Below, in pieces: positions 1 through 64,000 of a stretch of DNA of 64,000 bases. The stretch is from NCBI RefSeq assembly GCF_900169365.1, contig NZ_FXZH01000004.1, positions 186,001-250,000 on the forward strand, written 5' to 3'. Every line of letters starts with the position of its first letter. Position 1 is the first letter of the stretch. The notes under the pieces were generated by a model. The model was not told the origin of the DNA and did no database searches. It saw only the letters and a list, made by a program, of their open reading frames with translations. Source of the DNA: Brevibacterium sp. 239c. Its GTDB lineage: Bacteria > Actinomycetota > Actinomycetes > Actinomycetales > Brevibacteriaceae. Both the position numbers and the translations under genes were made by a program.

Positions 1-95
1 GCAAACCCACCGTCGAAGTCAGCGGTTCGATCGGCATGGGGTCCTTCCGTGCCCGCTTCGCGAACTTCCTCGACCGCCGTCGGATGGCCAAGTAA
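1..95 (+). CDS. 3' end of an unidentified protein (partial)
   Basis: Only the last 30 codons of a gene entering from the left edge are visible, reading from base 3 to a TAA at 93-95. The visible C-terminus is basic and ends in DRRRMAK. Codon use is like the following genes and its stop overlaps the next start (TAATG), so it is likely the upstream member of the same operon. The fragment is too short to assign a family or function. Confidence 0.6.
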   Translation, partial: KPTVEVSGSIGMGSFRARFANFLDRRRMAK

Positions 96-283
96 TGGAA
101 CCCGGCCTCGCAGCAGTCATCTTCCTGACCCTGACCATAATCGTGGTCTTCAGCGCGGGTGCATTCCTCGTCTACCGGGTGATGAATCGCCCCGGCACAC
201 ACATCGGCTCTCGCCTGCCCAAAGAGGACCCCACCGCCGAGGCGAGACCTGAGGACGACTCAGACCCGCACCAGAGCCCTTGA
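95..283 (+). CDS. small single-pass membrane protein, unknown function
   Basis: A 62-residue protein starts with an ATG that overlaps the stop of the upstream gene by one base (TAATG), which points to translational coupling. Residues 5-29 form one hydrophobic helix (GLAAVIFLTLTIIVVFSAGA), followed by a hydrophilic tail rich in Asp, Glu and Pro, so the tail is probably cytoplasmic. I recognise no family. Its job is likely linked to the upstream gene, which lies mostly outside the window. Start choice is supported by the coupling and by the lack of a better alternative. Confidence 0.55.
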   Translation: MEPGLAAVIFLTLTIIVVFSAGAFLVYRVMNRPGTHIGSRLPKEDPTAEARPEDDSDPHQSP

Positions 284-314
284 AATCCGGATCGACCCGT
301 GTTCGACTCATATC

Positions 315-1334
315 ATGGTCGATGTCCAGATCACCCGCATCCAGCCCGACGATGTCGACGGGCTCACGCGTTGGCATGCGCTCATGCGCGAGGCCTATAA
401 CGGGGACCGCACCGCCGCCTGGTGGCAGAGCCTCGAGTCGACCCTCACCCAGTTCGCCCACCCACGCTCGGACAAGTCCGACATCGCATTCCTGGCCCAC
501 CTCGGCGAGGAGGCCATCGGCGGTGCCGAGATCAACATCGTCACCGATGCTCCCGCCGATGTCGAGATCGGGGTTCTGCCTGCCCACCGGCGCCAAGGTC
601 ATGGAACCTCGATTGCCCGAGTCGTCAAGGACCTGCTGCGAGGACGCACGAAACTCGTCCAAACCGAAACCTACTGCCCGGAAGGCGTCGCCTTCGCCCA
701 AACTTTGGGCCTGAGCATCGGTATCCAGGAAAATCGACTCCTGCTTGATCTGCCGGACTACCTGCGTGACGATGCTAACCGCTACAAGAACCCGGATGAG
801 ACGCCGGGACTGGTGAGGGCCCCTGATCCAAACTTGTCGATCACTTCGTGGATCGGCGGCTGCCCGGAGGAGGTGGTCGAGGATTGGGCGCGGCTGCGTC
901 AGCAGATGGACGAGGACGTGCCCGTCGGTGACCTTACCCGCACGCTCAAACATGCCGGGGCGAGCGCCATCCGCACGCATGAGGAGCGGATGGCGGACCA
1001 GGGCTGGATCTTGGTCAGCTCGATTGCACACGTCGACGATGACTCCGACGCTCCAGTCCCTGTCGGCTACACAGAGATCATGGTCTCCCGCCACGACACC
1101 GACATCGTCATCCAGGAGGACACCCTGGTCGACCGCGAATACCGTGGTCGCGGCATCGGACGCGGGCTCAAGGTCGCGAACATGCGCCAACTCCACGAAA
1201 TACCGGAAGTTGCCGAAGCCTCATGGGTCCAGACCTACACGGCCACAAGCAATTCGCCGATGCACTCACTCAACCGAGATCTCGGCTTCTACACCGCAGA
1301 CTCCATGACCGCGCTCGAAGGGCGAGTCGACTAA
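315..1334 (+). CDS. tandem GNAT-family N-acetyltransferase
   Basis: A 339-residue protein holds two GNAT (acetyl-CoA-dependent N-acetyltransferase) folds. The first carries the acetyl-CoA pyrophosphate loop as VLPAHRRQGHGTS near residue 95; the second carries REYRGRGIGRGLKV near residue 275. Two-domain GNAT proteins of this size are common in actinobacteria; mycothiol synthase is one example, but this protein shows no specific resemblance that would justify that name. The substrate is unknown. A short membrane-protein gene follows about 45 bases downstream on the same strand and may be cotranscribed. A long open frame on the opposite strand here is a codon-bias shadow. Confidence 0.8.
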   Translation: MVDVQITRIQPDDVDGLTRWHALMREAYNGDRTAAWWQSLESTLTQFAHPRSDKSDIAFLAHLGEEAIGGAEINIVTDAPADVEIGVLPAHRRQGHGTSIARVVKDLLRGRTKLVQTETYCPEGVAFAQTLGLSIGIQENRLLLDLPDYLRDDANRYKNPDETPGLVRAPDPNLSITSWIGGCPEEVVEDWARLRQQMDEDVPVGDLTRTLKHAGASAIRTHEERMADQGWILVSSIAHVDDDSDAPVPVGYTEIMVSRHDTDIVIQEDTLVDREYRGRGIGRGLKVANMRQLHEIPEVAEASWVQTYTATSNSPMHSLNRDLGFYTADSMTALEGRVD

Positions 1335-1378
1335 ACTGTGCAGTGAAAGCCCCGGCTATCGAAGCGAAGCAGGCACCT

Positions 1379-1564
1379 GTGTCAGACATCCTCATCACCG
1401 CCCTGGTGTTCATCATCGTCATCCTCATCACGGTGATCGTCGTTCGCCGACGCGCGGCAAGTCGCCGCAGATTCGAAGAGGACGCAGCACGCTCACGCCC
1501 TCGCGACCCGTTCGCCTCGGAAGAACACCGGCGGAGCTCCGGAGACGATCACGGCCGGACATGA
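1379..1564 (+). CDS. small membrane protein, unknown function
   Basis: This 61-residue protein is read from a GTG at 1379, chosen because it puts a hydrophobic helix (ILITALVFIIVILITVIVV) at the very N-terminus, as in short membrane anchors, and is preceded by a purine-rich stretch. The rest is a basic and acidic hydrophilic tail with many Arg and Glu. No family is recognised. The gene ends at the edge of a strong inverted repeat that probably terminates transcription. An upstream in-frame ATG at 1223 lies inside the GNAT gene and is unlikely to be used. Confidence 0.5.
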   Translation: MSDILITALVFIIVILITVIVVRRRAASRRRFEEDAARSRPRDPFASEEHRRSSGDDHGRT

Positions 1565-1565
1565 C

Positions 1566-1592
1566 AATCCCTCGGGATGCTCCCGAGGGATT
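1566..1592. terminator. intergenic hairpin between convergent genes
   Basis: A perfect 12-bp inverted repeat (AATCCCTCGGGA, loop TGC, TCCCGAGGGATT) begins two bases after the stop codon on the plus strand and sits 30 bases from the end of the convergent DUF4190 gene. It lacks a strong T-run but its A/T-flanked GC stem fits a bidirectional terminator. Confidence 0.7.
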
Positions 1593-1623
1593 GAAATTCG
1601 CGAAGTCTGAGGTGCTCGCTGTC

Positions 1624-2088
1624 TCAGGCTCCCAGCAGACCTGCGAGTCCGGCGAAGCCTGCAATGGACAGACCGAGCAGTCCGCCGAGGGCTGCCAACG
1701 AGATGAAGACGATGCCGAGGATGAATCCCCATTTGCCCATCTCGTTGTCGGCGAAGCCTGCGTCACGTGAGTTCTTGCGTGCCATGTGGCCGGTGATGAT
1801 GCCGATGATGGGCCCGAGGAAGTTGAAGCCGAGGAACGTCGAAAGGGTGGCGACCAGAGAGATGATGCCCAGGACCTTGCCCGGGTCTTCCTCGGCCCGG
1901 GAACGGTAGGACTGCGGCGCTTGCGGCTGAGCTCCTGTGCCGTAGTTCTGATTCGGATCGTAGTAGCCCTGACTTCCGATGTTCGAGGTGTAGTCGGGGT
2001 TCGACATGTAGTCGGGGTTCGACATGTAGTCGGGGTTCGACGTGTATTCAGGGTTCGGAGTGTAGCCGGAGTTCGGGGTGGGGTTCAT
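1624..2088 (-). CDS. DUF4190-like membrane protein with N-terminal hexapeptide repeats
   Basis: A 154-residue protein. Residues 1-65 are polar and rich in Asn, Pro, Tyr and Gln, with five copies of a hexapeptide related to YMSNPD. Two hydrophobic segments follow, one with the small-residue pattern LGIISLVATLSTFLGFNFLG and one near the C-terminus, separated by a polar loop containing HMARKNSRD. This is the layout of DUF4190 membrane proteins, whose function is not established. The disordered Tyr-rich N-terminal region probably faces the cytoplasm and could be an interaction segment. The gene stands alone and converges on a small membrane-protein gene. Confidence 0.7.
   Translation of the reverse strand: MNPTPNSGYTPNPEYTSNPDYMSNPDYMSNPDYTSNIGSQGYYDPNQNYGTGAQPQAPQSYRSRAEEDPGKVLGIISLVATLSTFLGFNFLGPIIGIITGHMARKNSRDAGFADNEMGKWGFILGIVFISLAALGGLLGLSIAGFAGLAGLLGA
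1990..2079. repeat. five tandem 18-bp units inside the DUF4190 gene
   Basis: Five consecutive 18-bp units (1990, 2008, 2026, 2044, 2062) keep the reading frame and encode a six-residue repeat. The first three units are almost identical and the last two have diverged. Unit number could vary between strains by slippage without breaking the frame. Confidence 0.8.
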
Positions 2089-2237
2089 TTCTCTGCCTCT
2101 GCTTGAGCCTGTGCTGTTGGTACCAGCCTAGGAACCCTCGGCAGCAGAGTGAATGATAAAAACCGTCCAGCTGTTCGGGGGTTTTCCCCCGCTTCGCTTG
2201 GTGCCGCACCAGCAACCGCAGCCGACCCAGCAACCGC

Positions 2238-2840
2238 TCATTTCACGTCGACGAGGGCATGCTTCTCACGCCCCATGAGGTAGAGCAGAATCTCCACGGG
2301 TTCACCGGTGATGGTGATTCCACTGGCATTGCCCTCGGTTCCTCTGGCCGGTTTTCCTGCGCTGTGCCGGCCGAAGCCGGGGCCGACTATCGTGACGCGT
2401 CCCTTCGCTTTCGCCGCGAATGGCAGGAGCGCGGTTCGACACGCGGTCCACACCGCACGGTTCTCCGGCAGGGACAGCCGACGTGGGATCCACTCGATCT
2501 CCGCGCGGCGGATGTCTTCATGGTGGACCACATATTCGGCGGTGTTCATCACGGATTCGACGCCGGGCCACCTCCCCGGGGTCCACCGCGGCGGGGATGC
2601 AACCAGACCCAGCAGACGCGAATACGGCATCGCGGCGTAGGCCTGTTCCTGTTCTTTTAACTTGCCCTCGAACTTCGACATGAAGATGCCGAGAGCGGCA
2701 GCGGGATGGCGTTCGCGGATCACGAGGTGTGTGGCCAGGTCACGTGTCGTCCAGCCCTCACACAGGGTCGGGGCATCTTCACCGGCCCTGTTGGCTGTAT
2801 CGACGAGGCGGAGGCGTTCGGTTCGCGCAAGGTTGCTCAT
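2238..2840 (-). CDS. TIGR03085-family DinB/MDMPI-like protein
   Basis: A 200-residue protein with the signature N-terminus of TIGR03085: ERLRLVDTA followed by APTLCEGWTTRDLATHLVIR. The family belongs to the DinB/mycothiol-dependent maleylpyruvate isomerase fold, a four-helix bundle that binds a metal through conserved His residues; candidates here include the His in LATHLV and the VHHED pair. It is typical of actinobacteria and its reaction is unknown. The ATG overlaps the stop of the upstream Sir2 gene by four bases (ATGA), so the two are translationally coupled and likely act in the same process. Confidence 0.8.
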   Translation of the reverse strand: MSNLARTERLRLVDTANRAGEDAPTLCEGWTTRDLATHLVIRERHPAAALGIFMSKFEGKLKEQEQAYAAMPYSRLLGLVASPPRWTPGRWPGVESVMNTAEYVVHHEDIRRAEIEWIPRRLSLPENRAVWTACRTALLPFAAKAKGRVTIVGPGFGRHSAGKPARGTEGNASGITITGEPVEILLYLMGREKHALVDVK

Positions 2841-3784
2841 AGGGTGAGCTTGTCACCTCCGCCTTGGATTCCTCTGAGTGCCCAGTCCTGCACGAAGTCG
2901 GCGACGCGGGAGGTGGAGCGGTAGTCGGCGAGCTCATCGCCCCTGGTGGGGCCGTCGGTGACGATGACGACCGGCTTCGCCTCCTTCGCCGCCGCCCGAA
3001 CGAAACGCAGTCCGGAGAGCACCGCGAGTGAGGATCCGAGCACTACGATTCCACGCGCCCCTTCGCAGATCCTGTTCGCTTCCTGCAACCTTGCCGGTGG
3101 CACAGAGTCGCCGAAGTACACGACATCGGGTTTGAGGACTCCGCCGCATTGGGGACAGTCAGCCACAACGAAGTCCTGGGTCTCCTCCAGTTCCACGTCG
3201 CCATCGGGGGCAGTCTCGACATCGATCGGATCGATGCCCACGAGTTTAGCGAAGTCGGGATTGAGTTCGCTGAGCTTCGACTGCAGCCAGTCTCGGTCGA
3301 ACATGTGTCCTTCCTTGAGGCAGATGACGCGATTGAGGCTTCCGTGCAGGTCGATGACCCGGCTCTTGCTGCCCTTTTCGGAAGCTGCGGCCTGGTGGAG
3401 TCCGTCGACGTTCTGCGTGACGATTCCGGCGACGGGCAGCGACGCGAGCCCCAGGTGCGCCGCATTCGGCTGGGCAGAGCGCATGCGCGGCCATCCCACC
3501 CAGGAGCGCGCCCAGTAGCGGGCCCGCTGATCCGGATGAGACATGAAGGTCTGAATCGTCATCGGCTGCCGGGGCACGGCATCGGGGCCCCGGTAGTCGG
3601 GCACTCCCGAGTCGGTGCTCATCCCGGCTCCCGTCAGAACCGCCCACTCGGTGGTATCGATTCCCTCGCCGACGCCTGCGGCGGCACCCGTGCGTCCTCC
3701 GGTGAGAACGTCGATGATCTCCTCATCACGGTGGCTGGCCGCGGGCCGCGTCCGCCCTCGGAGTGGATCAAAGATGACTGCCAC
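2837..3784 (-). CDS. Sir2-family NAD-dependent protein deacylase
   Basis: A 315-residue sirtuin. NAD-binding motifs are clear: GAGMSTDSGVPDYRG, TQNVDGLH and the catalytic His in DLHGS. The class II-like ending is CPQCGGVLKPDVVYFGDSVP. The first zinc pair, normally CxxC, reads ICLKEGHMF, so one Cys is missing and a nearby His may replace it. I chose the GTG at 3784 because it has a strong ribosome binding site (GAGGGAGGA) six bases upstream; a longer frame back to 3853 would run into the divergent flavodoxin gene. It removes acyl groups from lysines using NAD; targets are unknown. Confidence 0.88.
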   Translation of the reverse strand: MAVIFDPLRGRTRPAASHRDEEIIDVLTGGRTGAAAGVGEGIDTTEWAVLTGAGMSTDSGVPDYRGPDAVPRQPMTIQTFMSHPDQRARYWARSWVGWPRMRSAQPNAAHLGLASLPVAGIVTQNVDGLHQAAASEKGSKSRVIDLHGSLNRVICLKEGHMFDRDWLQSKLSELNPDFAKLVGIDPIDVETAPDGDVELEETQDFVVADCPQCGGVLKPDVVYFGDSVPPARLQEANRICEGARGIVVLGSSLAVLSGLRFVRAAAKEAKPVVIVTDGPTRGDELADYRSTSRVADFVQDWALRGIQGGGDKLTL

Positions 3785-3814
3785 GAATCCTCCCTCGTCG
3801 AAGCGCTGCAGGGT

Positions 3815-3820
3815 TAGTCT
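3815..3820 (+). promoter_or_regulatory. -10 element (TAGTCT) of a leaderless gene
   Basis: TAGTCT lies six bases before the ATG at 3827 and no ribosome binding site is present between them, which fits a transcript that begins at the start codon. Confidence 0.45.
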
Positions 3821-3826
3821 GGTCCC

Positions 3827-4279
3827 ATGGTCAGCATATTGCTCGTTCATCATTCTCCGTCACAGGCAACATCTGAAATCGCCGAGGCGGCTCTGTCCGG
3901 ACTGCGCATGCAGGAGTTGGGTCCCGTCGACGTCACAATCCGTCCCGCCCTGGAGGCGACGGTCGACGATGTGCTCGCCGCCGATGGGATCGTCCTGGGT
4001 ACGACCGCGAACTTCGGCTACATCTCCGGCGCACTCAAACACTTCTTCGACACAACCTATGACGCGGTCAGGGAACCGACCGCGGGTCGCCCCTTCTCCT
4101 ACTGGATCCACGGCGGCTTTGACACCACCGGGGCAGAGACCGCGATGAAGCAGATCACCACGGGGCTGGGCTGGAAGCTGGCCTTCGACCCTCTCATCGT
4201 CACCGGAACGGTCGCCGACGAACACCTGTCCAGCGCCACGGAGCTCGCAGCCACCGTCGCTGCCACCGCCGCCTCCTGA
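3827..4279 (+). CDS. flavodoxin-fold NAD(P)H-dependent oxidoreductase
   Basis: A 150-residue protein with the flavodoxin-like fold: an N-terminal beta strand and phosphate loop (ILLVHHSPSQATSEIAEA), a second strand with ADGIVLGTTANFGYISGALKHFFD that matches the FMN-contacting loop of the NADPH-dependent FMN reductase/flavodoxin group, and a later YWIHGGFDTTGAETAM loop. It probably binds FMN and transfers electrons in the cytoplasm; the partner is unknown. It is transcribed divergently from the Sir2 gene and seems leaderless, with a -10-like TAGTCT six bases before the ATG. Confidence 0.75.
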   Translation: MVSILLVHHSPSQATSEIAEAALSGLRMQELGPVDVTIRPALEATVDDVLAADGIVLGTTANFGYISGALKHFFDTTYDAVREPTAGRPFSYWIHGGFDTTGAETAMKQITTGLGWKLAFDPLIVTGTVADEHLSSATELAATVAATAAS

Positions 4280-4295
4280 AACTCTTTCGCGAACT

Positions 4296-4327
4296 TACTT
4301 TCCAATCTAGAAAGTACTTGCTATCCT
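4296..4327 (+). promoter_or_regulatory. promoter with palindromic operator
   Basis: The inverted repeat TACTTTC (4296-4302) and GAAAGTA (4310-4316) lies between a -35-like TTTCCA (4299-4304) and a -10 TATCCT (4322-4327) that are 17 bp apart. A repressor bound here would block RNA polymerase. The downstream operon encodes a winged-helix regulator, so autoregulation is the simple reading. Confidence 0.6.
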
Positions 4328-4388
4328 GTAACTACTTCCACATGGAGGTCGCCCGCACAGCGGTGAGGATTTCAACAAAGGAGTTGTC

Positions 4389-4808
4389 ATGAGCACGCCC
4401 ACCCCGCAGCAAGCCGAGGAACTTCTCTCACAGGTCGAATCGAATCAGAGACAGGCACGGTCCAAGGACGCCTGGCCGCTGGTCACAATGCTCTTCGTCT
4501 TCAGTGCCGCCATCTCCGTCGGGCTAGTCGCCGTCGGACTCATCGAGGACAACACAACTCAGCTGATCATCCTCGGAGCAGGCGGTGCGTGGCTGATACC
4601 GGCCATGATCGTCTATCTCACTAAGGCTCTGAGCTGGAGCCGCCGCTCGACCTTCTTGCTCTTCACCTGGCTGCCGCTGACCTTCGCTGCGTATCTGGTC
4701 GCGCTCATGGCCGACTCGTTCGATCCCGGCTCGTGGGTCCCCTTCGCCGCCGCCAGCTTCATCTGGGTCATCTCGCCCATCATGGCGCTCGTCGGCCTGC
4801 GCCGCTGA
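4389..4808 (+). CDS. four-helix membrane protein paired with a winged-helix regulator
   Basis: A 139-residue protein with a short polar N-terminus rich in Gln and Glu, then four hydrophobic segments at roughly residues 30-50, 56-78, 88-106 and 113-136. A good ribosome binding site (AAAGGAG) precedes the ATG. The layout, a small integral membrane protein followed by a winged-helix regulator gene and preceded by a palindromic promoter, recurs in actinobacteria, but I know no established function for the protein. It is likely cotranscribed with the regulator 47 bases downstream and co-repressed by it. Confidence 0.7.
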   Translation: MSTPTPQQAEELLSQVESNQRQARSKDAWPLVTMLFVFSAAISVGLVAVGLIEDNTTQLIILGAGGAWLIPAMIVYLTKALSWSRRSTFLLFTWLPLTFAAYLVALMADSFDPGSWVPFAAASFIWVISPIMALVGLRR

Positions 4809-4855
4809 CCGCCGACGATACGGGCAGCAACTACCAGACAAGACGAGGTATCAGA

Positions 4856-5248
4856 ATGAACCCGAAACAGAACTCTCCCGATGCCCCCTACTCCGCCGCG
4901 GATCCGTGGCCCGATGAATCACACGAACCGATCCCCCACCTCGGCGAATCACTGGCACGGATAGAATCCGATCTGGGAAATCCGACGCGACTCGGAATCG
5001 TCGCGAGCCTGAAGAATCGAGACAAAGCGGAATTCAAGCTCCTCCGCGAGTCCCTCGGTGTTTCTGACTCAGTGCTCTCGCGACACATCTCTGCCCTTGA
5101 GAAGGCCGGCCTGATCAACGTCAGCAAAGGCTACGTCGGAAAACGACCACGCACCTGGGTGTCGATCACGAGCGAAGGCTCCAAACGCCTTGACGCCCAC
5201 CTCCAGGCTCTGCGTGAAATCGCTGGGGCCGGGGCTGACCTGCAGTGA
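4856..5248 (+). CDS. winged-helix transcriptional regulator (HTH_34/MarR-like)
   Basis: A 130-residue protein with a winged-helix domain at about residues 40-115: LGNPTRLGIVASLKNRDKAE, then FKLLRESLGVSDSVLSRHIS as helix-turn-helix, then a wing with GYVGKRPRTW. This matches small MarR/ArsR-like regulators of the winged-helix PF13601 type. The ATG at 4856 is chosen because of the upstream GACGAGG; an open frame extends further upstream but overlaps the membrane-protein gene. It probably represses its own operon through the palindrome at 4296-4316. The effector is unknown. Confidence 0.8.
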   Translation: MNPKQNSPDAPYSAADPWPDESHEPIPHLGESLARIESDLGNPTRLGIVASLKNRDKAEFKLLRESLGVSDSVLSRHISALEKAGLINVSKGYVGKRPRTWVSITSEGSKRLDAHLQALREIAGAGADLQ

Positions 5249-5300
5249 CCGTGCAGACTTTCCCCGATAGCATGGAGAAAACCGATGCAAGGAGGCGTCC

Positions 5301-6728
5301 ATGGCCAGCAGCAGCACCACCTCGTCGAACAGCGGACTCGAGTTCCGCGAACTGCACGAAGTATCCGAACTCATCAGGACCGGGCGTCTGAGCTCCAGAG
5401 ATGCCACCGAGGCCATGTTCGACCGGATCGCTGAACTCGACCCCCATCTCCTCTCTTACGTCACCCTGATGCGGGAATCAGCACTGGCCGCCGCCGACGA
5501 CCTCGATGCGCGCCTGGCTCGCGGAGACTGGCTGGGACCGCTGCACGGCGTGCCTCTGGCGATCAAAGACCTCGCCTACACCCACGACGCACCCACCGGT
5601 GCCGGCACCACGATCCACGCCGACTTCCAGCCTGACTACGATGCCACCGTCGTGGCCAGACTGCGAGCTGCCGGGGCAGTGATCCTCGGGAAGCTGCGAC
5701 TCACCGAGGGTGCCTTCACCGGACACCATCCCGATCTGCCGACCCCGGTCAACCCGTGGGAGCCGAACACCTGGTCAGGTGTCTCGTCGAGCGGTTCGGG
5801 CGTCGCCACCGCCGCCGGCCTCTGCTTCGGCTCGCTGGGTTCGGACACGGGCGGATCGATCCGGCTGCCCTCCTCGGCGAATGGAGTCACCGGACTCAAA
5901 CCCACCTGGGGCAGGGTCTCGCGCAATGGCATCTTCGGATTGGCGCCGAGCCTCGACCACATCGGCCCGATGACCCGCAGCGCACGCGATGCCGCCATCA
6001 TCTTGGAAGCCATCGCCGGACACGACCCGAACGACCCGACCTCTGCCCTCGAGCCGGTCCCCCGCTACAGCCATCAGCTCACGCTCGAGCGCACCCCGGT
6101 CGTCGGCTTCGACCGTGAGCTGGCCGCCGAACATTTCGATGCCGTAACCAATGAGATGCTCGAATCCACCATTGAGGTGCTCATCGACCTCGGTTGGCGC
6201 GTCCTCGACGTGCGCACCCCCGACCTGCCCGCGGCAGCACAGGAATGGTCTGCCCTGTGCGGAGTCGAGACCGCCGGTGTTCACGCGGAGAACTACCCTT
6301 CGAGGTCAGCGGAATATGGGCCCGATCTGGCTGGACTCATCGAAATCGGGCGCGGACTCAGTGCCGTCGACTATCACGAGCTGCTCGAATCTCGGCAAGC
6401 ATTCACCGGTCGCATGCGCGCACTCATGGCCGACATCGATCTGCTGCTGCTCCCGGGCATCGGGGCCGCCTCACCGACGATCACACAGATGGAGAACCTC
6501 GGCTCGGACGCGGAGCTGTTTTCCGCGGTGACGATCCCCACGGCACCGATCGACAACTGTGGGATGCCCTCAATCACTCTGCCCGCAGGATTCTCCGAGC
6601 GGGGCACCCCGCTGGCCGCTCAGTTCGTCGCCGGAGACTTCAGGGAGGGCCTGCTGCTGGCCGCGGGACACACGTTCCAGCAGGCCACCGATTTCCACCG
6701 CCGGCACCCTCACATCGTGGCTGTCTGA
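5301..6728 (+). CDS. amidase-signature family hydrolase
   Basis: A 475-residue amidase-signature enzyme. The catalytic triad is visible: Lys89 in LAIKDLA, the cis-Ser in SGVSSSGSG near residue 163, and the nucleophile Ser186 in GSDTGGSIRLPSS. The family hydrolyses carboxamides (aryl and short-chain amides, indoleacetamide, or Glu-tRNA amide transfer when part of GatCAB). No gatB or gatC is nearby and the C-terminal substrate region is not GatA-like, so a stand-alone cytoplasmic amidase is more likely. AAGGAGG eight bases before the ATG fixes the start. It converges on the AlkD-like gene with only six bases between them. Confidence 0.88.
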   Translation: MASSSTTSSNSGLEFRELHEVSELIRTGRLSSRDATEAMFDRIAELDPHLLSYVTLMRESALAAADDLDARLARGDWLGPLHGVPLAIKDLAYTHDAPTGAGTTIHADFQPDYDATVVARLRAAGAVILGKLRLTEGAFTGHHPDLPTPVNPWEPNTWSGVSSSGSGVATAAGLCFGSLGSDTGGSIRLPSSANGVTGLKPTWGRVSRNGIFGLAPSLDHIGPMTRSARDAAIILEAIAGHDPNDPTSALEPVPRYSHQLTLERTPVVGFDRELAAEHFDAVTNEMLESTIEVLIDLGWRVLDVRTPDLPAAAQEWSALCGVETAGVHAENYPSRSAEYGPDLAGLIEIGRGLSAVDYHELLESRQAFTGRMRALMADIDLLLLPGIGAASPTITQMENLGSDAELFSAVTIPTAPIDNCGMPSITLPAGFSERGTPLAAQFVAGDFREGLLLAAGHTFQQATDFHRRHPHIVAV

Positions 6729-6734
6729 TCGAGC

Positions 6735-7406
6735 TCAGGTCGCCTGCCTGCGAGCCACGATCTCGGTGATCCAGGTCGGCGCAAAAGGAGAGGTGCAGTT
6801 CGGCGGCGTCGGATAGTCCTTGAGGACGCCGAGGCGATTGCCGATGGCGGTGGCGCGGGGCCGCAGCTCCTGGTTCTCGATGCCGATATAGGACAGGGTC
6901 TCGTTCATCGCCCATTGCAGGCGCTCCGCAGCACCGAGCATCTGCGCCTCAATGATGTCAAGAAGTCCTACCAGGTCGAGGCCCTCGGGTGATCTGTTCA
7001 CGCGTTCGCTCGTCAGTGCCCATCCGGCTGAGGCCACAACCGGGTCGGGGTCGTCCATCCAGGCCAGACGCAGCTCCTCGGCGTGCTTCGACTTCCTGAC
7101 GATGTAGTTGACCAGCCAGCCGTGCACCTTCGGTCTTCGGGCCTCGCGCAGCATGGAATCGAGCTGGGACGCTTCATAGCTGCGCGGGCGCATGATGAGA
7201 ATCGCGACGAGACGGGCGGCAGTGTCGCCGGTGGCCCACAGCTCAACGGCGAGGTCATCGTTCTTCTTCAGATCCTTCGCCACGGCCCGCAGCTTGCTGA
7301 GATTCACCCCGTGGTCGTCACCGTGCTTCTCGTTGATGGCACGCGCCTTGGGATCCTCCATCGCTGCCAGTGTCTCCATGACGCTGTGTACGTCTGCTTC
7401 AACCAT
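6735..7406 (-). CDS. DNA alkylation repair-like HEAT protein (AlkD family)
   Basis: A 223-residue all-helical protein with HEAT-like repeats matching PF08713: LRAVAKDLKKNDDLAVELWA, then RLVAILIMRP, then the helix-rich HGWLVNYIVRKSKH and DDPDPVVASAGWALTSERV. AlkD-type enzymes remove N3- or N7-alkylated bases using a DNA-binding concave face. Whether the catalytic Asp is conserved cannot be decided without an alignment, so a non-catalytic relative is possible. The gene appears leaderless, with TAATCT six bases before the ATG. Confidence 0.75.
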   Translation of the reverse strand: MVEADVHSVMETLAAMEDPKARAINEKHGDDHGVNLSKLRAVAKDLKKNDDLAVELWATGDTAARLVAILIMRPRSYEASQLDSMLREARRPKVHGWLVNYIVRKSKHAEELRLAWMDDPDPVVASAGWALTSERVNRSPEGLDLVGLLDIIEAQMLGAAERLQWAMNETLSYIGIENQELRPRATAIGNRLGVLKDYPTPPNCTSPFAPTWITEIVARRQAT

Positions 7407-7412
7407 GGGCTC

Positions 7413-7418
7413 AGATTA
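7413..7418 (-). promoter_or_regulatory. -10 element (TAATCT) of a leaderless gene
   Basis: Read on the minus strand, TAATCT lies six bases before the ATG of the AlkD-like gene and no ribosome binding site is present. Confidence 0.45.
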
Positions 7419-8546
7419 CCGTGCATTCATGCGGGCAGCCTGACGAATGAGATGCTCGCGTTCAGCGAGATTGTTCGCCTTGCCGGCGGCCTTGGCGTAA
7501 AGCTTCGCCGCCGCCTCGAACTCTCCTGACCGCTCTCGCAGATGTGCTTCGACCGCGAAGTACCGAGGCAGGCCATCATCGAGTCTGCGCAGTTCTGCCA
7601 GGCCGGCCACCGGGCCGTCCGCCTCGCCGATCGCGACGGCACGGTTGAGTGCTGCGATTGGACTGTCGCAAAGCTTCAGGAGCTCGTCATACCATTCGAC
7701 GATCTGCGGCCAATCGGTGTCCTCGACGCGCTGCGCATCGGCGTGGAGTGCGGCAATGGCCGCCTGGACCTGGAATTCGCCGAGGTCTTCGCGGGCGAGC
7801 GCGGCCTGCAGCATGACGATGCCCTCGGCGATCAGGTCGGTGTCCCACAGGGATCGGTCCTGCTCGACCAGGGTGATCAGCCCACCATCGGCGGTGAACC
7901 GGGCTTCCCGGCGGGCATGGTGGATGAGCATGAGCGCCAGCAGCCCGGACACCTCGGGATGGTCGATCGAGGCGGCGAGCACCCGGGTGAGACGGATGGC
8001 CTCCGCCGCGAGGTCGACATCGCCGGAGTAGCCCTCGTTGAACACCAGGTAGAGGACTCTGAGGACGTCAGAGACGGTGCCGGGGCGGTTGAGTCTGCGC
8101 CCGGACAGTGTGCGTTTGGCCCGGGAGATGCGCTGAGCCATCGTGGCTTCGGGCACCAGATAGGCCTCTGCGATCTGCCGGGTCGTCAGCCCACCGACGG
8201 CCCGCAGGGTCAGTGCCACCGCCGAGGCTGGGCTGAGGTCCGGATGTGCACATAGGAAATAGAGGTCCACGGTGTCATCGGCCGAGGTGGTCCTCGGTTC
8301 TGTGGACAAGGCGAAGGCTTGTTCCTCCCGCGTGGCCCGGGAAGACTCCGCACGGACCCGGTCAAGAAACTTTCGCCAAGCGACCGTGATCAGCCACCCC
8401 TTCATATCCCTGGGTTCGTTCTCCGGCCAGGTGCGAAACGCTTCGATCAGGGCATCCTGAACGGCATCCTCGGCGGTGGCGAAGTCTGCTCCCCTCCGCT
8501 CGAGGGTGCCGATCACGATGGGAACGAGGTCCCTCACCCCATTCAT
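7416..8546 (-). CDS. ECF sigma factor of the ECF42 type (with C-terminal TPR region)
   Basis: A 376-residue sigma factor. Region 2 spans about residues 10-75 (FATAEDAVQDALIEAFRTWP, then GWLITVAWRKFLDRVR) and region 4 about 115-165 (LTLRAVGGLTTRQIAEAYLV, MAQRISRAKRTL). A long C-terminal extension carries the FTADGGLITL motif and TPR-like helices ending AAAKLYAKAAGKANN, the hallmark of ECF42. The ATG at 8546 overlaps the stop of the upstream DGPF gene by four bases, which decides the start. ECF42 factors have no classical anti-sigma factor and are thought to be controlled through the C-terminal extension. Target promoters are unknown. Confidence 0.87.
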   Translation of the reverse strand: MNGVRDLVPIVIGTLERRGADFATAEDAVQDALIEAFRTWPENEPRDMKGWLITVAWRKFLDRVRAESSRATREEQAFALSTEPRTTSADDTVDLYFLCAHPDLSPASAVALTLRAVGGLTTRQIAEAYLVPEATMAQRISRAKRTLSGRRLNRPGTVSDVLRVLYLVFNEGYSGDVDLAAEAIRLTRVLAASIDHPEVSGLLALMLIHHARREARFTADGGLITLVEQDRSLWDTDLIAEGIVMLQAALAREDLGEFQVQAAIAALHADAQRVEDTDWPQIVEWYDELLKLCDSPIAALNRAVAIGEADGPVAGLAELRRLDDGLPRYFAVEAHLRERSGEFEAAAKLYAKAAGKANNLAEREHLIRQAARMNAR

Positions 8547-8950
8547 GCGGTGGTGGACGGCGTCACGCCCATGAACGGACGGAGCTCGAGCCACTCCCGG
8601 ATCGGTTCACCACCGGCACCCGGTGCGGCCGAGAGTTCACCGGCCAGTGCGAGCGCCCGGTCGTAGGAGTCGACGTCGATGACCATCCATCCGGCGATCA
8701 GGTCCTTGGTCTCCGGGAAAGGACCGTCGGTGACCGGTGGCTTACCGTCTACGTCGAATCGGACGAAGGTGCCTTCGGGTGACAGGGCCTGGGAGTCGAC
8801 GAATTCACCGGTCTCCTTCAGCCTGTCCGCGAAGTCATTCATGTACTGGATGTGCGCATCGACTTCGTCCGGCGACCACTGATCCATCGGGGTGTACTGC
8901 ATGTACTCGGGCGCCATCTTGTAATGCTTGAGCATCAGGTACTTGGCCAT
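8543..8950 (-). CDS. YCII-related DGPF-domain protein
   Basis: A 135-residue YCII-like protein with the namesake motif VTDGPFPETKDLIAGW near residue 75 and the start MAKYLMLKHYK. These dimeric ferredoxin-fold proteins are the usual genomic partners and targets of ECF42 sigma factors; their enzymatic role is unproven. It is the first gene of a two-gene operon: its stop overlaps the sigma factor start by four bases. A good ribosome binding site (AGGAGAAGATC) precedes the ATG. Autoregulation by the sigma factor at the promoter in 8951-9100 is expected from the family but not seen directly. Confidence 0.85.
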   Translation of the reverse strand: MAKYLMLKHYKMAPEYMQYTPMDQWSPDEVDAHIQYMNDFADRLKETGEFVDSQALSPEGTFVRFDVDGKPPVTDGPFPETKDLIAGWMVIDVDSYDRALALAGELSAAPGAGGEPIREWLELRPFMGVTPSTTA

Positions 8951-9194
8951 GATCTTCTCCTCTTATCAATTGCTCGTCGCGAACTTCGCTGACATCCCTG
9001 GGACGGAGCCGCATGCGCATTCTCGACATCCTCGGCGAGATATCTTTCGATTCTTCCACGTATGGGTGCAAATCGACCGTTGTAGCCGACCTGCAACATG
9101 AGTCTCCGAATGCGAACACAAGCACGCCCACCGCGGCGGATTCCGTTGACAGAGTGGACTCATACACACCGCCTCACTTCATCAGGAGATCACC

Positions 9195-9827
9195 ATGAAG
9201 ACCACAAAGATCATTCGGTCCATCACCATCGCCGGCGCCTTCGCAGCTGCACTGTCATTGTCAGCCTGTGATATGAGCATCTCATTCGGACCACCGGATC
9301 AGGAGCAGACGCAGGAGAGCGAAGGGGTTGCAGCGAATCCCGAGGAGTCCGAGACGGACCAGCCTGAGTCGGATGATGCTGCGACCGAGGACTCCCCCGA
9401 TTCTTCGTCAAGTCAGAGCTCATCTTCGAGTGACGACAACGCCACCTCGTCCTCCGATTCGGACTCGACTACAGGTTCGGACTCATCGTCATCATCGTCA
9501 GGGACCTCCACCTCGGCGGGTGAGGGCTCATCGAGATCAGGCGGAGAACATGCGGGCGCCAATGACCCCGGGTTCGAAATCGATGAGAACGGCAACGGCA
9601 CCATCCCCGCATCTCTGCTGGAGAAGGACATCAAGAAGGCGTACGCGAAGCAGGGTACGACCGTCGACGAGGTCGAATGCCTCAATGACCTGATGATCAT
9701 CTCCCAGAAGGGTTCGGTCTCCTGCAACGTCACCGCCTACGGTGAGAAGCGCTACGGCACGGTCAAGGTCACCTCGGTCTCGGGCAACTACGTCGGATAC
9801 TCACTCGACTTCCCCAGCTTCGACTGA
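9195..9827 (+). CDS. secreted lipoprotein with DUF4333-like C-terminal domain
   Basis: A 210-residue protein with a lipoprotein signal peptide: basic start MKTTKIIR, hydrophobic helix, and lipobox LSAC with Cys25 as the lipidated residue. Residues about 40-115 are a disordered linker of Ser, Asp, Glu and Thr. The C-terminal 75 residues fit DUF4333: a helix with LLEKDIKKAYAKQG, then VDEVEC and SVSCNV, whose two Cys probably form a disulfide, then beta strands. It should be anchored to the outer face of the membrane. Function is unknown. The ribosome binding site AGGAGATCACC supports the start. Confidence 0.8.
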   Translation: MKTTKIIRSITIAGAFAAALSLSACDMSISFGPPDQEQTQESEGVAANPEESETDQPESDDAATEDSPDSSSSQSSSSSDDNATSSSDSDSTTGSDSSSSSSGTSTSAGEGSSRSGGEHAGANDPGFEIDENGNGTIPASLLEKDIKKAYAKQGTTVDEVECLNDLMIISQKGSVSCNVTAYGEKRYGTVKVTSVSGNYVGYSLDFPSFD

Positions 9828-10027
9828 GCATGGCCGTGATCGGCACTTCTGGCGTCGGCCGGCCCCGTGGAACAGCTCGCGTGGCTGAACTCAGGAATAC
9901 TGCCACCGGGTCGCTGTGTTCCCCCCTATGACACCGACGAACGGCACCTCAGGCTGACTGGGCGTATATGACCACGTCAGTCCGACGATGACGAGTCGGA
10001 TCCGGCAACCGATTAGGAGCAAGCATC

Positions 10028-10561
10028 ATGGCAATCTCAGACAAGAAGGTCGCATTCCTCCTCACCCGCGGAGTCGAGCAGGTCGAGCTCACCAGCCCCC
10101 GCGGAGCACTCGACGAAGCAGGGGCCACAACGGTCATCGTCTCGCCCTCGGAGGGCACACTCCAGGCGATGAACGGCGACTGGGACCATGCCGACGAGTT
10201 CACCGTCGACGTCCCCGTCTCGCAGGCCAAGGTTGAGGACTTCGATGCACTCGTCCTCCCGGGCGGCACTCTCAACGCGGATGCTCTGCGCCTCGATGAG
10301 GACGCGGTGGCACTTGTGAAGGCGTTCTTCGCAGCCGATAAGCCGGTGGCCGCGATCTGCCACGCACCGTGGATCCTCGCCGAGGCGGATGTGGCCAAGG
10401 GGCGGAAGCTGACCTCATTCGTCGCGACGAAGACCGACTTGATCAATGCTGGGGCAAAGTGGGAAGACTCCGAGGTTGTCATCGACGGCAACCTCATCAC
10501 CTCGCGCAACCCCGGAGACCTCGACGCCTTCAACTCGGCCATCGCAAACGCGCTGAGCTGA
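10028..10561 (+). CDS. PfpI/DJ-1 family type 1 glutamine amidotransferase-like protein
   Basis: A 177-residue DJ-1/PfpI protein. The nucleophile elbow is VAAICHAPWILAEADV, with the catalytic Cys followed by His, and the acidic partner is in the N-terminal GVEQVEL segment. Members act as general stress proteins, deglycase-like enzymes or proteases; the exact activity is not settled. The start has a clear GGAGCAAG site. The gene is intact, but an insertion sequence landed four bases after its stop codon and separated it from the hairpin terminator at 11917-11958. Confidence 0.87.
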   Translation: MAISDKKVAFLLTRGVEQVELTSPRGALDEAGATTVIVSPSEGTLQAMNGDWDHADEFTVDVPVSQAKVEDFDALVLPGGTLNADALRLDEDAVALVKAFFAADKPVAAICHAPWILAEADVAKGRKLTSFVATKTDLINAGAKWEDSEVVIDGNLITSRNPGDLDAFNSAIANALS

Positions 10562-10565
10562 TGAG
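10558..10565. repeat. 8-bp target site duplication, left copy
   Basis: CTGATGAG, identical to the copy at 11876-11883. It includes the stop codon of the PfpI-like gene, so the insertion did not change the protein. Confidence 0.85.
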
Positions 10566-11875
10566 GGGTTAGCGGCATAAATGTGTGTACAGGATAGGCC
10601 CCTTCCCCAGTAAACAGTAAGGCAAGACAGGGTTAAACATGCTCTGGAAGCATGTTCAGTGTCTCTTCCTAGGAATCAACCCAGGTGTGGTGTATGCACC
10701 AGCAAGCTCGTGAAGAACGGAAAGACGAGCGCCGGACGTACCCGATGGCGATGCAAACACTGCGGGGCCTCCACTACGAAGTCGCGCACCGACATCACCC
10801 GCAAAGCCGAATTTGATGCCTTCCAGCACTGGCTGGCTGGCACCCAAGCACAGGGTGGATACACCATCCCCAGGCGCACGTTCCGCCACCGAATCCGCTG
10901 GTGTTGGAACGTCGCGCCCGCCCTGACGCCCACGGGGGAAGTCCACGACCAGATCATGCTCGACGGCACCTATTTCAACGGCTGGTGCGTCCTCATCGCC
11001 TTTACCGGCAGGCATGTCATCAACTGGCAATACACCGACGCAGAGAAACGCGCGTCCTGGACTGCTCTCCTCGAGCACATCCCGGCACCGAAAGCCGCGA
11101 TCGTCGATGGCAACGGACCACTACAGACGATCGTGAAGAAGCTCTGGCCCACGACCCGCATTCAACGTTGCTTCTTCCATATCCGCCAGCGCGGCAACAC
11201 CCATTTGACCCGGAACCCGACCCTGCCGGCGAATAAGGAACTCCTCGCCCTCTACAAGGCCCTCATGGACGTTCGCGCCCTCGACAAGGCCGCGGCCTGG
11301 ACCGCAGCGTTTGCCTCCTGGGAAGCGAAATGGCAGTCGTTTCTCAAGCACCGTACCTACGCTGAAAAGTCAACGATCAGGCCCGCTCATGTGAGTCCGA
11401 ATCAGCAGTGGTGGTACACACACATCCGAACCCGCAGAGCATGGAAACTCCTCGCCAATCTCATCCGCGATGACGAACTCTTCACCTGGCTGAAACTCGC
11501 CGAAGACGGTGTGATCATCTCCCGCACGACGAACCCGCTGGAAGGTGGTCCGAACAAGGCGATCAAGGATTTGCTTCGGGCTCACAGAGGCCTGAGCGCG
11601 CCCCACGCCGTCACGGCGATCACGTGGTTGCTCTATCACCGCACCGAACATCCCAAAGACGCCTGGCAGTTCGTGAAGCCAGCTGATTGGGCTGAACCGA
11701 ATAAACGTCGAATCCCGCCGAGGACAGACACTGGAAGGTCGGAGACGAATGCGCTTTACGGGACGTCATTCAGCGTCGAGGACGGGACTGGAATCCGGAA
11801 AGGGTGGGGCGGACGATCAGGGTGAAATCCAGATCCAACACGCTGGCCCCATACACACATTCTTGCCGCTAACCC
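10566..11875 (+). mobile_element. IS1249-like insertion sequence (IS256 family), complete
   Basis: A 1,310-bp element with imperfect terminal inverted repeats of about 25 bp. The left end reads GGGTTAGCGGCATAAATGTG and the right end is its inverse with three mismatches in 25. It is flanked by identical 8-bp copies of CTGATGAG, the duplication length expected of the IS256 family. It carries one transposase gene. The exact duplication and intact frame suggest a recent insertion. Confidence 0.88.
10659..11825 (+). CDS. IS1249-family transposase
   Basis: A 388-residue DDE transposase of the IS256 superfamily, IS1249 type. It opens with a zinc ribbon of two CxxC pairs (CGVC and CKHC). The likely catalytic Asp residues are in IMLDGTYFNGW and AIVDGNGPLQ, the Glu in TNPLEGGPNKAIKDLLRAHR, and FFHIRQ is the conserved segment before it. 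The start is a GTG at 10659; no in-frame ATG lies upstream inside the element. The frame is uninterrupted and the element has both ends, so it may still be active. It catalyses cut-and-copy movement of its own DNA. Confidence 0.88.
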   Translation: MSLPRNQPRCGVCTSKLVKNGKTSAGRTRWRCKHCGASTTKSRTDITRKAEFDAFQHWLAGTQAQGGYTIPRRTFRHRIRWCWNVAPALTPTGEVHDQIMLDGTYFNGWCVLIAFTGRHVINWQYTDAEKRASWTALLEHIPAPKAAIVDGNGPLQTIVKKLWPTTRIQRCFFHIRQRGNTHLTRNPTLPANKELLALYKALMDVRALDKAAAWTAAFASWEAKWQSFLKHRTYAEKSTIRPAHVSPNQQWWYTHIRTRRAWKLLANLIRDDELFTWLKLAEDGVIISRTTNPLEGGPNKAIKDLLRAHRGLSAPHAVTAITWLLYHRTEHPKDAWQFVKPADWAEPNKRRIPPRTDTGRSETNALYGTSFSVEDGTGIRKGWGGRSG

Positions 11876-11883
11876 CTGATGAG
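11876..11883. repeat. 8-bp target site duplication, right copy
   Basis: CTGATGAG directly after the right inverted repeat, identical to 10558-10565. Confidence 0.85.
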
Positions 11884-11916
11884 CGGGGTCAGGTCCATGT
11901 GCCTGTGAACAGAGAC

Positions 11917-11958
11917 GAAGAAGGCTCCCATCCGATTTCTCGGGTGGGAGCCTTCTTC
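11917..11958. terminator. strong 19-bp hairpin terminator
   Basis: Arms 11917-11935 and 11940-11958 pair over 19 positions with one G-T wobble and a TTTC loop; the outer part is GAAGAAGGCTCCCA and its complement. It sits between the insertion sequence and tRNA-Ser and probably once terminated the PfpI-like gene; it may also serve the tRNA from the other strand. Confidence 0.85.
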
Positions 11959-11964
11959 TCACTG

Positions 11965-12049
11965 CGGAGGATAGGGGATTCGAACCCCTGAGGGCGTTAA
12001 CCCAACCCGCGTTCCAGGCGAGCGCCATAGGCCACTAGGCGAATCCTCC
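11965..12049 (-). tRNA. tRNA-Ser, anticodon GGA
   Basis: The minus strand folds as a class II tRNA. The acceptor stem GGAGGAT pairs with ATCCTCC, followed by discriminator G. The anticodon arm has loop CTGGAAC (anticodon GGA, reading UCC and UCU). There is a long variable arm, as required for Ser, and a T arm with the loop TTCGAAT. CCA is not encoded. Length is 85 bases. Confidence 0.93.
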
Positions 12050-12165
12050 GCGAGCCAGCCTATCCGAGTCATGTCGACAATGCGAAATCCTGACCATCGA
12101 GTGTGAACCATCGCACAAAGCGTCGGTGAAACCTCGACGACCTCGGCACGCTCAGCCACCTCGGC

Positions 12166-13374
12166 TCAGGCACGGATCGCGTCGATGATGCGCACCTTCG
12201 TGGCGACGATAGCGGGGATCAACCCGGCAAGAGCGCCTACGCCGATCGAGACCAGCATGCCTGCTATGACCGCCGTGAACGGCACTTGAGGTGAGCTCAC
12301 GGCATCGAACATGAGCTCAGATACGAACGGTGCTTTGAGCACGAGAACTGCGATGAGAACACCCACGGCTCCGGCGATGGTCGTGGCCACAACACTTTCC
12401 ATCATGACGGAGAAGAAGATCCGCCGGCTGGTCGCACCGAATGATCTGCGGATGCCGATCTCTCTGATTCTCTGCTGGATCGTGACCAAGGAGATGTTGA
12501 GAAGTCCGAGCATGCCCATGAAGAGGATGAGAACACTGATCACCAGCAGGACGTTCTGCACCGGTCCCAAAGTCTCATCCATGCCCGATGCGAAGTCGGT
12601 TCTGTCTGCGGAGACGTCAAAATCGGGCAGCTGCCGTTTGAGATCGGCCTTCGCCTGTTTGCTCAGCTCTTTGCCCTCGTCCGGTGGAAGCCACATCTCG
12701 AACTCTGTTGCAGCCTCTACGTCAGTGCTGACGTTGCCTTCCTGCCCGTTGAGCACGTAGAGACTTCCGTATTCGTCATACCCCGCAGATCCAGCCGCGC
12801 CGACCGAGCCTATGACCGTGCCAGTTGACTCAGTCTCACCGGGCAGCGTGATCGTGGCCGGAAGACTGGCTGGATCGAGTCCATACTCGTAAAGAAAATT
12901 CTCGTCTGCCACGATGGCCGGCGACAAGTTGTTCTTGTCTGCCTCAGTGAACCACCGCCCATGTTCGACCTTGAGTCTGCGCATGTCATCAAAGGCCGGA
13001 TCAACAACGTACATCGTTGCGTTGACCTTGCCCGCCGGGCCCGATATCGATGTGTCGATCTGCCCGAAGGCTGACACATGACTGATGCCGAATCGTTCGG
13101 TGGTGCTTTTGAGTGCAGCATCGACCCTTTCGACCTCGGACTCGCCCATTTCCGATTCAATGGGCTGGAAACTGAAGGTGTAGGTCGAGTCACGGCCTGC
13201 CTGCTGCTCGAATTCGTCAGCCAGCCCCTTCTCCATCATGTCACCGAACCCAACCACCAACGTCAGGGCACAGACCGCAACCCCGACTCCGATCAGGGAC
13301 ATGAGGACACGCACTTTGTGGACGCGCAGCTCTTGCCACGCTTCGACGATTGATGCCGCAAGACCAGTCATCAT
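12166..13374 (-). CDS. ABC transporter permease, MacB/FtsX type
   Basis: A 402-residue permease with the MacB topology: one N-terminal membrane helix (VLMSLIGVGVAVCALTLVVG), a large extracytoplasmic domain at about residues 45-270, then three membrane helices containing the FtsX-like signature REIGIRRSFGATSRRIF between helices 2 and 3. MacB-type permeases do not pump through the membrane channel but work mechanically on extracytoplasmic substrates. It is the last gene of a three-gene operon; its ATG overlaps the stop of the ATPase gene by four bases. Likely role: export or release of a peptide, lipid or antimicrobial, in complex with the two upstream products. Confidence 0.88.
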   Translation of the reverse strand: MMTGLAASIVEAWQELRVHKVRVLMSLIGVGVAVCALTLVVGFGDMMEKGLADEFEQQAGRDSTYTFSFQPIESEMGESEVERVDAALKSTTERFGISHVSAFGQIDTSISGPAGKVNATMYVVDPAFDDMRRLKVEHGRWFTEADKNNLSPAIVADENFLYEYGLDPASLPATITLPGETESTGTVIGSVGAAGSAGYDEYGSLYVLNGQEGNVSTDVEAATEFEMWLPPDEGKELSKQAKADLKRQLPDFDVSADRTDFASGMDETLGPVQNVLLVISVLILFMGMLGLLNISLVTIQQRIREIGIRRSFGATSRRIFFSVMMESVVATTIAGAVGVLIAVLVLKAPFVSELMFDAVSSPQVPFTAVIAGMLVSIGVGALAGLIPAIVATKVRIIDAIRA

Positions 13375-14117
13375 GACCGTCCACCTGCCAAAGCCTCGGC
13401 GGTCACTCCGTCGACGATCGGATTCAGCTCACCCTGACTGAGTGAGAACTGCCGAGATGCCATGTTTGCGATTGCCAGATCGTGGGTGATGGTGATGAGC
13501 GCAGCCCCGGAATCCTTGGTGATGCCGTCGAGGATCTCCATGACATGCACTCCCGTATCGACGTCGAGGGCGCCTGTCGGTTCGTCTGCAAGTACGAGTC
13601 TGGGTTCGCGCACGAGTGATCGGGCGATCGCGACCCGCTGCTGTTCACCACCGGAGAGTCGGTTCGGTTTCATATTCATGCGGTCTCCTAGGCCGAGCCT
13701 GCCCAACATCTCCTCTGCGATCTTTCTCCGATATCTGAACTCCCGGCAGGTGCCGTACATGAGCGGAGCTTCAACGTTTTCGACTGCGGTGCGCCCGGGC
13801 AGAAGATTGAATTGCTGGAAGACGAACCCGATATCTCGTCCTCTGAAAGCGGCCGCGCGATTTCGGGAAATATTCTGTACTGGGGTCCCGGCGAATTCCA
13901 TGTCGCCGGTCGTCGGTGCATCGAGGAGACCGAGGATATTCAACAGTGTCGATTTTCCGGTTCCCGAGCGACCGACGATGCCGATGTGCTCCCCACTGTC
14001 CACTTCAAGATTGATGTCGGTGAGAATCGTGAGAACCTGGCCTGCGGCAATGGGTACCGACCGGGACACATGTCGCAGAGACAGCAAGGTCGAGGCCGTC
14101 GTCTCCGTGGGACTCAC
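13371..14117 (-). CDS. ABC transporter ATP-binding protein, MacB/LolD type
   Basis: A 248-residue nucleotide-binding protein with Walker A (GRSGTGKSTLL), Q-loop (FVFQQFNLLPGRTAVENV), signature (LSGGEQQRVAIARSL), Walker B (RLVLADEPTGALD) and switch His (ITHDLA). The LLPGRTAVENV segment after the Q-loop is typical of the LolD/MacB/FtsE branch. It powers the adjacent MacB-type permease. The gene overlaps its neighbours by four bases on each side, so the three proteins are made together. Confidence 0.92.
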   Translation of the reverse strand: MSPTETTASTLLSLRHVSRSVPIAAGQVLTILTDINLEVDSGEHIGIVGRSGTGKSTLLNILGLLDAPTTGDMEFAGTPVQNISRNRAAAFRGRDIGFVFQQFNLLPGRTAVENVEAPLMYGTCREFRYRRKIAEEMLGRLGLGDRMNMKPNRLSGGEQQRVAIARSLVREPRLVLADEPTGALDVDTGVHVMEILDGITKDSGAALITITHDLAIANMASRQFSLSQGELNPIVDGVTAEALAGGRS

Positions 14118-15265
14118 TGCTCGCCACCTTCGATGTCCGAAGTATCTTCGAACTCGCCGTCCATCTCGCCATACATGTCTTCGTCCATCTCGTCGTCCTC
14201 GGGTTCGGTTCCCGGTACGAACTCCTCGATCTCCTCACCTTCTTTGAGACCCGACTTCACCTCAACCATGGAACCGTCGTTGAGCCCGAGACGTACACTG
14301 CGTTCCTCCGGTTCACCATCGTCTCCTGTGACCCACACCGTTCCCGTGCCAGTGAGGCCGCGCACGGCAGTGACCGGCGCGATGATGACGTCGCTGACGG
14401 CTCCCGCCTCTACCGTCATGGTCAGATCCAGGCTGTTGTACACCGTGACATCCTTGGGGACTTTGCAGATCAGCTGAGGGCCAGTCCCCGATCCCGCTTC
14501 CGGATCTTCGTCCGCGGCAGGCTCCTCGGCAGGGGGTTCACCGGATTCGCCATCATCGGCAGCGTCTTCACCGCCAGCTTTCGATGCCGCACCTGTGCCC
14601 GCGCCCTGATCAAGGCGCAGATTCTCGCAGTCGAAAGGCTCGGGACCATCGGCGATGGTGATGTTCGCGGTCCTCGGGAGCTTCGGGATGCGATAGAGAT
14701 CAACCGCTTCGATCGGTGCCCTGGCGGTGAAGGTATTCTTCAGCAGCTCGGTCACCTGGGTGTCCGACGAGACCTGGTCGTTCTTCTCGACTGCGAAGTC
14801 GCCCACGGTCCCATCGGCTTCTGCCGTGACCGTGTGATATTTCGGCTTCGCGGGCTCCTGCCCTTCATCATACTGAGAATCCTCCGGGGCATCGGTATCG
14901 GAATCGCTGTCCGAAGACGCCGGAGGCTGCTCCTCGTCTGCCTCTTCGCTCCTGACCTGGAAAAGCTCGGCGCCTTCGAACACTTCATCTCCGGGTTGCG
15001 CGAAGAAGTGATTGACTTTGCCCTCATGAGCGGCCTTGACCGCGGTCGGCTCGTCGACGTTGATCGCGCCCTTGGCTTCAATGCTGTTGGAGATGTCCCC
15101 GCGTTCTGCGGTGATGATCGAACCAGCGGATTCACCTGTTGCTTCGACACCGTCGAACCCGTCGTCAGCGTCCGGTTTGAAGGCGATCCATCCCAGCAGT
15201 GCGGCGATGACCACGAAGACGAGGAGGAAGGCGAGGGGCAGAATGACGCGACGGAAGATGTGCAT
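14114..15265 (-). CDS. membrane fusion (periplasmic adaptor-like) protein of a MacAB-like exporter
   Basis: A 383-residue protein with one N-terminal membrane helix (ILPLAFLLVFVVIAALLGWIAF) and an extracytoplasmic part of HlyD/MacA type: a beta-barrel and lipoyl-like half motif (VKAAHEGKVNHFFAQPGDEV) and a second half (TVTAEADGTVGDFAVEKND). Long acidic stretches interrupt it at about residues 107-135 and 215-255, and the last 45 residues are strongly acidic. First gene of the operon. In Gram-positives such adaptors work with the MacB-type permease without an outer-membrane channel. The acidic insertions are unusual and could bind a cationic substrate or metal. Confidence 0.82.
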   Translation of the reverse strand: MHIFRRVILPLAFLLVFVVIAALLGWIAFKPDADDGFDGVEATGESAGSIITAERGDISNSIEAKGAINVDEPTAVKAAHEGKVNHFFAQPGDEVFEGAELFQVRSEEADEEQPPASSDSDSDTDAPEDSQYDEGQEPAKPKYHTVTAEADGTVGDFAVEKNDQVSSDTQVTELLKNTFTARAPIEAVDLYRIPKLPRTANITIADGPEPFDCENLRLDQGAGTGAASKAGGEDAADDGESGEPPAEEPAADEDPEAGSGTGPQLICKVPKDVTVYNSLDLTMTVEAGAVSDVIIAPVTAVRGLTGTGTVWVTGDDGEPEERSVRLGLNDGSMVEVKSGLKEGEEIEEFVPGTEPEDDEMDEDMYGEMDGEFEDTSDIEGGEQ

Positions 15266-15414
15266 GTTTCCTTCGGAGGATAGGTGACGAGATTCGACAA
15301 CTATATCGAGCGAACCCGCAGTTCAAGCGTCGATGGAGTCACAGAAACATAACAGCTGCCTTGTCATAGCTTTCGCACTGAGGAACCGTGGCCCTCTGCT
15401 GCCGGGGACTCGTT

Positions 15415-15444
15415 TTGTACCTCGAGGATGCTCTCGACTACACT
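15415..15444 (+). promoter_or_regulatory. promoter of the SRP RNA gene
   Basis: TTGTAC (15415-15420) and TACACT (15439-15444) are 18 bp apart and lie 7 bp before the first paired base of the RNA. Confidence 0.6.
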
Positions 15445-15451
15445 GATCGAT

Positions 15452-15539
15452 GGCTCCCCGTGCGGCGTCATCTTGTGAACTCCCCCAGGGCCGGAAGGCA
15501 GCAAGGGTAAGCGAGCTCTGGCGGGTGCACGGGGAGTCC
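15452..15539 (+). ncRNA. ffs: signal recognition particle RNA (small bacterial 4.5S type)
   Basis: The ends pair (GGCTCCCCGTG near 15452 with CACGGGGAGTCC ending at 15539). The universal SRP domain IV is present: the asymmetric loop strands and GGAA tetraloop of CCAGGGCCGGAAGGCAGCAA with GGGTAAGC. The RNA binds Ffh and, as SRP, targets signal peptides of nascent proteins to the membrane. There is no Alu domain, as is usual for most actinobacteria. Ends are accurate to a few bases. Short open frames over this region on both strands are not genes. Confidence 0.93.
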
Positions 15540-15725
15540 TTAGTTTCTCAAGGTCACAATTCCACAACTCCCCCTCCCCCATGTCAGCCCAGGTCAGGGC
15601 CTAACTCAGCGGTGAGAAATGAGCCTTTCGCGAGGATTTCGCCCAATCCTTTAATACTTTCGTGATTTGGCATCACTAACATGGTCTGCAGCTCTCATCC
15701 CTTTGCTCGAACGAGGATCCCTGTT

Positions 15726-17195
15726 TTGTCACCCAAGAAGATTCACGGGGCGGTTGCTGCCCTTTCGGCACTCGCTCTGCTCACGGCCTGCACCCCCTCA
15801 GGCTCCGACCCCGACGCCACTCGCAACGATGCGAAATCGGCCGAGGCCCCCGCCGAGCCGGTGTTCCGGGTCGCCAGCGTCTCTGAAGACGACGCTGCAC
15901 AGTCATCTGCTGAGGGTGCGTCCTCTGAGACTTCGGACCCCACCTCGTCGTCCGCACCCACCAGCACTTCGGCGCCGACTTCGGAACAGATTGGCGAAGT
16001 AGTCGAATCCGGTGCTGAGACAGACGCGTCACCCGGTGAGCGCATCAGCCTCAGCGTCGAAAACGCTTCGCTGAGCGACATCTCGATCACCGAGTCCGAC
16101 CATCCCCGCATCAAATCAGACCCAGGTGTCTTCTTCGACACCGCCGGGACCGCACTCAAAGCAGCAGACCAGAGCAAGAAGTCATCGGACACGGCAGAGT
16201 CCAGCACAGCCACCAGCACCGAAGACGCGAAGAAGGACTCGGCCGAGGACAAGCACTCGGTGACGGCTCCAGACGACGCAGCGGCCTGGCTTTCGGCCTA
16301 CGATCTCGTCGCTGACAGCACATACGAGCTCTCGGCCACAGCCACCTCGGCGGAAGGAGAGGAACACGAGTTCACTTCTACGGTCAACGTCTCGGCCGGC
16401 GATGCCTCGCCGATGTCCGTGCGCACGACCCTCTCCGACGATCAGACCGTGGGCGTCGGCGCCCCGATCATCCTCAGCTTCGGCTCCACCGTGGCCAAGA
16501 AGTACCGTGACGACGTCGAACACCGCCTGTCGGTCAAGGTCACTGACAAGGACGGCAAGAAGCGTAAGGTCGAGGGCTCCTGGGCGTGGCTGCCCGACGA
16601 TCCGCAGTCACGGCTGCACTTCCGCCCGAAGGAATTCTGGCCCGCGCACTCGAAGGTCTCCGTCGACGTCCCGCTGAAGAACGTCCCCACCACCGCCGAC
16701 ACGGTCGGCCAGAATGACCTCACCCTCGATTTCGACATCGGCCGCAAACAGGTCGTCAAGGCCGATGCCAAGTCGCACCGCATGGTCGTGACCCGCGATG
16801 GCAGAGAAGTGATGAACTTCCCCGCCTCGCTCGGCGCTGCGAAGTCTCCGTCCTACAACGGAACCCATGTGGTCATGTCGAAGGCCGCGGACTACACGAT
16901 GACCTCCGAACAGTGGGACTACGAAACCGATGTGCGCTGGGCCGTGCGCATCCACAACAACGGCGAATTCATCCACGCAGCGCCCTGGTCGACAGGGGTC
17001 CAAGGATCGGCGAATGTCTCCCACGGCTGCGTCAACCTGTCGACCGAACGGGCCAAGCAGTATTACGACTCAGCGATCTTCGGCGACCCCGTCGAGATCA
17101 CCGGCTCGGACGTCAACCTGTCCACCTCGGCCAGCGACATCTCCGACTGGGTCTATGACTGGGATGACTGGAAGAAGCTGAGCGCACTGGACTGA
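15726..17195 (+). CDS. L,D-transpeptidase lipoprotein (Ig-like domains plus YkuD domain)
   Basis: A protein of 489 residues if read from the TTG at 15726, which has ACGAGGA eight bases upstream and gives a textbook lipoprotein signal (SPKKIHGAVAAL..., lipobox LTAC); the alternative ATG at 15681 would add 15 residues and lacks a binding site. After a Ser/Asp/Thr-rich linker come Ig-like domains (about residues 100-330) and a YkuD catalytic domain with the active-site motif SHGCVNLS (Cys nucleophile). It forms 3-3 cross-links in peptidoglycan outside the membrane and, in mycobacteria, relatives confer beta-lactam tolerance. Monocistronic as far as visible. Confidence 0.87.
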   Translation: MSPKKIHGAVAALSALALLTACTPSGSDPDATRNDAKSAEAPAEPVFRVASVSEDDAAQSSAEGASSETSDPTSSSAPTSTSAPTSEQIGEVVESGAETDASPGERISLSVENASLSDISITESDHPRIKSDPGVFFDTAGTALKAADQSKKSSDTAESSTATSTEDAKKDSAEDKHSVTAPDDAAAWLSAYDLVADSTYELSATATSAEGEEHEFTSTVNVSAGDASPMSVRTTLSDDQTVGVGAPIILSFGSTVAKKYRDDVEHRLSVKVTDKDGKKRKVEGSWAWLPDDPQSRLHFRPKEFWPAHSKVSVDVPLKNVPTTADTVGQNDLTLDFDIGRKQVVKADAKSHRMVVTRDGREVMNFPASLGAAKSPSYNGTHVVMSKAADYTMTSEQWDYETDVRWAVRIHNNGEFIHAAPWSTGVQGSANVSHGCVNLSTERAKQYYDSAIFGDPVEITGSDVNLSTSASDISDWVYDWDDWKKLSALD

Positions 17196-17234
17196 TTCGT
17201 CCGGTGCGCCCACCGACTGCCGTCTCGTAACGTT

Positions 17235-18263
17235 CTATTTCTTGACGTTCTTGGCGGCCTTGTCGATAATCGGCACATAGCGCTTCAGCGTCCAGGGGAC
17301 GGTGAGCGGATTGATGATCGATGAGGCGGTGACGAAGGCTTGGTCTTCGGGAGTGACGACTGCGCCGGACTTGATTGCCGGAATGTTGGAGTACACGCTC
17401 TGTGATTCGATCTCCTTCCTGCTCTTCTCATCGGAGTAGAACGTGAAGATGAGATCGGAGTCGTTGAGCTTGTCGGCGTTCTCGAGACCGATGACAGCGG
17501 AGTCCGTGCCCGGCGCGTCGTAGTCTTTCTTGAGTTCCTCAACGACAGGATCGGGAGTCAGTCCCAGCGCCGAGACCATCGCCACCCGCTGCTCGTTGGG
17601 GTAGAAGACGCCGAGTGTGCCGGGTCCGTCATTGTAGATATAGGAGAACGTGAGCCCCTTGTATTCGGACCGCTTCGCCTCGGAGAGCTGCTTCTTGATG
17701 TCGTCGACGAGCCCCTCGGACTCCTTCTCCTGCCCCAGCGCCTTGCCCACGGTCGTGATCTGCTCATCCCATTTGATGGTCCACGGCTGCTCAGGGTAGG
17801 CGACGGTGGGGGCGATGGCATCGAGCTGCTTGTACTGATCGGCGGTGATGCCAGACCACGGAGCGAGGATGACATCGGGTTCGAGCTCGGCGATGGCTTC
17901 GACATCGAGCTCGGTATCTCCCTGGAACTGCTTGGGCAGGTCGTCGCCCTTCTCCTTCACAGCCTCATGGATCCACGGCATGTAGCCGGTGTCGTCACTG
18001 CCCCAGGCGTATTCCTCCATACCCACGGGTGTCTTGCCCAAGGCAATGGCGGTTTCAGTCGACCCCTGACCGAGGGTGACGACGCGTTCAGGCTCGTCCT
18101 CGATGACGGCCTTGCCCAGTGCATGGTCGATCGTGACGGTCTGGAAATCACTTGAGCCGGACTTCGCAGAGTCTCCCGAGTCTTGGCTGCACGCGCTCGC
18201 GCTGAAGGCGAGCGTAACGATGGCGCCAATGGTTATGGCTCGGCGAGAGAGATGAGCTGACAT
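17235..18263 (-). CDS. iron-siderophore ABC transporter substrate-binding lipoprotein
   Basis: A 342-residue lipoprotein with signal peptide and lipobox SAC at about residue 25, followed by a Gly/Ser linker and a periplasmic-binding fold of the FecB/FepB (TroA-like) class: RVVTLGQGSTETAIALGKTPVG, ELEPDVILAPWSGI and the interdomain helix. It captures a ferric siderophore outside the cell for an ABC permease that is not encoded here. A DtxR/IdeR-like box lies about 50-65 bases before the start, so repression by iron is likely. Confidence 0.87.
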   Translation of the reverse strand: MSAHLSRRAITIGAIVTLAFSASACSQDSGDSAKSGSSDFQTVTIDHALGKAVIEDEPERVVTLGQGSTETAIALGKTPVGMEEYAWGSDDTGYMPWIHEAVKEKGDDLPKQFQGDTELDVEAIAELEPDVILAPWSGITADQYKQLDAIAPTVAYPEQPWTIKWDEQITTVGKALGQEKESEGLVDDIKKQLSEAKRSEYKGLTFSYIYNDGPGTLGVFYPNEQRVAMVSALGLTPDPVVEELKKDYDAPGTDSAVIGLENADKLNDSDLIFTFYSDEKSRKEIESQSVYSNIPAIKSGAVVTPEDQAFVTASSIINPLTVPWTLKRYVPIIDKAAKNVKK

Positions 18264-18311
18264 TCCTGCCCTTTCGACTGTGGGGATCGTGGTCGACCCC
18301 TCAACATGAAC

Positions 18312-18330
18312 ATAGGACAGCCTAACTTAA
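18312..18330 (-). promoter_or_regulatory. DtxR/IdeR-like iron box
   Basis: ATAGGACAGCCTAACTTAA matches 14 of 19 positions of the DtxR/IdeR consensus (TTAGGTTAGGCTAACCTAA) and lies just upstream of the siderophore-binding protein gene. Confidence 0.65.
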
Positions 18331-18437
18331 CCCTATAGTGATGGTGCAACTCGACCACGTGCCGAAGCAAGTCGGTCGGGTCTGCGGTGACTCGTCTGCT
18401 CAGAGCAGAAACTCGTGCCACAGTGGCCGATCGCTCC

Positions 18438-18443
18438 TAGGAT
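18438..18443 (+). promoter_or_regulatory. -10 element (TAGGAT) of a leaderless gene
   Basis: TAGGAT lies six bases before the ATG at 18450, with no ribosome binding site between. Confidence 0.45.
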
Positions 18444-18449
18444 CGCAGC

Positions 18450-18797
18450 ATGGAACCTCTTCGAGTCACGGACAGAAACGGCGATCGGGCCCCGGCACTG
18501 CTGTGGCGGGAGACCCTCGGGCGGGTGCTGCGGCTGCGCCGAACCGACCTGGCCTTGACTCTGGCGCAGGTGTCACGGCGTTCCGGAGTCTCGACCCAGT
18601 ACCTGTCCGAGGTTGAACGTGGTCTCAAAGATCCGTCGTCCGAGGTCATCGAGGCGATCGCAGTGGTCCTCGGCCTCGCACTCCCCCAGGTTCTCGTCCT
18701 CGCTGCGACGTCGCTGACGACAGCTGCGCCCGCGTTCCCGGTGAGCGGGCTTCCGAGTCCGCTCACCGGTAGGGCGCAGCTCTCGCTCGCGGCCTAA
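18450..18797 (+). CDS. XRE-family regulator resembling ClgR/PopR
   Basis: A 115-residue protein with an XRE helix-turn-helix domain at about residues 25-80. The stretch LLWRETLGRVLRLRR, then TLAQVSRRSGVSTQYLSEVE and RGLKDPSSEVIEAIAVVLGL, is the hallmark of ClgR and its paralogue PopR, actinobacterial activators of clp protease genes. PopR in Streptomyces sits next to and controls clpP3-clpP4. Here a clpP pair lies 2.7 kb downstream on the other strand, so control of that pair is a reasonable inference. The gene is probably leaderless. The exact ClgR/PopR assignment needs a tree. Confidence 0.75.
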   Translation: MEPLRVTDRNGDRAPALLWRETLGRVLRLRRTDLALTLAQVSRRSGVSTQYLSEVERGLKDPSSEVIEAIAVVLGLALPQVLVLAATSLTTAAPAFPVSGLPSPLTGRAQLSLAA

Positions 18798-18815
18798 TCG
18801 CCTCGGACTGTCGAT

Positions 18816-19103
18816 TCAGTTCGCTGGGGAATCGAGCCGGTTGGCTCGCAGCACTTCGAGTCGGCCCCTGTACTCGGCCTCGTCGATGTCACCTTGGGCG
18901 AAGCGCTCGGACAGGGTTGCCTCCGCGCTCTTCGTCGACCCGAAACGACCGTATCCGTCTGCCCAGGGTGGTCCCCCGACTCGGCGCCAGCGACGTCGGT
19001 TGAGCGTGATGATGAGGGTGACGACCAATCCGATGATGAGCACCCAGAAGATGGGGATGAGGAAGAAGAGCGGCCAAGCCGCGGGTCCGTGTTCCATGTG
19101 CAT
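18816..19103 (-). CDS. SHOCT-domain membrane protein
   Basis: A 95-residue protein with one membrane helix (PLFFLIPIFWVLIIGLVVTLII) and a C-terminal SHOCT domain (TLSERFAQGDIDEAEYRGRLEVL), a short amphipathic helical hairpin common in actinobacterial membrane proteins. SHOCT is thought to promote oligomerisation. Function is unknown. It lies between the XRE gene and a two-component system; spacing of about 160 bases to the latter leaves operon membership open. Confidence 0.8.
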   Translation of the reverse strand: MHMEHGPAAWPLFFLIPIFWVLIIGLVVTLIITLNRRRWRRVGGPPWADGYGRFGSTKSAEATLSERFAQGDIDEAEYRGRLEVLRANRLDSPAN

Positions 19104-19265
19104 GATGCCTCCTTGTCAGGAATCCACGGCGATCGTGGACATGACATCCATCTTTCGCGCTCGGCCGCCTCGGCGAATCCCCCATCGGGAGTCACTTCAC
19201 GTACTCGCTGCGGATGAGCGCCGACTGCCCACGCAGCCGGCGACTACTGCTCGCGCGCCCAGCGC

Positions 19266-19940
19266 CTATCCCCCGTGCAGCCATCCGGGTGAGACTAGCC
19301 CGCACTCGTAGGCGAGGACGACGAGGTGGACCCGATCGCGTGCGGCGACTTTGCTCATGATGCGCGAGACATGGGTCTTCGCCGTCAGCGGGGACAGCAC
19401 CAGTCTGGCTGCGATCTCGTCGTTCGACAGCCCTTGGCCGACGAGGGCGAGCACCTCGCGCTCTCGTTCGGTGAGAACGTCGAGGTTCTTCGTGGGACCG
19501 GACCGCAGGCCCAGGGACATCCTGGACAGCAGATACTTCGTCACCTCGGGCGAGAGCAGCGCCTCACCCTCGGCAACAACGCGCACCGCCCGGATCAGGT
19601 CGACCGGCTCGGTGTCCTTGAGCAGGAATCCGCTGGCACCCGCCCTGACCGCGCGCACGATGTATTCGTCGAGGCCGAAGGTCGTCACGAGCACGACACG
19701 TGCTTGGTCGAGACCGGGATCGGCGGCAATCTGTTCGGTGGCCCACAGCCCGTCACCGTCAGGCATCCGAATGTCCATGAGGACGACGTCGACCGGCGTC
19801 GTTGTCAGCTTCTCCAGCAGCTCTTCCCCGCCGGAGGCCTGCACGAGCACGTTGATGTCCGGTTCCGCATCCAGCAGCGAGGCGAAGCCGGCGCGGACCA
19901 GCTGGTGATCATCGGCGATCGCCACTGAAATATCGGTCAT
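19266..19940 (-). CDS. NarL/LuxR-type response regulator
   Basis: A 224-residue regulator. The receiver domain (1-120) has the acidic pocket IADDHQ, phospho-acceptor Asp56 in VVLMDIRMP, and the conserved Lys in GFLLKDTEP. The C-terminal LuxR helix-turn-helix (about 155-215) has TEREREVLALVGQGLSNDEI and the recognition helix TAKTHVSRIMSK. Start overlaps the stop of the kinase gene by four bases, so kinase and regulator form one unit. Target genes are unknown; the SHOCT protein downstream and the clpP pair upstream on the same strand are the nearest candidates. Confidence 0.92.
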   Translation of the reverse strand: MTDISVAIADDHQLVRAGFASLLDAEPDINVLVQASGGEELLEKLTTTPVDVVLMDIRMPDGDGLWATEQIAADPGLDQARVVLVTTFGLDEYIVRAVRAGASGFLLKDTEPVDLIRAVRVVAEGEALLSPEVTKYLLSRMSLGLRSGPTKNLDVLTEREREVLALVGQGLSNDEIAARLVLSPLTAKTHVSRIMSKVAARDRVHLVVLAYECGLVSPGWLHGG

Positions 19941-21340
19941 GCCTGAGCCTCCGAATTTAGTCTTCCGTGTCCGTCCATCCAGGGCAGGCGAACGCTGATG
20001 TGCGTGCCTTCCCCGCGTGCCGAGGTGATCGTGAAGGTTCCGTGCAGAAGTTTCGTCCGCTCCTGCATCCCGATGAGGCCGGTCCCCGTGCCATCGCCTT
20101 CTTCGAAGGTCGCAGTGTCGGTTCCGTTGCCGTCATCGCCGATCTCGATGCACAGAGATGAGTTCTCGCGCGAGATTCTGACACTCGCGTGGGTGGCGTG
20201 AGCGTGGCAGACCACATTCGTCAGCGCTTCCTGCACGATCCGGTATGCGGCCGCATCGGCGGCATTGCCCGGGTGCTCACGGGTTCCGTCGGCCTGGCGT
20301 TCGCGCTGGTCATCGAGGTGGATGGCGGGATGATCGCCCATTGCCGTGACGAGTGCCGGCAGGTCGTCAAGCCCCGGCACGGGGGCCAGCGGCTCGCCTG
20401 CGTCGGCACTCGCGGTGTCGGTGCCAGTGCCGGCGGCTTCGGTGGCATCGCCGCCGGTGGCATCGGCAGCGTCGGAGCGCATCGTGTGGAGCACGGAGCG
20501 GACCTCGTTGAGCCCGGTTCGGCTGAGTTCCTTGATGGCGGCGAGCGCGCGTCTGGCCTGGTCGGGGTCACGGTCGATGAGGTACTCGCCCACACCTGCC
20601 TGCACATTGATCTGGGACAGGGAATGTCCGAGCACATCGTGGAGATCACGGGCGATGCGCAGCCTCTCGGCGGTGATCACTTCGAGATGCCGGGCTTGCG
20701 CTTCCTCTGCCTCGATCCTCCTGCTTTCGCGTCTGCGCCGGACGAAAGCACCGAGACCCAGGGTGATGAGCAGGCCCATGGTCGCTGAGGCGACGCGTCC
20801 CACCGACCAGTCGATTCCGAAGAAGGGCGCCAGAAGGAGTGCGCCCACCCACACGCCAGCTGCGGCGGCGATGGCCCAGATCTGGCGACCACGAACCATG
20901 GCCGCCACGAGAGCGAAAAGGAATGCCGCGTAGAACGGGGTCATCTCGGGGCCGGTGAGTCCCTGCGCCCACATGCCGCCCGGTCCGGGCTCTGGCCAGG
21001 GACGATTGCTGGGATCATGGGTCCATGCGCCGGGAATGTTGGAGCTGGCCAGTGCGGCCCAGCTGACGATGTCGAGGAGAGTCAGTCCGGCGATGATCGC
21101 CGCTCTCGGCCCGGGCCAGCGAACGCAGAGCAGGAAGATCGCTGGGGAGAGCAGAGCCACCGCGACCCGGACACTTCCGGCAGTCGCATCAGCACCATCG
21201 TGGGCGGCCATGAACACAGCGAAGGGCAGTTGGAGCAGCAGGGCCAGGGCACTCAGGGCTGCCAGGCGCAGACGAGTTCGGCGCAGGACACGTCGACTGG
21301 GACCGTTCGCCTCGGCGGGTACATGCCTGGATCGGCTCAT
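19937..21340 (-). CDS. sensor histidine kinase (HisKA_3 type)
   Basis: A 467-residue kinase with five to six membrane helices in the first 200 residues, then the dimerisation and phosphotransfer domain with phospho-His234 in RIARDLHDVLGHSLSQINVQ, and an ATPase domain with N-box (IVQEALTNVVCHAHATH), G1 (IGDDGNGTD) and G2 (GTGTGLIGMQER). A roughly 45-residue Thr/Asp/Glu/Pro-rich insertion sits between the two catalytic parts. The sensory region is membrane-embedded, which suggests an envelope or lipid-phase signal. A -10-like TACGAT six bases before the ATG suggests a leaderless message. Confidence 0.9.
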   Translation of the reverse strand: MSRSRHVPAEANGPSRRVLRRTRLRLAALSALALLLQLPFAVFMAAHDGADATAGSVRVAVALLSPAIFLLCVRWPGPRAAIIAGLTLLDIVSWAALASSNIPGAWTHDPSNRPWPEPGPGGMWAQGLTGPEMTPFYAAFLFALVAAMVRGRQIWAIAAAAGVWVGALLLAPFFGIDWSVGRVASATMGLLITLGLGAFVRRRRESRRIEAEEAQARHLEVITAERLRIARDLHDVLGHSLSQINVQAGVGEYLIDRDPDQARRALAAIKELSRTGLNEVRSVLHTMRSDAADATGGDATEAAGTGTDTASADAGEPLAPVPGLDDLPALVTAMGDHPAIHLDDQRERQADGTREHPGNAADAAAYRIVQEALTNVVCHAHATHASVRISRENSSLCIEIGDDGNGTDTATFEEGDGTGTGLIGMQERTKLLHGTFTITSARGEGTHISVRLPWMDGHGRLNSEAQA

Positions 21341-21346
21341 CCTCTG

Positions 21347-21352
21347 ATCGTA
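21347..21352 (-). promoter_or_regulatory. -10 element (TACGAT) of a leaderless operon
   Basis: Minus-strand TACGAT lies six bases before the ATG of the histidine kinase gene. Confidence 0.4.
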
Positions 21353-21448
21353 GTCACTGGAGAGGGATTCGGCGTCGTCCCACGGGAGTATCCGAGCGGT
21401 CTTCTCCCGGAGTACACCCGCACCGGCGCAAACCGGCCCCGGATCAGC

Positions 21449-22030
21449 TCAGAGAATCTGATCGACGAGGCCGAATTCTCGAGCCGCCTTCGCGTTCAGA
21501 ACAAGGTCTCGGTCGAGGTCCGTATGGATCTGCTCCACGCTACGCCCGGTCCCCTGCGCCAACATAGCCTCGACCTCACGGCGCTGCCGGGCGATCTCAT
21601 CAGCAGCGACGATGAGATCCGGGATGGCCCCGCGGGCACCTTCGGTGTGGGGCTGGCGCAGCACCGCCCGAGCATGTTCGAGGATCGAGCGCTGTCCAGG
21701 CTCTCCTGCCGCCAGGAGCACCGCGGCATCGGCCACTGCCTGCCCCACGCAGATGGTCGCCACGGGCGCACCGATGTGGCGCATCGCGTCATAGATGGCG
21801 GTCATGGCCGTCAGGGATCCGCCGGGAGAATTGATATACAGCTGAATCGGCAGTTCCCGGCTGCTGGCCTCTAAATGGAGCAGCTGGGCGATGACCGTGT
21901 TGGCCACACCGTCATCGATCGGCACACCGAGGTAGATGATGCGGTTGCCCAAGAGGTGTGAATAGACGTCGACGATCTTCTCGTTGCCGTCTGAGCGGTC
22001 AACGACGTTCGGGATCGTGTACTGGCTCAT
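21449..22030 (-). CDS. catalytically degenerate ClpP homologue (ClpR-like)
   Basis: A 193-residue ClpP-fold protein that keeps the core (YLGVPIDD, LPIQLYINSPGGSLTAMTAI, EFGLVDQIL) but has lost two of three catalytic residues. The Ser position of GQAASMG reads GQAVADA (Ala100) and the His position of MIHQP reads VLRQP (Arg125); only the Asp (Asp175) remains. It should assemble into a tetradecamer with the active partner encoded just upstream but cannot cleave peptides. The ATG at 22030 overlaps the stop of that partner by four bases. Inactive ClpP subunits of this kind (ClpR) are known from cyanobacteria and plastids; here the presence of one in an actinobacterium is the notable point. Confidence 0.85.
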   Translation of the reverse strand: MSQYTIPNVVDRSDGNEKIVDVYSHLLGNRIIYLGVPIDDGVANTVIAQLLHLEASSRELPIQLYINSPGGSLTAMTAIYDAMRHIGAPVATICVGQAVADAAVLLAAGEPGQRSILEHARAVLRQPHTEGARGAIPDLIVAADEIARQRREVEAMLAQGTGRSVEQIHTDLDRDLVLNAKAAREFGLVDQIL

Positions 22031-22686
22031 GGCGCCCCGATTCCGCCGCGCAGATCGTCCGGTAAGTCGACGATGCGATCGATGAGACCGTAGTCCAACG
22101 CCTGTTCGACGGTGAACCACCGGTCGCGCAGGGAGTCTTCGAAGATGCGGTCATAGGACTTTCCCGTCGCCTCGGCGATGCGATTAAGGACAGAATCACG
22201 AACGTTGCGCAGGTCCCCGGACTGCAGTTCGATATCGGCCGCGGCTCCCCCGATCCCCGACGATCCCTGGTGCAGGAGGATCCTCGCGTGAGGCAGGGCG
22301 AGCCGTTTGCCGGGCGTGCCCATCATGAGCACGAACTGCCCCGCCGAGGCGGCCCACCCGAACGCCACCGTGATCACGTCGTTGGGCACAGTCTCGATCA
22401 CATCGGCGATCGCGTGCATCATCGGCACCGACCCGCCGGGCGAGTTGATCCACAGGTGGATGTCACTGTGCGGGTCCTCGGCGGAGAGGAGGATGAGGCG
22501 GGAGATGATCTCCATCCCGTTCTCATCGCGCAGCTCCCCGTTGAAGACCACCGAACGGTAGGCGTAGAGCATTCTCTGGGATTCGGGGATGGACGTGGTC
22601 GTCGGGGCGTCCTCATCGTCGCTCCACCTCGGCGATGGCTGGGCGGGTCGGCTATGGACATGGCTGGTCGCGATTCGTGTGTTCAT
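22027..22686 (-). CDS. clpP: ClpP-family protease subunit with intact catalytic triad
   Basis: A 219-residue ClpP-like protein with Ser114 in GWAASAG, His139 in ILLHQG and Asp188 in LRDRW, so the triad is complete, plus the conserved WINSPGGSVPMMHAI turn. The N-terminal 35 residues are polar and may be a propeptide. It differs from the main ClpP lineage (for example GSSGIGGAAADIE after the His), as do the secondary ClpP3/ClpP4-type pairs. With the coupled inactive partner it probably forms a mixed barrel fed by a Clp ATPase. A ClgR/PopR-like regulator is 3.9 kb away and a ClpC-type ATPase 2.3 kb away. Confidence 0.88.
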   Translation of the reverse strand: MNTRIATSHVHSRPAQPSPRWSDDEDAPTTTSIPESQRMLYAYRSVVFNGELRDENGMEIISRLILLSAEDPHSDIHLWINSPGGSVPMMHAIADVIETVPNDVITVAFGWAASAGQFVLMMGTPGKRLALPHARILLHQGSSGIGGAAADIELQSGDLRNVRDSVLNRIAEATGKSYDRIFEDSLRDRWFTVEQALDYGLIDRIVDLPDDLRGGIGAP

Positions 22687-22849
22687 GGCACCACTGTGGC
22701 GCTCGTTGTGCCTGACCGGAAGATGTTTCTGCTCCGAGCGGGAATGCGCCGCTGTGAGCGGACGAGGAGCTTATGACCCCGGCGGCGGTGTGCTGCCGTG
22801 ATAAAATCGATTGACGACTTCAGACTATTTGAATGGAAGGCCGACCGGA

Positions 22850-23155
22850 ATGCTGCTGAACCTGTGGATGACAGTTCAGTTCATCGTGGTGCTCCTGAGC
22901 ACCGATGCCGATACGGTCATTCCCCAGTCGTCCATGCATCTGATCGTCCTCGTCCTGCTGGGTGCCGCACTGCTGTCGCCGGTGGCACCCTGGGCGGCAA
23001 AGGCTCTCGTCAGGGTTCTGTCCCTGGCTCCCCACGGTCCCTGGATGCGGCATGAGCGGACCGATGTTCGCCAATTCCGCATGCCCGAGGAACCTGGAAC
23101 TCCGGGCACCGCTCAAGCCAGAGCCCCCTCTTTCGTCGTTCGCTCCTTCGCCTGA
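22850..23155 (+). CDS. DUF6412-like small membrane protein
   Basis: A 101-residue protein with two hydrophobic segments (WMTVQFIVVLLS; HLIVLVLLGAALLSPVAPWA) and a basic, Pro-rich tail. Such proteins (DUF6412) precede YidC-like genes in many actinobacteria, and here a yidC-like gene follows on the same strand. The start at 22850 is preferred because GGAAGG lies about seven bases upstream; an ATG at 22811 would add 13 residues. It could assist membrane insertion, which is inference from context. Confidence 0.6.
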   Translation: MLLNLWMTVQFIVVLLSTDADTVIPQSSMHLIVLVLLGAALLSPVAPWAAKALVRVLSLAPHGPWMRHERTDVRQFRMPEEPGTPGTAQARAPSFVVRSFA

Positions 23156-23343
23156 ACGACGATGTGATCACCGTGCCCTGAAGCACGGACCCGACGTCAC
23201 TCCTGCTGCCTCTATAAGAGAGCCCGCCCGTGGTGTCGCCATGCGTCGTTCTGTCACTGAACCCCCATGACGACATCACGATTGCTGCACTTCGCTGCAC
23301 GGCCGAGTTGCCTGCACCGGCAGCGCCCAGGAGGGCCCTCACC

Positions 23344-24156
23344 ATGAACATCTACGCATTTCCACCCATCGAACTGCTCGTCAACGCCGCCTATTGGGTC
23401 GTCACCTGGCTGACCGCCCTGCTTGATCCCCTGGCCGGCACCGCGAGCGCGGCACTGGCCATCGTGGTGCTCACGCTCGTAGTCCGCGCCGTCCTCATCC
23501 CGGTCGGGCTGTCCCAGGTCAAAGCCGGAATCACCCGGCGTCGACTGGCCCCGAAGATCTCCGAACTGCAGACCCGCCACAAGAAGAATCCCGAGCTCAT
23601 GCAGCAGAAGATCATGGAACTCTACAAGGAGGAGAAAGCCTCCCCGATGGCTGGCTGCCTGCCCGTGCTCGCACAGATGCCTGTACTCATGGCCGTCTAC
23701 GGGATCTTCATCCAATCCACGATCGGCGGGCACGCGAATGAACTCCTCAATCACTCCCTGCTTGACATCCCCCTCAACGCCGGCTTCGTCAGTCTCCTGC
23801 GGTCCGGGGATCTGACAGCGGTCTCGGTCGCGGTCTTCGCGGTCATCGTCGTCGTCATCACCGTCGTTGCCGCCTTGTCGCGGCATCTGCTCACCCCCGA
23901 TATGCCGCAGACACCGCCTGCCCCGACTTCCGGTACGGACAAGCCTGCTATGCCGGACCTGTCCGGAATGACCAAGGTCTTAAGCTTCATGCCGTTCATG
24001 ACCGCTGTCATCGCGCTCTTCGTCCCCCTGGCGGCCACGCTCTATCTGATGACCACGACAACATGGACCTTGGCAGAACGCCTCGTGCTCAACCGTGCCC
24101 TCAAGGTCAATGTGAAGGGCGACGATGAGCGGGAACTGCAGAATTCCGCCGGCTGA
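23344..24156 (+). CDS. YidC/Oxa1-family membrane protein insertase
   Basis: A 270-residue YidC-like insertase. After an N-terminal helix comes the conserved helix with positively charged neighbourhood (VVRAVLIPVGLSQVKAGITRR), the cytoplasmic hairpin KISELQTRHKKNPELMQQKIMELYKE split over two helices, and the loop ASPMAGCLPVLAQMPVLMAVY typical of the family. Strong AGGAGGG upstream of the ATG at 23344. It inserts or folds membrane proteins with or without SecYEG. It lacks the large extracellular domain and is shorter than the main actinobacterial YidC, so it may be a second copy; the usual rpmH-rnpA-yidC neighbourhood is absent. Confidence 0.87.
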   Translation: MNIYAFPPIELLVNAAYWVVTWLTALLDPLAGTASAALAIVVLTLVVRAVLIPVGLSQVKAGITRRRLAPKISELQTRHKKNPELMQQKIMELYKEEKASPMAGCLPVLAQMPVLMAVYGIFIQSTIGGHANELLNHSLLDIPLNAGFVSLLRSGDLTAVSVAVFAVIVVVITVVAALSRHLLTPDMPQTPPAPTSGTDKPAMPDLSGMTKVLSFMPFMTAVIALFVPLAATLYLMTTTTWTLAERLVLNRALKVNVKGDDERELQNSAG

Positions 24157-24195
24157 ATGTGGAGTCTGGGAGTGTGTGCGTTCAGCCTCATGACA

Positions 24196-24201
24196 TAGCA
24201 T
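24196..24201 (+). promoter_or_regulatory. -10 element (TAGCAT) of a leaderless gene
   Basis: TAGCAT lies seven bases before the ATG at 24209; no ribosome binding site. Confidence 0.4.
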
Positions 24202-24208
24202 CGCCGGC

Positions 24209-24856
24209 ATGAACGTACGAAACTTCAGCGGCAGGCACGAGGAACTCGCACGCCGCCTGGTGGACGAACATGGTCATACGTTCGCGGCCGAGGCGGGGAT
24301 CACGTTGCGCGACAAACCCGCTCCCCTGTGGCAGCTCCTCGTCCTCAGCCTGCTGCTGTCGACTCGCATCAGCTCCGATATCGCACTCACCACCTCCCGG
24401 GAGCTCCTTTCCATGGGATGGAGGACGCCGCAGCGTCTGCGCCAGAGCACATGGCAGCAGCGCGTTGATGCTCTGGGACGAGGAGGTTACCGACGCTATG
24501 ACGAAAGCACAGCCACCCGCCTGGACGAGGCTGCCGCACTGCTGCTGACTCGGTGGGATGGCGACCTGCGGAGACTGCGCGAGGAAGCCGGTGGTGACCC
24601 GGCTCGGATCTCGAAACTCCTGCAGGAATTCACCGGGATCGGTCCCACCGGAGCCAGCATCTTCCTCCGCGAAGCACAGCAGGTGTGGACCGAGCTGCGA
24701 CCCTACACCGACAAACTCGTCCTCAAGGGCGCCGCAGCAGCGGGCCTGCCAGACGATGCGAAGGGACTGGGTGAGTTGGTCGCGGGCGACGAATTCGTGA
24801 ACCTGGCAGCGGCACTCGTGAGAGTGGCTAGGGAGCCAGGCATCCTCAGCGACTGA
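24209..24856 (+). CDS. HhH-GPD superfamily protein (endonuclease III-like)
   Basis: A 215-residue protein with the endonuclease III/HhH-GPD fold: LLVLSLLLSTRISSDIALTTSRELL as the N-terminal helical part and the helix-hairpin-helix LLQEFTGIGPTGASIFLREAQ, followed by the Asp of the RPYTDKLVLK segment as catalytic candidate. It lacks the C-terminal iron-sulfur cluster Cys residues of Nth. It may recognise a damaged base, but no substrate can be inferred. It appears leaderless (TAGCAT seven bases before the ATG) and ends at a strong bidirectional terminator. Confidence 0.75.
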   Translation: MNVRNFSGRHEELARRLVDEHGHTFAAEAGITLRDKPAPLWQLLVLSLLLSTRISSDIALTTSRELLSMGWRTPQRLRQSTWQQRVDALGRGGYRRYDESTATRLDEAAALLLTRWDGDLRRLREEAGGDPARISKLLQEFTGIGPTGASIFLREAQQVWTELRPYTDKLVLKGAAAAGLPDDAKGLGELVAGDEFVNLAAALVRVAREPGILSD

Positions 24857-24917
24857 CTCGGGGCGACCGGCTCACTGTCGCACGCCCACCTGGCAGACGC
24901 TCACAAGACAGTAGAAA

Positions 24918-24951
24918 GCCCGGGCCAGAGATTGTCTCCTCTGGCCCGGGC
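24918..24951. terminator. bidirectional terminator
   Basis: GCCCGGGCCAGAG (24918-24930) pairs perfectly with CTCTGGCCCGGGC (24939-24951). On the plus strand it is followed by CTTCTTTCG and on the minus strand by TTTCTAC, serving the convergent HhH-GPD and clpC genes. Confidence 0.85.
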
Positions 24952-24974
24952 CTTCTTTCGTGCAGGTGGTCGCC

Positions 24975-27527
24975 TTATGCTGCCACGGGAACCTCGGGGA
25001 TTCCCGCGATCACGCGCAGCTGCCCGTCTTCTACCGTGGCGCTGACGGTTCCACCCTCGGACACTGCCTCATTGACGAGGAGGTCTGCGATGCGGTCGTC
25101 GAGCTCACGCTGGATCACACGGCGCAGCGGACGGGCACCGAACTCGGGTTCGTACCCGGTGTCGGAGAGCCACTCCACAGCAGCCTCGGACACCTTCAGG
25201 CTGATGCCCTGTTTGGCCAGACGCTGCACCGACTGCTCCAGCTGGAGACGGACGATGACGGCCAGCTGCTCACGGTCGAGGCGCGAGAACATCACCGTTT
25301 CATCGATCCGGTTGAGGAACTCGGGACGCATGAACTCCTTGAGCTTGCCCATCACCTTCGCACTCAGGTCCTTCTCGGTGACCTTCGCGTCGGTGGAGCT
25401 GAAGCCCAGCGGGGTACTGCCGGCCATGAACTCGGAGCCCAGGTTGCTCGTCATGATGATGACGGTGTTCCTGAAGTCCACGGTTCGGCCCTGACCATCG
25501 GTCAGACGACCGTCGTCGAGGACCTGGAGCAGCAGGTTGAATGCGTCCGGGTGCGCCTTCTCGACCTCGTCGAGCAAGATCACCGAGTACGGCTTGCGCC
25601 GGACCTGTTCGGTGAGCTGGCCGGCCTCGTCGTAACCGACGTAGCCGGGAGGAGAACCCACCAGACGTGAGACGGTGTGACGCTCGCCGAATTCGCTCAT
25701 GTCGAACCGGATCAGCGCCGACTCGTCGTCGAACAGGGTCGCAGCCAGAGACTTCGCCAGCTCCGTCTTACCTACACCGGTGGGGCCCAAGAAGAGGAAG
25801 CTGCCTATGGGACGGTTCGGGTCCCCCATACCCACCTGCGACCGACGCACGGCCTTCGACACCGCAGTCACGGCATCGTTCTGGCCGATGACGCGACCGT
25901 GGAGGATCTCTTCGAGTCTAGACAACTTGGCTTTCTGCCCCTGAGTCATGCTCGCCGCCGGAATTCCGGTGGCTCGGGACACGACCTGTGCGATCTGGTC
26001 GGCGTCGACGACGCTGGGCTTGGCGTCGGCCCTAGCCTGCACCGCACTTTCGTCCGGGTTCTCTGCCGCATGCAGCTTCTCCCCCAGGCTCATGATCTCG
26101 TCGCGCAGTTCCCCAGCACGCTCATAGTTCTCTTCGCCGATCGCGGTGTTCTTCTCGGTCTCGAGGCGTTCGATCTCTGCACGCAGAGCCTTGGCATCGA
26201 CCTTGGGTCCGCGCTTCAGCGACAGTCGGGCACCCGCCTGATCGATGAGGTCGATTGCCTTGTCCGGCAGGAACCTGTCGTTGATGTAACGATCGGAAAG
26301 TTCCACCGAGGCGCGGATCGCCTCGGGTGTGTAGGTCACGTTGTGGTGCTCGGCGTAGCGGTCCTTGAGCCCGTCGAGGATGGTCACTGCATCCTCGATG
26401 TTGGGCTCTCCGATGCGCACCGGCTGGAACCGACGTTCGAGAGCTGAGTCCTTCTCAATCGTCCGGTATTCCTTGAGCGTGGTCGCACCCAGCAGGTGCA
26501 GATCTCCGCGGGCCAGTCGGGGTTTGAGGATGTTGCCGGCGTCCATCGAGTTGGATTCGCCATTGCCGCCGGCTCCGACGAGGGTGTGAAGCTCATCTAC
26601 GAAGACGATCATCTCGCCGTCCTCGGCGATTTCGTCGAGCGCACCGGTCAGGCGCTCCTCGAAGTCACCGCGGTAACGGGTTCCCGCGAGCATTCCCGGC
26701 AGATCGAGTGCGATGACGCGTTTGCCGGAGAGCTGCGCCGGGATCTCACCGGCGTGGATGGCCTGCGCCAGTCCTTCTGCGATCGCGGTCTTGCCGACAC
26801 CGGCCTCACCGAGGAGTACCGGGTTGTTCTTGGTGCGGCGGGCCAAGATCTCGATCGTCTCCTGGATCTCCTCGGCACGTCCGATCACCGGGTCGAGTTC
26901 ACCGTCTGCTGCCAGCGCCGTGAGGTCCGTGCCGAATCGCTCGAGCATGGTCTCGTCCGGCTGGCCTGCGCCGGGCCCGCCTTGTGGGTCACCGGCTTCG
27001 GCGGCTTCTGCTCCGGCCTGCAGTCGTTCCTGTGTCACGCCCGCCTGGGCGAGGATGCGACCGGCAGGCATCTCGTGGTTGAGCACGAAGGCGAAGAACA
27101 GGTGCTCCGGGTCGACGTAGGTCGAGCCGAACGCCCGCGCCACTTGGTAGGCGTCGAGGAGCGCACGCTGACCGGAACCGGTCAGAGTCAGTGGGCCCTC
27201 GGGCTTTGTGCTCGAGGATGCTGGCAGACGCTCTTCCACGGCATGGGCGACCTGCTCGGGGTCAGCGCCCGCTTGACGGATCGCTGAGACACCGGGTTCG
27301 GTCTCTGCCATGGTGCGCAGAATGTGCAGGGCGTCGACCTCTGCCTGACCGTGCTCTCTGGCATAGTCAGCGGCGTTGTCGATGACCTCGTGGCTGCGTT
27401 TGCTCAGCAGCTTGTTGATGTCGACGCTGCGCCCCTTGCGCGCGCCCTGCTGTCCCTGCAGAAAACGGGCAAGGAACTCGTCGAATGAATCTCCGCCAGA
27501 ACCGGCGGATCCGAAGAACGTAGCCAA
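24975..27527 (-). CDS. clpC: ClpC-type ATP-dependent unfoldase (Clp ATPase)
   Basis: An 850-residue double AAA+ protein. The N-domain has two Clp-N repeats (from about residue 30) after a Gly/Phe-rich leader. AAA-1 has [13 protein letters not shown] and [13 protein letters not shown]; the short middle domain has the UVR-like segment of ClpC, not the long coiled coil of ClpB; AAA-2 has [14 protein letters not shown] and [12 protein letters not shown]. The tripeptide Leu707-Gly708-Phe709 (in STPLGFSS) is the loop by which ClpC/ClpA/ClpX dock onto ClpP. The start is a TTG at 27527 with AGGAGG five bases upstream. A HAIR-like box lies just upstream, so HspR heat-shock control is likely. The leader differs from the housekeeping ClpC1. 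Confidence 0.88.
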
Positions 27528-27546
27528 TCTGACCTCCTGTCGAAAG

Positions 27547-27565
27547 TTGAGCCTATACGACTCAA
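27547..27565 (-). promoter_or_regulatory. HAIR-like element (HspR operator)
   Basis: On the minus strand TTGAGT-N7-GCTCAA matches the HAIR consensus (CTTGAGT-N7-ACTCAAG) at 11 of the 12 inner positions. It sits nine bases upstream of the AGGAGG of the ClpC-type gene, where a repressor would block expression. Confidence 0.65.
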
Positions 27566-27617
27566 TCAACGACGAAGGGGGCGGTCTTATTCCCGCAGCG
27601 ACTCTGCGATCTGTGTC

Positions 27618-28487
<870 letters not shown>

Positions 28488-28498
28488 TCAGTCGATCC

Positions 28499-29167
28499 TC
28501 AGAACTCGAGGACACCGCTGGGACCGCGCAGGCGTGCATGCAGTCGGTGTTCGCTGCCTTCGACAATCTGGGTATCGTCGGCACCGAGCACCTCGAGGGC
28601 ACGGCGGGTCGCCTCGGCGTCCGGGGATTCGATGGAGAACTCTTCGAGCTCCACCGTCGGCAAGGCCGCCTCGGCGGGGTGGGCCGATTCGCCCCAGTCG
28701 ATGAGGAAGGGCTGAGTGCCCTTGGCCGGCAGCGGAGTCCTGGAGGTCAGCCGCCATTCCAGCAGCTCTCCCTCGGCGGTCTCCCGGGACATATCGCGGA
28801 CCTCGCCGAAGTCGATTCCCTCGGTATTGGCACCGGCGACCTTCGCGAGGAATGCGTGCGGATGGATCGCCCAGGTCTGCAGGGTCAGGCCCTCTGCAAG
28901 GTGCGCGTCGAGTGGCAGCGTGCCGTCTGCCGGTGGCGTCTGCTGCGGGTCCGGGCCCAGGATCTCGAGGTAGGTGTGGGCGTCGGCGGGCCCGCCTGCA
29001 GTGGTGAGACCGACAAGATAGTTCGCGGTTCCTCGGCCGGGATGACACCCACCGGCGACGGCGCGGACTCCGGTGAGGCGCTCGAATTCAGCGACCCCGG
29101 CTTCGAGCTCGGGCACCGTGATGATGAGGTGGTCAAGATTGGCGGGAATCGTACTCAGATCGTCCAT
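28499..29167 (-). CDS. glyoxalase-like (VOC superfamily) protein, copy B
   Basis: A 222-residue member of the glyoxalase-like PF13468 family in the VOC fold: LDHLIITVPELEAGVAEFERLTGV, HPGRGTANYLVGL, and AHTYLEILGPDPQQ supply the strand order and the metal-binding His/Glu positions. The start overlaps the upstream paralogue by 13 bases, so it follows it in one operon and both come from a tandem duplication. The substrate is unknown. The pair is transcribed divergently from the ABC/luciferase operon, which makes a shared regulator and pathway plausible. Confidence 0.8.
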   Translation of the reverse strand: MDDLSTIPANLDHLIITVPELEAGVAEFERLTGVRAVAGGCHPGRGTANYLVGLTTAGGPADAHTYLEILGPDPQQTPPADGTLPLDAHLAEGLTLQTWAIHPHAFLAKVAGANTEGIDFGEVRDMSRETAEGELLEWRLTSRTPLPAKGTQPFLIDWGESAHPAEAALPTVELEEFSIESPDAEATRRALEVLGADDTQIVEGSEHRLHARLRGPSGVLEF

Positions 29168-29820
29168 GATCCACCAGGACCTTTCAGTGTGGCGTGCAGG
29201 GCTTCTGTGACGCCTGCTTCAACCTCGATGGTAGCCCCCAAGGATCGCAGAACTCTGGATGTTGTGTCTACATCCGTACTCGTCGCCCAGAACCGCTCGA
29301 GGCTGACCACAGGCATCGGCTGCCGCGCGGGATGCGGAGAACTCTTCCAGTCGATGAGGAACGGCTGGATTCCTCCCAGCGCCAGTGGATTGCGCCTCGT
29401 CAGCCTCCAGTCGAGAAGCGCGCCTTCAGGGGTGCGGCGGGTCATGTCATGCACCTCGCCGAGGTCGACCCTCGGTTCGCTCGAACGCTCGGCTGACCGC
29501 GGGGAACGTGCGCACGAAGTCACGACTGCGTCGAAATCGGGCGGGTGGATCGCCCACCGCTGCACCGTGGGCTCGGTGATCCCCGCCAAGCGCGAGGCGG
29601 CAAGGGCTGGGTCCTGCTCGGGGTCGGGCCCGAGGATCTCGAGGTAGTTGTCGCGGCGAACCTCAACCTCGAGGCCGAGCAGAGCATTCGCCGTACCCAG
29701 ACCCGGATGGGCCCCGCCGGGAATAGCCTTCACCCCGAGGGAGTTGCTATATTGCTCAACACTTTCGGCGAGATTCGGCACGGCAATGACGAGATGATCA
29801 AAATCGGGAGGCAACAACAT
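29155..29820 (-). CDS. glyoxalase-like (VOC superfamily) protein, copy A
   Basis: A 221-residue paralogue of the next gene: FDHLVIAVPNLAESVEQYSN, GGAHPGLGTANALLGL and DNYLEILGPDPEQD line up with it. The three-part set of His and Glu residues of VOC enzymes is conserved in both copies, so both may bind metal. The ATG at 29820 follows a -10-like TAACAT by six bases and has no ribosome binding site, suggesting a leaderless mRNA. The -10 overlaps one arm of an inverted repeat (29829-29871), a likely operator. Confidence 0.8.
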   Translation of the reverse strand: MLLPPDFDHLVIAVPNLAESVEQYSNSLGVKAIPGGAHPGLGTANALLGLEVEVRRDNYLEILGPDPEQDPALAASRLAGITEPTVQRWAIHPPDFDAVVTSCARSPRSAERSSEPRVDLGEVHDMTRRTPEGALLDWRLTRRNPLALGGIQPFLIDWKSSPHPARQPMPVVSLERFWATSTDVDTTSRVLRSLGATIEVEAGVTEALHATLKGPGGSWTI

Positions 29821-29826
29821 GACTCA

Positions 29827-29982
29827 ATGTTAAGCGATCGGATTGACTGCCAGCATGCCGATGCGCTTAACTCAAAGCATGCAGACACCCCCAGAGGCCC
29901 GAATGCTGTGGCGCCGGCTTCACATCGACCTCAAAAAGGTCACCAGCTCCAATTGTTGAGCTATATCGACGATTAGTTGAGC
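29827..29982. promoter_or_regulatory. divergent regulatory region with GTTRAGC motifs
   Basis: GTTAAGCG (29829-29836) and CGCTTAAC (29864-29871) form an inverted repeat that overlaps the -10 (TAACAT, minus strand 29832-29827) of the glyoxalase pair. Two direct copies of GTTGAGC at 29955-29961 and 29976-29982, 21 bp apart, precede the ABC operon. The motif resemblance suggests one regulator for both directions; it is not encoded nearby. Confidence 0.45.
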
Positions 29983-30040
29983 GATCTGAAAAACAGGCCC
30001 ACCCCAATCTCGGTTTCATCTGCACAAAGGACCACATTCC

Positions 30041-31750
30041 ATGACGGACCTCCGTCCCTCCACCTCGGCGAGCCCCGGGCGCACCTACGGCCGCCGCAAT
30101 TTCCTCAGCCTCGGACTGGGTTTGGGCACCATCATCACGCTCAGCGCGTGCATCCCCACCGACAATGCCCCATCGGCCCAGGATGGCCACCCGGTGCAGG
30201 GCGGGGTCCTCACGTACTTCGAGCCCCAGACGTGGACACTGCTCTACCCGCCCTCGGTCGGGTTCTATCCCAACGGCGGCATCATGAACAACATCTCCGC
30301 ACGATTGCTGTGGCAGGACCCGGAAACCCTCGAACTCCACCCCTGGCTGGCCACGGAGCTGCCGGAGATCAACGAGAACGCCACCGAGTTCACCTTCACC
30401 ATCCGTCGGGGAGTGACCTACTCCGACGGTTCGGCGCTGACGGCGAAGAACGTGGCGAAGAACTTCGACCTCTTCGGACGAGGCGACGAGGCACGCACTC
30501 TTCCGGTCTCCGAGCAGATCTCGAACTACGAGCGCAGCGAGGTCCTCGGTGAGAACACGGTCCGCTTCCACTTCAGCGCCCCTTCCCCCGGCTTCGCGCA
30601 GGCGACATCGACGATGAACGCCGGCCTGCTCGCAGATTCGACGCTGGGACTCGACGCCGAGGGCTTCGGGCCCGGAGGCGCCACCGGAATCCACACCTGC
30701 GGGCCCTTCCACATCACCGAGGAGACGATCGGCACGAAGCTGTCCGTGCGGGTCCGCGAGGACTACGACTGGGCGCCACCACACCTGAAACATCAGGGAC
30801 GAGCCCACCTAGACGGCATCGACTACCTGACCAACAACGAGTACTCGGTACGCATCGGCGCCGTGCTCTCCGGACAGGCCGACGGTGTCCGCGACGTCCA
30901 GGCCCCCGACGAATCGCGGGTGACCGAGCAGGGTCTGCGCCTCTACGCCAAGGCCACGAACGGCATCAACAACAGCATCAACTTCCGGTTCCGGCACGAA
31001 CTGCTCTCCGACCTCAAAGTCAGGCAGGCGATCATCTCCGCCGTTGACCGGCAGGAGATCGTCGACAAGCTCTTCACCCCCAACTACCCCTTGGCGACCG
31101 GGCTCCTGGCCAAGGGCGCCATGGGCTACAAGGATCAGTCGGGATCGTGGGTCCACGATCCGAAGGCGGCGAACCGACTCCTCGACGAGGCCGGCTGGGC
31201 CGAGCGCAATGCCGCCGGTTTCCGCATCAAGGACGGCCAGATCCTTCAGCTGTCCGTCAACATCGCCCTGCCGCAGCCACGCTCGAATGAGGTGCAGACG
31301 CTCATCCAGCAGCAGTTGCGCCACGTCGGCGTACGTCTGTCCATCAACCCCGGCGACCAGTCCAAACAGACCCTGGATGCTCTCGACCTCGATACGATCC
31401 AGATCTACCATTCGATGGTCGCCCGCGCGGACTTCGACAATCTGCGCTCGAACTACTCCTCAGTCAACCGTGACGTCTTCCTCAACGGCAAGGACCGCGA
31501 TGACGCCGCCGATGAGAGCATCGACCCCGAGATCGACCGGTTGTTGGACGAACTCGCCTCGGAACCCGTGACGAAGAAGCGGCAGAAAGCCGCAGAGAAG
31601 GTCCAGGACTACCTCGTCGAGAACGCCTATGTGCTGCCGTTCTTCGAAGAGCCCCAGGTCTTCTCCTTCCGTCGCCGGGTCAACGGATTCGCGACCGAAC
31701 CGGTGGGCCGCCCCGACTTCTACAGCACATGGTTGGCAGGTCAGAAATGA
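30041..31750 (+). CDS. ABC transporter substrate-binding lipoprotein, peptide/nickel type (KPN_01854-like)
   Basis: A 569-residue SBP_bac_5 protein. The N-terminus has a twin-arginine-like RRNFLSLGLG and a lipobox LSAC, so it is probably exported folded by Tat and lipidated. The mature part carries the family landmarks FEPQTWT, FTIRRGVTYSDGSALTAKNV and LLPFFEEPQVF-like C-terminus (VLPFFEEPQVFSFRRRV). From memory it matches TIGR04028, a subfamily always found with luciferase-like and CMD-domain genes, as here. It captures a small organic substrate, possibly a peptide or conjugate, for the permeases encoded downstream. Confidence 0.85.
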   Translation: MTDLRPSTSASPGRTYGRRNFLSLGLGLGTIITLSACIPTDNAPSAQDGHPVQGGVLTYFEPQTWTLLYPPSVGFYPNGGIMNNISARLLWQDPETLELHPWLATELPEINENATEFTFTIRRGVTYSDGSALTAKNVAKNFDLFGRGDEARTLPVSEQISNYERSEVLGENTVRFHFSAPSPGFAQATSTMNAGLLADSTLGLDAEGFGPGGATGIHTCGPFHITEETIGTKLSVRVREDYDWAPPHLKHQGRAHLDGIDYLTNNEYSVRIGAVLSGQADGVRDVQAPDESRVTEQGLRLYAKATNGINNSINFRFRHELLSDLKVRQAIISAVDRQEIVDKLFTPNYPLATGLLAKGAMGYKDQSGSWVHDPKAANRLLDEAGWAERNAAGFRIKDGQILQLSVNIALPQPRSNEVQTLIQQQLRHVGVRLSINPGDQSKQTLDALDLDTIQIYHSMVARADFDNLRSNYSSVNRDVFLNGKDRDDAADESIDPEIDRLLDELASEPVTKKRQKAAEKVQDYLVENAYVLPFFEEPQVFSFRRRVNGFATEPVGRPDFYSTWLAGQK

Positions 31751-32823
31751 TCCTCGATATCCGTTACTTCTTCCTGCGCCTGGGCCAGGCTCTGCTGGTC
31801 CTGTTGCTGGCGTTCACGGCCGCCTTCATCCTGCTCAGCCTCATCCCCGGCGACGGCGTCACCGCCCGATTCGCGGATCCAGCGCTGGGTCTCTCGCCCG
31901 ATCAGATCGCAACGATCCGGACCGAGACCGGGGCCGATGAATCGTGGATCAGCCGCTACTTCCTCAGCCTCGGCGGGTTCCTCACCGGCAACTTCGGCTT
32001 CTCCGTCCAGACAGGTGCTGCCGTGTCGACGATCATCGCCGCGGCCCTGCCCTCGACCGCGGTGCTCGCCCTGTCCGGGTTCGTCTCCGCCCTGGTCCTG
32101 GCCGTCCTCATCGCGGTGCTGGCCACCTACGGGCCTTATCGCTGGCTGCGGAGGTTCCTCGACTCGGTGCCCAGCCTGTTCATCTCGATTCCCGTTTTCT
32201 GGTTGGGGATCCTGCTCATCCAGATCTTCTCCTTCCAGTTCGGCCTGGTCTCCGTCGTCTCCCCCGGCCCCGCCGAGGCGCTCGTCCTCCCGACACTGAC
32301 CGTGGCGGTTCCGCTCTCGGCCCCGATCGCGCAGGTGCTCATCCGCTCCATCACCGACGTCAAGGCCTCCGGGTTCGTCAAGGTCACCGCGGCGAAGGGT
32401 GCCAGCGAACTGTGGATCCTCGTTCACGCTGTGGCTCGCAATGCGGTCCTGCCTGGGCTCACGATCATCGGTCTGGTCTTCGGTGAACTCGTCGCCGGTG
32501 CCGTGGTCACCGAGACAGTGTTCGGCCGCAACGGCATCGGGCAGATCACCGCGCAGGCAGTGACCCACCGCGACAATCCGATCCTCCTGGCCGTCGTCGC
32601 CATCGCAACCTTGGCCTACGTGATCATCAACCTCATCGTCGATCTCCTCTACCCCGTCATCGACGTGCGCCTGCGCACTCAGCCCGGGCCCACCTCGGCG
32701 GGGAAGAAGCCTTCCGACGAGCCCACCCGCCGGGCGCTGACAACGACCGCCGCCAGCGTCGGAGTCAACCTGATCTGGGATGAGACACCCGGGACGTCCA
32801 CGACGAAAGGCGGGGACTCATGA
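31747..32823 (+). CDS. ABC transporter permease, DppB type
   Basis: A 358-residue permease with six membrane helices. The N-terminal helix is LGQALLVLLLAFTAAFILLSLIPG, and the EAA-like loop (VKVTAAKGASELWILVHAV) contacts the ATPase. The start MILDIRYF overlaps the stop of the binding protein by four bases; an in-frame ATG 18 bases further upstream would enter that gene. The C-terminal 65 residues after the last helix are polar. Forms the membrane pore together with the next gene product. Confidence 0.88.
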   Translation: MILDIRYFFLRLGQALLVLLLAFTAAFILLSLIPGDGVTARFADPALGLSPDQIATIRTETGADESWISRYFLSLGGFLTGNFGFSVQTGAAVSTIIAAALPSTAVLALSGFVSALVLAVLIAVLATYGPYRWLRRFLDSVPSLFISIPVFWLGILLIQIFSFQFGLVSVVSPGPAEALVLPTLTVAVPLSAPIAQVLIRSITDVKASGFVKVTAAKGASELWILVHAVARNAVLPGLTIIGLVFGELVAGAVVTETVFGRNGIGQITAQAVTHRDNPILLAVVAIATLAYVIINLIVDLLYPVIDVRLRTQPGPTSAGKKPSDEPTRRALTTTAASVGVNLIWDETPGTSTTKGGDS

Positions 32824-33695
32824 GCCTCATCGATACCTTCACAGGCACCTCGGCTGCAGGCCCCTCAGCTGGGACCTCGAAGCGACGCGGACGCCTTCGC
32901 GCGAGCATCACGCCGGCCACCATCGTCTCCGCTCTGGTGCTGCTCATCGCCGTCCTGTGGGCACTCTTCCCGGGACTGTTCACCCACCATGATCCCAATG
33001 ACGGAGGAACCACTCCTGCACTGTTGGCCCCGAGCCTCGACCATTGGTTCGGCACCGACCAGACCGGGCGTGATGCGTTCACCCGCGTTGTCTACGGCGC
33101 GTCCCAGTCGCTGCTGGCCGCCCTGGTGGCCGTGGGTGTGGGTCTCGTGGTGGGAACGGCGATCGGACTCATCGCCGGCACTCGCCGCGGCTGGCTCGAC
33201 GATGTGCTCATGCGCTTCATTGACGTGCTGCTCTCGATCCCCGCGATCCTGCTCAGCCTCTCGATCGTCATCGTCTTGGGCTTCGGCACCATCAACGCGG
33301 CCATCGCCGTCGGCGTCACCGCCATCGCCCAGTTCGCACGTCTCTCAAGGTCAGAGGCGGTGCGGATCAACACCAGCGACTTCGTGGCTGCGGCTTACGG
33401 TTCGGGCGGCACCTTCTTATCCGTCCTGTTCCGACACATCCTGCCCAACTCGATTTCGCCCGTGCTGTCCCTGGCTGTGCTGCAGATCGGGTCCGCGATC
33501 CTCCAGATCTCGACGTTGGGCTTCCTGGGCTACGGCACTCCCCCGCCTACACCGGAATGGGGCCTCATCATCGCTGAGGGCCGCAACTTCGTGGCCACCG
33601 CCTGGTGGCTGACGGTGCTGCCCGGCTTCGTCGTCATGGCCATCGTCCTGGCCACCCACCAGATCGGCAACACCCTGCGAAAGGCGACATCATGA
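32820..33695 (+). CDS. ABC transporter permease, DppC type
   Basis: A 291-residue permease, partner of the preceding one. About 35 cytoplasmic residues precede helix 1 (TIVSALVLLIAVLWALFPGLF); the DppC-type segment HWFGTDQTGRDAFTRVVYGA follows, and the EAA loop is SDFVAAAYGSGGTFLSVLFR. Overlaps both neighbouring genes by four bases, so the stoichiometry is fixed by coupling. Confidence 0.88.
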   Translation: MSLIDTFTGTSAAGPSAGTSKRRGRLRASITPATIVSALVLLIAVLWALFPGLFTHHDPNDGGTTPALLAPSLDHWFGTDQTGRDAFTRVVYGASQSLLAALVAVGVGLVVGTAIGLIAGTRRGWLDDVLMRFIDVLLSIPAILLSLSIVIVLGFGTINAAIAVGVTAIAQFARLSRSEAVRINTSDFVAAAYGSGGTFLSVLFRHILPNSISPVLSLAVLQIGSAILQISTLGFLGYGTPPPTPEWGLIIAEGRNFVATAWWLTVLPGFVVMAIVLATHQIGNTLRKATS

Positions 33696-35383
33696 CCGAG
33701 TCCGTCCCCCTGCTGTCCGTCGAGAATCTGCGTGTCGCCTACTCACTCCGAGATGAACCTGCAGCACCAGCCGTCGATGGCGTCTCCTTCGCCGTGCGGC
33801 CCGGGTCGATGACCGCGGTCGTCGGCGAATCCGGGTCTGGCAAGTCCACGACCGCGAATGCGGCCATCGGCCTGCTCCCGGAATCCGCGCTGATCACGGG
33901 TGGGCACATCCGCCTCGGCGAAGTCCATCTGGGTTCGCTGGGGGCCAGCGCCTGGCGTGGGATCCGCGGCAGCCAGATCGGCTATGTGCCCCAGGACCCC
34001 GGCAGCTCGCTCAATCCTCTGCAGACCATCGGGAAATCCGTCGCCGAGGCGCTGCGGATCCACAAGCGCGCCGACCGGAAGTCCGCCCGTGCCCAGGTCA
34101 TCGACCTGCTGGCCAAGGTCGGCATCGATCGGCCCGAGATGCGCGCCGACCAGTTCCCACACGAACTCTCCGGCGGCATGCGTCAACGGGTGCTCATCGC
34201 CTCCGCCATCGCTCTGCGCCCGCGTCTGCTCATCGCCGACGAGCCGACCTCGGCGCTCGACGTGACCGTGCAGAAGCAGGTCCTCGACCTTCTCGATGAG
34301 CTGCGGGAAGAGACCGGGATGGGTGTCCTCTTCATCACCCACGACCTGGCTGTCGCCGGTGAACGTGCCGATGAGGTCGTCGTCATGCAGTCCGGACGCG
34401 TGGTCGAGACCGGCCCGGCGGCTCGAATCTTCTCACGGCCCGCCACCGACTACACCTCACGACTCCTCGCCGACGCTCCGGCATTGAAGACGAAGTCACG
34501 CCACCGGTCTGCAGCCCCCGATGCATGCGCCGAATGGGAGGGCTCCTTCGTCTCTGTCGAGGGCCTGACCCAGGTCTATGCCCGAAACGATGACCAGGTC
34601 ATCGGCGTCGACGATGTGTCGCTGAGCGTCGAACGCGGAACCACCCACGGGATCGTGGGCGAATCCGGGTCAGGGAAGACGACGACCGGCAAGGCACTGG
34701 CCGGCTTCCTCACCCCTCAGGCCGGACGGATACGCATCGGCGAATTCGACACCACCGACACGTCACGGGGCCACGGTGCCCGGGCTCGCCTCCGGGACTT
34801 CCGACGCACGGTCCAGCTGGTGCACCAGAACCCGTATTCGGCGCTGGACCCCAAGCATTCGATCAGGCAGATCCTCACCGAGCCACTGCGTAACTTCCGC
34901 ATCGGGACCCGCAGTTCACTCCCTTCTCTTGTCGCCGAGGCTCTGGACAGGGTGGCATTGCCGATCGACTTCCTTGACCGGCGGCCCCAGGAACTCTCCG
35001 GCGGTCAGCTGCAGCGTGTGGCGATCGCCCGTGCCCTCATCGCGGGGCCGAAGCTCGTCGTCTTCGATGAAGCGGTTTCGGCCCTCGACGTCACCGTGCA
35101 GGCCCAGATCCTGACCCTCCTCGACGACCTTCAAGCGGAGCTGGGTCTGACTTATGTCTTCATCTCCCATGATCTCGCGGTCGTGCGCCAGATCGCTGAT
35201 ACGGTGTCGGTGATGTCGCGGGGGCGCCTGATGGAGAACGGACCGACGGAGGACCTCTTCGCGCGCCCGCAGACCCACTACACACGCTCCCTCCTCGCTG
35301 CGATCCCCCGCCCCGTGATGTTCCACGGCGACGGGGAGAACATCGCGAAGAATCCGACAGTGCTCGCAGCAGCAGAAAGATGA
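33692..35383 (+). CDS. fused double ATP-binding protein (DppD-DppF type)
   Basis: A 563-residue protein with two complete ABC ATPase domains. Domain 1 (to about 255) has GESGSGKSTTANA, LSGGMRQRVLIASA and LLIADEPTSALDV; domain 2 (about 290-540) has GESGSGKTTTGKAL, LSGGQLQRVAIARAL and VVFDEAVSALDV. Each has an ISHDLAV/THDLAV switch. The first ends with the usual oligopeptide extension SRPATDYTSRLLADAP. The fusion guarantees one of each ATPase per transporter. The start ATG at 33692 overlaps the stop of the permease gene by four bases. Confidence 0.9.
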   Translation: MTESVPLLSVENLRVAYSLRDEPAAPAVDGVSFAVRPGSMTAVVGESGSGKSTTANAAIGLLPESALITGGHIRLGEVHLGSLGASAWRGIRGSQIGYVPQDPGSSLNPLQTIGKSVAEALRIHKRADRKSARAQVIDLLAKVGIDRPEMRADQFPHELSGGMRQRVLIASAIALRPRLLIADEPTSALDVTVQKQVLDLLDELREETGMGVLFITHDLAVAGERADEVVVMQSGRVVETGPAARIFSRPATDYTSRLLADAPALKTKSRHRSAAPDACAEWEGSFVSVEGLTQVYARNDDQVIGVDDVSLSVERGTTHGIVGESGSGKTTTGKALAGFLTPQAGRIRIGEFDTTDTSRGHGARARLRDFRRTVQLVHQNPYSALDPKHSIRQILTEPLRNFRIGTRSSLPSLVAEALDRVALPIDFLDRRPQELSGGQLQRVAIARALIAGPKLVVFDEAVSALDVTVQAQILTLLDDLQAELGLTYVFISHDLAVVRQIADTVSVMSRGRLMENGPTEDLFARPQTHYTRSLLAAIPRPVMFHGDGENIAKNPTVLAAAER

Positions 35384-35393
35384 GACCCAGACG

Positions 35394-36437
35394 ATGACGA
35401 ACAACTCCACAGCACCCCGGCTCGGATTCTTCACACGCCTGCTCGAAGATGCACCGGCTGACCAGCGCTATCGGTTCGCGCTCGAACAGATCCAGGCGGC
35501 CGAAACCCACGGCTTCGACTCCGCCTGGGTCGCCCAGCACCACTTCTCTGCGGCCGAAGGCGGACTGCCTTCCCCACTCGTGTTCCTCGCCCATGCCGCG
35601 GCCCAGACCTCTCGGATCAGGCTCGGCACGGCGATCATCACCCTGCCCATGGAGAACGGTGTGCGCGTGGCCGAAGACGCCGCAGTCACAGATGTGCTCT
35701 CCGGGGGACGCCTGGAGATCGGACTCGGGTCCGGTGGAAACCCGAAGTCCTTCCCGGCCTTCGGCACCAGCTTCGACGAACGCCGCGAAGTCTTCGCCGA
35801 CAACCTTTCCGCATTGAAGACCCTCCTCGCCGGTCAATCCTTGGACACCGGGCACACCCTCTACCCACAGGAGGCTGGTTTGTCTGAGGGTCACGGACTC
35901 TCCGAACGCCTCTGGCAGGCCACGTTCTCCGCTGGCGGGTCCGGAGCGGCCGGTGCCGCCGGGGATGGCCTCATGCTCTCGCGCACCCAGCCCCGCCCCC
36001 AGGACAAGCCTGAGGCGAGCCTCGACGAGGTGCAGCTGCCGGTCATCGACACCTACCTCTCGAAACTGCCAGCCGGAGTCGAACCCCGCATCCTCGCCTC
36101 CCGCACCGCCGTCGTTGCCGACTCCGAGGACCTGCCTGAGCTGCGTGCCCTGACCGAGCCGGCGCTGCGGGCCGAGGCCGACCGCCTCGTCGGCTACGAC
36201 ACCTCGGGGCTGAGCCTCGACGAACTGCTCATCGCCACCGACACTTACCTCGGCACACCCGAACAGGTCATCGAACGCCTGTCCACGGAACGTGTGCTCT
36301 CACGGGCCACCGACGTCAGCTTCCAGGTACACTCGGTGCCGGCAACGAACGAAACGACGCTGCGGTCCATCGAACTTCTCGCCACTAAGGTGGCGCCGGC
36401 CCTGGGACTGATACTGACGACAGAACAGGCGGCCTGA
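35394..36437 (+). CDS. luciferase-like flavin monooxygenase (KPN_01858-like)
   Basis: A 347-residue bacterial-luciferase-like monooxygenase with the TIM-barrel landmarks RLGFFTRLLED, AWVAQHHF, RLGTAIITLPMENGVRVAEDAA and GRLEIGLGSGG for FMN binding. It uses reduced FMN and oxygen to oxidise a substrate, often cleaving C-S, C-N or C-C bonds. It fits TIGR04027, known from this gene set. An in-frame gap of nine bases separates it from the ATPase gene and one base separates it from the next gene. The oxidised compound is probably what the ABC system imports; the identity is unknown. Confidence 0.85.
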   Translation: MTNNSTAPRLGFFTRLLEDAPADQRYRFALEQIQAAETHGFDSAWVAQHHFSAAEGGLPSPLVFLAHAAAQTSRIRLGTAIITLPMENGVRVAEDAAVTDVLSGGRLEIGLGSGGNPKSFPAFGTSFDERREVFADNLSALKTLLAGQSLDTGHTLYPQEAGLSEGHGLSERLWQATFSAGGSGAAGAAGDGLMLSRTQPRPQDKPEASLDEVQLPVIDTYLSKLPAGVEPRILASRTAVVADSEDLPELRALTEPALRAEADRLVGYDTSGLSLDELLIATDTYLGTPEQVIERLSTERVLSRATDVSFQVHSVPATNETTLRSIELLATKVAPALGLILTTEQAA

Positions 36438-36438
36438 C

Positions 36439-37782
36439 ATGACCGACATCATCAACACCCTCGCGGGAATCGCCGCGCATGACCCACTCGATCTCCTTCG
36501 CGATCATCGTGCACAGGCCAAGGAGAATGCGCAGCGCAGCTTCGAGGCTCTCTTGGAACCCGCCGAAACCGGCGGAATCTCCTACCGTGATCGCTACGCC
36601 GTCGCCGCCTTCACCGCTGGCCTGCTGGGCGCACCCGCCGCCGAGGAGTTCTACCGCGACCTCCTCCGTGACGAGGACGAAGTCGCTTCCTGGGCGATCG
36701 CCGAACTCCTCGACGAGGCTCTGGCCGAACTCGACTCCCGGTCATCGGTGCGCGGTCCCTATGGGGCCTTCGAATCCGCTGACCTGGCGGCAGAGAACGT
36801 TGTCGGACCGTGGTTTACAGTGGAGAAGAATTCCATCGAAGTCCTCGGTCCGCTGTTGGCCGCCGGACTAGAATTCGCGCACCTTCTGGCCCTCCATCCG
36901 CGCGACGCTCGGCCCGAACACATGGCACTGCTGCTCGACGCCGGCTGGGACGAGGACTCGATCGTCACGCTCGCACAGCTCGTATCCTTCCTCAACTTCC
37001 AGATCCGCATCAGCACAGGCCTGACTGCACTCGCCCACGCCCCGGCCGCAGCACAGGCCCCAGTCGCCGACGAGCCGCCAGAAGCGGTCAACGATGTCGG
37101 CGAGACCACCTCGGCGAGGGAACCGGCCGCTTCTTCCAAAGGAAGTGAGGCCCTGGCTCGGGTGGGCGAACGTGTCAGCGCCCACCCTGAACTCAGTCGC
37201 CCGAAACTCTTCCAGCAGTCCGGGTTGGGATGGGTGCCCTGGATCGCCCCCGTCGCCGAGGCGGACCTCTCCGATGCCCAGCGCGAGGCCCTCATCGAGG
37301 CGGGGCGGGCGAAGAACCCCTACTTCCGCCTCCTGGCCAGGGACCCGGCGGCTCTGCGGGCACGGACGCTGACCGACCTCGACATCTTCTTCAACACCAC
37401 CGACGGGCTCGGTCGGGCCGAACGCGAACTCGCGGCGACCGTGGCCTCACGACTCAACGGCTGCCTGTTCTGCGCCTCGATCCACTCGGACCGGGCCACC
37501 GAGGAATCCGGGCGCCGGGACCTCATGCAGACTCTGCTCGACATGGGCATCGAAACGCCGTCCAACCTCGGCGATCCTGTCTGGGATGCAGTCGTCGACG
37601 CTTCTGTGGCGCTCACGCTCACACCTCAGACATTTGGCCCGTCGCATGTGAACGCACTACGCGAAGCCAGCCTCGAGGATGGGGACATCATCGATGTCCT
37701 AGGCTGTGCGGCGTTCTTCAACTGGGCCAATCGCCTCATGCTCTCCCTCGGCGAACCAGAGGTGCTGGCACCCGGGAAGTGA
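36439..37782 (+). CDS. fused CMD-domain protein (Avi_7170-like + AhpD-type alkylhydroperoxidase)
   Basis: A 447-residue protein with two CMD-like parts. Residues 1-190 (NTLAGIAAHDPLDLLRDHRA... YRDRYAVAAFTAGLL) match TIGR04029. After a linker of Ala, Pro and Glu (about 195-235), residues 240-445 match TIGR04030, with the AhpD-type redox motif Cys342-Leu-Phe-Cys345 followed by AxIH (CLFCASIH). These two proteins are usually separate genes, so a fusion is seen here. CxxC in AhpD-like proteins reduces peroxides or acts as a disulfide redox partner. Likely role: clean-up of a peroxide or sulfoxide formed by the luciferase-like enzyme. Confidence 0.8.
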   Translation: MTDIINTLAGIAAHDPLDLLRDHRAQAKENAQRSFEALLEPAETGGISYRDRYAVAAFTAGLLGAPAAEEFYRDLLRDEDEVASWAIAELLDEALAELDSRSSVRGPYGAFESADLAAENVVGPWFTVEKNSIEVLGPLLAAGLEFAHLLALHPRDARPEHMALLLDAGWDEDSIVTLAQLVSFLNFQIRISTGLTALAHAPAAAQAPVADEPPEAVNDVGETTSAREPAASSKGSEALARVGERVSAHPELSRPKLFQQSGLGWVPWIAPVAEADLSDAQREALIEAGRAKNPYFRLLARDPAALRARTLTDLDIFFNTTDGLGRAERELAATVASRLNGCLFCASIHSDRATEESGRRDLMQTLLDMGIETPSNLGDPVWDAVVDASVALTLTPQTFGPSHVNALREASLEDGDIIDVLGCAAFFNWANRLMLSLGEPEVLAPGK

Positions 37783-37788
37783 CGTGAC

Positions 37789-38457
37789 TCAGCTGCGGCG
37801 GGCCGCCCGAAGGACGACGTCGTCGATGATGTCGGGTCGACCTCCTGGACCGATGACGGACCGATGCGATTCCTCGGCTGTGATCACGGTCCAAACCGTT
37901 GGATCCAGACGCTTTGTCATAGCGGCTGCCGTGGCTGAGGCCTCGACTGGCGGGTGAGTATGGCCGTGTTCGCGGCGGTGAGCGCCCTCGCTGATGGTGC
38001 TGTGTGCTGGGGTGCTGTGCTCGTGATGGAGGTGGCCGACGATGAGCAGCGTTCCCCCCGGCGCCACCCAGTCTGCGATGCGGTCATAGAAGTCCAGCTG
38101 AGGCATTGCCGGGTGTGCATAGTGGGTGGTAACCAGGTCATATTGCATGTCTGGCTCCCATGTTGAGAGATCAGCCTGAACCCAGCGCAACTGGTCGTTC
38201 ACTCCAGCGGCCGCCGCGCGGTCCTTCGCGTACCCAAGCGCCGCGTCCGCGACATCGGCCCCGGTGACGGCCCAGCCCTGTTTCGCCAACCAGATCGCTT
38301 CTGCTCCGGCACCGCAGCCGGCGTCGAACGCGGTACCTGGTTCGAGTCCGCCGACCTCGTTGATCAGGTGGGGGTTCGGATCGCCTGCGCTCATCGCGGG
38401 TGCTCGTTCACCGCTCCAGGTCTTGTCCCAGTAGTTCTTGTCGAAAGAGTGTGTCAT
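37789..38457 (-). CDS. class I SAM-dependent methyltransferase
   Basis: A 222-residue methyltransferase with the SAM-binding motif I FDAGCGAGAEAIWLA, acidic motif II (VTGADVADAALGYAK) and VQADLSTW, then the post-motif segment GTLLIVGHLHHEHS. The insertion of many His residues after it (HRREHGHTHPPVEAS) is odd and could bind metal. It is coupled to the upstream flavoprotein gene: the stop of that gene overlaps its ATG by one base (TGATG). Together they may detoxify a thiol- or metal-reactive compound; the related proteins are often annotated as thiopurine or heavy-metal methyltransferases. The substrate is unknown. Confidence 0.85.
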   Translation of the reverse strand: MTHSFDKNYWDKTWSGERAPAMSAGDPNPHLINEVGGLEPGTAFDAGCGAGAEAIWLAKQGWAVTGADVADAALGYAKDRAAAAGVNDQLRWVQADLSTWEPDMQYDLVTTHYAHPAMPQLDFYDRIADWVAPGGTLLIVGHLHHEHSTPAHSTISEGAHRREHGHTHPPVEASATAAAMTKRLDPTVWTVITAEESHRSVIGPGGRPDIIDDVVLRAARRS

Positions 38458-39422
38458 CAGTTCGCCTTCTCTGCTTGTTTGGTCTCCAGCTCTGCCACTG
38501 CGTGGTCCAGGTCTGTGAAGGTGAGGTTGGTGTTGATGTGCTGAGCGGCGAGCGCACCCGCCGCTGCCGCACCGCTGACCTGGGCTCCGATATCGGTAGC
38601 GTTGCCAGCCACCCAGACGCCGTCGACCGCGGTCTGCCCGAAGGCCTCTGTCTCGATGAACGCACCGGCAGGATGGGCCGTGGGCTCGAGACCGATGCCT
38701 GCGAACAGTTCGGTGCGGGCAACCATCGGCGTGGCCACAACTGCAGCGTCGACGGCAACGACCTGCCCGTCGTCCAGTCGCACACCCGTGAGCTTGTCAT
38801 CGGTGATCTCCAGGCTGTCGATGCCGCCGTCGATCACGGGGACGTCGAGAGCTTGAAGTCTGATCTGATCTTCCTCGGTGAGCTGCTGGTCTCCGGAGAA
38901 GAGCATCACGTGAGGGCTCCACTGCTTGAACAGAAACGCTTTGTGGACAGCCATCGGACTGGTGGCAAGGATGCCGATGCGACTGTCCCGTACCTCCCAA
39001 CCGTGGCAGTAGGGGCAGTGGATGACTCCGTGCCCCCACTGTTCGCGGACGCCGGGAATCTCAGGCAGCTCGTCGACGAGGCCAGTCGCCATGAGCAAGC
39101 GTCTGCCGACGATCTCGTCTCCGCTGCCCACGGTGAGCGTGAACCTGTCGACTTCGCCGCTGACCTTCGTGACCTGGTCGTCGACGATCTCGCCGCCGTA
39201 GCTCAGAACTTCGTCTCGACCTCGGGCCAGCAGCTCCGTGGGACTGATGCCTTCATGTGCGAGCAGCCCGTGTACGCCGTCAGCCGGGGCATTGCGAGGT
39301 TGGCCGGCATCGATGACTGTCACTGTCCGGCGGGCACGTGCCAGCGTCAGCGCCGCGCTCAGTCCTGCTGCGCCAGCTCCGACGATCACGATGTCTCTGA
39401 TCGCACTCTTCTTCTCTGTCAT
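38457..39422 (-). CDS. NAD(P)/FAD-dependent oxidoreductase, thioredoxin reductase-like
   Basis: A 321-residue flavoprotein with FAD-binding IVGAGAAGLSAALTLARA, the redox motif HCPYCHGWEV, the NADPH-binding IGILATSP (a degenerate GxGxxA) and the FAD C-terminal VWVAGNATDIGAQVSGAAAAG. The CPYC motif corresponds to the CxxC of thioredoxin reductase, but the NADPH loop is unusual, as in ferredoxin- or F420-dependent relatives. A ribosome binding site GGGAGGACG lies upstream of the ATG at 39422. It is divergently transcribed from an XRE-cupin regulator and forms an operon with the methyltransferase gene. Confidence 0.85.
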   Translation of the reverse strand: MTEKKSAIRDIVIVGAGAAGLSAALTLARARRTVTVIDAGQPRNAPADGVHGLLAHEGISPTELLARGRDEVLSYGGEIVDDQVTKVSGEVDRFTLTVGSGDEIVGRRLLMATGLVDELPEIPGVREQWGHGVIHCPYCHGWEVRDSRIGILATSPMAVHKAFLFKQWSPHVMLFSGDQQLTEEDQIRLQALDVPVIDGGIDSLEITDDKLTGVRLDDGQVVAVDAAVVATPMVARTELFAGIGLEPTAHPAGAFIETEAFGQTAVDGVWVAGNATDIGAQVSGAAAAGALAAQHINTNLTFTDLDHAVAELETKQAEKAN

Positions 39423-39504
39423 GTCTTCGTCCTCCCACGATTGTGGAGCCACCGCAACGGCGCTCCGATACTTCGATGGTGACGACACCAGGAGACAATT
39501 GCAA

Positions 39505-39530
39505 ATGAGTTTGCCGAATGGCAAACTCAT
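39505..39530. promoter_or_regulatory. perfect 11-bp palindromic operator at the regulator start codon
   Basis: ATGAGTTTGCC, spacer GAAT, GGCAAACTCAT. It lies between the divergent flavoprotein operon and the regulator and covers the regulator's first codons, so the protein may shut off its own gene and the operon. Confidence 0.7.
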
Positions 39531-40134
39531 GGGTATGGATGAACACATGGACCGCACCCTTGACGCTGTCGGGCCGCGGCTGAAGCAGCTGCGGCAACGC
39601 CGCGACATCACCCTCACCGACCTCTCCGGGGAGACAGGAATTTCGATCAGCACGCTGTCCCGGCTTGAGGCCGGGCACCGCCGCCCCAACCTCGAACAGC
39701 TGCTGCCGCTGGCGCGAGCATTCGGAACCACTCTCGACGAGCTCGTCGACGCGCCGCCGACAGGGGATCCGCGCATCAATCTGCGCCCCCTGCCCACTCG
39801 CGACGGCCGAACGATCCTGCCGCTGACACGTCGCGCCGGAGGAATCCAGGCCTACAAATTCGTGCTGCCGACGGGACTGGATGAAGCGAAACCCGAGCTG
39901 CGCAGCCATGAGGGCTACGATTGGGTCTTCGTTCTCAACGGCAACCTCCGCCTTGTCATCGGCGAACACGACCTCATCCTCGAGCCCGGCGAAGCCGCCG
40001 AGTTCGACACTCGCACCCCGCACTGGTTCGGCGCCACCAGCGCAGGGCCGGTCGAGTTTCTCAGCCTCGTCGGCAAGCAGGGCGAACGAGCCCACATCCG
40101 TGCGGCACCGAAACGCCACCTCGGCGCCGAGTAG
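39505..40134 (+). CDS. XRE-cupin transcriptional regulator
   Basis: A 209-residue protein with an XRE helix-turn-helix at about residues 17-75 (LKQLRQRRDITLTDLSGETG, SISTLSRLEAGHRRP) and a cupin domain at about 120-205 with FVLPTG, SHEGYDWVFVLNGNLRLVIG and EPGEAAEFDTRTPHWFG, the metal-binding His being in HEGYD and TPHW. The effector is probably a small molecule or oxidant sensed by the cupin. The ATG at 39505 is preferred for its AGGAGA about 10 bases upstream; the ATG at 39535 lacks one. It regulates, by position, the divergent flavoprotein and methyltransferase genes. Confidence 0.82.
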   Translation: MSLPNGKLMGMDEHMDRTLDAVGPRLKQLRQRRDITLTDLSGETGISISTLSRLEAGHRRPNLEQLLPLARAFGTTLDELVDAPPTGDPRINLRPLPTRDGRTILPLTRRAGGIQAYKFVLPTGLDEAKPELRSHEGYDWVFVLNGNLRLVIGEHDLILEPGEAAEFDTRTPHWFGATSAGPVEFLSLVGKQGERAHIRAAPKRHLGAE

Positions 40135-40242
40135 AATAGCCGCCAAGCCCACACCGAAATACGGGCGTCGCACAGAGCACCAGGTGTGAAAACCCGCAAC
40201 TCGGCGCGACGCCCGTATGTCGGCGAATCTGAACGTATAGTG

Positions 40243-40662
40243 TCAGCCGATGTCCATGAGCGTGGACCGGATGATGAAGCGGTTGCCCGTCGGTGATTCG
40301 ACGCTGAAGCCGCCTCCCCGTCCAGGAACCACATCGACGGTGAGGTGGGTGTGCTTCCAATACTCGAACTGCTCGACCGACATCCAGAAGTCGAGGCCCG
40401 CCTTCTCACTGTCATCGATGGGCAGTTCGAAGTGGCCGAGCAGAACGTCGGCGTCTGAGGTCAGGAAATCGCCTTCGGGGAAGCACATCGGCGAGGATCC
40501 GTCGCAGCAGCCACCCGATTGGTGGAACATCAGTTGGCCATGTTTGGCGACCAGTTCGCTAAGGAGGTCGACGGTGGCCTGTGTCATGGCCACTCGCGAC
40601 TTCTCCTCACCATCGATGGTCGGTGTGGATTCGAGGACTGCTGTTTCGGTTGATTCACTCAT
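40243..40662 (-). CDS. DUF779 protein paired with aldehyde dehydrogenase
   Basis: A 139-residue DUF779 protein with the conserved stretch FHQSGGCCDGSSPMC and the acidic WKHTHLTVDVVPGRGGGFS segment. The adjacent Cys residues could bind a metal or form a disulfide. The family always travels with acetaldehyde/aldehyde dehydrogenase genes, and here the ATG overlaps the stop of the dehydrogenase (TGATG). Its role is unproven; a chaperone, redox partner or aldehyde trap are possible. Confidence 0.85.
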   Translation of the reverse strand: MSESTETAVLESTPTIDGEEKSRVAMTQATVDLLSELVAKHGQLMFHQSGGCCDGSSPMCFPEGDFLTSDADVLLGHFELPIDDSEKAGLDFWMSVEQFEYWKHTHLTVDVVPGRGGGFSVESPTGNRFIIRSTLMDIG

Positions 40663-42185
40663 CAGAAAAATCCTTGCGCGTTCTCCGAGTAGCTGACCAG
40701 CAGGTTCTTCGTCTGCTGGTAGTGGTCGAGCATCATCAGGTGGTTCTCTCGGCCGATTCCCGATGACTTGTATCCGCCGAACGCGGCATGGGCCGGGTAA
40801 GCGTGATAGTTGTTCACCCATACACGACCGGCTTGGATGTCTCGGCCGGCGCGGTAGGCGATGTTTCCGGTCCGAGCCCAGACGCCGGCACCCAGTCCGT
40901 AGAGCGTGTCGTTTGCCGTGGTGATGGCGTCGTCATAGTCCTTGAACGAGGTCAGGGCGACAACGGGACCGAAGATCTCCTCCTGGAAGATTCGCATATT
41001 GTTCGTGCCCTTGAAGATCGTCGGCTGGACGTAGAACCCTCCGGCGAGGTCGCCTTCGAGTTCGGCCTTGTCACCGCCGATGAGCACCTCGGCGCCTTCA
41101 TCCTTACCGATCTGCAGGTAGGACATGATCTTCTCGTACTGATCGTTCGAGGCCTGTGCACCGACCTGGGTGTCTGTGTCGAGGGGGTTGCCCTGTTTGA
41201 CGGCTCGGACCCGTTCGACGCCTGCGGCCACGAAGTCGTCGAAGATCGACTCCTGGACGAGAGCTCGTGATGGGCAGGTGCAGACTTCGCCCTGGTTGAG
41301 CGCGAACATCGCGAAGCCTTCGAGCGCCTTGTCGCGATAGCTGTCGTCAGCGGCGAGGACGTCTTCGAAGAAGATGTTCGGGGACTTTCCGCCGAGCTCC
41401 AGGGTCACCGGAATGATGTTCTGCGAGGCATACTGCATGATGAGACGACCGGTCGTGGTCTCACCGGTGAAGGCGATCTTCTTGATCCGCTTGTTCGAGG
41501 CCAGCGGCTTGCCCGCCTCGACGCCGAATCCGTTGACGATGTTGAGGACGCCGGGCGGCAACAGGTCGCCGACGAGTTCGGCAAGGATGAGGATCGATGC
41601 CGGGGTCTGCTCGGCAGGCTTGAGGACGACGCAGTTTCCTGCTGCCAGGGCCGGTGCCAACTTCCATGTGGCCATGAGGATGGGGAAGTTCCACGGAATG
41701 ATCTGGCCGACAACGCCGAGCGGTTCGTGGAAATGATAGGCAACCGTATCGTCATCGATCTGGGACAGACCGCCTTCCTGTGCCCGGATCGCCGAGGCGA
41801 AATAGCGGAAGTGGTCGATGGCCAGTGGAATGTCAGCGGCCAGCGGTTCGCGGATGCCCTTGCCGTTGTCCCAGGTCTCGGCGACCGCGATCATCTCAAG
41901 ATTGGCTTCCATGCGATCAGCGATCTTGAGAAGGATGTTCGAACGCTCCGTCACCGAGGTCTTGCCCCAGGCGGGTGCCGCTGCCCAGGCCGCATCGAGT
42001 GCGGTTTCGATGTCTTCGGCGGTGGAGCTGGGAATCTCTGTGAATGCCTGTCCCGTGACGGGGGTGATGTTTTCGAAGTAGTTGCCGTTCTTCGGCGGCA
42101 CCCACTCCCCTCCGATGTAGTTCTCATAGCGCGGTTTGAACGTGACGAGAGAACCTTCGGTACCGGGTGCTGAGTAGACTGCCAT
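40662..42185 (-). CDS. NAD-dependent aldehyde dehydrogenase (acetaldehyde/ExaC type)
   Basis: A 507-residue aldehyde dehydrogenase. The catalytic Cys is in [11 protein letters not shown], the general base Glu in [11 protein letters not shown], and the coenzyme site includes FTGETTTGR. The opening with [11 protein letters not shown] and the DUF779 partner match the acetaldehyde dehydrogenase/ExaC type that oxidises short aldehydes from alcohol metabolism. AAGGAG precedes the ATG at 42185. The intergenic stretch to the next gene (42186-42369) holds the promoter; no specific operator was recognised. Confidence 0.9.
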
Positions 42186-42357
42186 GACACTCCTTCGTGT
42201 GAGTCCAGCCGCTCACCCGGGTCTGTATATCGACCCGACCGAGCAGATGTGTCCGTGTCTTCTCACCATAGGTCTCAGAGCGCGAGTGGACAATAGTCTG
42301 AGTGACTTCCTATCGCCGTGCAGGCTGGTGTCACGTTTACGTTAGCGGTTCTGCGCC

Positions 42358-42363
42358 TAGAGT
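42358..42363 (+). promoter_or_regulatory. -10 element (TAGAGT) that decides the kinase-like start
   Basis: TAGAGT ends six bases before the ATG at 42370. The GTG codons at 42364 and 42367 would lie upstream of the expected transcript start. Confidence 0.45.
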
Positions 42364-42369
42364 GTGGTG

Positions 42370-43407
42370 ATGACCGCACGACTGGAAAGTGCCCGAAGAA
42401 TCTCTGCCGTGATCGCCGGACTTGAGGACTCGGAGGTGCGCGCGCTCGTGGCCACGGCCAAGAAGGTCGGGATCGGCATCGGCGGAACCACCCGGACGAC
42501 GCACATTGATGGAGCACCTGTCTTTATCAAGCAGCTGCCGATCACCGTGGCAGAACGGGCCGACCCTCTTGCTGCCGTCAATCACAATGGGCTTCCATTC
42601 GTCTCCCACTACGGGATCGGCAGCCCCTCGCACGGGGTCGGCCGAGAACTGGCAGCTCACCAAATGACCTCGTCCTGGGTCTGCTCCGGAGCGGTGGACT
42701 TCTTTCCGCTGCTGCTCGGGTGGCGAAACATCGACCTGAAGACTGAAACCGATCTCAGCGAATTCGCCGGAGATGGCCCGCAGCATCGGTGGGGATCCTC
42801 GTGGCCTCAGGTGGCGAAGAAGCTCGCCGAGATGATGGCCGCCCGGTCGAGTATGGTGCTCTTTCTCGAATACGTTCCTGGGACTCTCGGCTCTTCGATA
42901 CGCACAAGCTTGGCCGGGAACACCAGGGAGTTCGATTTCACCCATACGGTGAAACAGATCATCGAAGCCACAGCGTGGATGAAGAAGCAAGGGTTTCAGC
43001 ACTTCGATGTCCACCCGGGAAATATCCTCGTCAATGAAGGCAGACTGCTGTTCACCGACTTCGGGTTGTCACTGCATCCTGATTTCGTCCTCACTCCGGA
43101 CGAAGAGTCCGCAATGCCCTCACACGCAGACTTCGACCGGGACACCGCGCTGATGCACCTGTTCCACTGGGTGCTGTTCGAACTCGGCTACTCCAGCGCA
43201 GACGGACGACTGGCTCTGTTGCGTGCCGCTGCCGGAGACGGCTCTGCCTCTGAGCTTGATCCGGTTCGAGTTGCTCTAGGTTCAGGTGCCGATCTCATCG
43301 CCGACCACGCGGGCGTCGTCGTTCGCATGACGGAGATGTTCGCCCTCCTCATTCGGGATGCGTTCGGGGCGAGGTACGAGGGTGCTGAGCAGCGAGGCGA
43401 CCGGTGA
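42370..43407 (+). CDS. protein kinase-like protein (orphan, atypical)
   Basis: A 345-residue protein with a kinase-like core: Gly-rich GIGIGGTTRTTH near residue 36, Lys54 in VFIKQLPI, the catalytic HFDVHPGNIL (Asp213, Asn218) and DFG as TDFGLSL (Asp230). The catalytic loop resembles the phosphotransferase/lipopolysaccharide-kinase type more than Hanks-type kinases, so the substrate may be a small molecule. No kinase-sensor domain or phosphatase is next to it. A -10 (TAGAGT) six bases before the ATG at 42370 indicates a leaderless message and argues against the GTG codons just upstream. I could not place it in a named family. Confidence 0.65.
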   Translation: MTARLESARRISAVIAGLEDSEVRALVATAKKVGIGIGGTTRTTHIDGAPVFIKQLPITVAERADPLAAVNHNGLPFVSHYGIGSPSHGVGRELAAHQMTSSWVCSGAVDFFPLLLGWRNIDLKTETDLSEFAGDGPQHRWGSSWPQVAKKLAEMMAARSSMVLFLEYVPGTLGSSIRTSLAGNTREFDFTHTVKQIIEATAWMKKQGFQHFDVHPGNILVNEGRLLFTDFGLSLHPDFVLTPDEESAMPSHADFDRDTALMHLFHWVLFELGYSSADGRLALLRAAAGDGSASELDPVRVALGSGADLIADHAGVVVRMTEMFALLIRDAFGARYEGAEQRGDR

Positions 43408-43466
43408 GTTTCATCTTCTGTTCCTCCACCACCTGATCGAGCAAACGGAGAAGATGTGGGTCTTGG

Positions 43467-43472
43467 TAGTTT
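43467..43472 (+). promoter_or_regulatory. -10 element (TAGTTT) of a leaderless gene
   Basis: TAGTTT lies six bases before the ATG at 43479. Confidence 0.35.
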
Positions 43473-43478
43473 GTTGAC

Positions 43479-43937
43479 ATGACTGGACAGCTCCCCGAAA
43501 TTGAGGCTCTTACGTCCCTCACATCCGATGACGTGGATGATCTTGCTCTACTCCTCGGCCAGCTCTCGACCACAACGACATTCGACCGAGGTCGCCTGGA
43601 GGCGGTCGTCGAACATGAAGCAACTGAACTTCTCGTGGCACGCCTCGACGGGAAGATTGTTGGCACTGCAACATTCGTCGCAGTACCACTGCCAACCGGT
43701 TTACGCGGCCATGTCGAAGACGTTGTGGTCGATGCTTCCATGCGAGGAAGGGGCATTGCCAGATTGTTGCTTACAAGGATGACGACGTTGGCAACGGAAC
43801 GCGAATTAAGATCACTTGACCTCACCTCGCGGTCGTCGCGCGAAGCCGCCTTACAGCTGTACCAATCGGTCGGTTTCGTGCGAAGAGACACGAACGCCTT
43901 ACGCTTCACCCCTCGACATGACGACATAACGAACTGA
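43479..43937 (+). CDS. GNAT-family N-acetyltransferase
   Basis: A 152-residue GNAT enzyme with the acetyl-CoA loop VDASMRGRGIARLLL and the C-terminal AALQLYQSVGFVRRDTNALRF. The layout (GHVEDVVVDASMRG) is that of small actinobacterial GNATs of unknown substrate. The GC content is lower than that of its neighbours. It is followed on the opposite strand by two further GNAT genes, so this is a small GNAT cluster. Confidence 0.82.
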   Translation: MTGQLPEIEALTSLTSDDVDDLALLLGQLSTTTTFDRGRLEAVVEHEATELLVARLDGKIVGTATFVAVPLPTGLRGHVEDVVVDASMRGRGIARLLLTRMTTLATERELRSLDLTSRSSREAALQLYQSVGFVRRDTNALRFTPRHDDITN

Positions 43938-43996
43938 TTCCAAATTCCAAACTGATCAACTTGCGATGACAATAGCTCGATACGTGCCTCCTCACT

Positions 43997-44572
43997 CTAG
44001 AAATTCCTACCTGCCTTCGCCCGCTTCGGAGCCCGAACGGCCACATACAGAAGCACGTCCCGACTCTGACCACCGATCATCTGGTAACCAACCAGGAGCC
44101 TCTCACGACGGTAACCAGCGCGTTCGGCGGTGCGGATTGACGCGGCATTCCACGGTTCGATGAACAGTTCGATCCGCTGAACGCCCGGGACAGACCAAGC
44201 GAACTCAGTCAACGCGGCGAGCGCATCAGCAGCGTATCCGCGACCGCGTTCAGCTGGAGCAATCGCGTAGCCACCGCTTGCCCGACCTTCCTCGAGGCCT
44301 TTCAGCCACAGACCGCAGTGACCGACCGCGTCACCGTCAGAACGCCGCGCAATAGTGAACGAGAAGCCTGCCCCCTCTGCATGACGACCCTGCTGGCGTA
44401 CGACCCACGCACCGGCCTCCGACGCGGAGGCATCGCCCGGAAGGGAGCCCGTCTGCGGAACGTAAGGATCGGTCGACAGCCGCCGGGCCATTGCACCGTC
44501 CCGCGCCTCCACTGCTCGCAGTCGAACTTGCCCAAAGGTCGGAGGGTCCGCGGGCCACGGTGGCAGCGTCAT
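43997..44572 (-). CDS. GNAT-family N-acetyltransferase, RimJ/RimL type
   Basis: A 191-residue GNAT of the RimJ/RimL type: the acetyl-CoA loop is APAERGRGYAADALAALTEF and the typical NAASIRTAERAGYRRE follows. Such enzymes acetylate N-termini or small amines; the real substrate cannot be told. The ATG at 44572 is chosen because it overlaps the upstream gene's stop by four bases; the longer frame runs into that gene. Confidence 0.85.
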   Translation of the reverse strand: MTLPPWPADPPTFGQVRLRAVEARDGAMARRLSTDPYVPQTGSLPGDASASEAGAWVVRQQGRHAEGAGFSFTIARRSDGDAVGHCGLWLKGLEEGRASGGYAIAPAERGRGYAADALAALTEFAWSVPGVQRIELFIEPWNAASIRTAERAGYRRERLLVGYQMIGGQSRDVLLYVAVRAPKRAKAGRNF

Positions 44573-44958
44573 ACTAACGGCATGACCATGATCAGGCAGG
44601 GCGTCGCCTCGTCCCACAGGTCGGTCTCCTCCAGCGGGATGAACCCCATCCTCTCGTAGAAGTGACGGGTGCGGTCGTAGTTGGGATCGGGGCTCGAAGC
44701 ACCCAATGTCTTGACCTGCAGCAGTTGCGCGCCCCGCGCCCGCACATCGGCTGCGACCGCGCGCATCATCGCAGTGCCGACTCCGACGACCTCGCCGACG
44801 TCACTGCGCACCGTCCATGTCTCCATGGTGCGTGCATCATCGACGTACTCGGCGTTGGATTCCGGTCTGCCGAACCACTCGGGAACGCTCAGCAGCAGGC
44901 GATCCACATCGTCAGGAACCTGGTTGTCTCGGACTGCACTCCATCGTGACTGTGTCAT
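44569..44958 (-). CDS. GNAT-family protein with internal deletion of the acetyl-CoA-binding strand
   Basis: A 129-residue protein that is clearly GNAT at both ends (LLSVPEWFGRPESNAEYV at the front; LLQVKTLGASSPDPNYDRTR, FYERMGFIPLEE at the back). The part between, normally LLRRHFPE...AEIHLMAVRPxxHRxG, about 25 residues, is missing in frame: GEVVGV joins directly to GTAMM. The central strand beta-4 and most of the pyrophosphate loop are lost, so the protein is probably inactive. It is still coupled to the next GNAT gene by a four-base overlap. A -10-like TAGGGT lies seven bases before the ATG. Confidence 0.7.
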   Translation of the reverse strand: MTQSRWSAVRDNQVPDDVDRLLLSVPEWFGRPESNAEYVDDARTMETWTVRSDVGEVVGVGTAMMRAVAADVRARGAQLLQVKTLGASSPDPNYDRTRHFYERMGFIPLEETDLWDEATPCLIMVMPLV

Positions 44959-44965
44959 GGCCTCC

Positions 44966-44971
44966 ACCCTA
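44966..44971 (-). promoter_or_regulatory. -10 element (TAGGGT) of a leaderless operon
   Basis: Minus-strand TAGGGT ends seven bases before the ATG at 44958; GGAGG in the same gap would otherwise serve as a binding site, so leaderless status is uncertain. Confidence 0.35.
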
Positions 44972-45003
44972 GCGCCCACCTCGGCGCGGGGAGCCTGCCT
45001 TGA

Positions 45004-45009
45004 TATCCT
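45004..45009 (+). promoter_or_regulatory. -10 element (TATCCT) of a leaderless gene
   Basis: TATCCT lies seven bases before the ATG at 45017. Confidence 0.45.
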
Positions 45010-45016
45010 GACAAGC

Positions 45017-45247
45017 ATGAGTGACATCGACAGTCCGACTCTCCGCCTGATTCCCTATCTCGCGGCGATCACCGTGACGATCTTCGCGACCCTCGCGTTG
45101 ACCAGCGGCGGTGAGAGCAACCTGCTGATCACTCTGGTCACGGCCGCCGTCTGCTATTTCGGAACGTACTTCATCGTCCGGTTCGTCATCGCACTCATCG
45201 TCCGCAGCCGAAGCGGCGAGCGCGAAGACCCAGACCAAAGAGCGTAG
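45017..45247 (+). CDS. small two-helix membrane protein, unknown function
   Basis: A 76-residue protein with two hydrophobic segments (LIPYLAAITVTIFATLAL and LLITLVTAAVCYFGTYFIVRFVIALIV) and a charged tail RSRSGEREDPDQRA. The ATG at 45017 follows a -10-like TATCCT by seven bases, so it is probably leaderless. An open frame upstream in the same phase runs antisense to the GNAT gene and is not coding. It converges on the AI-2E gene with three bases between. No family is recognised. Confidence 0.55.
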   Translation: MSDIDSPTLRLIPYLAAITVTIFATLALTSGGESNLLITLVTAAVCYFGTYFIVRFVIALIVRSRSGEREDPDQRA

Positions 45248-45250
45248 CCT

Positions 45251-46321
45251 CTACTTCTCGTCCTGTGCGGGCACGACGACCTTGCGGATGATGATCAGTC
45301 CCGAGGCTGCCACCGGCACCGCGACCACGGCGCCGAGCACTCCGCCGAGGGTGCCGCCAGCGATGGCCGCGATGATGACCAAGGCACCTGGCACATCGAC
45401 GGCCGCCTTCATGATGCGCGGGCTGAGCAGGTACGCCTCCACCTGCATGTACACGAGGTAGTAGATGCCGACGGCGATCCCCAGCCCGGGAGAGACCATG
45501 AGGCACGACCCGGTGATGATGATCGCGCCGGTGATCGGGCCGACGAGTGGGATGAGTGAGGCGAGGAACGCGATGAACGCGAGCAGCGCCGGCAGCGGGG
45601 CACCGATGATGGTGAGGAAGATCGCCGAGCACACACCATTGACGATGCCCAAGGACACCTGCCCCAGAACGTAGCGCCCGATGGATCGGGTGACCTCCTC
45701 GGTGACAGATTCGACAGTCGAACGCGAACTCGCCGCGACGAGGGAGAGCATGGCTGCCTTGATCGTCGGCATCGTCACCGCAAAGTAGATGGTGAGGATG
45801 ACGACGATGACGACACCGGTGAGGAAGCTGAGGATCCCAGCTCCGATGGACACGACGCCGCCGCCCAACGACACCACGTTCTTCGGATCGGATGCCCAAT
45901 CACCGAGGTTGGCGAAGATCTTGTCGAGATCGACGGCACCGGTGAATCTCTGTTCGAGGTCGGCCACCCACCCCGTGGACGCTAAGTTCGCGACGATGTC
46001 AGGAAGATCGCCGATGAACTGCTGGATCTGGCTGATGACGGCAGGAGCGATGAGCAGGACAGCACCCGCGACGACGATGAGGAACGCCAGCACCACGAGG
46101 ACGACGGCCAGGGACCGGGGCAGCTTGCGCTCGACCAACCACAGCATGATCGGCTCCAGGCCGAGAGCAAGGAACAGAGCCAGGCCGATATAGATGAAAA
46201 CGGTCGCCACGGACTGCAGGGCCGTGATCAACCCGAATGCGAGCCCCACTCCCAGTGTTCCAGTGAAGCCCACCCGGAATGCGCTGTTGAGAGTGAGGGA
46301 TTTCCCCTGCTCTTTGGCCAT
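45251..46321 (-). CDS. AI-2E family transporter (PerM-like permease)
   Basis: A 356-residue protein with about eight membrane helices and the AI-2E/PerM pattern: GLGVGLAFGLITALQSVATVFIYIGLALFLALGLEP is spread over helices 1-2, and ALIPLVGPITGAIIITGSCLMVS-like sequence (LIPLVGPITGAIIITGS) in the C-terminal half. Members include TqsA-type exporters and Na+/H+ antiporters; substrate here is unknown. The ATG follows a -10-like TACACT by seven bases, so it is probably leaderless. Confidence 0.87.
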   Translation of the reverse strand: MAKEQGKSLTLNSAFRVGFTGTLGVGLAFGLITALQSVATVFIYIGLALFLALGLEPIMLWLVERKLPRSLAVVLVVLAFLIVVAGAVLLIAPAVISQIQQFIGDLPDIVANLASTGWVADLEQRFTGAVDLDKIFANLGDWASDPKNVVSLGGGVVSIGAGILSFLTGVVIVVILTIYFAVTMPTIKAAMLSLVAASSRSTVESVTEEVTRSIGRYVLGQVSLGIVNGVCSAIFLTIIGAPLPALLAFIAFLASLIPLVGPITGAIIITGSCLMVSPGLGIAVGIYYLVYMQVEAYLLSPRIMKAAVDVPGALVIIAAIAGGTLGGVLGAVVAVPVAASGLIIIRKVVVPAQDEK

Positions 46322-46328
46322 GGTCCCA

Positions 46329-46334
46329 AGTGTA
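46329..46334 (-). promoter_or_regulatory. -10 element (TACACT) of a leaderless gene
   Basis: Minus-strand TACACT ends seven bases before the ATG at 46321. Confidence 0.45.
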
Positions 46335-46428
46335 ACCAGCGACCATGCACTTCAGCGCGTACACGCGTTAGGATCGAGGGCGAGACCAGGCACAATCATT
46401 CAACCGTGAAGAAAGTGGTACGTCGACG

Positions 46429-49023
46429 ATGAGCTCCGATCCGAACAGCATCGATGTCTGGGAGGCCTTCCTCGATCCACAGGGTGACTTCTACCTGCCC
46501 GACTTCTCCGCCGTGACTCCCGCGTCGCTGATCGCCGCTGTTCGAGCAGCCACGGACTTCGCCCGGTCCGAGGTCGAGGCCATCATCGTTGATGAGAACG
46601 AGCCGACGTTCGTCTCAACCACTGTCCGTTTCGAGTCCGCGACCATTCCCATGGCGCGGATCGGTGCCGTGGTCTCCGCCGTGGAGTCGAATCATTTCCG
46701 TCCCGAACTCGCCGATGCCGTCGCCGAGGTGTGGGATCGTCTGTCCGCGGCCCGAACCCGGATCTTCCTCGACGTCGAACTCTTCCACCGCATCGAACAG
46801 GTTCCCTCCACCGATCTCAACCCCGAGGACAAACGTCAGCAGGAGCTCACAGTCGAGGAATTCGTGCGTGCGGGAGCCCGCCTCGGCGAAGAAGAACGCG
46901 AGCAGATGTCCACGATCGCGGCCGAACTCACGACCCTGGCGACCTCCTTCTCCCGGGCACTGCAGAAAGACACCCGGGATCTCGCAGTCCACCTCCGCGA
47001 CGCGCAGCAGCTGGCTGGCCTCAGCGAAGACCAGATCGCGGCAGCAGCGAACCGAGCCGCTGAACGCGGCACGGACGGGTACCTGCTGACCCTGAACAAC
47101 TTCACCCAGCAGCTCATCCTCGAATCTCTGGAATCCGCCGAGACTCGCAAACAGGTCTTGGACAATTCGACCTCGCGCGGCGCCAGAGGCGGCGAGGGCG
47201 ACACCCGAACCCAGGTTGCCGACACCACTGCCCTGCGTGCTCTGCAGGCGAAACTGCTCGGATACCCCTCGTACTCATCGTTCGCAATCGACAATCAGAC
47301 CGCCGGCGGGCCCGATGCCGCCGCTGACATCGTCTCTTCGCTCATCGCTCCAGCCAACGCCCAGCTCGCGGAGGAATTGGCCCAGGTCAAGGACCGCTAC
47401 GGCCTCGACGACGTCGCCCCCGAAGACGTCAAGCACCAGATTGCGCGGTACCGGGCCGATGAATTCGACATCGACGCCGACGAGGTCGCAAAGTACTTCG
47501 AGTTCGACACGGTCCTCACCGAAGGTGTATTCCGCGCCGCCACGGGACTCTACGGCGTCACCTTCGCCCCACGTGACTCAGTCATCGGCTGGCACGAAGA
47601 TGTGCGCACCTTCGAGGTCACCGATGCGAATGAACGAACCCTCGGCCTCATCCTCCTCGACCCCTACTCCCGGGACACGAAGCGCGGCGGCGCCTGGATG
47701 GGCGAGCTGGTCCCGAGTTCACGGCTGACCGGACACCTGCCCGTCGTCACACTCTCACTCAACTTGGCCAAGCCAGGTCCGGGCCGCCCGACTCTGCTCA
47801 ACCCCACTGAGCTCAACACCCTCTTCCACGAATTCGGCCACGTCCTCCACGGCCTGTTCGCGAACTCGACCTACCCATCGACGGCCGGCACAGCAGTGCC
47901 GCGCGACTACGTGGAGTTCCCGTCCCAGCTCAATGAGATGTGGCGCTTCCACCCGCAGGTCCTCCCCCACTACGCCAAACACGTCGACACGGGTGAACCG
48001 ATGCCCGAAACTCTGGTCACCGCACTGATCGAGAGCGAGAAGTTCGGTCAAGGCTTCAACACCACCGAGTATTTGGCAGCGGCCATGCTCGACCTGTCAT
48101 GGCATTCCCTGGAAGCCGGTGAACACATCACCGACGTCCTCTCCTTCGAATCAGAGGTCCTGGCCGCCGCCGGATTCTCCACACTCGTTCCCCCGCGCTA
48201 TCGCACCACGTACTTCGGCCACATCTTCGCCTCAGGCTATGCTGCCGGCTACTACTCCTACCTCTACTCGGAGGTCATCGCGGCCTGGGTCAGCGAATGG
48301 TTCGAGGCCCAGGGAGGCCTCAATCGCGAAGCAGGCGACGCCTTCCGCGAGGCGATACTGGCCCCCGGGTACTCTGTCGATCCGATGAGCGCGATCGAAC
48401 GGTTCTTCGGCACCCGCCCCGACGTCGCACCCCTGCTGCGCCGCCGCGGACTGGCAGAACCGGTCAACGAATCCGCGGCCGAGGACGAAGAATCCGCCGA
48501 GGTGGTCGAGCCTTCAGCAGTCTCTGAGGTCGAGCCGAAGGAACACCGCAATCATGCGGAAGTCGCTCAGGTTCTCGAGGCGAAGGGAATCGAACCACAG
48601 ATCAAGCTCTTCACCGATGCCACGCCCACGGCAGCCTCGGCGGCGGAGAAGGTCGGCGTCGAGGTCGGCGCGATCGCGAACAGCCTGATCTTCGCATCCG
48701 GCGGCGAACCGGTGCTCATCATGACCTCCGGACGCCACCGCGTGGACACTCAACACGTAGCCACGCTCATCGGAGCGGACTCTCTCGACCGGGCCGATAA
48801 GGATCTGGTGCGCACAGCGACGGGACAGGTCATCGGCGGAGTCGCACCGTGTGGTCACCCGCGGGCGATTCCCACGTATGTCGACGAGGCTCTGAAGGAC
48901 TATCCTGTTCTCTGGGCTGCCGCCGGCACACCGAACTCGGTGATGCCGCTGACGTATGAGCAGCTGCTGGCGATCACCGGAGGGAAGGAAATCACTGTTG
49001 TCGAAGAAGGTGCCGAAGGCTGA
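46429..49023 (+). CDS. M3-family metallopeptidase fused to a YbaK/ProX-like tRNA-editing domain
   Basis: An 864-residue protein in one continuous frame. Residues 1-690 are an M3 (thimet-like) oligopeptidase with zinc ligands His467 and His471 in LFHEFGHVLHG and Glu496 in YVEFPSQLNE. After an acidic Glu/Ser linker, residues 704-864 form a YbaK/EbsC-type domain: IEPQIKLFTDATPTAASAAE, VGAIANSLIF and GGVAPCGHPRAIPTYVDE. The peptidase degrades short peptides in the cytoplasm; the second domain type hydrolyses mischarged Cys- or Pro-tRNA. Both active sites look intact. No ribosome binding site precedes the ATG. Such a fusion is rare to my knowledge. The stop overlaps the next gene by 26 bases. Confidence 0.83.
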   Translation: MSSDPNSIDVWEAFLDPQGDFYLPDFSAVTPASLIAAVRAATDFARSEVEAIIVDENEPTFVSTTVRFESATIPMARIGAVVSAVESNHFRPELADAVAEVWDRLSAARTRIFLDVELFHRIEQVPSTDLNPEDKRQQELTVEEFVRAGARLGEEEREQMSTIAAELTTLATSFSRALQKDTRDLAVHLRDAQQLAGLSEDQIAAAANRAAERGTDGYLLTLNNFTQQLILESLESAETRKQVLDNSTSRGARGGEGDTRTQVADTTALRALQAKLLGYPSYSSFAIDNQTAGGPDAAADIVSSLIAPANAQLAEELAQVKDRYGLDDVAPEDVKHQIARYRADEFDIDADEVAKYFEFDTVLTEGVFRAATGLYGVTFAPRDSVIGWHEDVRTFEVTDANERTLGLILLDPYSRDTKRGGAWMGELVPSSRLTGHLPVVTLSLNLAKPGPGRPTLLNPTELNTLFHEFGHVLHGLFANSTYPSTAGTAVPRDYVEFPSQLNEMWRFHPQVLPHYAKHVDTGEPMPETLVTALIESEKFGQGFNTTEYLAAAMLDLSWHSLEAGEHITDVLSFESEVLAAAGFSTLVPPRYRTTYFGHIFASGYAAGYYSYLYSEVIAAWVSEWFEAQGGLNREAGDAFREAILAPGYSVDPMSAIERFFGTRPDVAPLLRRRGLAEPVNESAAEDEESAEVVEPSAVSEVEPKEHRNHAEVAQVLEAKGIEPQIKLFTDATPTAASAAEKVGVEVGAIANSLIFASGGEPVLIMTSGRHRVDTQHVATLIGADSLDRADKDLVRTATGQVIGGVAPCGHPRAIPTYVDEALKDYPVLWAAAGTPNSVMPLTYEQLLAITGGKEITVVEEGAEG

Positions 49024-49744
49024 GGTCTCGGATGAGCCGAGTGCTGAAAGTCCTGATGGCCTGAGCGCTGCAGGCAGATTGGCGGCCTTCGCCTCCTCCC
49101 GAGGACGCTACTACGCGGTGATTCTGGCCATATTCTCAGCGATCCTCATCATCTCCAACATCTCCGCGACGAAGGTCATCGGCTTCGGGCCCATCGTCAC
49201 CGACGGCGGCGCCTTCCTGTTCCCCATCGCCTACGTCCTCGGCGATGTGATCAGCGAGGTCTACGGTTTCAAGGCCGCCCGCAAGGCCGTCATCACCGGA
49301 TTCGGACTGCAGATACTGGCGACCTTCGTGTTCTGGCTCGTGCTCATCTCACCGCCGGGTCCCGGCTATGAGAACCAGGACGCCTTCGCCGCGGTCCTCG
49401 GCTTCTACCCGCGCATCGTTGCCGCGTCCCTGGTCGGATACTTCTTCGGACAGCTGCTGAACTCCTATGTGCTCGTGGCCGTGAAGAAACGGATGGGCGA
49501 GCAGAAACTCTGGGTCCGGCTGCTCACCTCGACCGGCGTCGGCGAGTTCGTCGACACGCTGCTCTTCTGCATCATCGCCTTCGCAGGCGTCATTCCCGGA
49601 CTCGACTTCATCAACTACATCATCTTCGGATTCGTCTACAAGGTCGGAGTCGAAGTCATCCTCATGCCCGTCACCTACAGGGTGATCAAGCTCGTGAAGA
49701 AGCACGAACCCAGCTACGAACTGTCTGGCGAGGGCGACGGCTAG
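48998..49744 (+). CDS. queuosine precursor transporter (YhhQ/VUT family)
   Basis: A 248-residue membrane protein of the VUT family: VILAIFSAILIISNISATKVIGFG, then GGAFLFPIAYVLGDVISEVYGF and IFGFVYKVGVEVILMPVTYRVI in the last helices. It imports preQ0, preQ1 or queuine. The start is the TTG at 48998, with GGAGGGAAGG upstream; it overlaps the end of the M3-YbaK gene by 26 bases. Tgt, which inserts the base into tRNA, is encoded 1.4 kb downstream on the other strand. No queuosine biosynthesis gene (queC, queD, queE, queF) is present here, which fits salvage. Confidence 0.85.
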   Translation: MSKKVPKAEVSDEPSAESPDGLSAAGRLAAFASSRGRYYAVILAIFSAILIISNISATKVIGFGPIVTDGGAFLFPIAYVLGDVISEVYGFKAARKAVITGFGLQILATFVFWLVLISPPGPGYENQDAFAAVLGFYPRIVAASLVGYFFGQLLNSYVLVAVKKRMGEQKLWVRLLTSTGVGEFVDTLLFCIIAFAGVIPGLDFINYIIFGFVYKVGVEVILMPVTYRVIKLVKKHEPSYELSGEGDG

Positions 49745-49787
49745 CGCTTCAAAACACAGAGCGTCTGGCTGGATCAACGCGGAGCTC

Positions 49788-49817
49788 GAATATGTCGTCG
49801 CTGGCGACGACATATTC
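49788..49817. repeat. perfect 13-bp hairpin downstream of the transporter gene
   Basis: GAATATGTCGTCG (49788-49800) pairs with CGACGACATATTC (49805-49817) around CTGG. It may be a terminator for the upstream gene, but no T-run follows, so an operator or recombination site is also possible. Confidence 0.5.
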
Positions 49818-49999
49818 AGCGTTCGCGTGGATCGGTGCGAGCGAGACGGCCTAGCCGTAGGCGTGCTATTGACCGGTCAGTTCATGTCCTCCCTGCCCGC
49901 ATCGCCAGGTCTCATCGCCGAGCCAGAGCAGGACGGTGGATAACCTGAATCTGGTAAGAGGCAGCTAGCTCGCCACGTCGTGCGCGTTTCGCATCTTAT
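49818..49999. other. AT-richer intergenic segment without a gene
   Basis: Between the hairpin and the glyoxalase-like gene there is no open frame with coding character and no recognisable RNA. It is the left part of an accessory patch that reaches to about 51100. Confidence 0.5.
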
Positions 50000-50380
50000 T
50001 CACGCCAACTTGGGTGTTTCGAACCAGATGCGCAAATTGTCCTCACACATCGTCAGGTCGAGATATCGGAGGACGGTTCCTGCATGATCAATTGCCGCAT
50101 ATCTACCGACTGGCACGTTCATAACTGGAATGACCAATCGCGCTGCGTCGCCGAGAGTTAAAGTCGACAGATCGTCGACCAGCAAGACTGGCCCGACACC
50201 TAGATCGCGCTCGGTCAAGTCGTCTTCGACCATGACGCACGCACGCTGGTTCGCTCCCAACAGTGTTGTATGAGAATCCGGGTGCCACAGCACCTCGAGA
50301 CCGCCGGCAACATACGCGGCGATGGATTCGCTGAGATCGGTTGTCGGAACCATCGTGAACGCCTGCCTGATTATTCTCAT
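50000..50380 (-). CDS. VOC-superfamily (glyoxalase/bleomycin resistance-like) protein
   Basis: A 126-residue single-domain VOC protein: FTMVPTTDLSESIAAYVAGGLEVLWHPDSHTTLLGANQ, then PVLLVDDLS and GRYAAIDHAGTVLRYLDL supply the two beta-alpha-beta-beta-beta units. The start at 50380 follows GAGG by six bases; the TTG at 50392 is less likely. Base composition is lower in GC than the flanks, suggesting acquisition. Likely binds a metal and a small toxic or metabolic compound, unknown. Confidence 0.7.
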   Translation of the reverse strand: MRIIRQAFTMVPTTDLSESIAAYVAGGLEVLWHPDSHTTLLGANQRACVMVEDDLTERDLGVGPVLLVDDLSTLTLGDAARLVIPVMNVPVGRYAAIDHAGTVLRYLDLTMCEDNLRIWFETPKLA

Positions 50381-50471
50381 TTCAAACCTCAAATTGAGTG
50401 GAACTCAGGCTTGCGGTGTATTCCAGCGAGCGCCGCTCATGTGCTGTCAGCTGAGTCGCATGGAACACTTC

Positions 50472-50968
50472 CTACCGAACGGGGAAGTCAGAGAACTGTG
50501 AACCGTCGTTTACTGAGGTTCCTCGATACTCCTGCTGTTGCCCGGACGGCACGAGGTCTTCGTAGTACCCGAGCTTGTTGCCCCAGGGGTCCGCGAAGTC
50601 AACGAAAGCCACTACACCCGGTAGATGAGACGGTTCGGAGTGCGAAGTTCCCGTAGCCTCCAGGAACCGGACGGCTCGAGACAGATCCATCACGCGAAAT
50701 CGAATCCTGTTGTTCAGAACTTCGAAATCGTCACGCGCACCCACCTGGAACCAACACTCCTGTCCGGCGATCGGAGCCCATTCAACAAATCATCGTGGGG
50801 CTCAAACTCCGGCTCGCGTCCGAATAATTGACTGTAATACTCTCTGGCAGTGCTCGTCTCTTCAGTTGGCACGTAAACCTGGAGGGTGACCCCTGCCGTC
50901 TTCGGAGCTTTGCTCCTTGCCTCATCCACCGTAGTTCCCAGACTCCCGCAACACCTCTGAGACGTCAA
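50472..50968 (-). pseudogene. VOC-superfamily gene broken by a one-base frameshift
   Basis: Two overlapping frames together make one VOC protein. The 5' part (50968 down) encodes VTLQVYVPTEETSTAREYYS, GREPEFEPHDDLLN; the 3' part (in the other frame) encodes WAPIAGQECWFQVGARDDFE, LSRAVRFLEATGTSH and FVDFADPWGNKLGYYE. The shift is at about 50781-50783, where one base seems missing. Without it the product would be about 150-165 residues, as usual for this family. It stands next to the intact VOC gene and in the same low-GC patch. Confidence 0.75.
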
Positions 50969-51133
50969 CCACTCGACGAGACTCAGATAAACAGCCCGGA
51001 TGCCACCCTCGGTGCCTCATATACTTTTGCCCGCGAAATGGTGGACCCTCAGAAGCTATGGGGAGCGAACGCCGCAGGGACGTAACGTCACACGTGTTCT
51101 GTGCCCTCGGAGGCCCGACGGCAGCGAAGAAGC

Positions 51134-52438
<1,305 letters not shown>

Positions 52439-52447
52439 ACTGGGAGC

Positions 52448-53398
52448 ATGTCGACAACCTTCATCCAGATGCTCCAGGCCGCTGAGCGCTCGGGCCAGCC
52501 CATCATCATCGACGGTGGCCTGGGCACGGCGCTCGAGTCGCGCGGCATCGATCTGGGCCACGAGCTGTGGTCGGCGGCCCTGCTCAGTGAAGCTCCGGAC
52601 ACCCTCGCCGAGGTGCACGCCGACTTCATCCGCGCCGGTGCCCGGATCGTCACGACCGCCAGCTACCAGGCGAGCCCGCTCGGCTTCGAAAGAGCATCGA
52701 TTACCGCCGAGGACGGCCGGCGTCTTATCGCCGCCAGCGTTGAAATCGCTGCAGAGGCGAGCGTTGGCGTGGAGTCTGCCGGCCCTGTCCTCGTGGCCGG
52801 TTCTGTCGGGCCCTATGGGGCTGCTCTCGGCGATGGTGCCGAGTACACCGGTGATTACAACCTCAGCGACGACGACTTCGCGGCCTTCCACCGTCCTCGC
52901 ATCGAGGCTCTGGTCAGTGCCGGTGCAGACCTGTTGGCGATTGAGACTCAACCCAGCCTGTCCGAGGTCAAGGTTCTCGCCGGTCTGGCCGATGAGTTCG
53001 GTGTTCCCGCGTGGCTCAGCGTCACTCTCTCGGATGGTCGGCACCTTGCCGACGGCTCGCACCTGGCCGAGGTCGCGAAGGTGACGTCCGCCTCGGCGAT
53101 GGTCCACGCGATCGGCGTCAACTGTGTGCGCCCCTCGCTCGTGGCCTCGTCGTTGAGAGCGCTGCGTGAGCACACCGATCTGCCGTTGATCGCCTACCCC
53201 AATTCGGGTGAACGCTATGACGCGACTGCAATGCAGTGGTGGGCAGGTCCCGACTTCGAGACAGGCCCGGAGATGATCGCTGAGTGGACGAAGGCGGGTG
53301 CCGCGCTGATCGGCGGTTGCTGCCGAACGACGCCGGACGGTATCGCCGGACTGGCCACCTCCGCGAAGAAGCTCAGCCGAACATCTTCCCCGGATTGA
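52448..53398 (+). CDS. mmuM: homocysteine S-methyltransferase
   Basis: A 316-residue homocysteine S-methyltransferase: IIIDGGLGTALESRGIDLG at the N-terminus, AIGVNCVRPS for the first zinc Cys, and LIGGCCRTTPDGI for the second pair, all expected of MmuM. It makes methionine from homocysteine using S-methylmethionine or SAM in the cytoplasm. It is divergent from tgt with 21 bases between start codons. Its last 26 bases overlap the end of the convergent GlcD-like gene. Confidence 0.9.
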   Translation: MSTTFIQMLQAAERSGQPIIIDGGLGTALESRGIDLGHELWSAALLSEAPDTLAEVHADFIRAGARIVTTASYQASPLGFERASITAEDGRRLIAASVEIAAEASVGVESAGPVLVAGSVGPYGAALGDGAEYTGDYNLSDDDFAAFHRPRIEALVSAGADLLAIETQPSLSEVKVLAGLADEFGVPAWLSVTLSDGRHLADGSHLAEVAKVTSASAMVHAIGVNCVRPSLVASSLRALREHTDLPLIAYPNSGERYDATAMQWWAGPDFETGPEMIAEWTKAGAALIGGCCRTTPDGIAGLATSAKKLSRTSSPD

Positions 53399-54791
53399 GG
53401 ATCCCCAGCGGATCGAGGGCGTCCTTGATCTGTGTGTGCATGAGCTTGGCACCGTCGTCGAGTTCATGCCCGAGCCATTCGCGTTTGAGGTATCCGACGC
53501 CGTGTTCGCCCGTGATCGTGCCGCCCAGATCGAGTCCCAGCTGCATGATCGCGGCGAAGGCCTCCTGCGCCTGAGCCACCTGCCCCGCGTCACCGGCGTC
53601 GAAGACCACCGAAGGGTGCATGTTCCCGTCACCGGCGTGACCTGCCGTGGCAACCTCGACGTCGAAGCGGGAATCGATGGCGGCCAGACGTTCGAAGAAC
53701 TCCCCAAGTGCAGAGCGCGGGACGCACACATCATCGACGAGCTCTCCCCCACCGCGAGTGTGCGCGTACTTCTCCATCGCCGGGGCCACGGCACGACGGG
53801 CCGCGACGAGCATCTCGGAGTCGGACGGATCATCGGAGACGAAGACCTCAGTGCCGCCGTTGGACTCTGCGACCCGGCGGAAGGCTTCGAGTTCCTCCAT
53901 CGCACCGGCGCCCCGTGCATCCGACTGCACGAGCAGGAGCGCACCGACATCCTCGGGCAGACCGAAGTCGCCGTAGTCATTGATCATCGCCACGCTGGCC
54001 CCATCGATGAACTCAAGCATCGACGGGTTCGCGCCCGATCCCATGTATTCGGTGACCGTGCGCCCGGCCGAGGCGGTGTCGGGGAAGATTCCGACGGCAG
54101 TGATCGGCGGGGTCAGTGCCGGTTTGAGGGCCAGGGTCACCTCGACGATGGTGCCCAAGGTCCCCTCGGAACCGACAAGCAGAGCCGCCAGGTCGAGTCC
54201 CGCGACGCCCTTGGCGGTGGCTCGACCCAGCTTCGTCACAGTCCCATCGGCGAGCACCACGTTCATGGCACGCACATAGTCCTTGGTCACGCCGTACTTC
54301 ACGCAGCACATTCCGCCGGCGTTGGTGGCGACGTTGCCGCCGATCGTCGAGATCGCCACCGACCCAGGATCGGGAGGATAGGCCAGCCCGTGTTCGGCCA
54401 ACGCCGCCTTCAGATCCTGATTGATGACCCCGGGCTGGACCCGGCACGTCTGGTTGACCGGGTCGATGGCCACGATCTCATCCAGCCCTGCCACGTTGAG
54501 CAGCAGGCAGCCGTCGACCGCATTGGCCGCACCAGAGAGTCCGGTCCGTGCACCTTGGGTGACGACGGGAATGCGATGCTTCGTGGCGAAGACCATCACA
54601 GCCACCACATCATCGACGCTTTGGGCTCTGACCAGGGCCACAGCCTGACCGGCGGGACAGAACAGGGCCTTGTCGAAGGCATAGCTGTCGATGACGTCGC
54701 GGTCGGTGACGAGGACACCGGGGCTCAGCTGAGCCTCCAGATCATGGATCGGAGGCTGTGCCGAAGTCTGCATCGAGTCGCTCACGCTCAT
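53373..54791 (-). CDS. FAD-linked oxidase, GlcD/D-lactate dehydrogenase type
   Basis: A 472-residue FAD-dependent 2-hydroxyacid dehydrogenase: PVVTQGARTGLSGAANAV is the FAD-binding loop, STIGGNVATNAGGMCCVKYG and LLVGSEGTLGTIVEVTL are GlcD signatures, and GHAGDGNMHP in the C-terminal domain contains the metal/His site. Oxidises glycolate or D-lactate to glyoxylate or pyruvate and passes electrons to the quinone pool or FAD. No glcE/glcF are adjacent. It overlaps the upstream hisC-like gene's stop by four bases, so the two are cotranscribed. Confidence 0.88.
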   Translation of the reverse strand: MSVSDSMQTSAQPPIHDLEAQLSPGVLVTDRDVIDSYAFDKALFCPAGQAVALVRAQSVDDVVAVMVFATKHRIPVVTQGARTGLSGAANAVDGCLLLNVAGLDEIVAIDPVNQTCRVQPGVINQDLKAALAEHGLAYPPDPGSVAISTIGGNVATNAGGMCCVKYGVTKDYVRAMNVVLADGTVTKLGRATAKGVAGLDLAALLVGSEGTLGTIVEVTLALKPALTPPITAVGIFPDTASAGRTVTEYMGSGANPSMLEFIDGASVAMINDYGDFGLPEDVGALLLVQSDARGAGAMEELEAFRRVAESNGGTEVFVSDDPSDSEMLVAARRAVAPAMEKYAHTRGGGELVDDVCVPRSALGEFFERLAAIDSRFDVEVATAGHAGDGNMHPSVVFDAGDAGQVAQAQEAFAAIMQLGLDLGGTITGEHGVGYLKREWLGHELDDGAKLMHTQIKDALDPLGILNPGKMFG

Positions 54792-55873
54792 GCGGTCCTG
54801 GAGGCTGCGAAGGTCTTCGCCACCTCGCGCACACGGTCAAGTGCTTCGTCGGGGCCGATGCTGATCCGCACGCCACCGCTGAGCTTGCGGACGGCCACGG
54901 CCTGCTCTGCGCATGCCTCTTCGAAGGCCTGTGCGTCGTCAGTCCCGAGGGCGACCCACACATAGTTGCCCTGCGAATCCGAAACCGTCAGGCCGGCATC
55001 GCGCAGGTCCTGTGCGAACTGGTCACGGGTGGCCGCGACCTCCTTGGCCCGGACGAGGACCTCATCGGTGCGCGAGAGAGATTCCACGGCTGCGACCTGA
55101 GCCGCCGAGGTGACGCTGAACGGTGCGATCACCTGGCGCAGTGCGGTCGCGATCGTGGGATCGGCGACACCGAAGCCCACACGCAGACCGGCCAGGCCAT
55201 GGGCCTTGGAGAAGGTGCGTGCCAACACCAGGTTCGGGAACTTCTGGTAAGCCGCCATCCCATCGACCACCTCGGCGTCGGTGGCGAATTCGAAATAGGC
55301 CTCATCGAGGACGACGATGACCTCGGGCGGGACCTCAGCCATGAAGCCCTCGAGCTCGGCTGTCGAGATGGACAGACCCGTCGGGTTGTTGGGCGAGCAG
55401 AGCAGGATGAGTCGGGTCGTGTCATCGATGGCCGCGACCAGACCCTGGAAGTCGTGCCGGCCGTCTTCGAGCAGGGGCACGGGGCGCTTCTCGGCACCGC
55501 GCGCCGAGGCGAGGATCGGGTACATCTCGAACGAGGGCCAGGGGTAGACCACCGAGGTTCCGGCCTCGAGCGTGATGTTCGTCAGCGCCGACAGGATCTC
55601 AGAAGCGCCTGCTCCGGGAACGATCTCGGCCTCAGCGACATCGAGGTGGGCCGCGATGTCTGCGACCAGCTTCGTCGACTTCGGGTCGGGGTAGTTAGCA
55701 GGCACCTGCCCGGCATCTGCGATCGCGTCGGTGACACCCGGCAGCGGTGCCAGATGATTCTCGTTCGACGACAGCTTGTACGGTTTCAATCCTGGCGTGG
55801 TGGTCGGGGGTTTGCCCGGCACATAGGGCGGGAATTCGGCCAGGGCATCACGAAGAAGGAAGCTATTCGACAT
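54788..55873 (-). CDS. hisC: histidinol-phosphate aminotransferase-like class I/II aminotransferase
   Basis: A 361-residue PLP-dependent aminotransferase: KLSSNENHLAPLPGV, LLCSPNNPTGLSISTAELE, VVLDEAYFEFA and the PLP Lys in RTFSKAHGLAGLRVGFG. The N-terminus is typical of HisC/Pat (aromatic aminotransferase of actinobacteria). It converts histidinol phosphate or, equally possible, aromatic 2-oxo acids. Its place next to a GlcD-like gene, outside a his operon, favours the aromatic or general role. The start MSNSFLLRD at 55873 is chosen by homology; the frame extends upstream for 39 non-conserved residues. Confidence 0.85.
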   Translation of the reverse strand: MSNSFLLRDALAEFPPYVPGKPPTTTPGLKPYKLSSNENHLAPLPGVTDAIADAGQVPANYPDPKSTKLVADIAAHLDVAEAEIVPGAGASEILSALTNITLEAGTSVVYPWPSFEMYPILASARGAEKRPVPLLEDGRHDFQGLVAAIDDTTRLILLCSPNNPTGLSISTAELEGFMAEVPPEVIVVLDEAYFEFATDAEVVDGMAAYQKFPNLVLARTFSKAHGLAGLRVGFGVADPTIATALRQVIAPFSVTSAAQVAAVESLSRTDEVLVRAKEVAATRDQFAQDLRDAGLTVSDSQGNYVWVALGTDDAQAFEEACAEQAVAVRKLSGGVRISIGPDEALDRVREVAKTFAASRTA

Positions 55874-56089
55874 GTGCCCATATTTGCACATCCTGTGGCA
55901 GGCGACACAAGGCGTCCAGGAGCTAAACGTCCGAATGGTCGGAAAATGTGTGTGACTGCGGACGATCAGGGTCTGTGAGGTTGCTCGCACGAGACTCCTG
56001 TGCCCGGGGGCGGGTTACTGGTTCGCCTGAGGCGGAGAGTAGTCTGTGAGTCGAATACATGTAGTCAGTGACGAGGAATGAGAGTCGAA

Positions 56090-57565
56090 ATGCCCTCAAC
56101 GCAGGAAAAGGTTGACGTTGTCTTGATCGGCGGCGGCATCATGAGCTCCACTCTTGGTGCCATGCTGACCGAGCTTCAGCCCGAATGGGATATCCGGGTC
56201 TACGAGAAGCTCGACTATGTCGCCGAGGAGAGCTCCGATCCGTGGAACAACGCCGGCACCGGCCACGCCGCCCTGTGCGAGCTCAACTACACTCCTGAGG
56301 ATGAGAACGGCCACATCGATCTCGCGAAGGCCTCGCAGATCAACGAGCAGTTCCATCATTCCCGCCAGTACTGGTCGCACCTCGTCGACAACGGCGTCCT
56401 GGCGGAGCCGAAGTCCTTCATCAACCAGGTCCCTCACATCAGCTACGGCCGTGGTCAGAAGGGACGCGACTACATCAAGAACCGCTACGAGCAGATGGTC
56501 CGCAACCCGCTGTTCTCCGAGATGGAGTACACGGACGACCCGAACACTCAGGCCGAGTGGCTGCCGCTGATGTTCGAAGGCCGCGGACCCGGTCAGGTCA
56601 ACGGCATCTCCCGCACGAAGGTCGGCTCAGACGTCGATTTCGGATCCCTGTCCCATCAGCTGCTCAACTACGTCGGCGACAAGGGTGCCACCATCCGCAC
56701 CAGTCACCAGGTCACCGACCTCGAGCGTTCCTCCGACGGCTGGGTCGTCACTGTCAAGGACCTGCTCTCCCACGAAACTCACAAGGTCAACGCGAAGTTC
56801 GTCTTCGTCGGTGCCGGCGGCGGTGCTCTGCCGCTGCTGCAGAAGTCGGGCATCCCCGAAGGCCGCGGATACGGCGGATTCCCCGTCTCCGGCATCTTCC
56901 TGCGGACCTCGAATCCCGATCTCGTCGCCCGTCACCAGGCCAAGGTCTACGGCCAGGCTTCCTTCGGTGCTCCGGCCATGTCGGTGCCTCACCTCGACAC
57001 CCGTGTTGTCGACGGCAAGGACTACCTGCTGTTCGGACCCTACGCCGGCTTCTCGCCGAAGTTCCTCAAGGGCGGCCGCTTCACCGACCTGCCCCTCTCG
57101 GTGCGTGGAAACAACCTGCCCACGATGCTCAATGTGGCCAAGGACAACACCGACCTCGTCACCTACCTCGTCTCCGAGCTGGCCGCATCGAAGAAGGCCC
57201 GTTTCGAGTCGATGCACGAGTTCATTCCGAACATCGACCCCTCCGACTGGGAGTTCATCCAGGCCGGTCAGCGCGTGCAGGTGATGAAGAAGGATTCGAA
57301 GAATGGCGGCGTCCTCAGTTTCGGCACCGAGCTCATCTCCTCGGCAGACGGTTCGATCGCCGCTCTCCTCGGTGCCTCCCCCGGTGCGTCGACGGCAGTG
57401 TCGATCATGCTCAACCTGCTCAAGACCTGCTTCCCTCGCCAGTACAACGGCTGGGAGCCTGCGATCAAGGACATGGTGCCTTCGCTGGGCCGCAGCCTCG
57501 CCGATGACGAGACCCTGCTCAAGGAACTCTCCGAGTACACGGCTCGCACCCTGGAGCTGATCTGA
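56090..57565 (+). CDS. mqo: malate:quinone oxidoreductase
   Basis: A protein of about 491 residues: VDVVLIGGGIMSSTLGAML (FAD-binding), STEPSWDIR-like EWDIRVYEKLDYVAEESS, SDPWNNAGTGHAALCELNYT, GPYAGFSPKFLKG and GASPGASTAVSIMLNLL, all characteristic of Mqo. A peripheral membrane flavoprotein that oxidises malate to oxaloacetate and reduces quinone, in the citric acid cycle. The ATG at 56090 keeps the conserved N-terminus; an in-frame ATG at 56078 sits right on the GAGGA site and is less likely. A strong terminator follows at 57612. Confidence 0.93.
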   Translation: MPSTQEKVDVVLIGGGIMSSTLGAMLTELQPEWDIRVYEKLDYVAEESSDPWNNAGTGHAALCELNYTPEDENGHIDLAKASQINEQFHHSRQYWSHLVDNGVLAEPKSFINQVPHISYGRGQKGRDYIKNRYEQMVRNPLFSEMEYTDDPNTQAEWLPLMFEGRGPGQVNGISRTKVGSDVDFGSLSHQLLNYVGDKGATIRTSHQVTDLERSSDGWVVTVKDLLSHETHKVNAKFVFVGAGGGALPLLQKSGIPEGRGYGGFPVSGIFLRTSNPDLVARHQAKVYGQASFGAPAMSVPHLDTRVVDGKDYLLFGPYAGFSPKFLKGGRFTDLPLSVRGNNLPTMLNVAKDNTDLVTYLVSELAASKKARFESMHEFIPNIDPSDWEFIQAGQRVQVMKKDSKNGGVLSFGTELISSADGSIAALLGASPGASTAVSIMLNLLKTCFPRQYNGWEPAIKDMVPSLGRSLADDETLLKELSEYTARTLELI

Positions 57566-57611
57566 AGCTGAGGCGACAACTGGCGGCACTTGACCGCTGA
57601 CAGCTGAACAC

Positions 57612-57650
57612 AAGAAGAACGGTGGACCACCTCGGTCCACCGTTCTTCTT
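57612..57650. terminator. strong 17-bp hairpin, bidirectional
   Basis: AAGAAGAACGGTGGACC (57612-57628) pairs perfectly with 57634-57650, loop ACCTC. It lies between the convergent mqo and allE genes; pyrimidine-rich CTTCTTCTG follows on the plus strand. Confidence 0.9.
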
Positions 57651-57705
57651 CTGTCTGCAGCTGTCTGCAGGCAGGAGCCTCAGGGGCGAGCGCCGGCTCA
57701 GCGCC

Positions 57706-58530
57706 TCAGAGCTCTACTTGGCGGTTGACGTCCTTGTAGAGAAGGTAGCGGAACCGGCCCGGCCCACCGGCGTAGCAGGCCTGTGGGCAGAAGGCGCGCA
57801 TCGAGATGAAGTCACCCTCCTGCACCTCGACCCAGTCGCCGTTGAGCCGATAGACGGCCTTGCCCTCGAGAACGTAGAGGCCGTGCTCCATCTCGTGAGT
57901 CTCGGCGAAGGGAATCACCGCACCGGGTTCGAAGGTCACGATGTTGACGTGCATGTCATAGGCCAGATTCTCGGGATCCAGGGGACGCGTCGTCCGCCAC
58001 CGGTTGTCGGTGCCCGGCATCGAAGCGGGTTCGACGTCTGATTCCTGGCCGAACTTGGCCTCCGGGGTCAGCCCAGCTACGGGCTGGTAGCGCTTGCGCA
58101 CCCAATGGAAACGGGCCGCCTCGGTGCCGGTGGACTTCACGCTCCACGTCGAACCGGCGGGCAGGAATCCATAGCCCCCAGGGGTCAGGGTGTGAGCCTG
58201 GCCCTCGTGGGTGATCTCGAGCTGACCGCCCATGAGGAAGATGAACCCTTCGACCTCGACCTGCGGTTCGGGCTTCTCAGAGCCACCACCTGGGGCGACT
58301 TCGAGGATGGTCTGTGAGAACGTAACCGCTCCCCCGGCCACCGGCTTACTCAGCACCCAGGACCGGGCCCCCGTCCATTCGGGCAGATTCGAGGTCACGA
58401 TGTCACGCATGACTCCGCGCGGAATCACCGTGTAGGCCTCGGTGACGATGGCACGGTCGGTAAGCAGATCTGTCTGCGGCGGGTGGCCGCCGGTGGGCGC
58501 CCAATAGGTGTAGGGGTCGGTCGTCGTCAT
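57706..58530 (-). CDS. allE: (S)-ureidoglycine aminohydrolase (bicupin)
   Basis: A 274-residue bicupin: N-terminal cupin with GFIFLMGGQLEITHEGQAHT and LTPGGYGFLPAGSTWSVKS, C-terminal cupin with FAETHEMEHGLYVLEGKAVY, whose His and Glu residues bind manganese. MTTTDPYTYWAPTGGHPPQT, VIPRGVMRDIVTSNLPEW are typical of AllE. Converts (S)-ureidoglycine from allantoate to (S)-ureidoglycolate and ammonia in purine degradation. AAGGAG upstream of the ATG. A four-gene minus-strand run (malic enzyme, DUF6986, AllE) suggests purine-derived carbon is channelled into malate. Confidence 0.9.
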   Translation of the reverse strand: MTTTDPYTYWAPTGGHPPQTDLLTDRAIVTEAYTVIPRGVMRDIVTSNLPEWTGARSWVLSKPVAGGAVTFSQTILEVAPGGGSEKPEPQVEVEGFIFLMGGQLEITHEGQAHTLTPGGYGFLPAGSTWSVKSTGTEAARFHWVRKRYQPVAGLTPEAKFGQESDVEPASMPGTDNRWRTTRPLDPENLAYDMHVNIVTFEPGAVIPFAETHEMEHGLYVLEGKAVYRLNGDWVEVQEGDFISMRAFCPQACYAGGPGRFRYLLYKDVNRQVEL

Positions 58531-58602
58531 GTGTACGTGTTCTCCTTCGATTCGGTGCTGGTCAGCGCAAGCTGATGCGTTATCGCCGAGGTGGTCGGCA
58601 GG

Positions 58603-59916
58603 TCACTCGGCCGCGCCGGTGGCGGCGATTTGGTTGAGGGTCGCGATCGACATCTTCGTGCGGTCCGTGACGAAGTCCTCGGTGTGGGCACCGCAGGAGA
58701 GTCCGCGGCCCAGATAGCGGGCCAGTGCCCGTGCCGTTGCCGGCTCGTCGAGGACGGACGAGTCCTCCTTGAACACATAGTTGCGCAGCCGGGTCGCCGC
58801 CTTCTCCGCTCCTTCGCGGTAGAAGCGGAAGGTGGCGAGGAAGCGCGTGGGCAGCTGGTGCGGGTGCATATCCCAGCCCTGGTAGATGCCGCGCTTGAGG
58901 TGCCTGCGGACCAGTCCGGCGTGCAGGCTCCAGGCGCGCTGAATCTCTTCGGGCTCACCGAGGGGCAGGATGTTCGTCGAACCATCGGAGAGGTGGACGC
59001 CGGTGCCGGCGACCGCGAGCATCATCTGGTTCTTCGCGAAATCGGCCACCGGGTGATCCATCGCCTGGTAGGCGGCGGCGACACCCATCGATGCCGAATA
59101 GTCGTAGGTGCCGTAGTGCAGGGAGGTGATGCGCCCTTCACCGGCGTCAAGCACCGGTGCCAGCGGAACCCTGCCATCGGCGCCGAGGATGAGCTGCGGC
59201 GTCTCGACCTGCACCTCGAAGGTGATCGAGCCCTCGGCAAGACCGTGTTGGGACTCCAGCGCACGGCAGGCCAGGACCATGGCGGACACTTGGTCGACGG
59301 TGCTCACCTTCGGCAGCGTGAGGACCAACTGCGTCGGCAGGGATCCGTGGGCGGCGATCACCTCGGCGAGGAACAGGTCCAGGGTGCGCAGTCCGCGCAC
59401 CCGGGTATCGGCCTCCATGCATTTGAAGCGGATGCCGAAGAACGCCGGTGCGCCCGCCTCTGACAGGCCTGCAACGGCGTTGTGTGCGGCCTGGCGGACG
59501 CACTCGTCCTCGGTCTCGTCGCCGCGGTCGCCGAACCCGTCTTCGAAGTCCAATCTCAGGTCTTCGATCGGTTCGGTGTCGAGCTTGTTCGTGACCGCCT
59601 GGGCGAGCATTTCCGCTTCCCGGGCGACCTGGTGCAGATTGGGCATCGTGTGGTTGTCGCGGGCGTGGGTCTCTTTGCGGGAGGCAATGATGACGCGTTC
59701 GGCCAGCTGGACCATTCCGCCGTTGGCCTCGACGCATTCGAGGGCCTGCTCACCCCACTCGCGGGGCAGGGGCGGGGTCGAAAGGTGACCTGGGACGTAG
59801 ACGGTGTGCACGGGTTGCCGGACATCACGCTCACCGGGATAGCGCGTACTCAGCAGCTCGTCCGTGTCCGCCAGGAGTGAGTCGATGTCGGCCAACGTTG
59901 AGTGATCCAATTTCAC
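58603..59916 (-). CDS. DUF6986-like HpcH/HpaI/CitE-superfamily protein
   Basis: A 437-residue TIM-barrel protein related to citrate-lyase/malyl-CoA lyase (CitE/HpcH). LRLDFEDGFGDRGDETE carries the Mg-binding acidic residues and FEVQVETPQLI the second; LDAGEGRITSLHYGTYDYSA is the substrate-side strand. Unlike CitE (about 290 residues) it has long extra segments, the DUF6986 type. These genes occur with allantoin-degradation genes, where they are thought to work with glyoxylate. I infer a glyoxylate-related C-C lyase or synthase. It lies 72 bases upstream of allE on the same strand. Confidence 0.7.
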   Translation of the reverse strand: MKLDHSTLADIDSLLADTDELLSTRYPGERDVRQPVHTVYVPGHLSTPPLPREWGEQALECVEANGGMVQLAERVIIASRKETHARDNHTMPNLHQVAREAEMLAQAVTNKLDTEPIEDLRLDFEDGFGDRGDETEDECVRQAAHNAVAGLSEAGAPAFFGIRFKCMEADTRVRGLRTLDLFLAEVIAAHGSLPTQLVLTLPKVSTVDQVSAMVLACRALESQHGLAEGSITFEVQVETPQLILGADGRVPLAPVLDAGEGRITSLHYGTYDYSASMGVAAAYQAMDHPVADFAKNQMMLAVAGTGVHLSDGSTNILPLGEPEEIQRAWSLHAGLVRRHLKRGIYQGWDMHPHQLPTRFLATFRFYREGAEKAATRLRNYVFKEDSSVLDEPATARALARYLGRGLSCGAHTEDFVTDRTKMSIATLNQIAATGAAE

Positions 59917-59981
59917 ATTCTCTTTCGTAGCATCATTGCGCGCGGGTGGTGGTCACCCAACATTATCTCTCATAGAACAGC

Positions 59982-60010
59982 GACCGGCCTCCTGTTTCAG
60001 GAGACCGGTC
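59982..60010 (-). terminator. hairpin terminator of the malic enzyme gene
   Basis: GACCGG-C-CTCCTG (59982-59994) pairs with CAGGAG-A-CCGGTC (59998-60010) with one mismatch and loop TTT, directly after the stop codon of the malic enzyme gene. Confidence 0.75.
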
Positions 60011-60015
60011 GAGGT

Positions 60016-61395
60016 TCAGGAGGAGACGGCTGCGACGGCCTCCGCCACCTTCTTCGCTACCTCGGGGTCGAAGACCGAAGGCACCACGTAGCCCGGGTGG
60101 AGTTCGTCCTCTGGGATACATGAGGCGATGGCGTCCGCTGCGGCGACCATGATGTTCTCGTCGATATCGGTAGCCTCGGCGTCGAGGAGGCCGCGGAAGA
60201 TGCCCGGGAAGGCCAGCACATTGTTGATCTGGTTCGGGTAGTCGCTGCGCCCGGTGGCCACAACGGCCGCGTATTTGAGCGCCTCCGCGGGGTCGACCTC
60301 GGGGTCGGGGTTGGCCATTGCGAAGACGAGCGCGTCCTTGTTCATGGCCTGGATGTCGCTGCCGTCGAGCACGTTCGGGGCGGAGACGCCGATGAACACG
60401 TCCGAGCCGGCGACGGCTTCCTTCAGTGTGCCCTCGAAGCCCTGGGGGTTCGTGTTGGCCTGCAGCCACACCTTGTGTTCGGTGTCGACGGTCGAATTCG
60501 GTCCGATCGCGCCGTTGCGACCGCAGGCGATGATGTTCTTCGCGCCCGCGACCTGAAGCAGCCGGATGATCGCATTGCCCGCAGCACCGACGCCGGAGAC
60601 GACGATGCGCTGATCCTCGAGCTTTCGGCCAACGACCTTGAGCGCATTCTTCAGCGCGGCGAGCGTGACGATGCCGGTACCGTGCTGGTCATCGTGGAAG
60701 ACCGGGATGTCGAGTTCTTCGCGGAGCCTGGCCTCGATCTCGAAGCACCTCGGCGCCGAGATGTCCTCCAGGTTTATTCCGCCGTAGGCCGGAGCGATGG
60801 CTTTGCAGATCGAGATGATCTCCTCGGTGTCCTTCGTGTCCAGTGCCACGGGCCAGGCGTCGACGCCTGCGAACTGCTTGAACAGCACTGCTTTGCCCTC
60901 CATCACGGGCATCGCGGCTTCGGGTCCGATGTCTCCCAGACCCAGGACCGCGGTGCCGTCGGTGACGACGGCGACGGTATTGCGCTTGATCGTGAGGCGC
61001 CGGGCATCGGCCTTGTTCTCCGCGATGGCCATGCACACACGGGCCACGCCCGGTGTGTAGGCACGTGAGAGATCATCACGGTTGCGCAGGGGCACCTTGG
61101 GTGCGGATTCGAGTTTGCCGCCGAGGTGGAGCAGGAAAGTCCGATCGGAGACCTTGTGGACCTCGACACCGTCGAGTGCATTGAGCGCATCTGACACCTC
61201 ATCGGCGTGTGCGACATCGCGAGTATCGGCACTGACATCGATCATCACCGTGTGCGGGGTAGATTCGACGACGTCGAGCGCGGTGATCGCGGCACCGGTC
61301 GCTGCGGCGGCGGCCACGAGGTCGGACGTCGATGTCCGACCGACCGCGGTCTCCACCCGAAGAGTGATTGAGTATCCGGGACTGGGAACAGCCAT
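60016..61395 (-). CDS. NAD(P)-dependent malic enzyme with N-terminal ACT domain
   Basis: A 459-residue malic enzyme. Residues 1-85 are an ACT-like regulatory domain ([25 protein letters not shown]); the catalytic core follows with [15 protein letters not shown], the Lys of LTIKRN, the metal site [21 protein letters not shown] and the NAD-binding [16 protein letters not shown]. Converts malate to pyruvate and CO2. The ACT domain implies allosteric control by an amino acid or similar effector. The gene is read divergently from an IclR regulator, with operator-like repeats between. Confidence 0.92.
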
Positions 61396-61421
61396 GGGAG
61401 TTATCCTCTCTGATAAGTCTT

Positions 61422-61458
61422 TTCCGTATTACGGATAATATCTTCTGTATAGTGGAAA
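61422..61458. promoter_or_regulatory. two IclR-type operator-like sites
   Basis: TTCCGTATTACGGATAA (61422-61438), with the perfect palindrome TCCGTA-T-TACGGA at 61423-61435, is followed by TTCTGTATAGTGGAAAA (61443-61459), a degenerate copy 21 bases on. They lie just upstream of the malic enzyme gene and 180 bases from the IclR gene. Confidence 0.6.
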
Positions 61459-61636
61459 ATCTAGCCAGAATGCCTCTCAGCGGAAACTTTCTTCCATTTG
61501 GTGACTAGACTGAGGGACAGTTTCGCTGAGCGATCCCTTGTTCAGCGATCCGCGCTTTCAGCCGGCGGCACTCAGCGTCGAGCCTGTCCGGCATGTACAT
61601 GAACACGAATCCGATGGACGAGGAAGAGGAACTGGG

Positions 61637-62422
61637 ATGACCAGCAATGATGAGAAGGCCCCCGCGATCCGCCAGACGAAGGGCGGCGTCCAGTCAGTCG
61701 AACGCGCCTTCGGGCTCCTCGAGTGCATCGCGAACTCCTCCGGCTCGGCCACGCTGAGCCACATCGCCGCCGAGGTGAGCCTCCCTCTCCCGACGATCCA
61801 CCGTCTGCTCAACACTCTGGTCAACCTAGGCGTGGTCCGTCAGCTGCCCAACCGCGGCTATGCGCTCGGGCCGGGATTGATCCGCCTCGGCAACCTCGCC
61901 GGGTCCCAGCTGGGTGCCATCGCCCGCCCCTATCTGCGCACACTCGTGGACGAACTCGGCGAGTCTGCCAACGTCGCGACCATCGACGGAGACATGGTCG
62001 TCTACGTCGATCAGGTCTCCTCACAGCGACAGATGCGCATGTTCACCGAGGTGGGCCGGCGCACGCACATGCACGACACCGGCGTGGGCAAGGCGATCCT
62101 CGCTGGCCTCGACACCGAGCAGGTGCGTCACATCGTGACGACCGCCGGGATGCCAACGCCCACGGAGTACAGCATCGGCACCATCAAGGACCTCGAGGCC
62201 GAGCTGGTGCGCGTCCGCGACCGCGGGTACTCGATTGATGAGCAGGAGCAGGAACTGGGTGTGCGCTGCTTCGCAATGTCGATCCCCGATGCCCCCGCTC
62301 CCCTGGCGATCTCCGTGTCCGGGCCGATCAGCCGCGTCGACCAGGCCTTCGCCGATCGCGCGATCCCACTGCTGCGCTCAGCCGCCGAGGCGATCTCCCA
62401 GGACATGCGCGGCACCGCCTGA
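61637..62422 (+). CDS. IclR-family transcriptional regulator
   Basis: A 261-residue IclR regulator: helix-turn-helix at about residues 17-78 (SVERAFGLLECIANSSGSAT, LSHIAAEVSLPLPTIHRLLN) and effector-binding domain with SANVATIDGDMVVYVDQVSS, HMHDTGVGKAILAG, GYSIDEQEQELGVRCFAMSI. The LPLPTIHRLLNTL recognition region is close to AllR-type regulators of allantoin and glyoxylate use. The start at 61637 has GAGGAACTGGG upstream. By position it controls the divergent malic enzyme operon and perhaps itself; glyoxylate or a purine intermediate would be a sensible effector. Confidence 0.9.
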   Translation: MTSNDEKAPAIRQTKGGVQSVERAFGLLECIANSSGSATLSHIAAEVSLPLPTIHRLLNTLVNLGVVRQLPNRGYALGPGLIRLGNLAGSQLGAIARPYLRTLVDELGESANVATIDGDMVVYVDQVSSQRQMRMFTEVGRRTHMHDTGVGKAILAGLDTEQVRHIVTTAGMPTPTEYSIGTIKDLEAELVRVRDRGYSIDEQEQELGVRCFAMSIPDAPAPLAISVSGPISRVDQAFADRAIPLLRSAAEAISQDMRGTA

Positions 62423-62527
62423 GCTGGCTGTGGCGCCTGAGCAGCCGGTGTCCCCTGGCCTTCAGGCTGCACCAGCTGCACCGGCTGCATGGTGCCAACA
62501 CTCGGGTGTTAACTCGAGCTGAGTATT

Positions 62528-62593
62528 GAAACACGGGTGGCGTGTAGAGAAACGTATGTGCAATCACGTTTCTCTACACGCCACCCGTGTTTC
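62528..62593. repeat. perfect 28-bp inverted repeat (long hairpin)
   Basis: Arms 62528-62555 and 62566-62593 are exact inverse copies with a 10-base loop. The element lies between the convergent iclR-like and aceE genes. It may be a bidirectional terminator, but no T-run follows and the arm is longer and more perfect than the other terminators in the window. Confidence 0.8.
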
Positions 62594-62646
62594 GCCGCTG
62601 GCTGCAGTAGCCAGCACCAGCTGCCTAACTGCCAGAGGCAACTATC

Positions 62647-64000
62647 TCAGGAATCGCCTCCGGCTGAGCCTGAGGTTCCTGCGTTGACCTCGTTCAGGCG
62701 GTACTTCTTCGCCGCTTCGACGGGTACGGAGCGGGCAATCTCGCCCCGGTCCGCCAGAAGCTGCAGGGTGCGGACGACCATCGAGTGGGCATCGATCTTG
62801 AAATGGCGCCTGGCAGCGGCGCGTGTGTCGGAGAATCCGAACCCGTCGGCTCCCAGTGTCGCGAAGTCCTGGCTGAGGAAGGGTCGGATGAGGTCCGGCT
62901 GCGTGGAGTCGAAGTCGCTCGTGGCGACGATCGGCCCTGCCTCGGCGCCCAAACGCTCACGCACATAGGGCGTTCGCGGCTCGGCCTCGAAGTCCTCAAG
63001 CTTCTCGGCCTCGCATTTCAAAGCATCGCGGCGCAGTTCGGCCCATGAGGTGACCGACCAGACAGCCGCATCCACACCCCATTCCTGAGCCAGCAGGCCA
63101 CGGGCCTCAAGCGCCCACGGGACGGCGACTCCCGACGCGAGCAGCTGAGCCTGCGGACGATCGCCCGCCCCAGCCTCGGCGCCGGTGCCGGCCGCTGCAC
63201 CTGTCCCGGCTTCTGCCACGCGATGGATACCGCGCAGGATCCCGTCGACGTCGACATCCTCGGGTTCGGCCGGCTGAAGCATTGGCTCGTTGTACACGGT
63301 CAGGTAGTACATGACGTTGCGGGCGTCATCGCCGAGGTCGTGCTCGCCGTACATGCGGTGCAGGCCATCACGCATGATGTGGCCGATCTCGTATCCGTAG
63401 GCCGGGTCGTAGATCCGCACCGCAGGGTTGGTCGCGGCCAACACAGGAGAATGACCATCAGCGTGCTGCAGGCCCTCACCGGTCAGCGTCGTGCGACCGG
63501 CTGTGGCGCCGATGATGAACCCGCGGGTCATCTGGTCACCGGCGGCCCAGAAGGCGTCGCCGGTGCGCTGGAAACCGAACATCGAGTAGAAGACGTAGAT
63601 CGGGATCATCGGCTCACCATGCGTCGAATACGCGGTTCCGGCGGCGGTGAAGCCCGCTGCCGCACCGGCCTCGTTGATGCCGACGTGGAGCAGCTGCCCA
63701 CTGGTGGCTTCCTTGTAGGAGAGGAAGAGCTCACGGTCCACGGCGAGGTAGTTCTGCCCGTTCGGATTGTAGATCTTCGCAGTCGGGAAGAACGCATCGA
63801 TGCCGAAGGTCCGTGCCTCATCCGGGATGATGGGCACGATCCGGTTGCCGATGCCTTTCTCGCGCATGAGGTCCTTGAGCAGTCGCACGAAGGCCATCGT
63901 GGTCGCAGCCTGCTGCTGGCCAGAGCCCTTCTTCGTCTGCGAGAAGGCCTTGTCGGACACGGCGGGCAGAGTCTTCTTGGAGTTCTCGGGCTTGCGACTG
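62647..64000 (-). CDS. aceE: pyruvate dehydrogenase E1 component, C-terminal part (partial)
   Basis: The visible 450 codons match homodimeric Ace[14 protein letters not shown]-like segment at the right edge, [78 protein letters not shown] and [20 protein letters not shown]. It is the E1 subunit that decarboxylates pyruvate with thiamine diphosphate to feed acetyl-CoA. The N-terminal half lies beyond the right edge of the window. Stop codon TGA is at 62647-62649. Confidence 0.93.

Follow-up and report, generated by a model that had tools for sequence, protein, structure and literature searches.

The window, that is, the whole stretch of 64,000 nucleotides of Brevibacterium sp. 239c DNA that was analysed here, contains two overlapping clpP genes on the reverse strand, a regulatory gene convergent with them, a degenerate palindrome ahead of them and a gene for a large ATPase. 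The features are:

22027–22686, minus strand: clpP3-type gene (gene 1), 219 amino acids, intact catalytic triad Ser114/His139/Asp188, non-aromatic Thr at docking position 82
21449–22030, minus strand: clpP4-type gene (gene 2), 193 amino acids from an ATG start, with Ala100/Arg125/Asp175 and the predicted docking residues Gln60/Tyr62/His82
22027–22030, minus strand: ATGA, the overlap of stop and start codon between the clpP3-type and clpP4-type genes
22728–22742, no strand assigned: degenerate PopR-type palindrome TCTGC-N5-GCAGA with 2 of the 10 fixed bases off, 42–56 bases before the clpP3-type start; taken alone, it is not beyond chance
18450–18797, plus strand: popR-like helix-turn-helix regulator gene, 115 amino acids, degron-like C-terminal Leu-Ala-Ala, convergent with the pair
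24975–27530, minus strand: Hsp100 ATPase gene, the third large one, encoding a UVR motif and a PLGF loop and scoring under the cut-offs of all NCBIfam models listed; weakly linked to the pair as a possible unfoldase partner

Both ClpP proteins match the family model PF00574 (CLP_protease) over nearly its full length, with 180 and 198 bits. The source genome holds four ClpP matches, the pair of the window on contig C67 and a canonical clpP1P2 on contig C48. In a common alignment the catalytic columns of the two window proteins coincide with those of the two housekeeping ClpPs, confirming the residues that had been claimed from the letters alone, namely Ser114, His139 and Asp188 in the first protein and Ala100, Arg125 and Asp175 in the second. 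Actinobacterial housekeeping ClpP1P2 has two intact triads, and in this genome as well both of its subunits are Ser-His-Asp, whereas the window pair has lost one triad, the second gene being Ala-Arg-Asp. The sequence-only reading had also described the two genes as fused by a four-base overlap; the ATGA overlap is present, but the genes are separate and there is no fusion. The AlphaFold2 model of the ClpP4-type protein reached a pLDDT of 90.4 and a pTM of 0.84, and its best Foldseek matches were chains of the Mycobacterium tuberculosis ClpP1P2 with a top TM-score of 0.93. The predicted model of the clpP3-type protein had a pLDDT of 83.4.

Among the 57 genomes of the genus, 32 have a ClpP4-type gene at an E value of 1e-60 or better, and its reading frame is intact in these 32; the nearest named relatives are B. 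aurantiacum, with 93% for the second protein. The catalytic positions are Ala-Arg-Asp in 31 of the 32 pair-bearing genomes (all 30 loci first read, with two added later), the exception being G010 with Ala-His-Asp. Conservation of the Ala/Arg pair among close relatives, which had been put forward as a check on the second gene, thus holds, and restoration of both Ser and His was found in none of the 32. Compared with 28 relatives, dN/dS (NG86) ranged from 0.065 to 0.19 for the clpP4-type gene and from 0.16 to 0.42 for the clpP3-type gene, with medians of 0.18 and 0.27, respectively, over 349 comparisons of moderate dS. The inactive gene is the better conserved member of the pair, and Ala and Arg in the second gene are due neither to chance nor to error or decay, but are held by purifying selection. 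Occasional loss of the pair is indicated by remnants or fragments of it in G008, G019 and G050, and loss is in progress in these genomes and in G047, which has a popR-like gene without the pair (loci L053–L055, L060 and L307).

In Brevibacterium, the pair represents the clpP3-clpP4-popR system that has been described in Streptomyces; pair and regulator together are of an already known kind. This identity follows from the position of the second protein in a ClpP4 clade apart from the housekeeping ClpP2 and from the nearby convergent PopR-like regulator ending in Leu-Ala-Ala. Common to both genera are the two-gene operon, the ClpP4 clade and the convergent downstream regulator with its Leu-Ala-Ala end, and the operator TCTGC-N5-GCAGA has a candidate, degenerate counterpart in the window. 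In the S. fungicidicus record NZ_CP023408, this gene order, regulator end and operator are all present and Gly replaces the catalytic His of ClpP4, and the annotations of S. fungicidicus and Tsukamurella tyrosinosolvens give the same order of clpP pair and regulator. Brevibacterium differs from Streptomyces in that its ClpP4 lacks both Ser and His (Ala, Arg), whereas the Streptomyces ClpP4 lacks His alone, and in that its operator copies are degenerate. Moreover, unlike in Streptomyces, the genes of a sensor kinase and a LuxR-type response regulator (19266–21340, minus strand) separate the pair from the popR-like gene in the window. In G003, G021 and G024 the popR-like regulator directly adjoins the pair.

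A close popR-like homologue occurs in all 32 genus genomes with the pair and in 2 of the 25 others (G047, and G008 with its remnant). When all pair loci are considered, a PopR-like gene lies at 145 of 169; it is convergent in 144 cases, 133 of these within 300 bases, and not convergent in one. The 24 misses comprise 16 Brevibacterium loci with short flanks, whose genomes do have the regulator, four contig edges and four loci of genus g81 (family f25), where no PopR-like gene was found within the 2–3.5 kb in view. These last four (L268, L269, L274 and L277) have the triad Ala-His-Asp, and three of them carry the exact palindrome. An Ala-Ala end is present in 137 of the 145 PopR-like regulators (128 with Leu-Ala-Ala), compared with 78 of 3315 control open frames of at least 250 codons. 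In passages of PMC9775585, this end of the regulator is given as the recognition site for degradation by ClpP1/ClpP2.

The same passages (PMC9775585) give the PopR site of S. lividans as TCTGCC-3N-GGCGAATCTGCC-3N-GGCAGA, and a string matching this form stands ahead of clpP3 in S. fungicidicus. We scanned 168 of the 169 upstream stretches, one being too short, and the palindrome TCTGC-N5-GCAGA was exact in 88 of them, against 0.1 of 168 in shuffles preserving base composition only; at least one member of 31 out of 52 genus-level groups has an exact copy. None of 30 Brevibacterium palindromes is exact, 11 having one mismatch, 12 two (the window's among them) and 7 three. The coding control, 400 bases of the clpP4-type gene at 169 loci, gave no exact palindrome and 19 with one mismatch, so that the one-mismatch copies in 11 of 30 Brevibacterium promoters are only moderately above background. 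A ClgR-type operator, CGC-N5-GCG, was rejected as a candidate upstream of the pair, since it occurred in 91 of 169 cases and in 82.9 in composition shuffles.

Loss of the triad in the second subunit extends well beyond Brevibacterium. Within the best 80 of 154 relatives in the scan of named genomes, second genes were found in Nocardioides, Jiangella, Brachybacterium, Phycicoccus, Acidimicrobiales and others, and their broken triads included Gly-Gln-Asp, Ser-Asp-Asp, Glu-His-Asn and Ser-His-Ala. When 24 of these proteins served as queries against 394 genomes of the class, and the matches were read through 29 new loci and 81 fetched stretches, ClpP4-type members were detected in at least 107 class-sample genomes, the window's included, of which at least 35 have an intact triad and at least 72 do not. 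Over all loci, Ser-His-Asp is present in 37 of 170 different ClpP4-type sequences and, among the 169 different pairs in which a partner is visible, in every upstream partner; the remaining ClpP4-type sequence (L078 and L181) is at a contig edge with no partner in view. Outside the ClpP4 clade, Ser-His-Asp is present in 254 of 259 different ClpP sequences, the others being three with Ser-His-Glu and two fragments, one of which is the frameshifted gene of G008 and is ClpP4-type by its residues. Four of 501 open-reading-frame matches, shorter than 140 residues, were dropped, and four loci with strong matches outside the ClpP4 clade (L210, L251, L255 and L272) were excluded from the counts. The 16 ClpP4 sequences of genus g39, which we assigned to Streptomyces on the basis of an 88% match with S. 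fungicidicus, all lack the catalytic His, being Ser-Gly-Asp in 15 cases and Ser-Gly-Glu in one.

In a maximum-likelihood tree of 129 rows, calculated without the triad columns and without ClpR rows in a short search without bootstrap that left 47 of 125 inner branches weak, the ClpP4 clade (115 rows, the Streptomyces ClpP4 included) is separated from 14 housekeeping rows (ClpP2) with an SH-aLRT of 99. Members with an intact triad are basal and scattered in this clade, within which Ser is replaced by Ala, Glu, Phe, Gly or Trp, His by Asp, Gly, Gln or Arg, and Asp by Ala, Glu, His, Asn, Pro, Ser or Thr. Unordered parsimony counts eight triad changes, and losses without regain number nine on the resolved tree and seven when branches below 80 are collapsed. 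On this tree the triad seems to have been lost repeatedly from an ancestor that had it, seven to nine times if no regain is allowed. Restored Ser and His in relatives had been named as an outcome that would make the loss a local accident; intact ClpP4-type triads do occur farther out, in 35 of the at least 107 class-sample genomes, yet the tree places them in a history of repeated loss. In the literature searched (titles, beginnings of abstracts and passages), triad loss in actinobacterial ClpP4 is unreported, and the passages of PMC4255298 do not mention it, but the absence of His may be noted in papers on S. lividans ClpP3/ClpP4 of 2000 and 2002, known through citations. The scale on which ClpP4 has repeatedly lost its triad, also in Streptomyces, looks new.

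We take positions 60, 62 and 82 in mature numbering to be the equivalents of Y74, Y76 and F96 of the E. coli protein. According to passages of PMC9765437, these E. coli residues are important for ATPase binding and are involved in the binding of acyldepsipeptides (ADEP). In the ClpP4-type sequences, position 62 is Tyr in 169 of 169 and position 82 is aromatic or His throughout (Phe in 83, Tyr in 43 and His in 43, the window's among the last). At position 82, 147 of 169 upstream partners have a non-aromatic residue, while among similar housekeeping proteins, selected by identity, 28 of 31 ClpP1-like and 40 of 40 ClpP2-like ones carry Phe or Tyr. Hence the subunit that tends to lose the triad kept its docking residues and the cutting subunit mostly lost one of them. 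The predicted docking residues appear to be kept by ClpP4 in Brevibacterium in a weaker form, because the pocket of the window's protein, Gln/Tyr/His, is less hydrophobic than the Tyr/Tyr/Phe of E. coli, which makes docking by this protein less sure. This opposite pocket pattern of ClpP3 and ClpP4 is likewise unreported in the literature searched (listings and passages). The partner is non-aromatic in 131 of 132 pairs with a broken triad and in 16 of 37 with an intact one, but the pocket changed only once on the tree, leaving one independent pair, so that no valid correlation between pocket loss and triad loss can be drawn from these counts. The change in the partner's pocket preceded nearly all triad losses, with the exception of L266, where the ClpP4-type triad is broken and the partner still aromatic; this order is suggestive.

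Our preferred reading, which we hold to be probable, is a PopR-controlled backup Clp protease with a division of labour between cutting by ClpP3 and docking by ClpP4. ClpP3 would form the cutting ring, and ClpP4, itself without catalytic activity, would form a ring to which the ATPase docks and which supports the active ring. The two rings would join into an asymmetric barrel with seven working sites; in such a predicted ClpP3-ClpP4 barrel, half of the active sites are likely to work. A change in the size or selectivity of the chamber, also proposed from the letters alone, is not supported by the present results. As long as ClpP1P2 works, it would destroy the PopR-like protein through its Leu-Ala-Ala end, and upon failure or inhibition of ClpP1P2 the regulator would accumulate and switch the pair on. 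We infer the two stacked rings, the docking through ClpP4 and the working of this circuit for Brevibacterium. The housekeeping ClpP1P2 of Actinobacteria is likewise made of two unequal ClpPs: passages of PMC9765437 report for Streptomyces that the serine of ClpP1 is required and that of ClpP2 dispensable, with ClpP1 cutting and ATPases bound through ClpP2. For S. lividans, passages of PMC9765437 and PMC12607617 report that viability needs clpP1P2 or clpP3P4, that the regulator is degraded by ClpP1P2 and the pair induced on ClpP1P2 failure, and that ClpP3P4 is a PopR-controlled, non-isofunctional and ADEP-insensitive backup. In view of this viability and of the His missing in Streptomyces ClpP4s (16 of 16 in g39 and S. 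fungicidicus, S. lividans not being among them), a pair whose ClpP4 is defective is probably functional in vivo.

Alternatively, ClpP4 might sit in the same rings as ClpP3, as in the mixed rings of cyanobacterial and plastid ClpP-ClpR, and would then dilute the active sites and tune activity or substrate choice rather than form a docking ring. The plastid R-ring, combining ClpP1 and ClpR1-4 (passages of PMC7966870), speaks for such mixing, as do the full ClpP fold of both proteins by family match and the TM-score of the ClpP4-type model to the M. tuberculosis chains; we nevertheless consider it unlikely, as the opposite pocket pattern and the complementary roles within ClpP1P2 (passages of PMC9765437) favour two unlike rings. 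It appears quite improbable that ClpP4 is regulatory or inhibitory and blocks or frees ClpP3 or ClpP1P2 without a productive core, in the manner in which S. hawaiiensis ClpP-ADEP affects ClpP1. That case provides a precedent for a paralogue disrupting ClpP1 complexes (passages of PMC12607617), but the S. lividans viability data, the description of ClpP3P4 as a backup (passages of PMC9765437 and PMC12607617) and the docking residues kept in 169 of 169 sequences argue against it.

All 169 ClpP4-type sequences retain the Gly-Gly of the SPGG (oxyanion) loop, as would suit an enzyme with a different active site. This pair of residues may be structural, however, and the letters replacing Ser vary widely (Ala, Gly, Glu, Trp and Phe), which fits one new chemistry poorly and leaves this explanation very improbable. 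We give next to no credence to a second gene that is decaying and functionless: the triad is lost, and remnants or fragments of the pair exist in the three genomes named above, but the selection result, a dN/dS below that of the active partner, refutes decay unless it is an artefact, and the frame is kept in 32 genus genomes and the same pairing over many families.

With its active partner beside it, the triad-defective second protein resembles the ClpR of cyanobacteria, plastids and apicoplasts (passages of PMC7966870). Ala100 and Arg125 make its catalytic triad defective in the sense used for ClpR; unlike in ClpR, the losses recur in a family still holding intact members. Against NF009204, which we take to be the cyanobacterial ClpR family, the window's ClpP4 scored 149 bits with a cut-off of 263 and is not assigned to ClpR, and ordinary ClpP models score it higher (217 and 212 bits); the NF009204 cut-off was exceeded in 1 of 14 control genomes. 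The earlier suggestion of a ClpR-like subunit therefore stands as regards a co-encoded active and inactive ClpP conserved in close relatives, which makes a ClpR-like role for ClpP4 a reasonable supposition, but not as regards membership of that family. Another imperfect triad in one of two paralogues is that of Listeria ClpP1, with Asn for Asp172, which becomes aligned for activity in the heteromer (passages of PMC9765437); no such alignment is expected of a subunit in which Ala and Arg have replaced Ser and His.

The proposed division of labour between ClpP3 and ClpP4 bears on the question why one Clp barrel comprises two unlike ClpPs. With the cutting site lost repeatedly in one subunit, and the partner and the predicted docking residues kept, it becomes testable through a few residues. 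If true, arrangements resembling that of ClpR evolved on several occasions outside the lineage of cyanobacteria and plastids, Streptomyces included, where ClpP3P4 bears on survival under ClpP-targeting antibiotics. Passages of PMC9775585 report beta-lactones to be lethal to S. coelicolor strains without clpP3 and clpP4. In view of this, of the ADEP insensitivity of ClpP3P4 (passages of PMC9765437 and PMC12607617) and of the missing triads, the idea of a backup that would be proof against inhibitors is reasonable. We tentatively extend it, as a possible though doubtful reading, to an inducible bypass of natural ClpP inhibitors, in which the subunits would have been reshaped into non-targets: the docking ring would lack the triad attacked by beta-lactones and the cutting ring the aromatic pocket that binds acyldepsipeptides. 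PopR would sense the failure of ClpP1P2, and the convergent triad loss would be the trace of an arms race.

The Hsp100 ATPase remains a candidate unfoldase partner. It was rejected as an unfoldase dedicated to the pair, since 48 of 57 genus genomes carry it whether or not they have the pair, and since it is missing in G010, which has the pair. The pair is adjoined by a gene for a YidC/Oxa1-type insertase (PF02096; 23230–24156, plus strand). Finally, a clpP pair with a convergent helix-turn-helix gene is also found on plasmid records, namely those of Tsukamurella tyrosinosolvens (NZ_LR134452, L334) and S. fungicidicus (NZ_CP023408, L333), of 386 kb and 927 kb, respectively.
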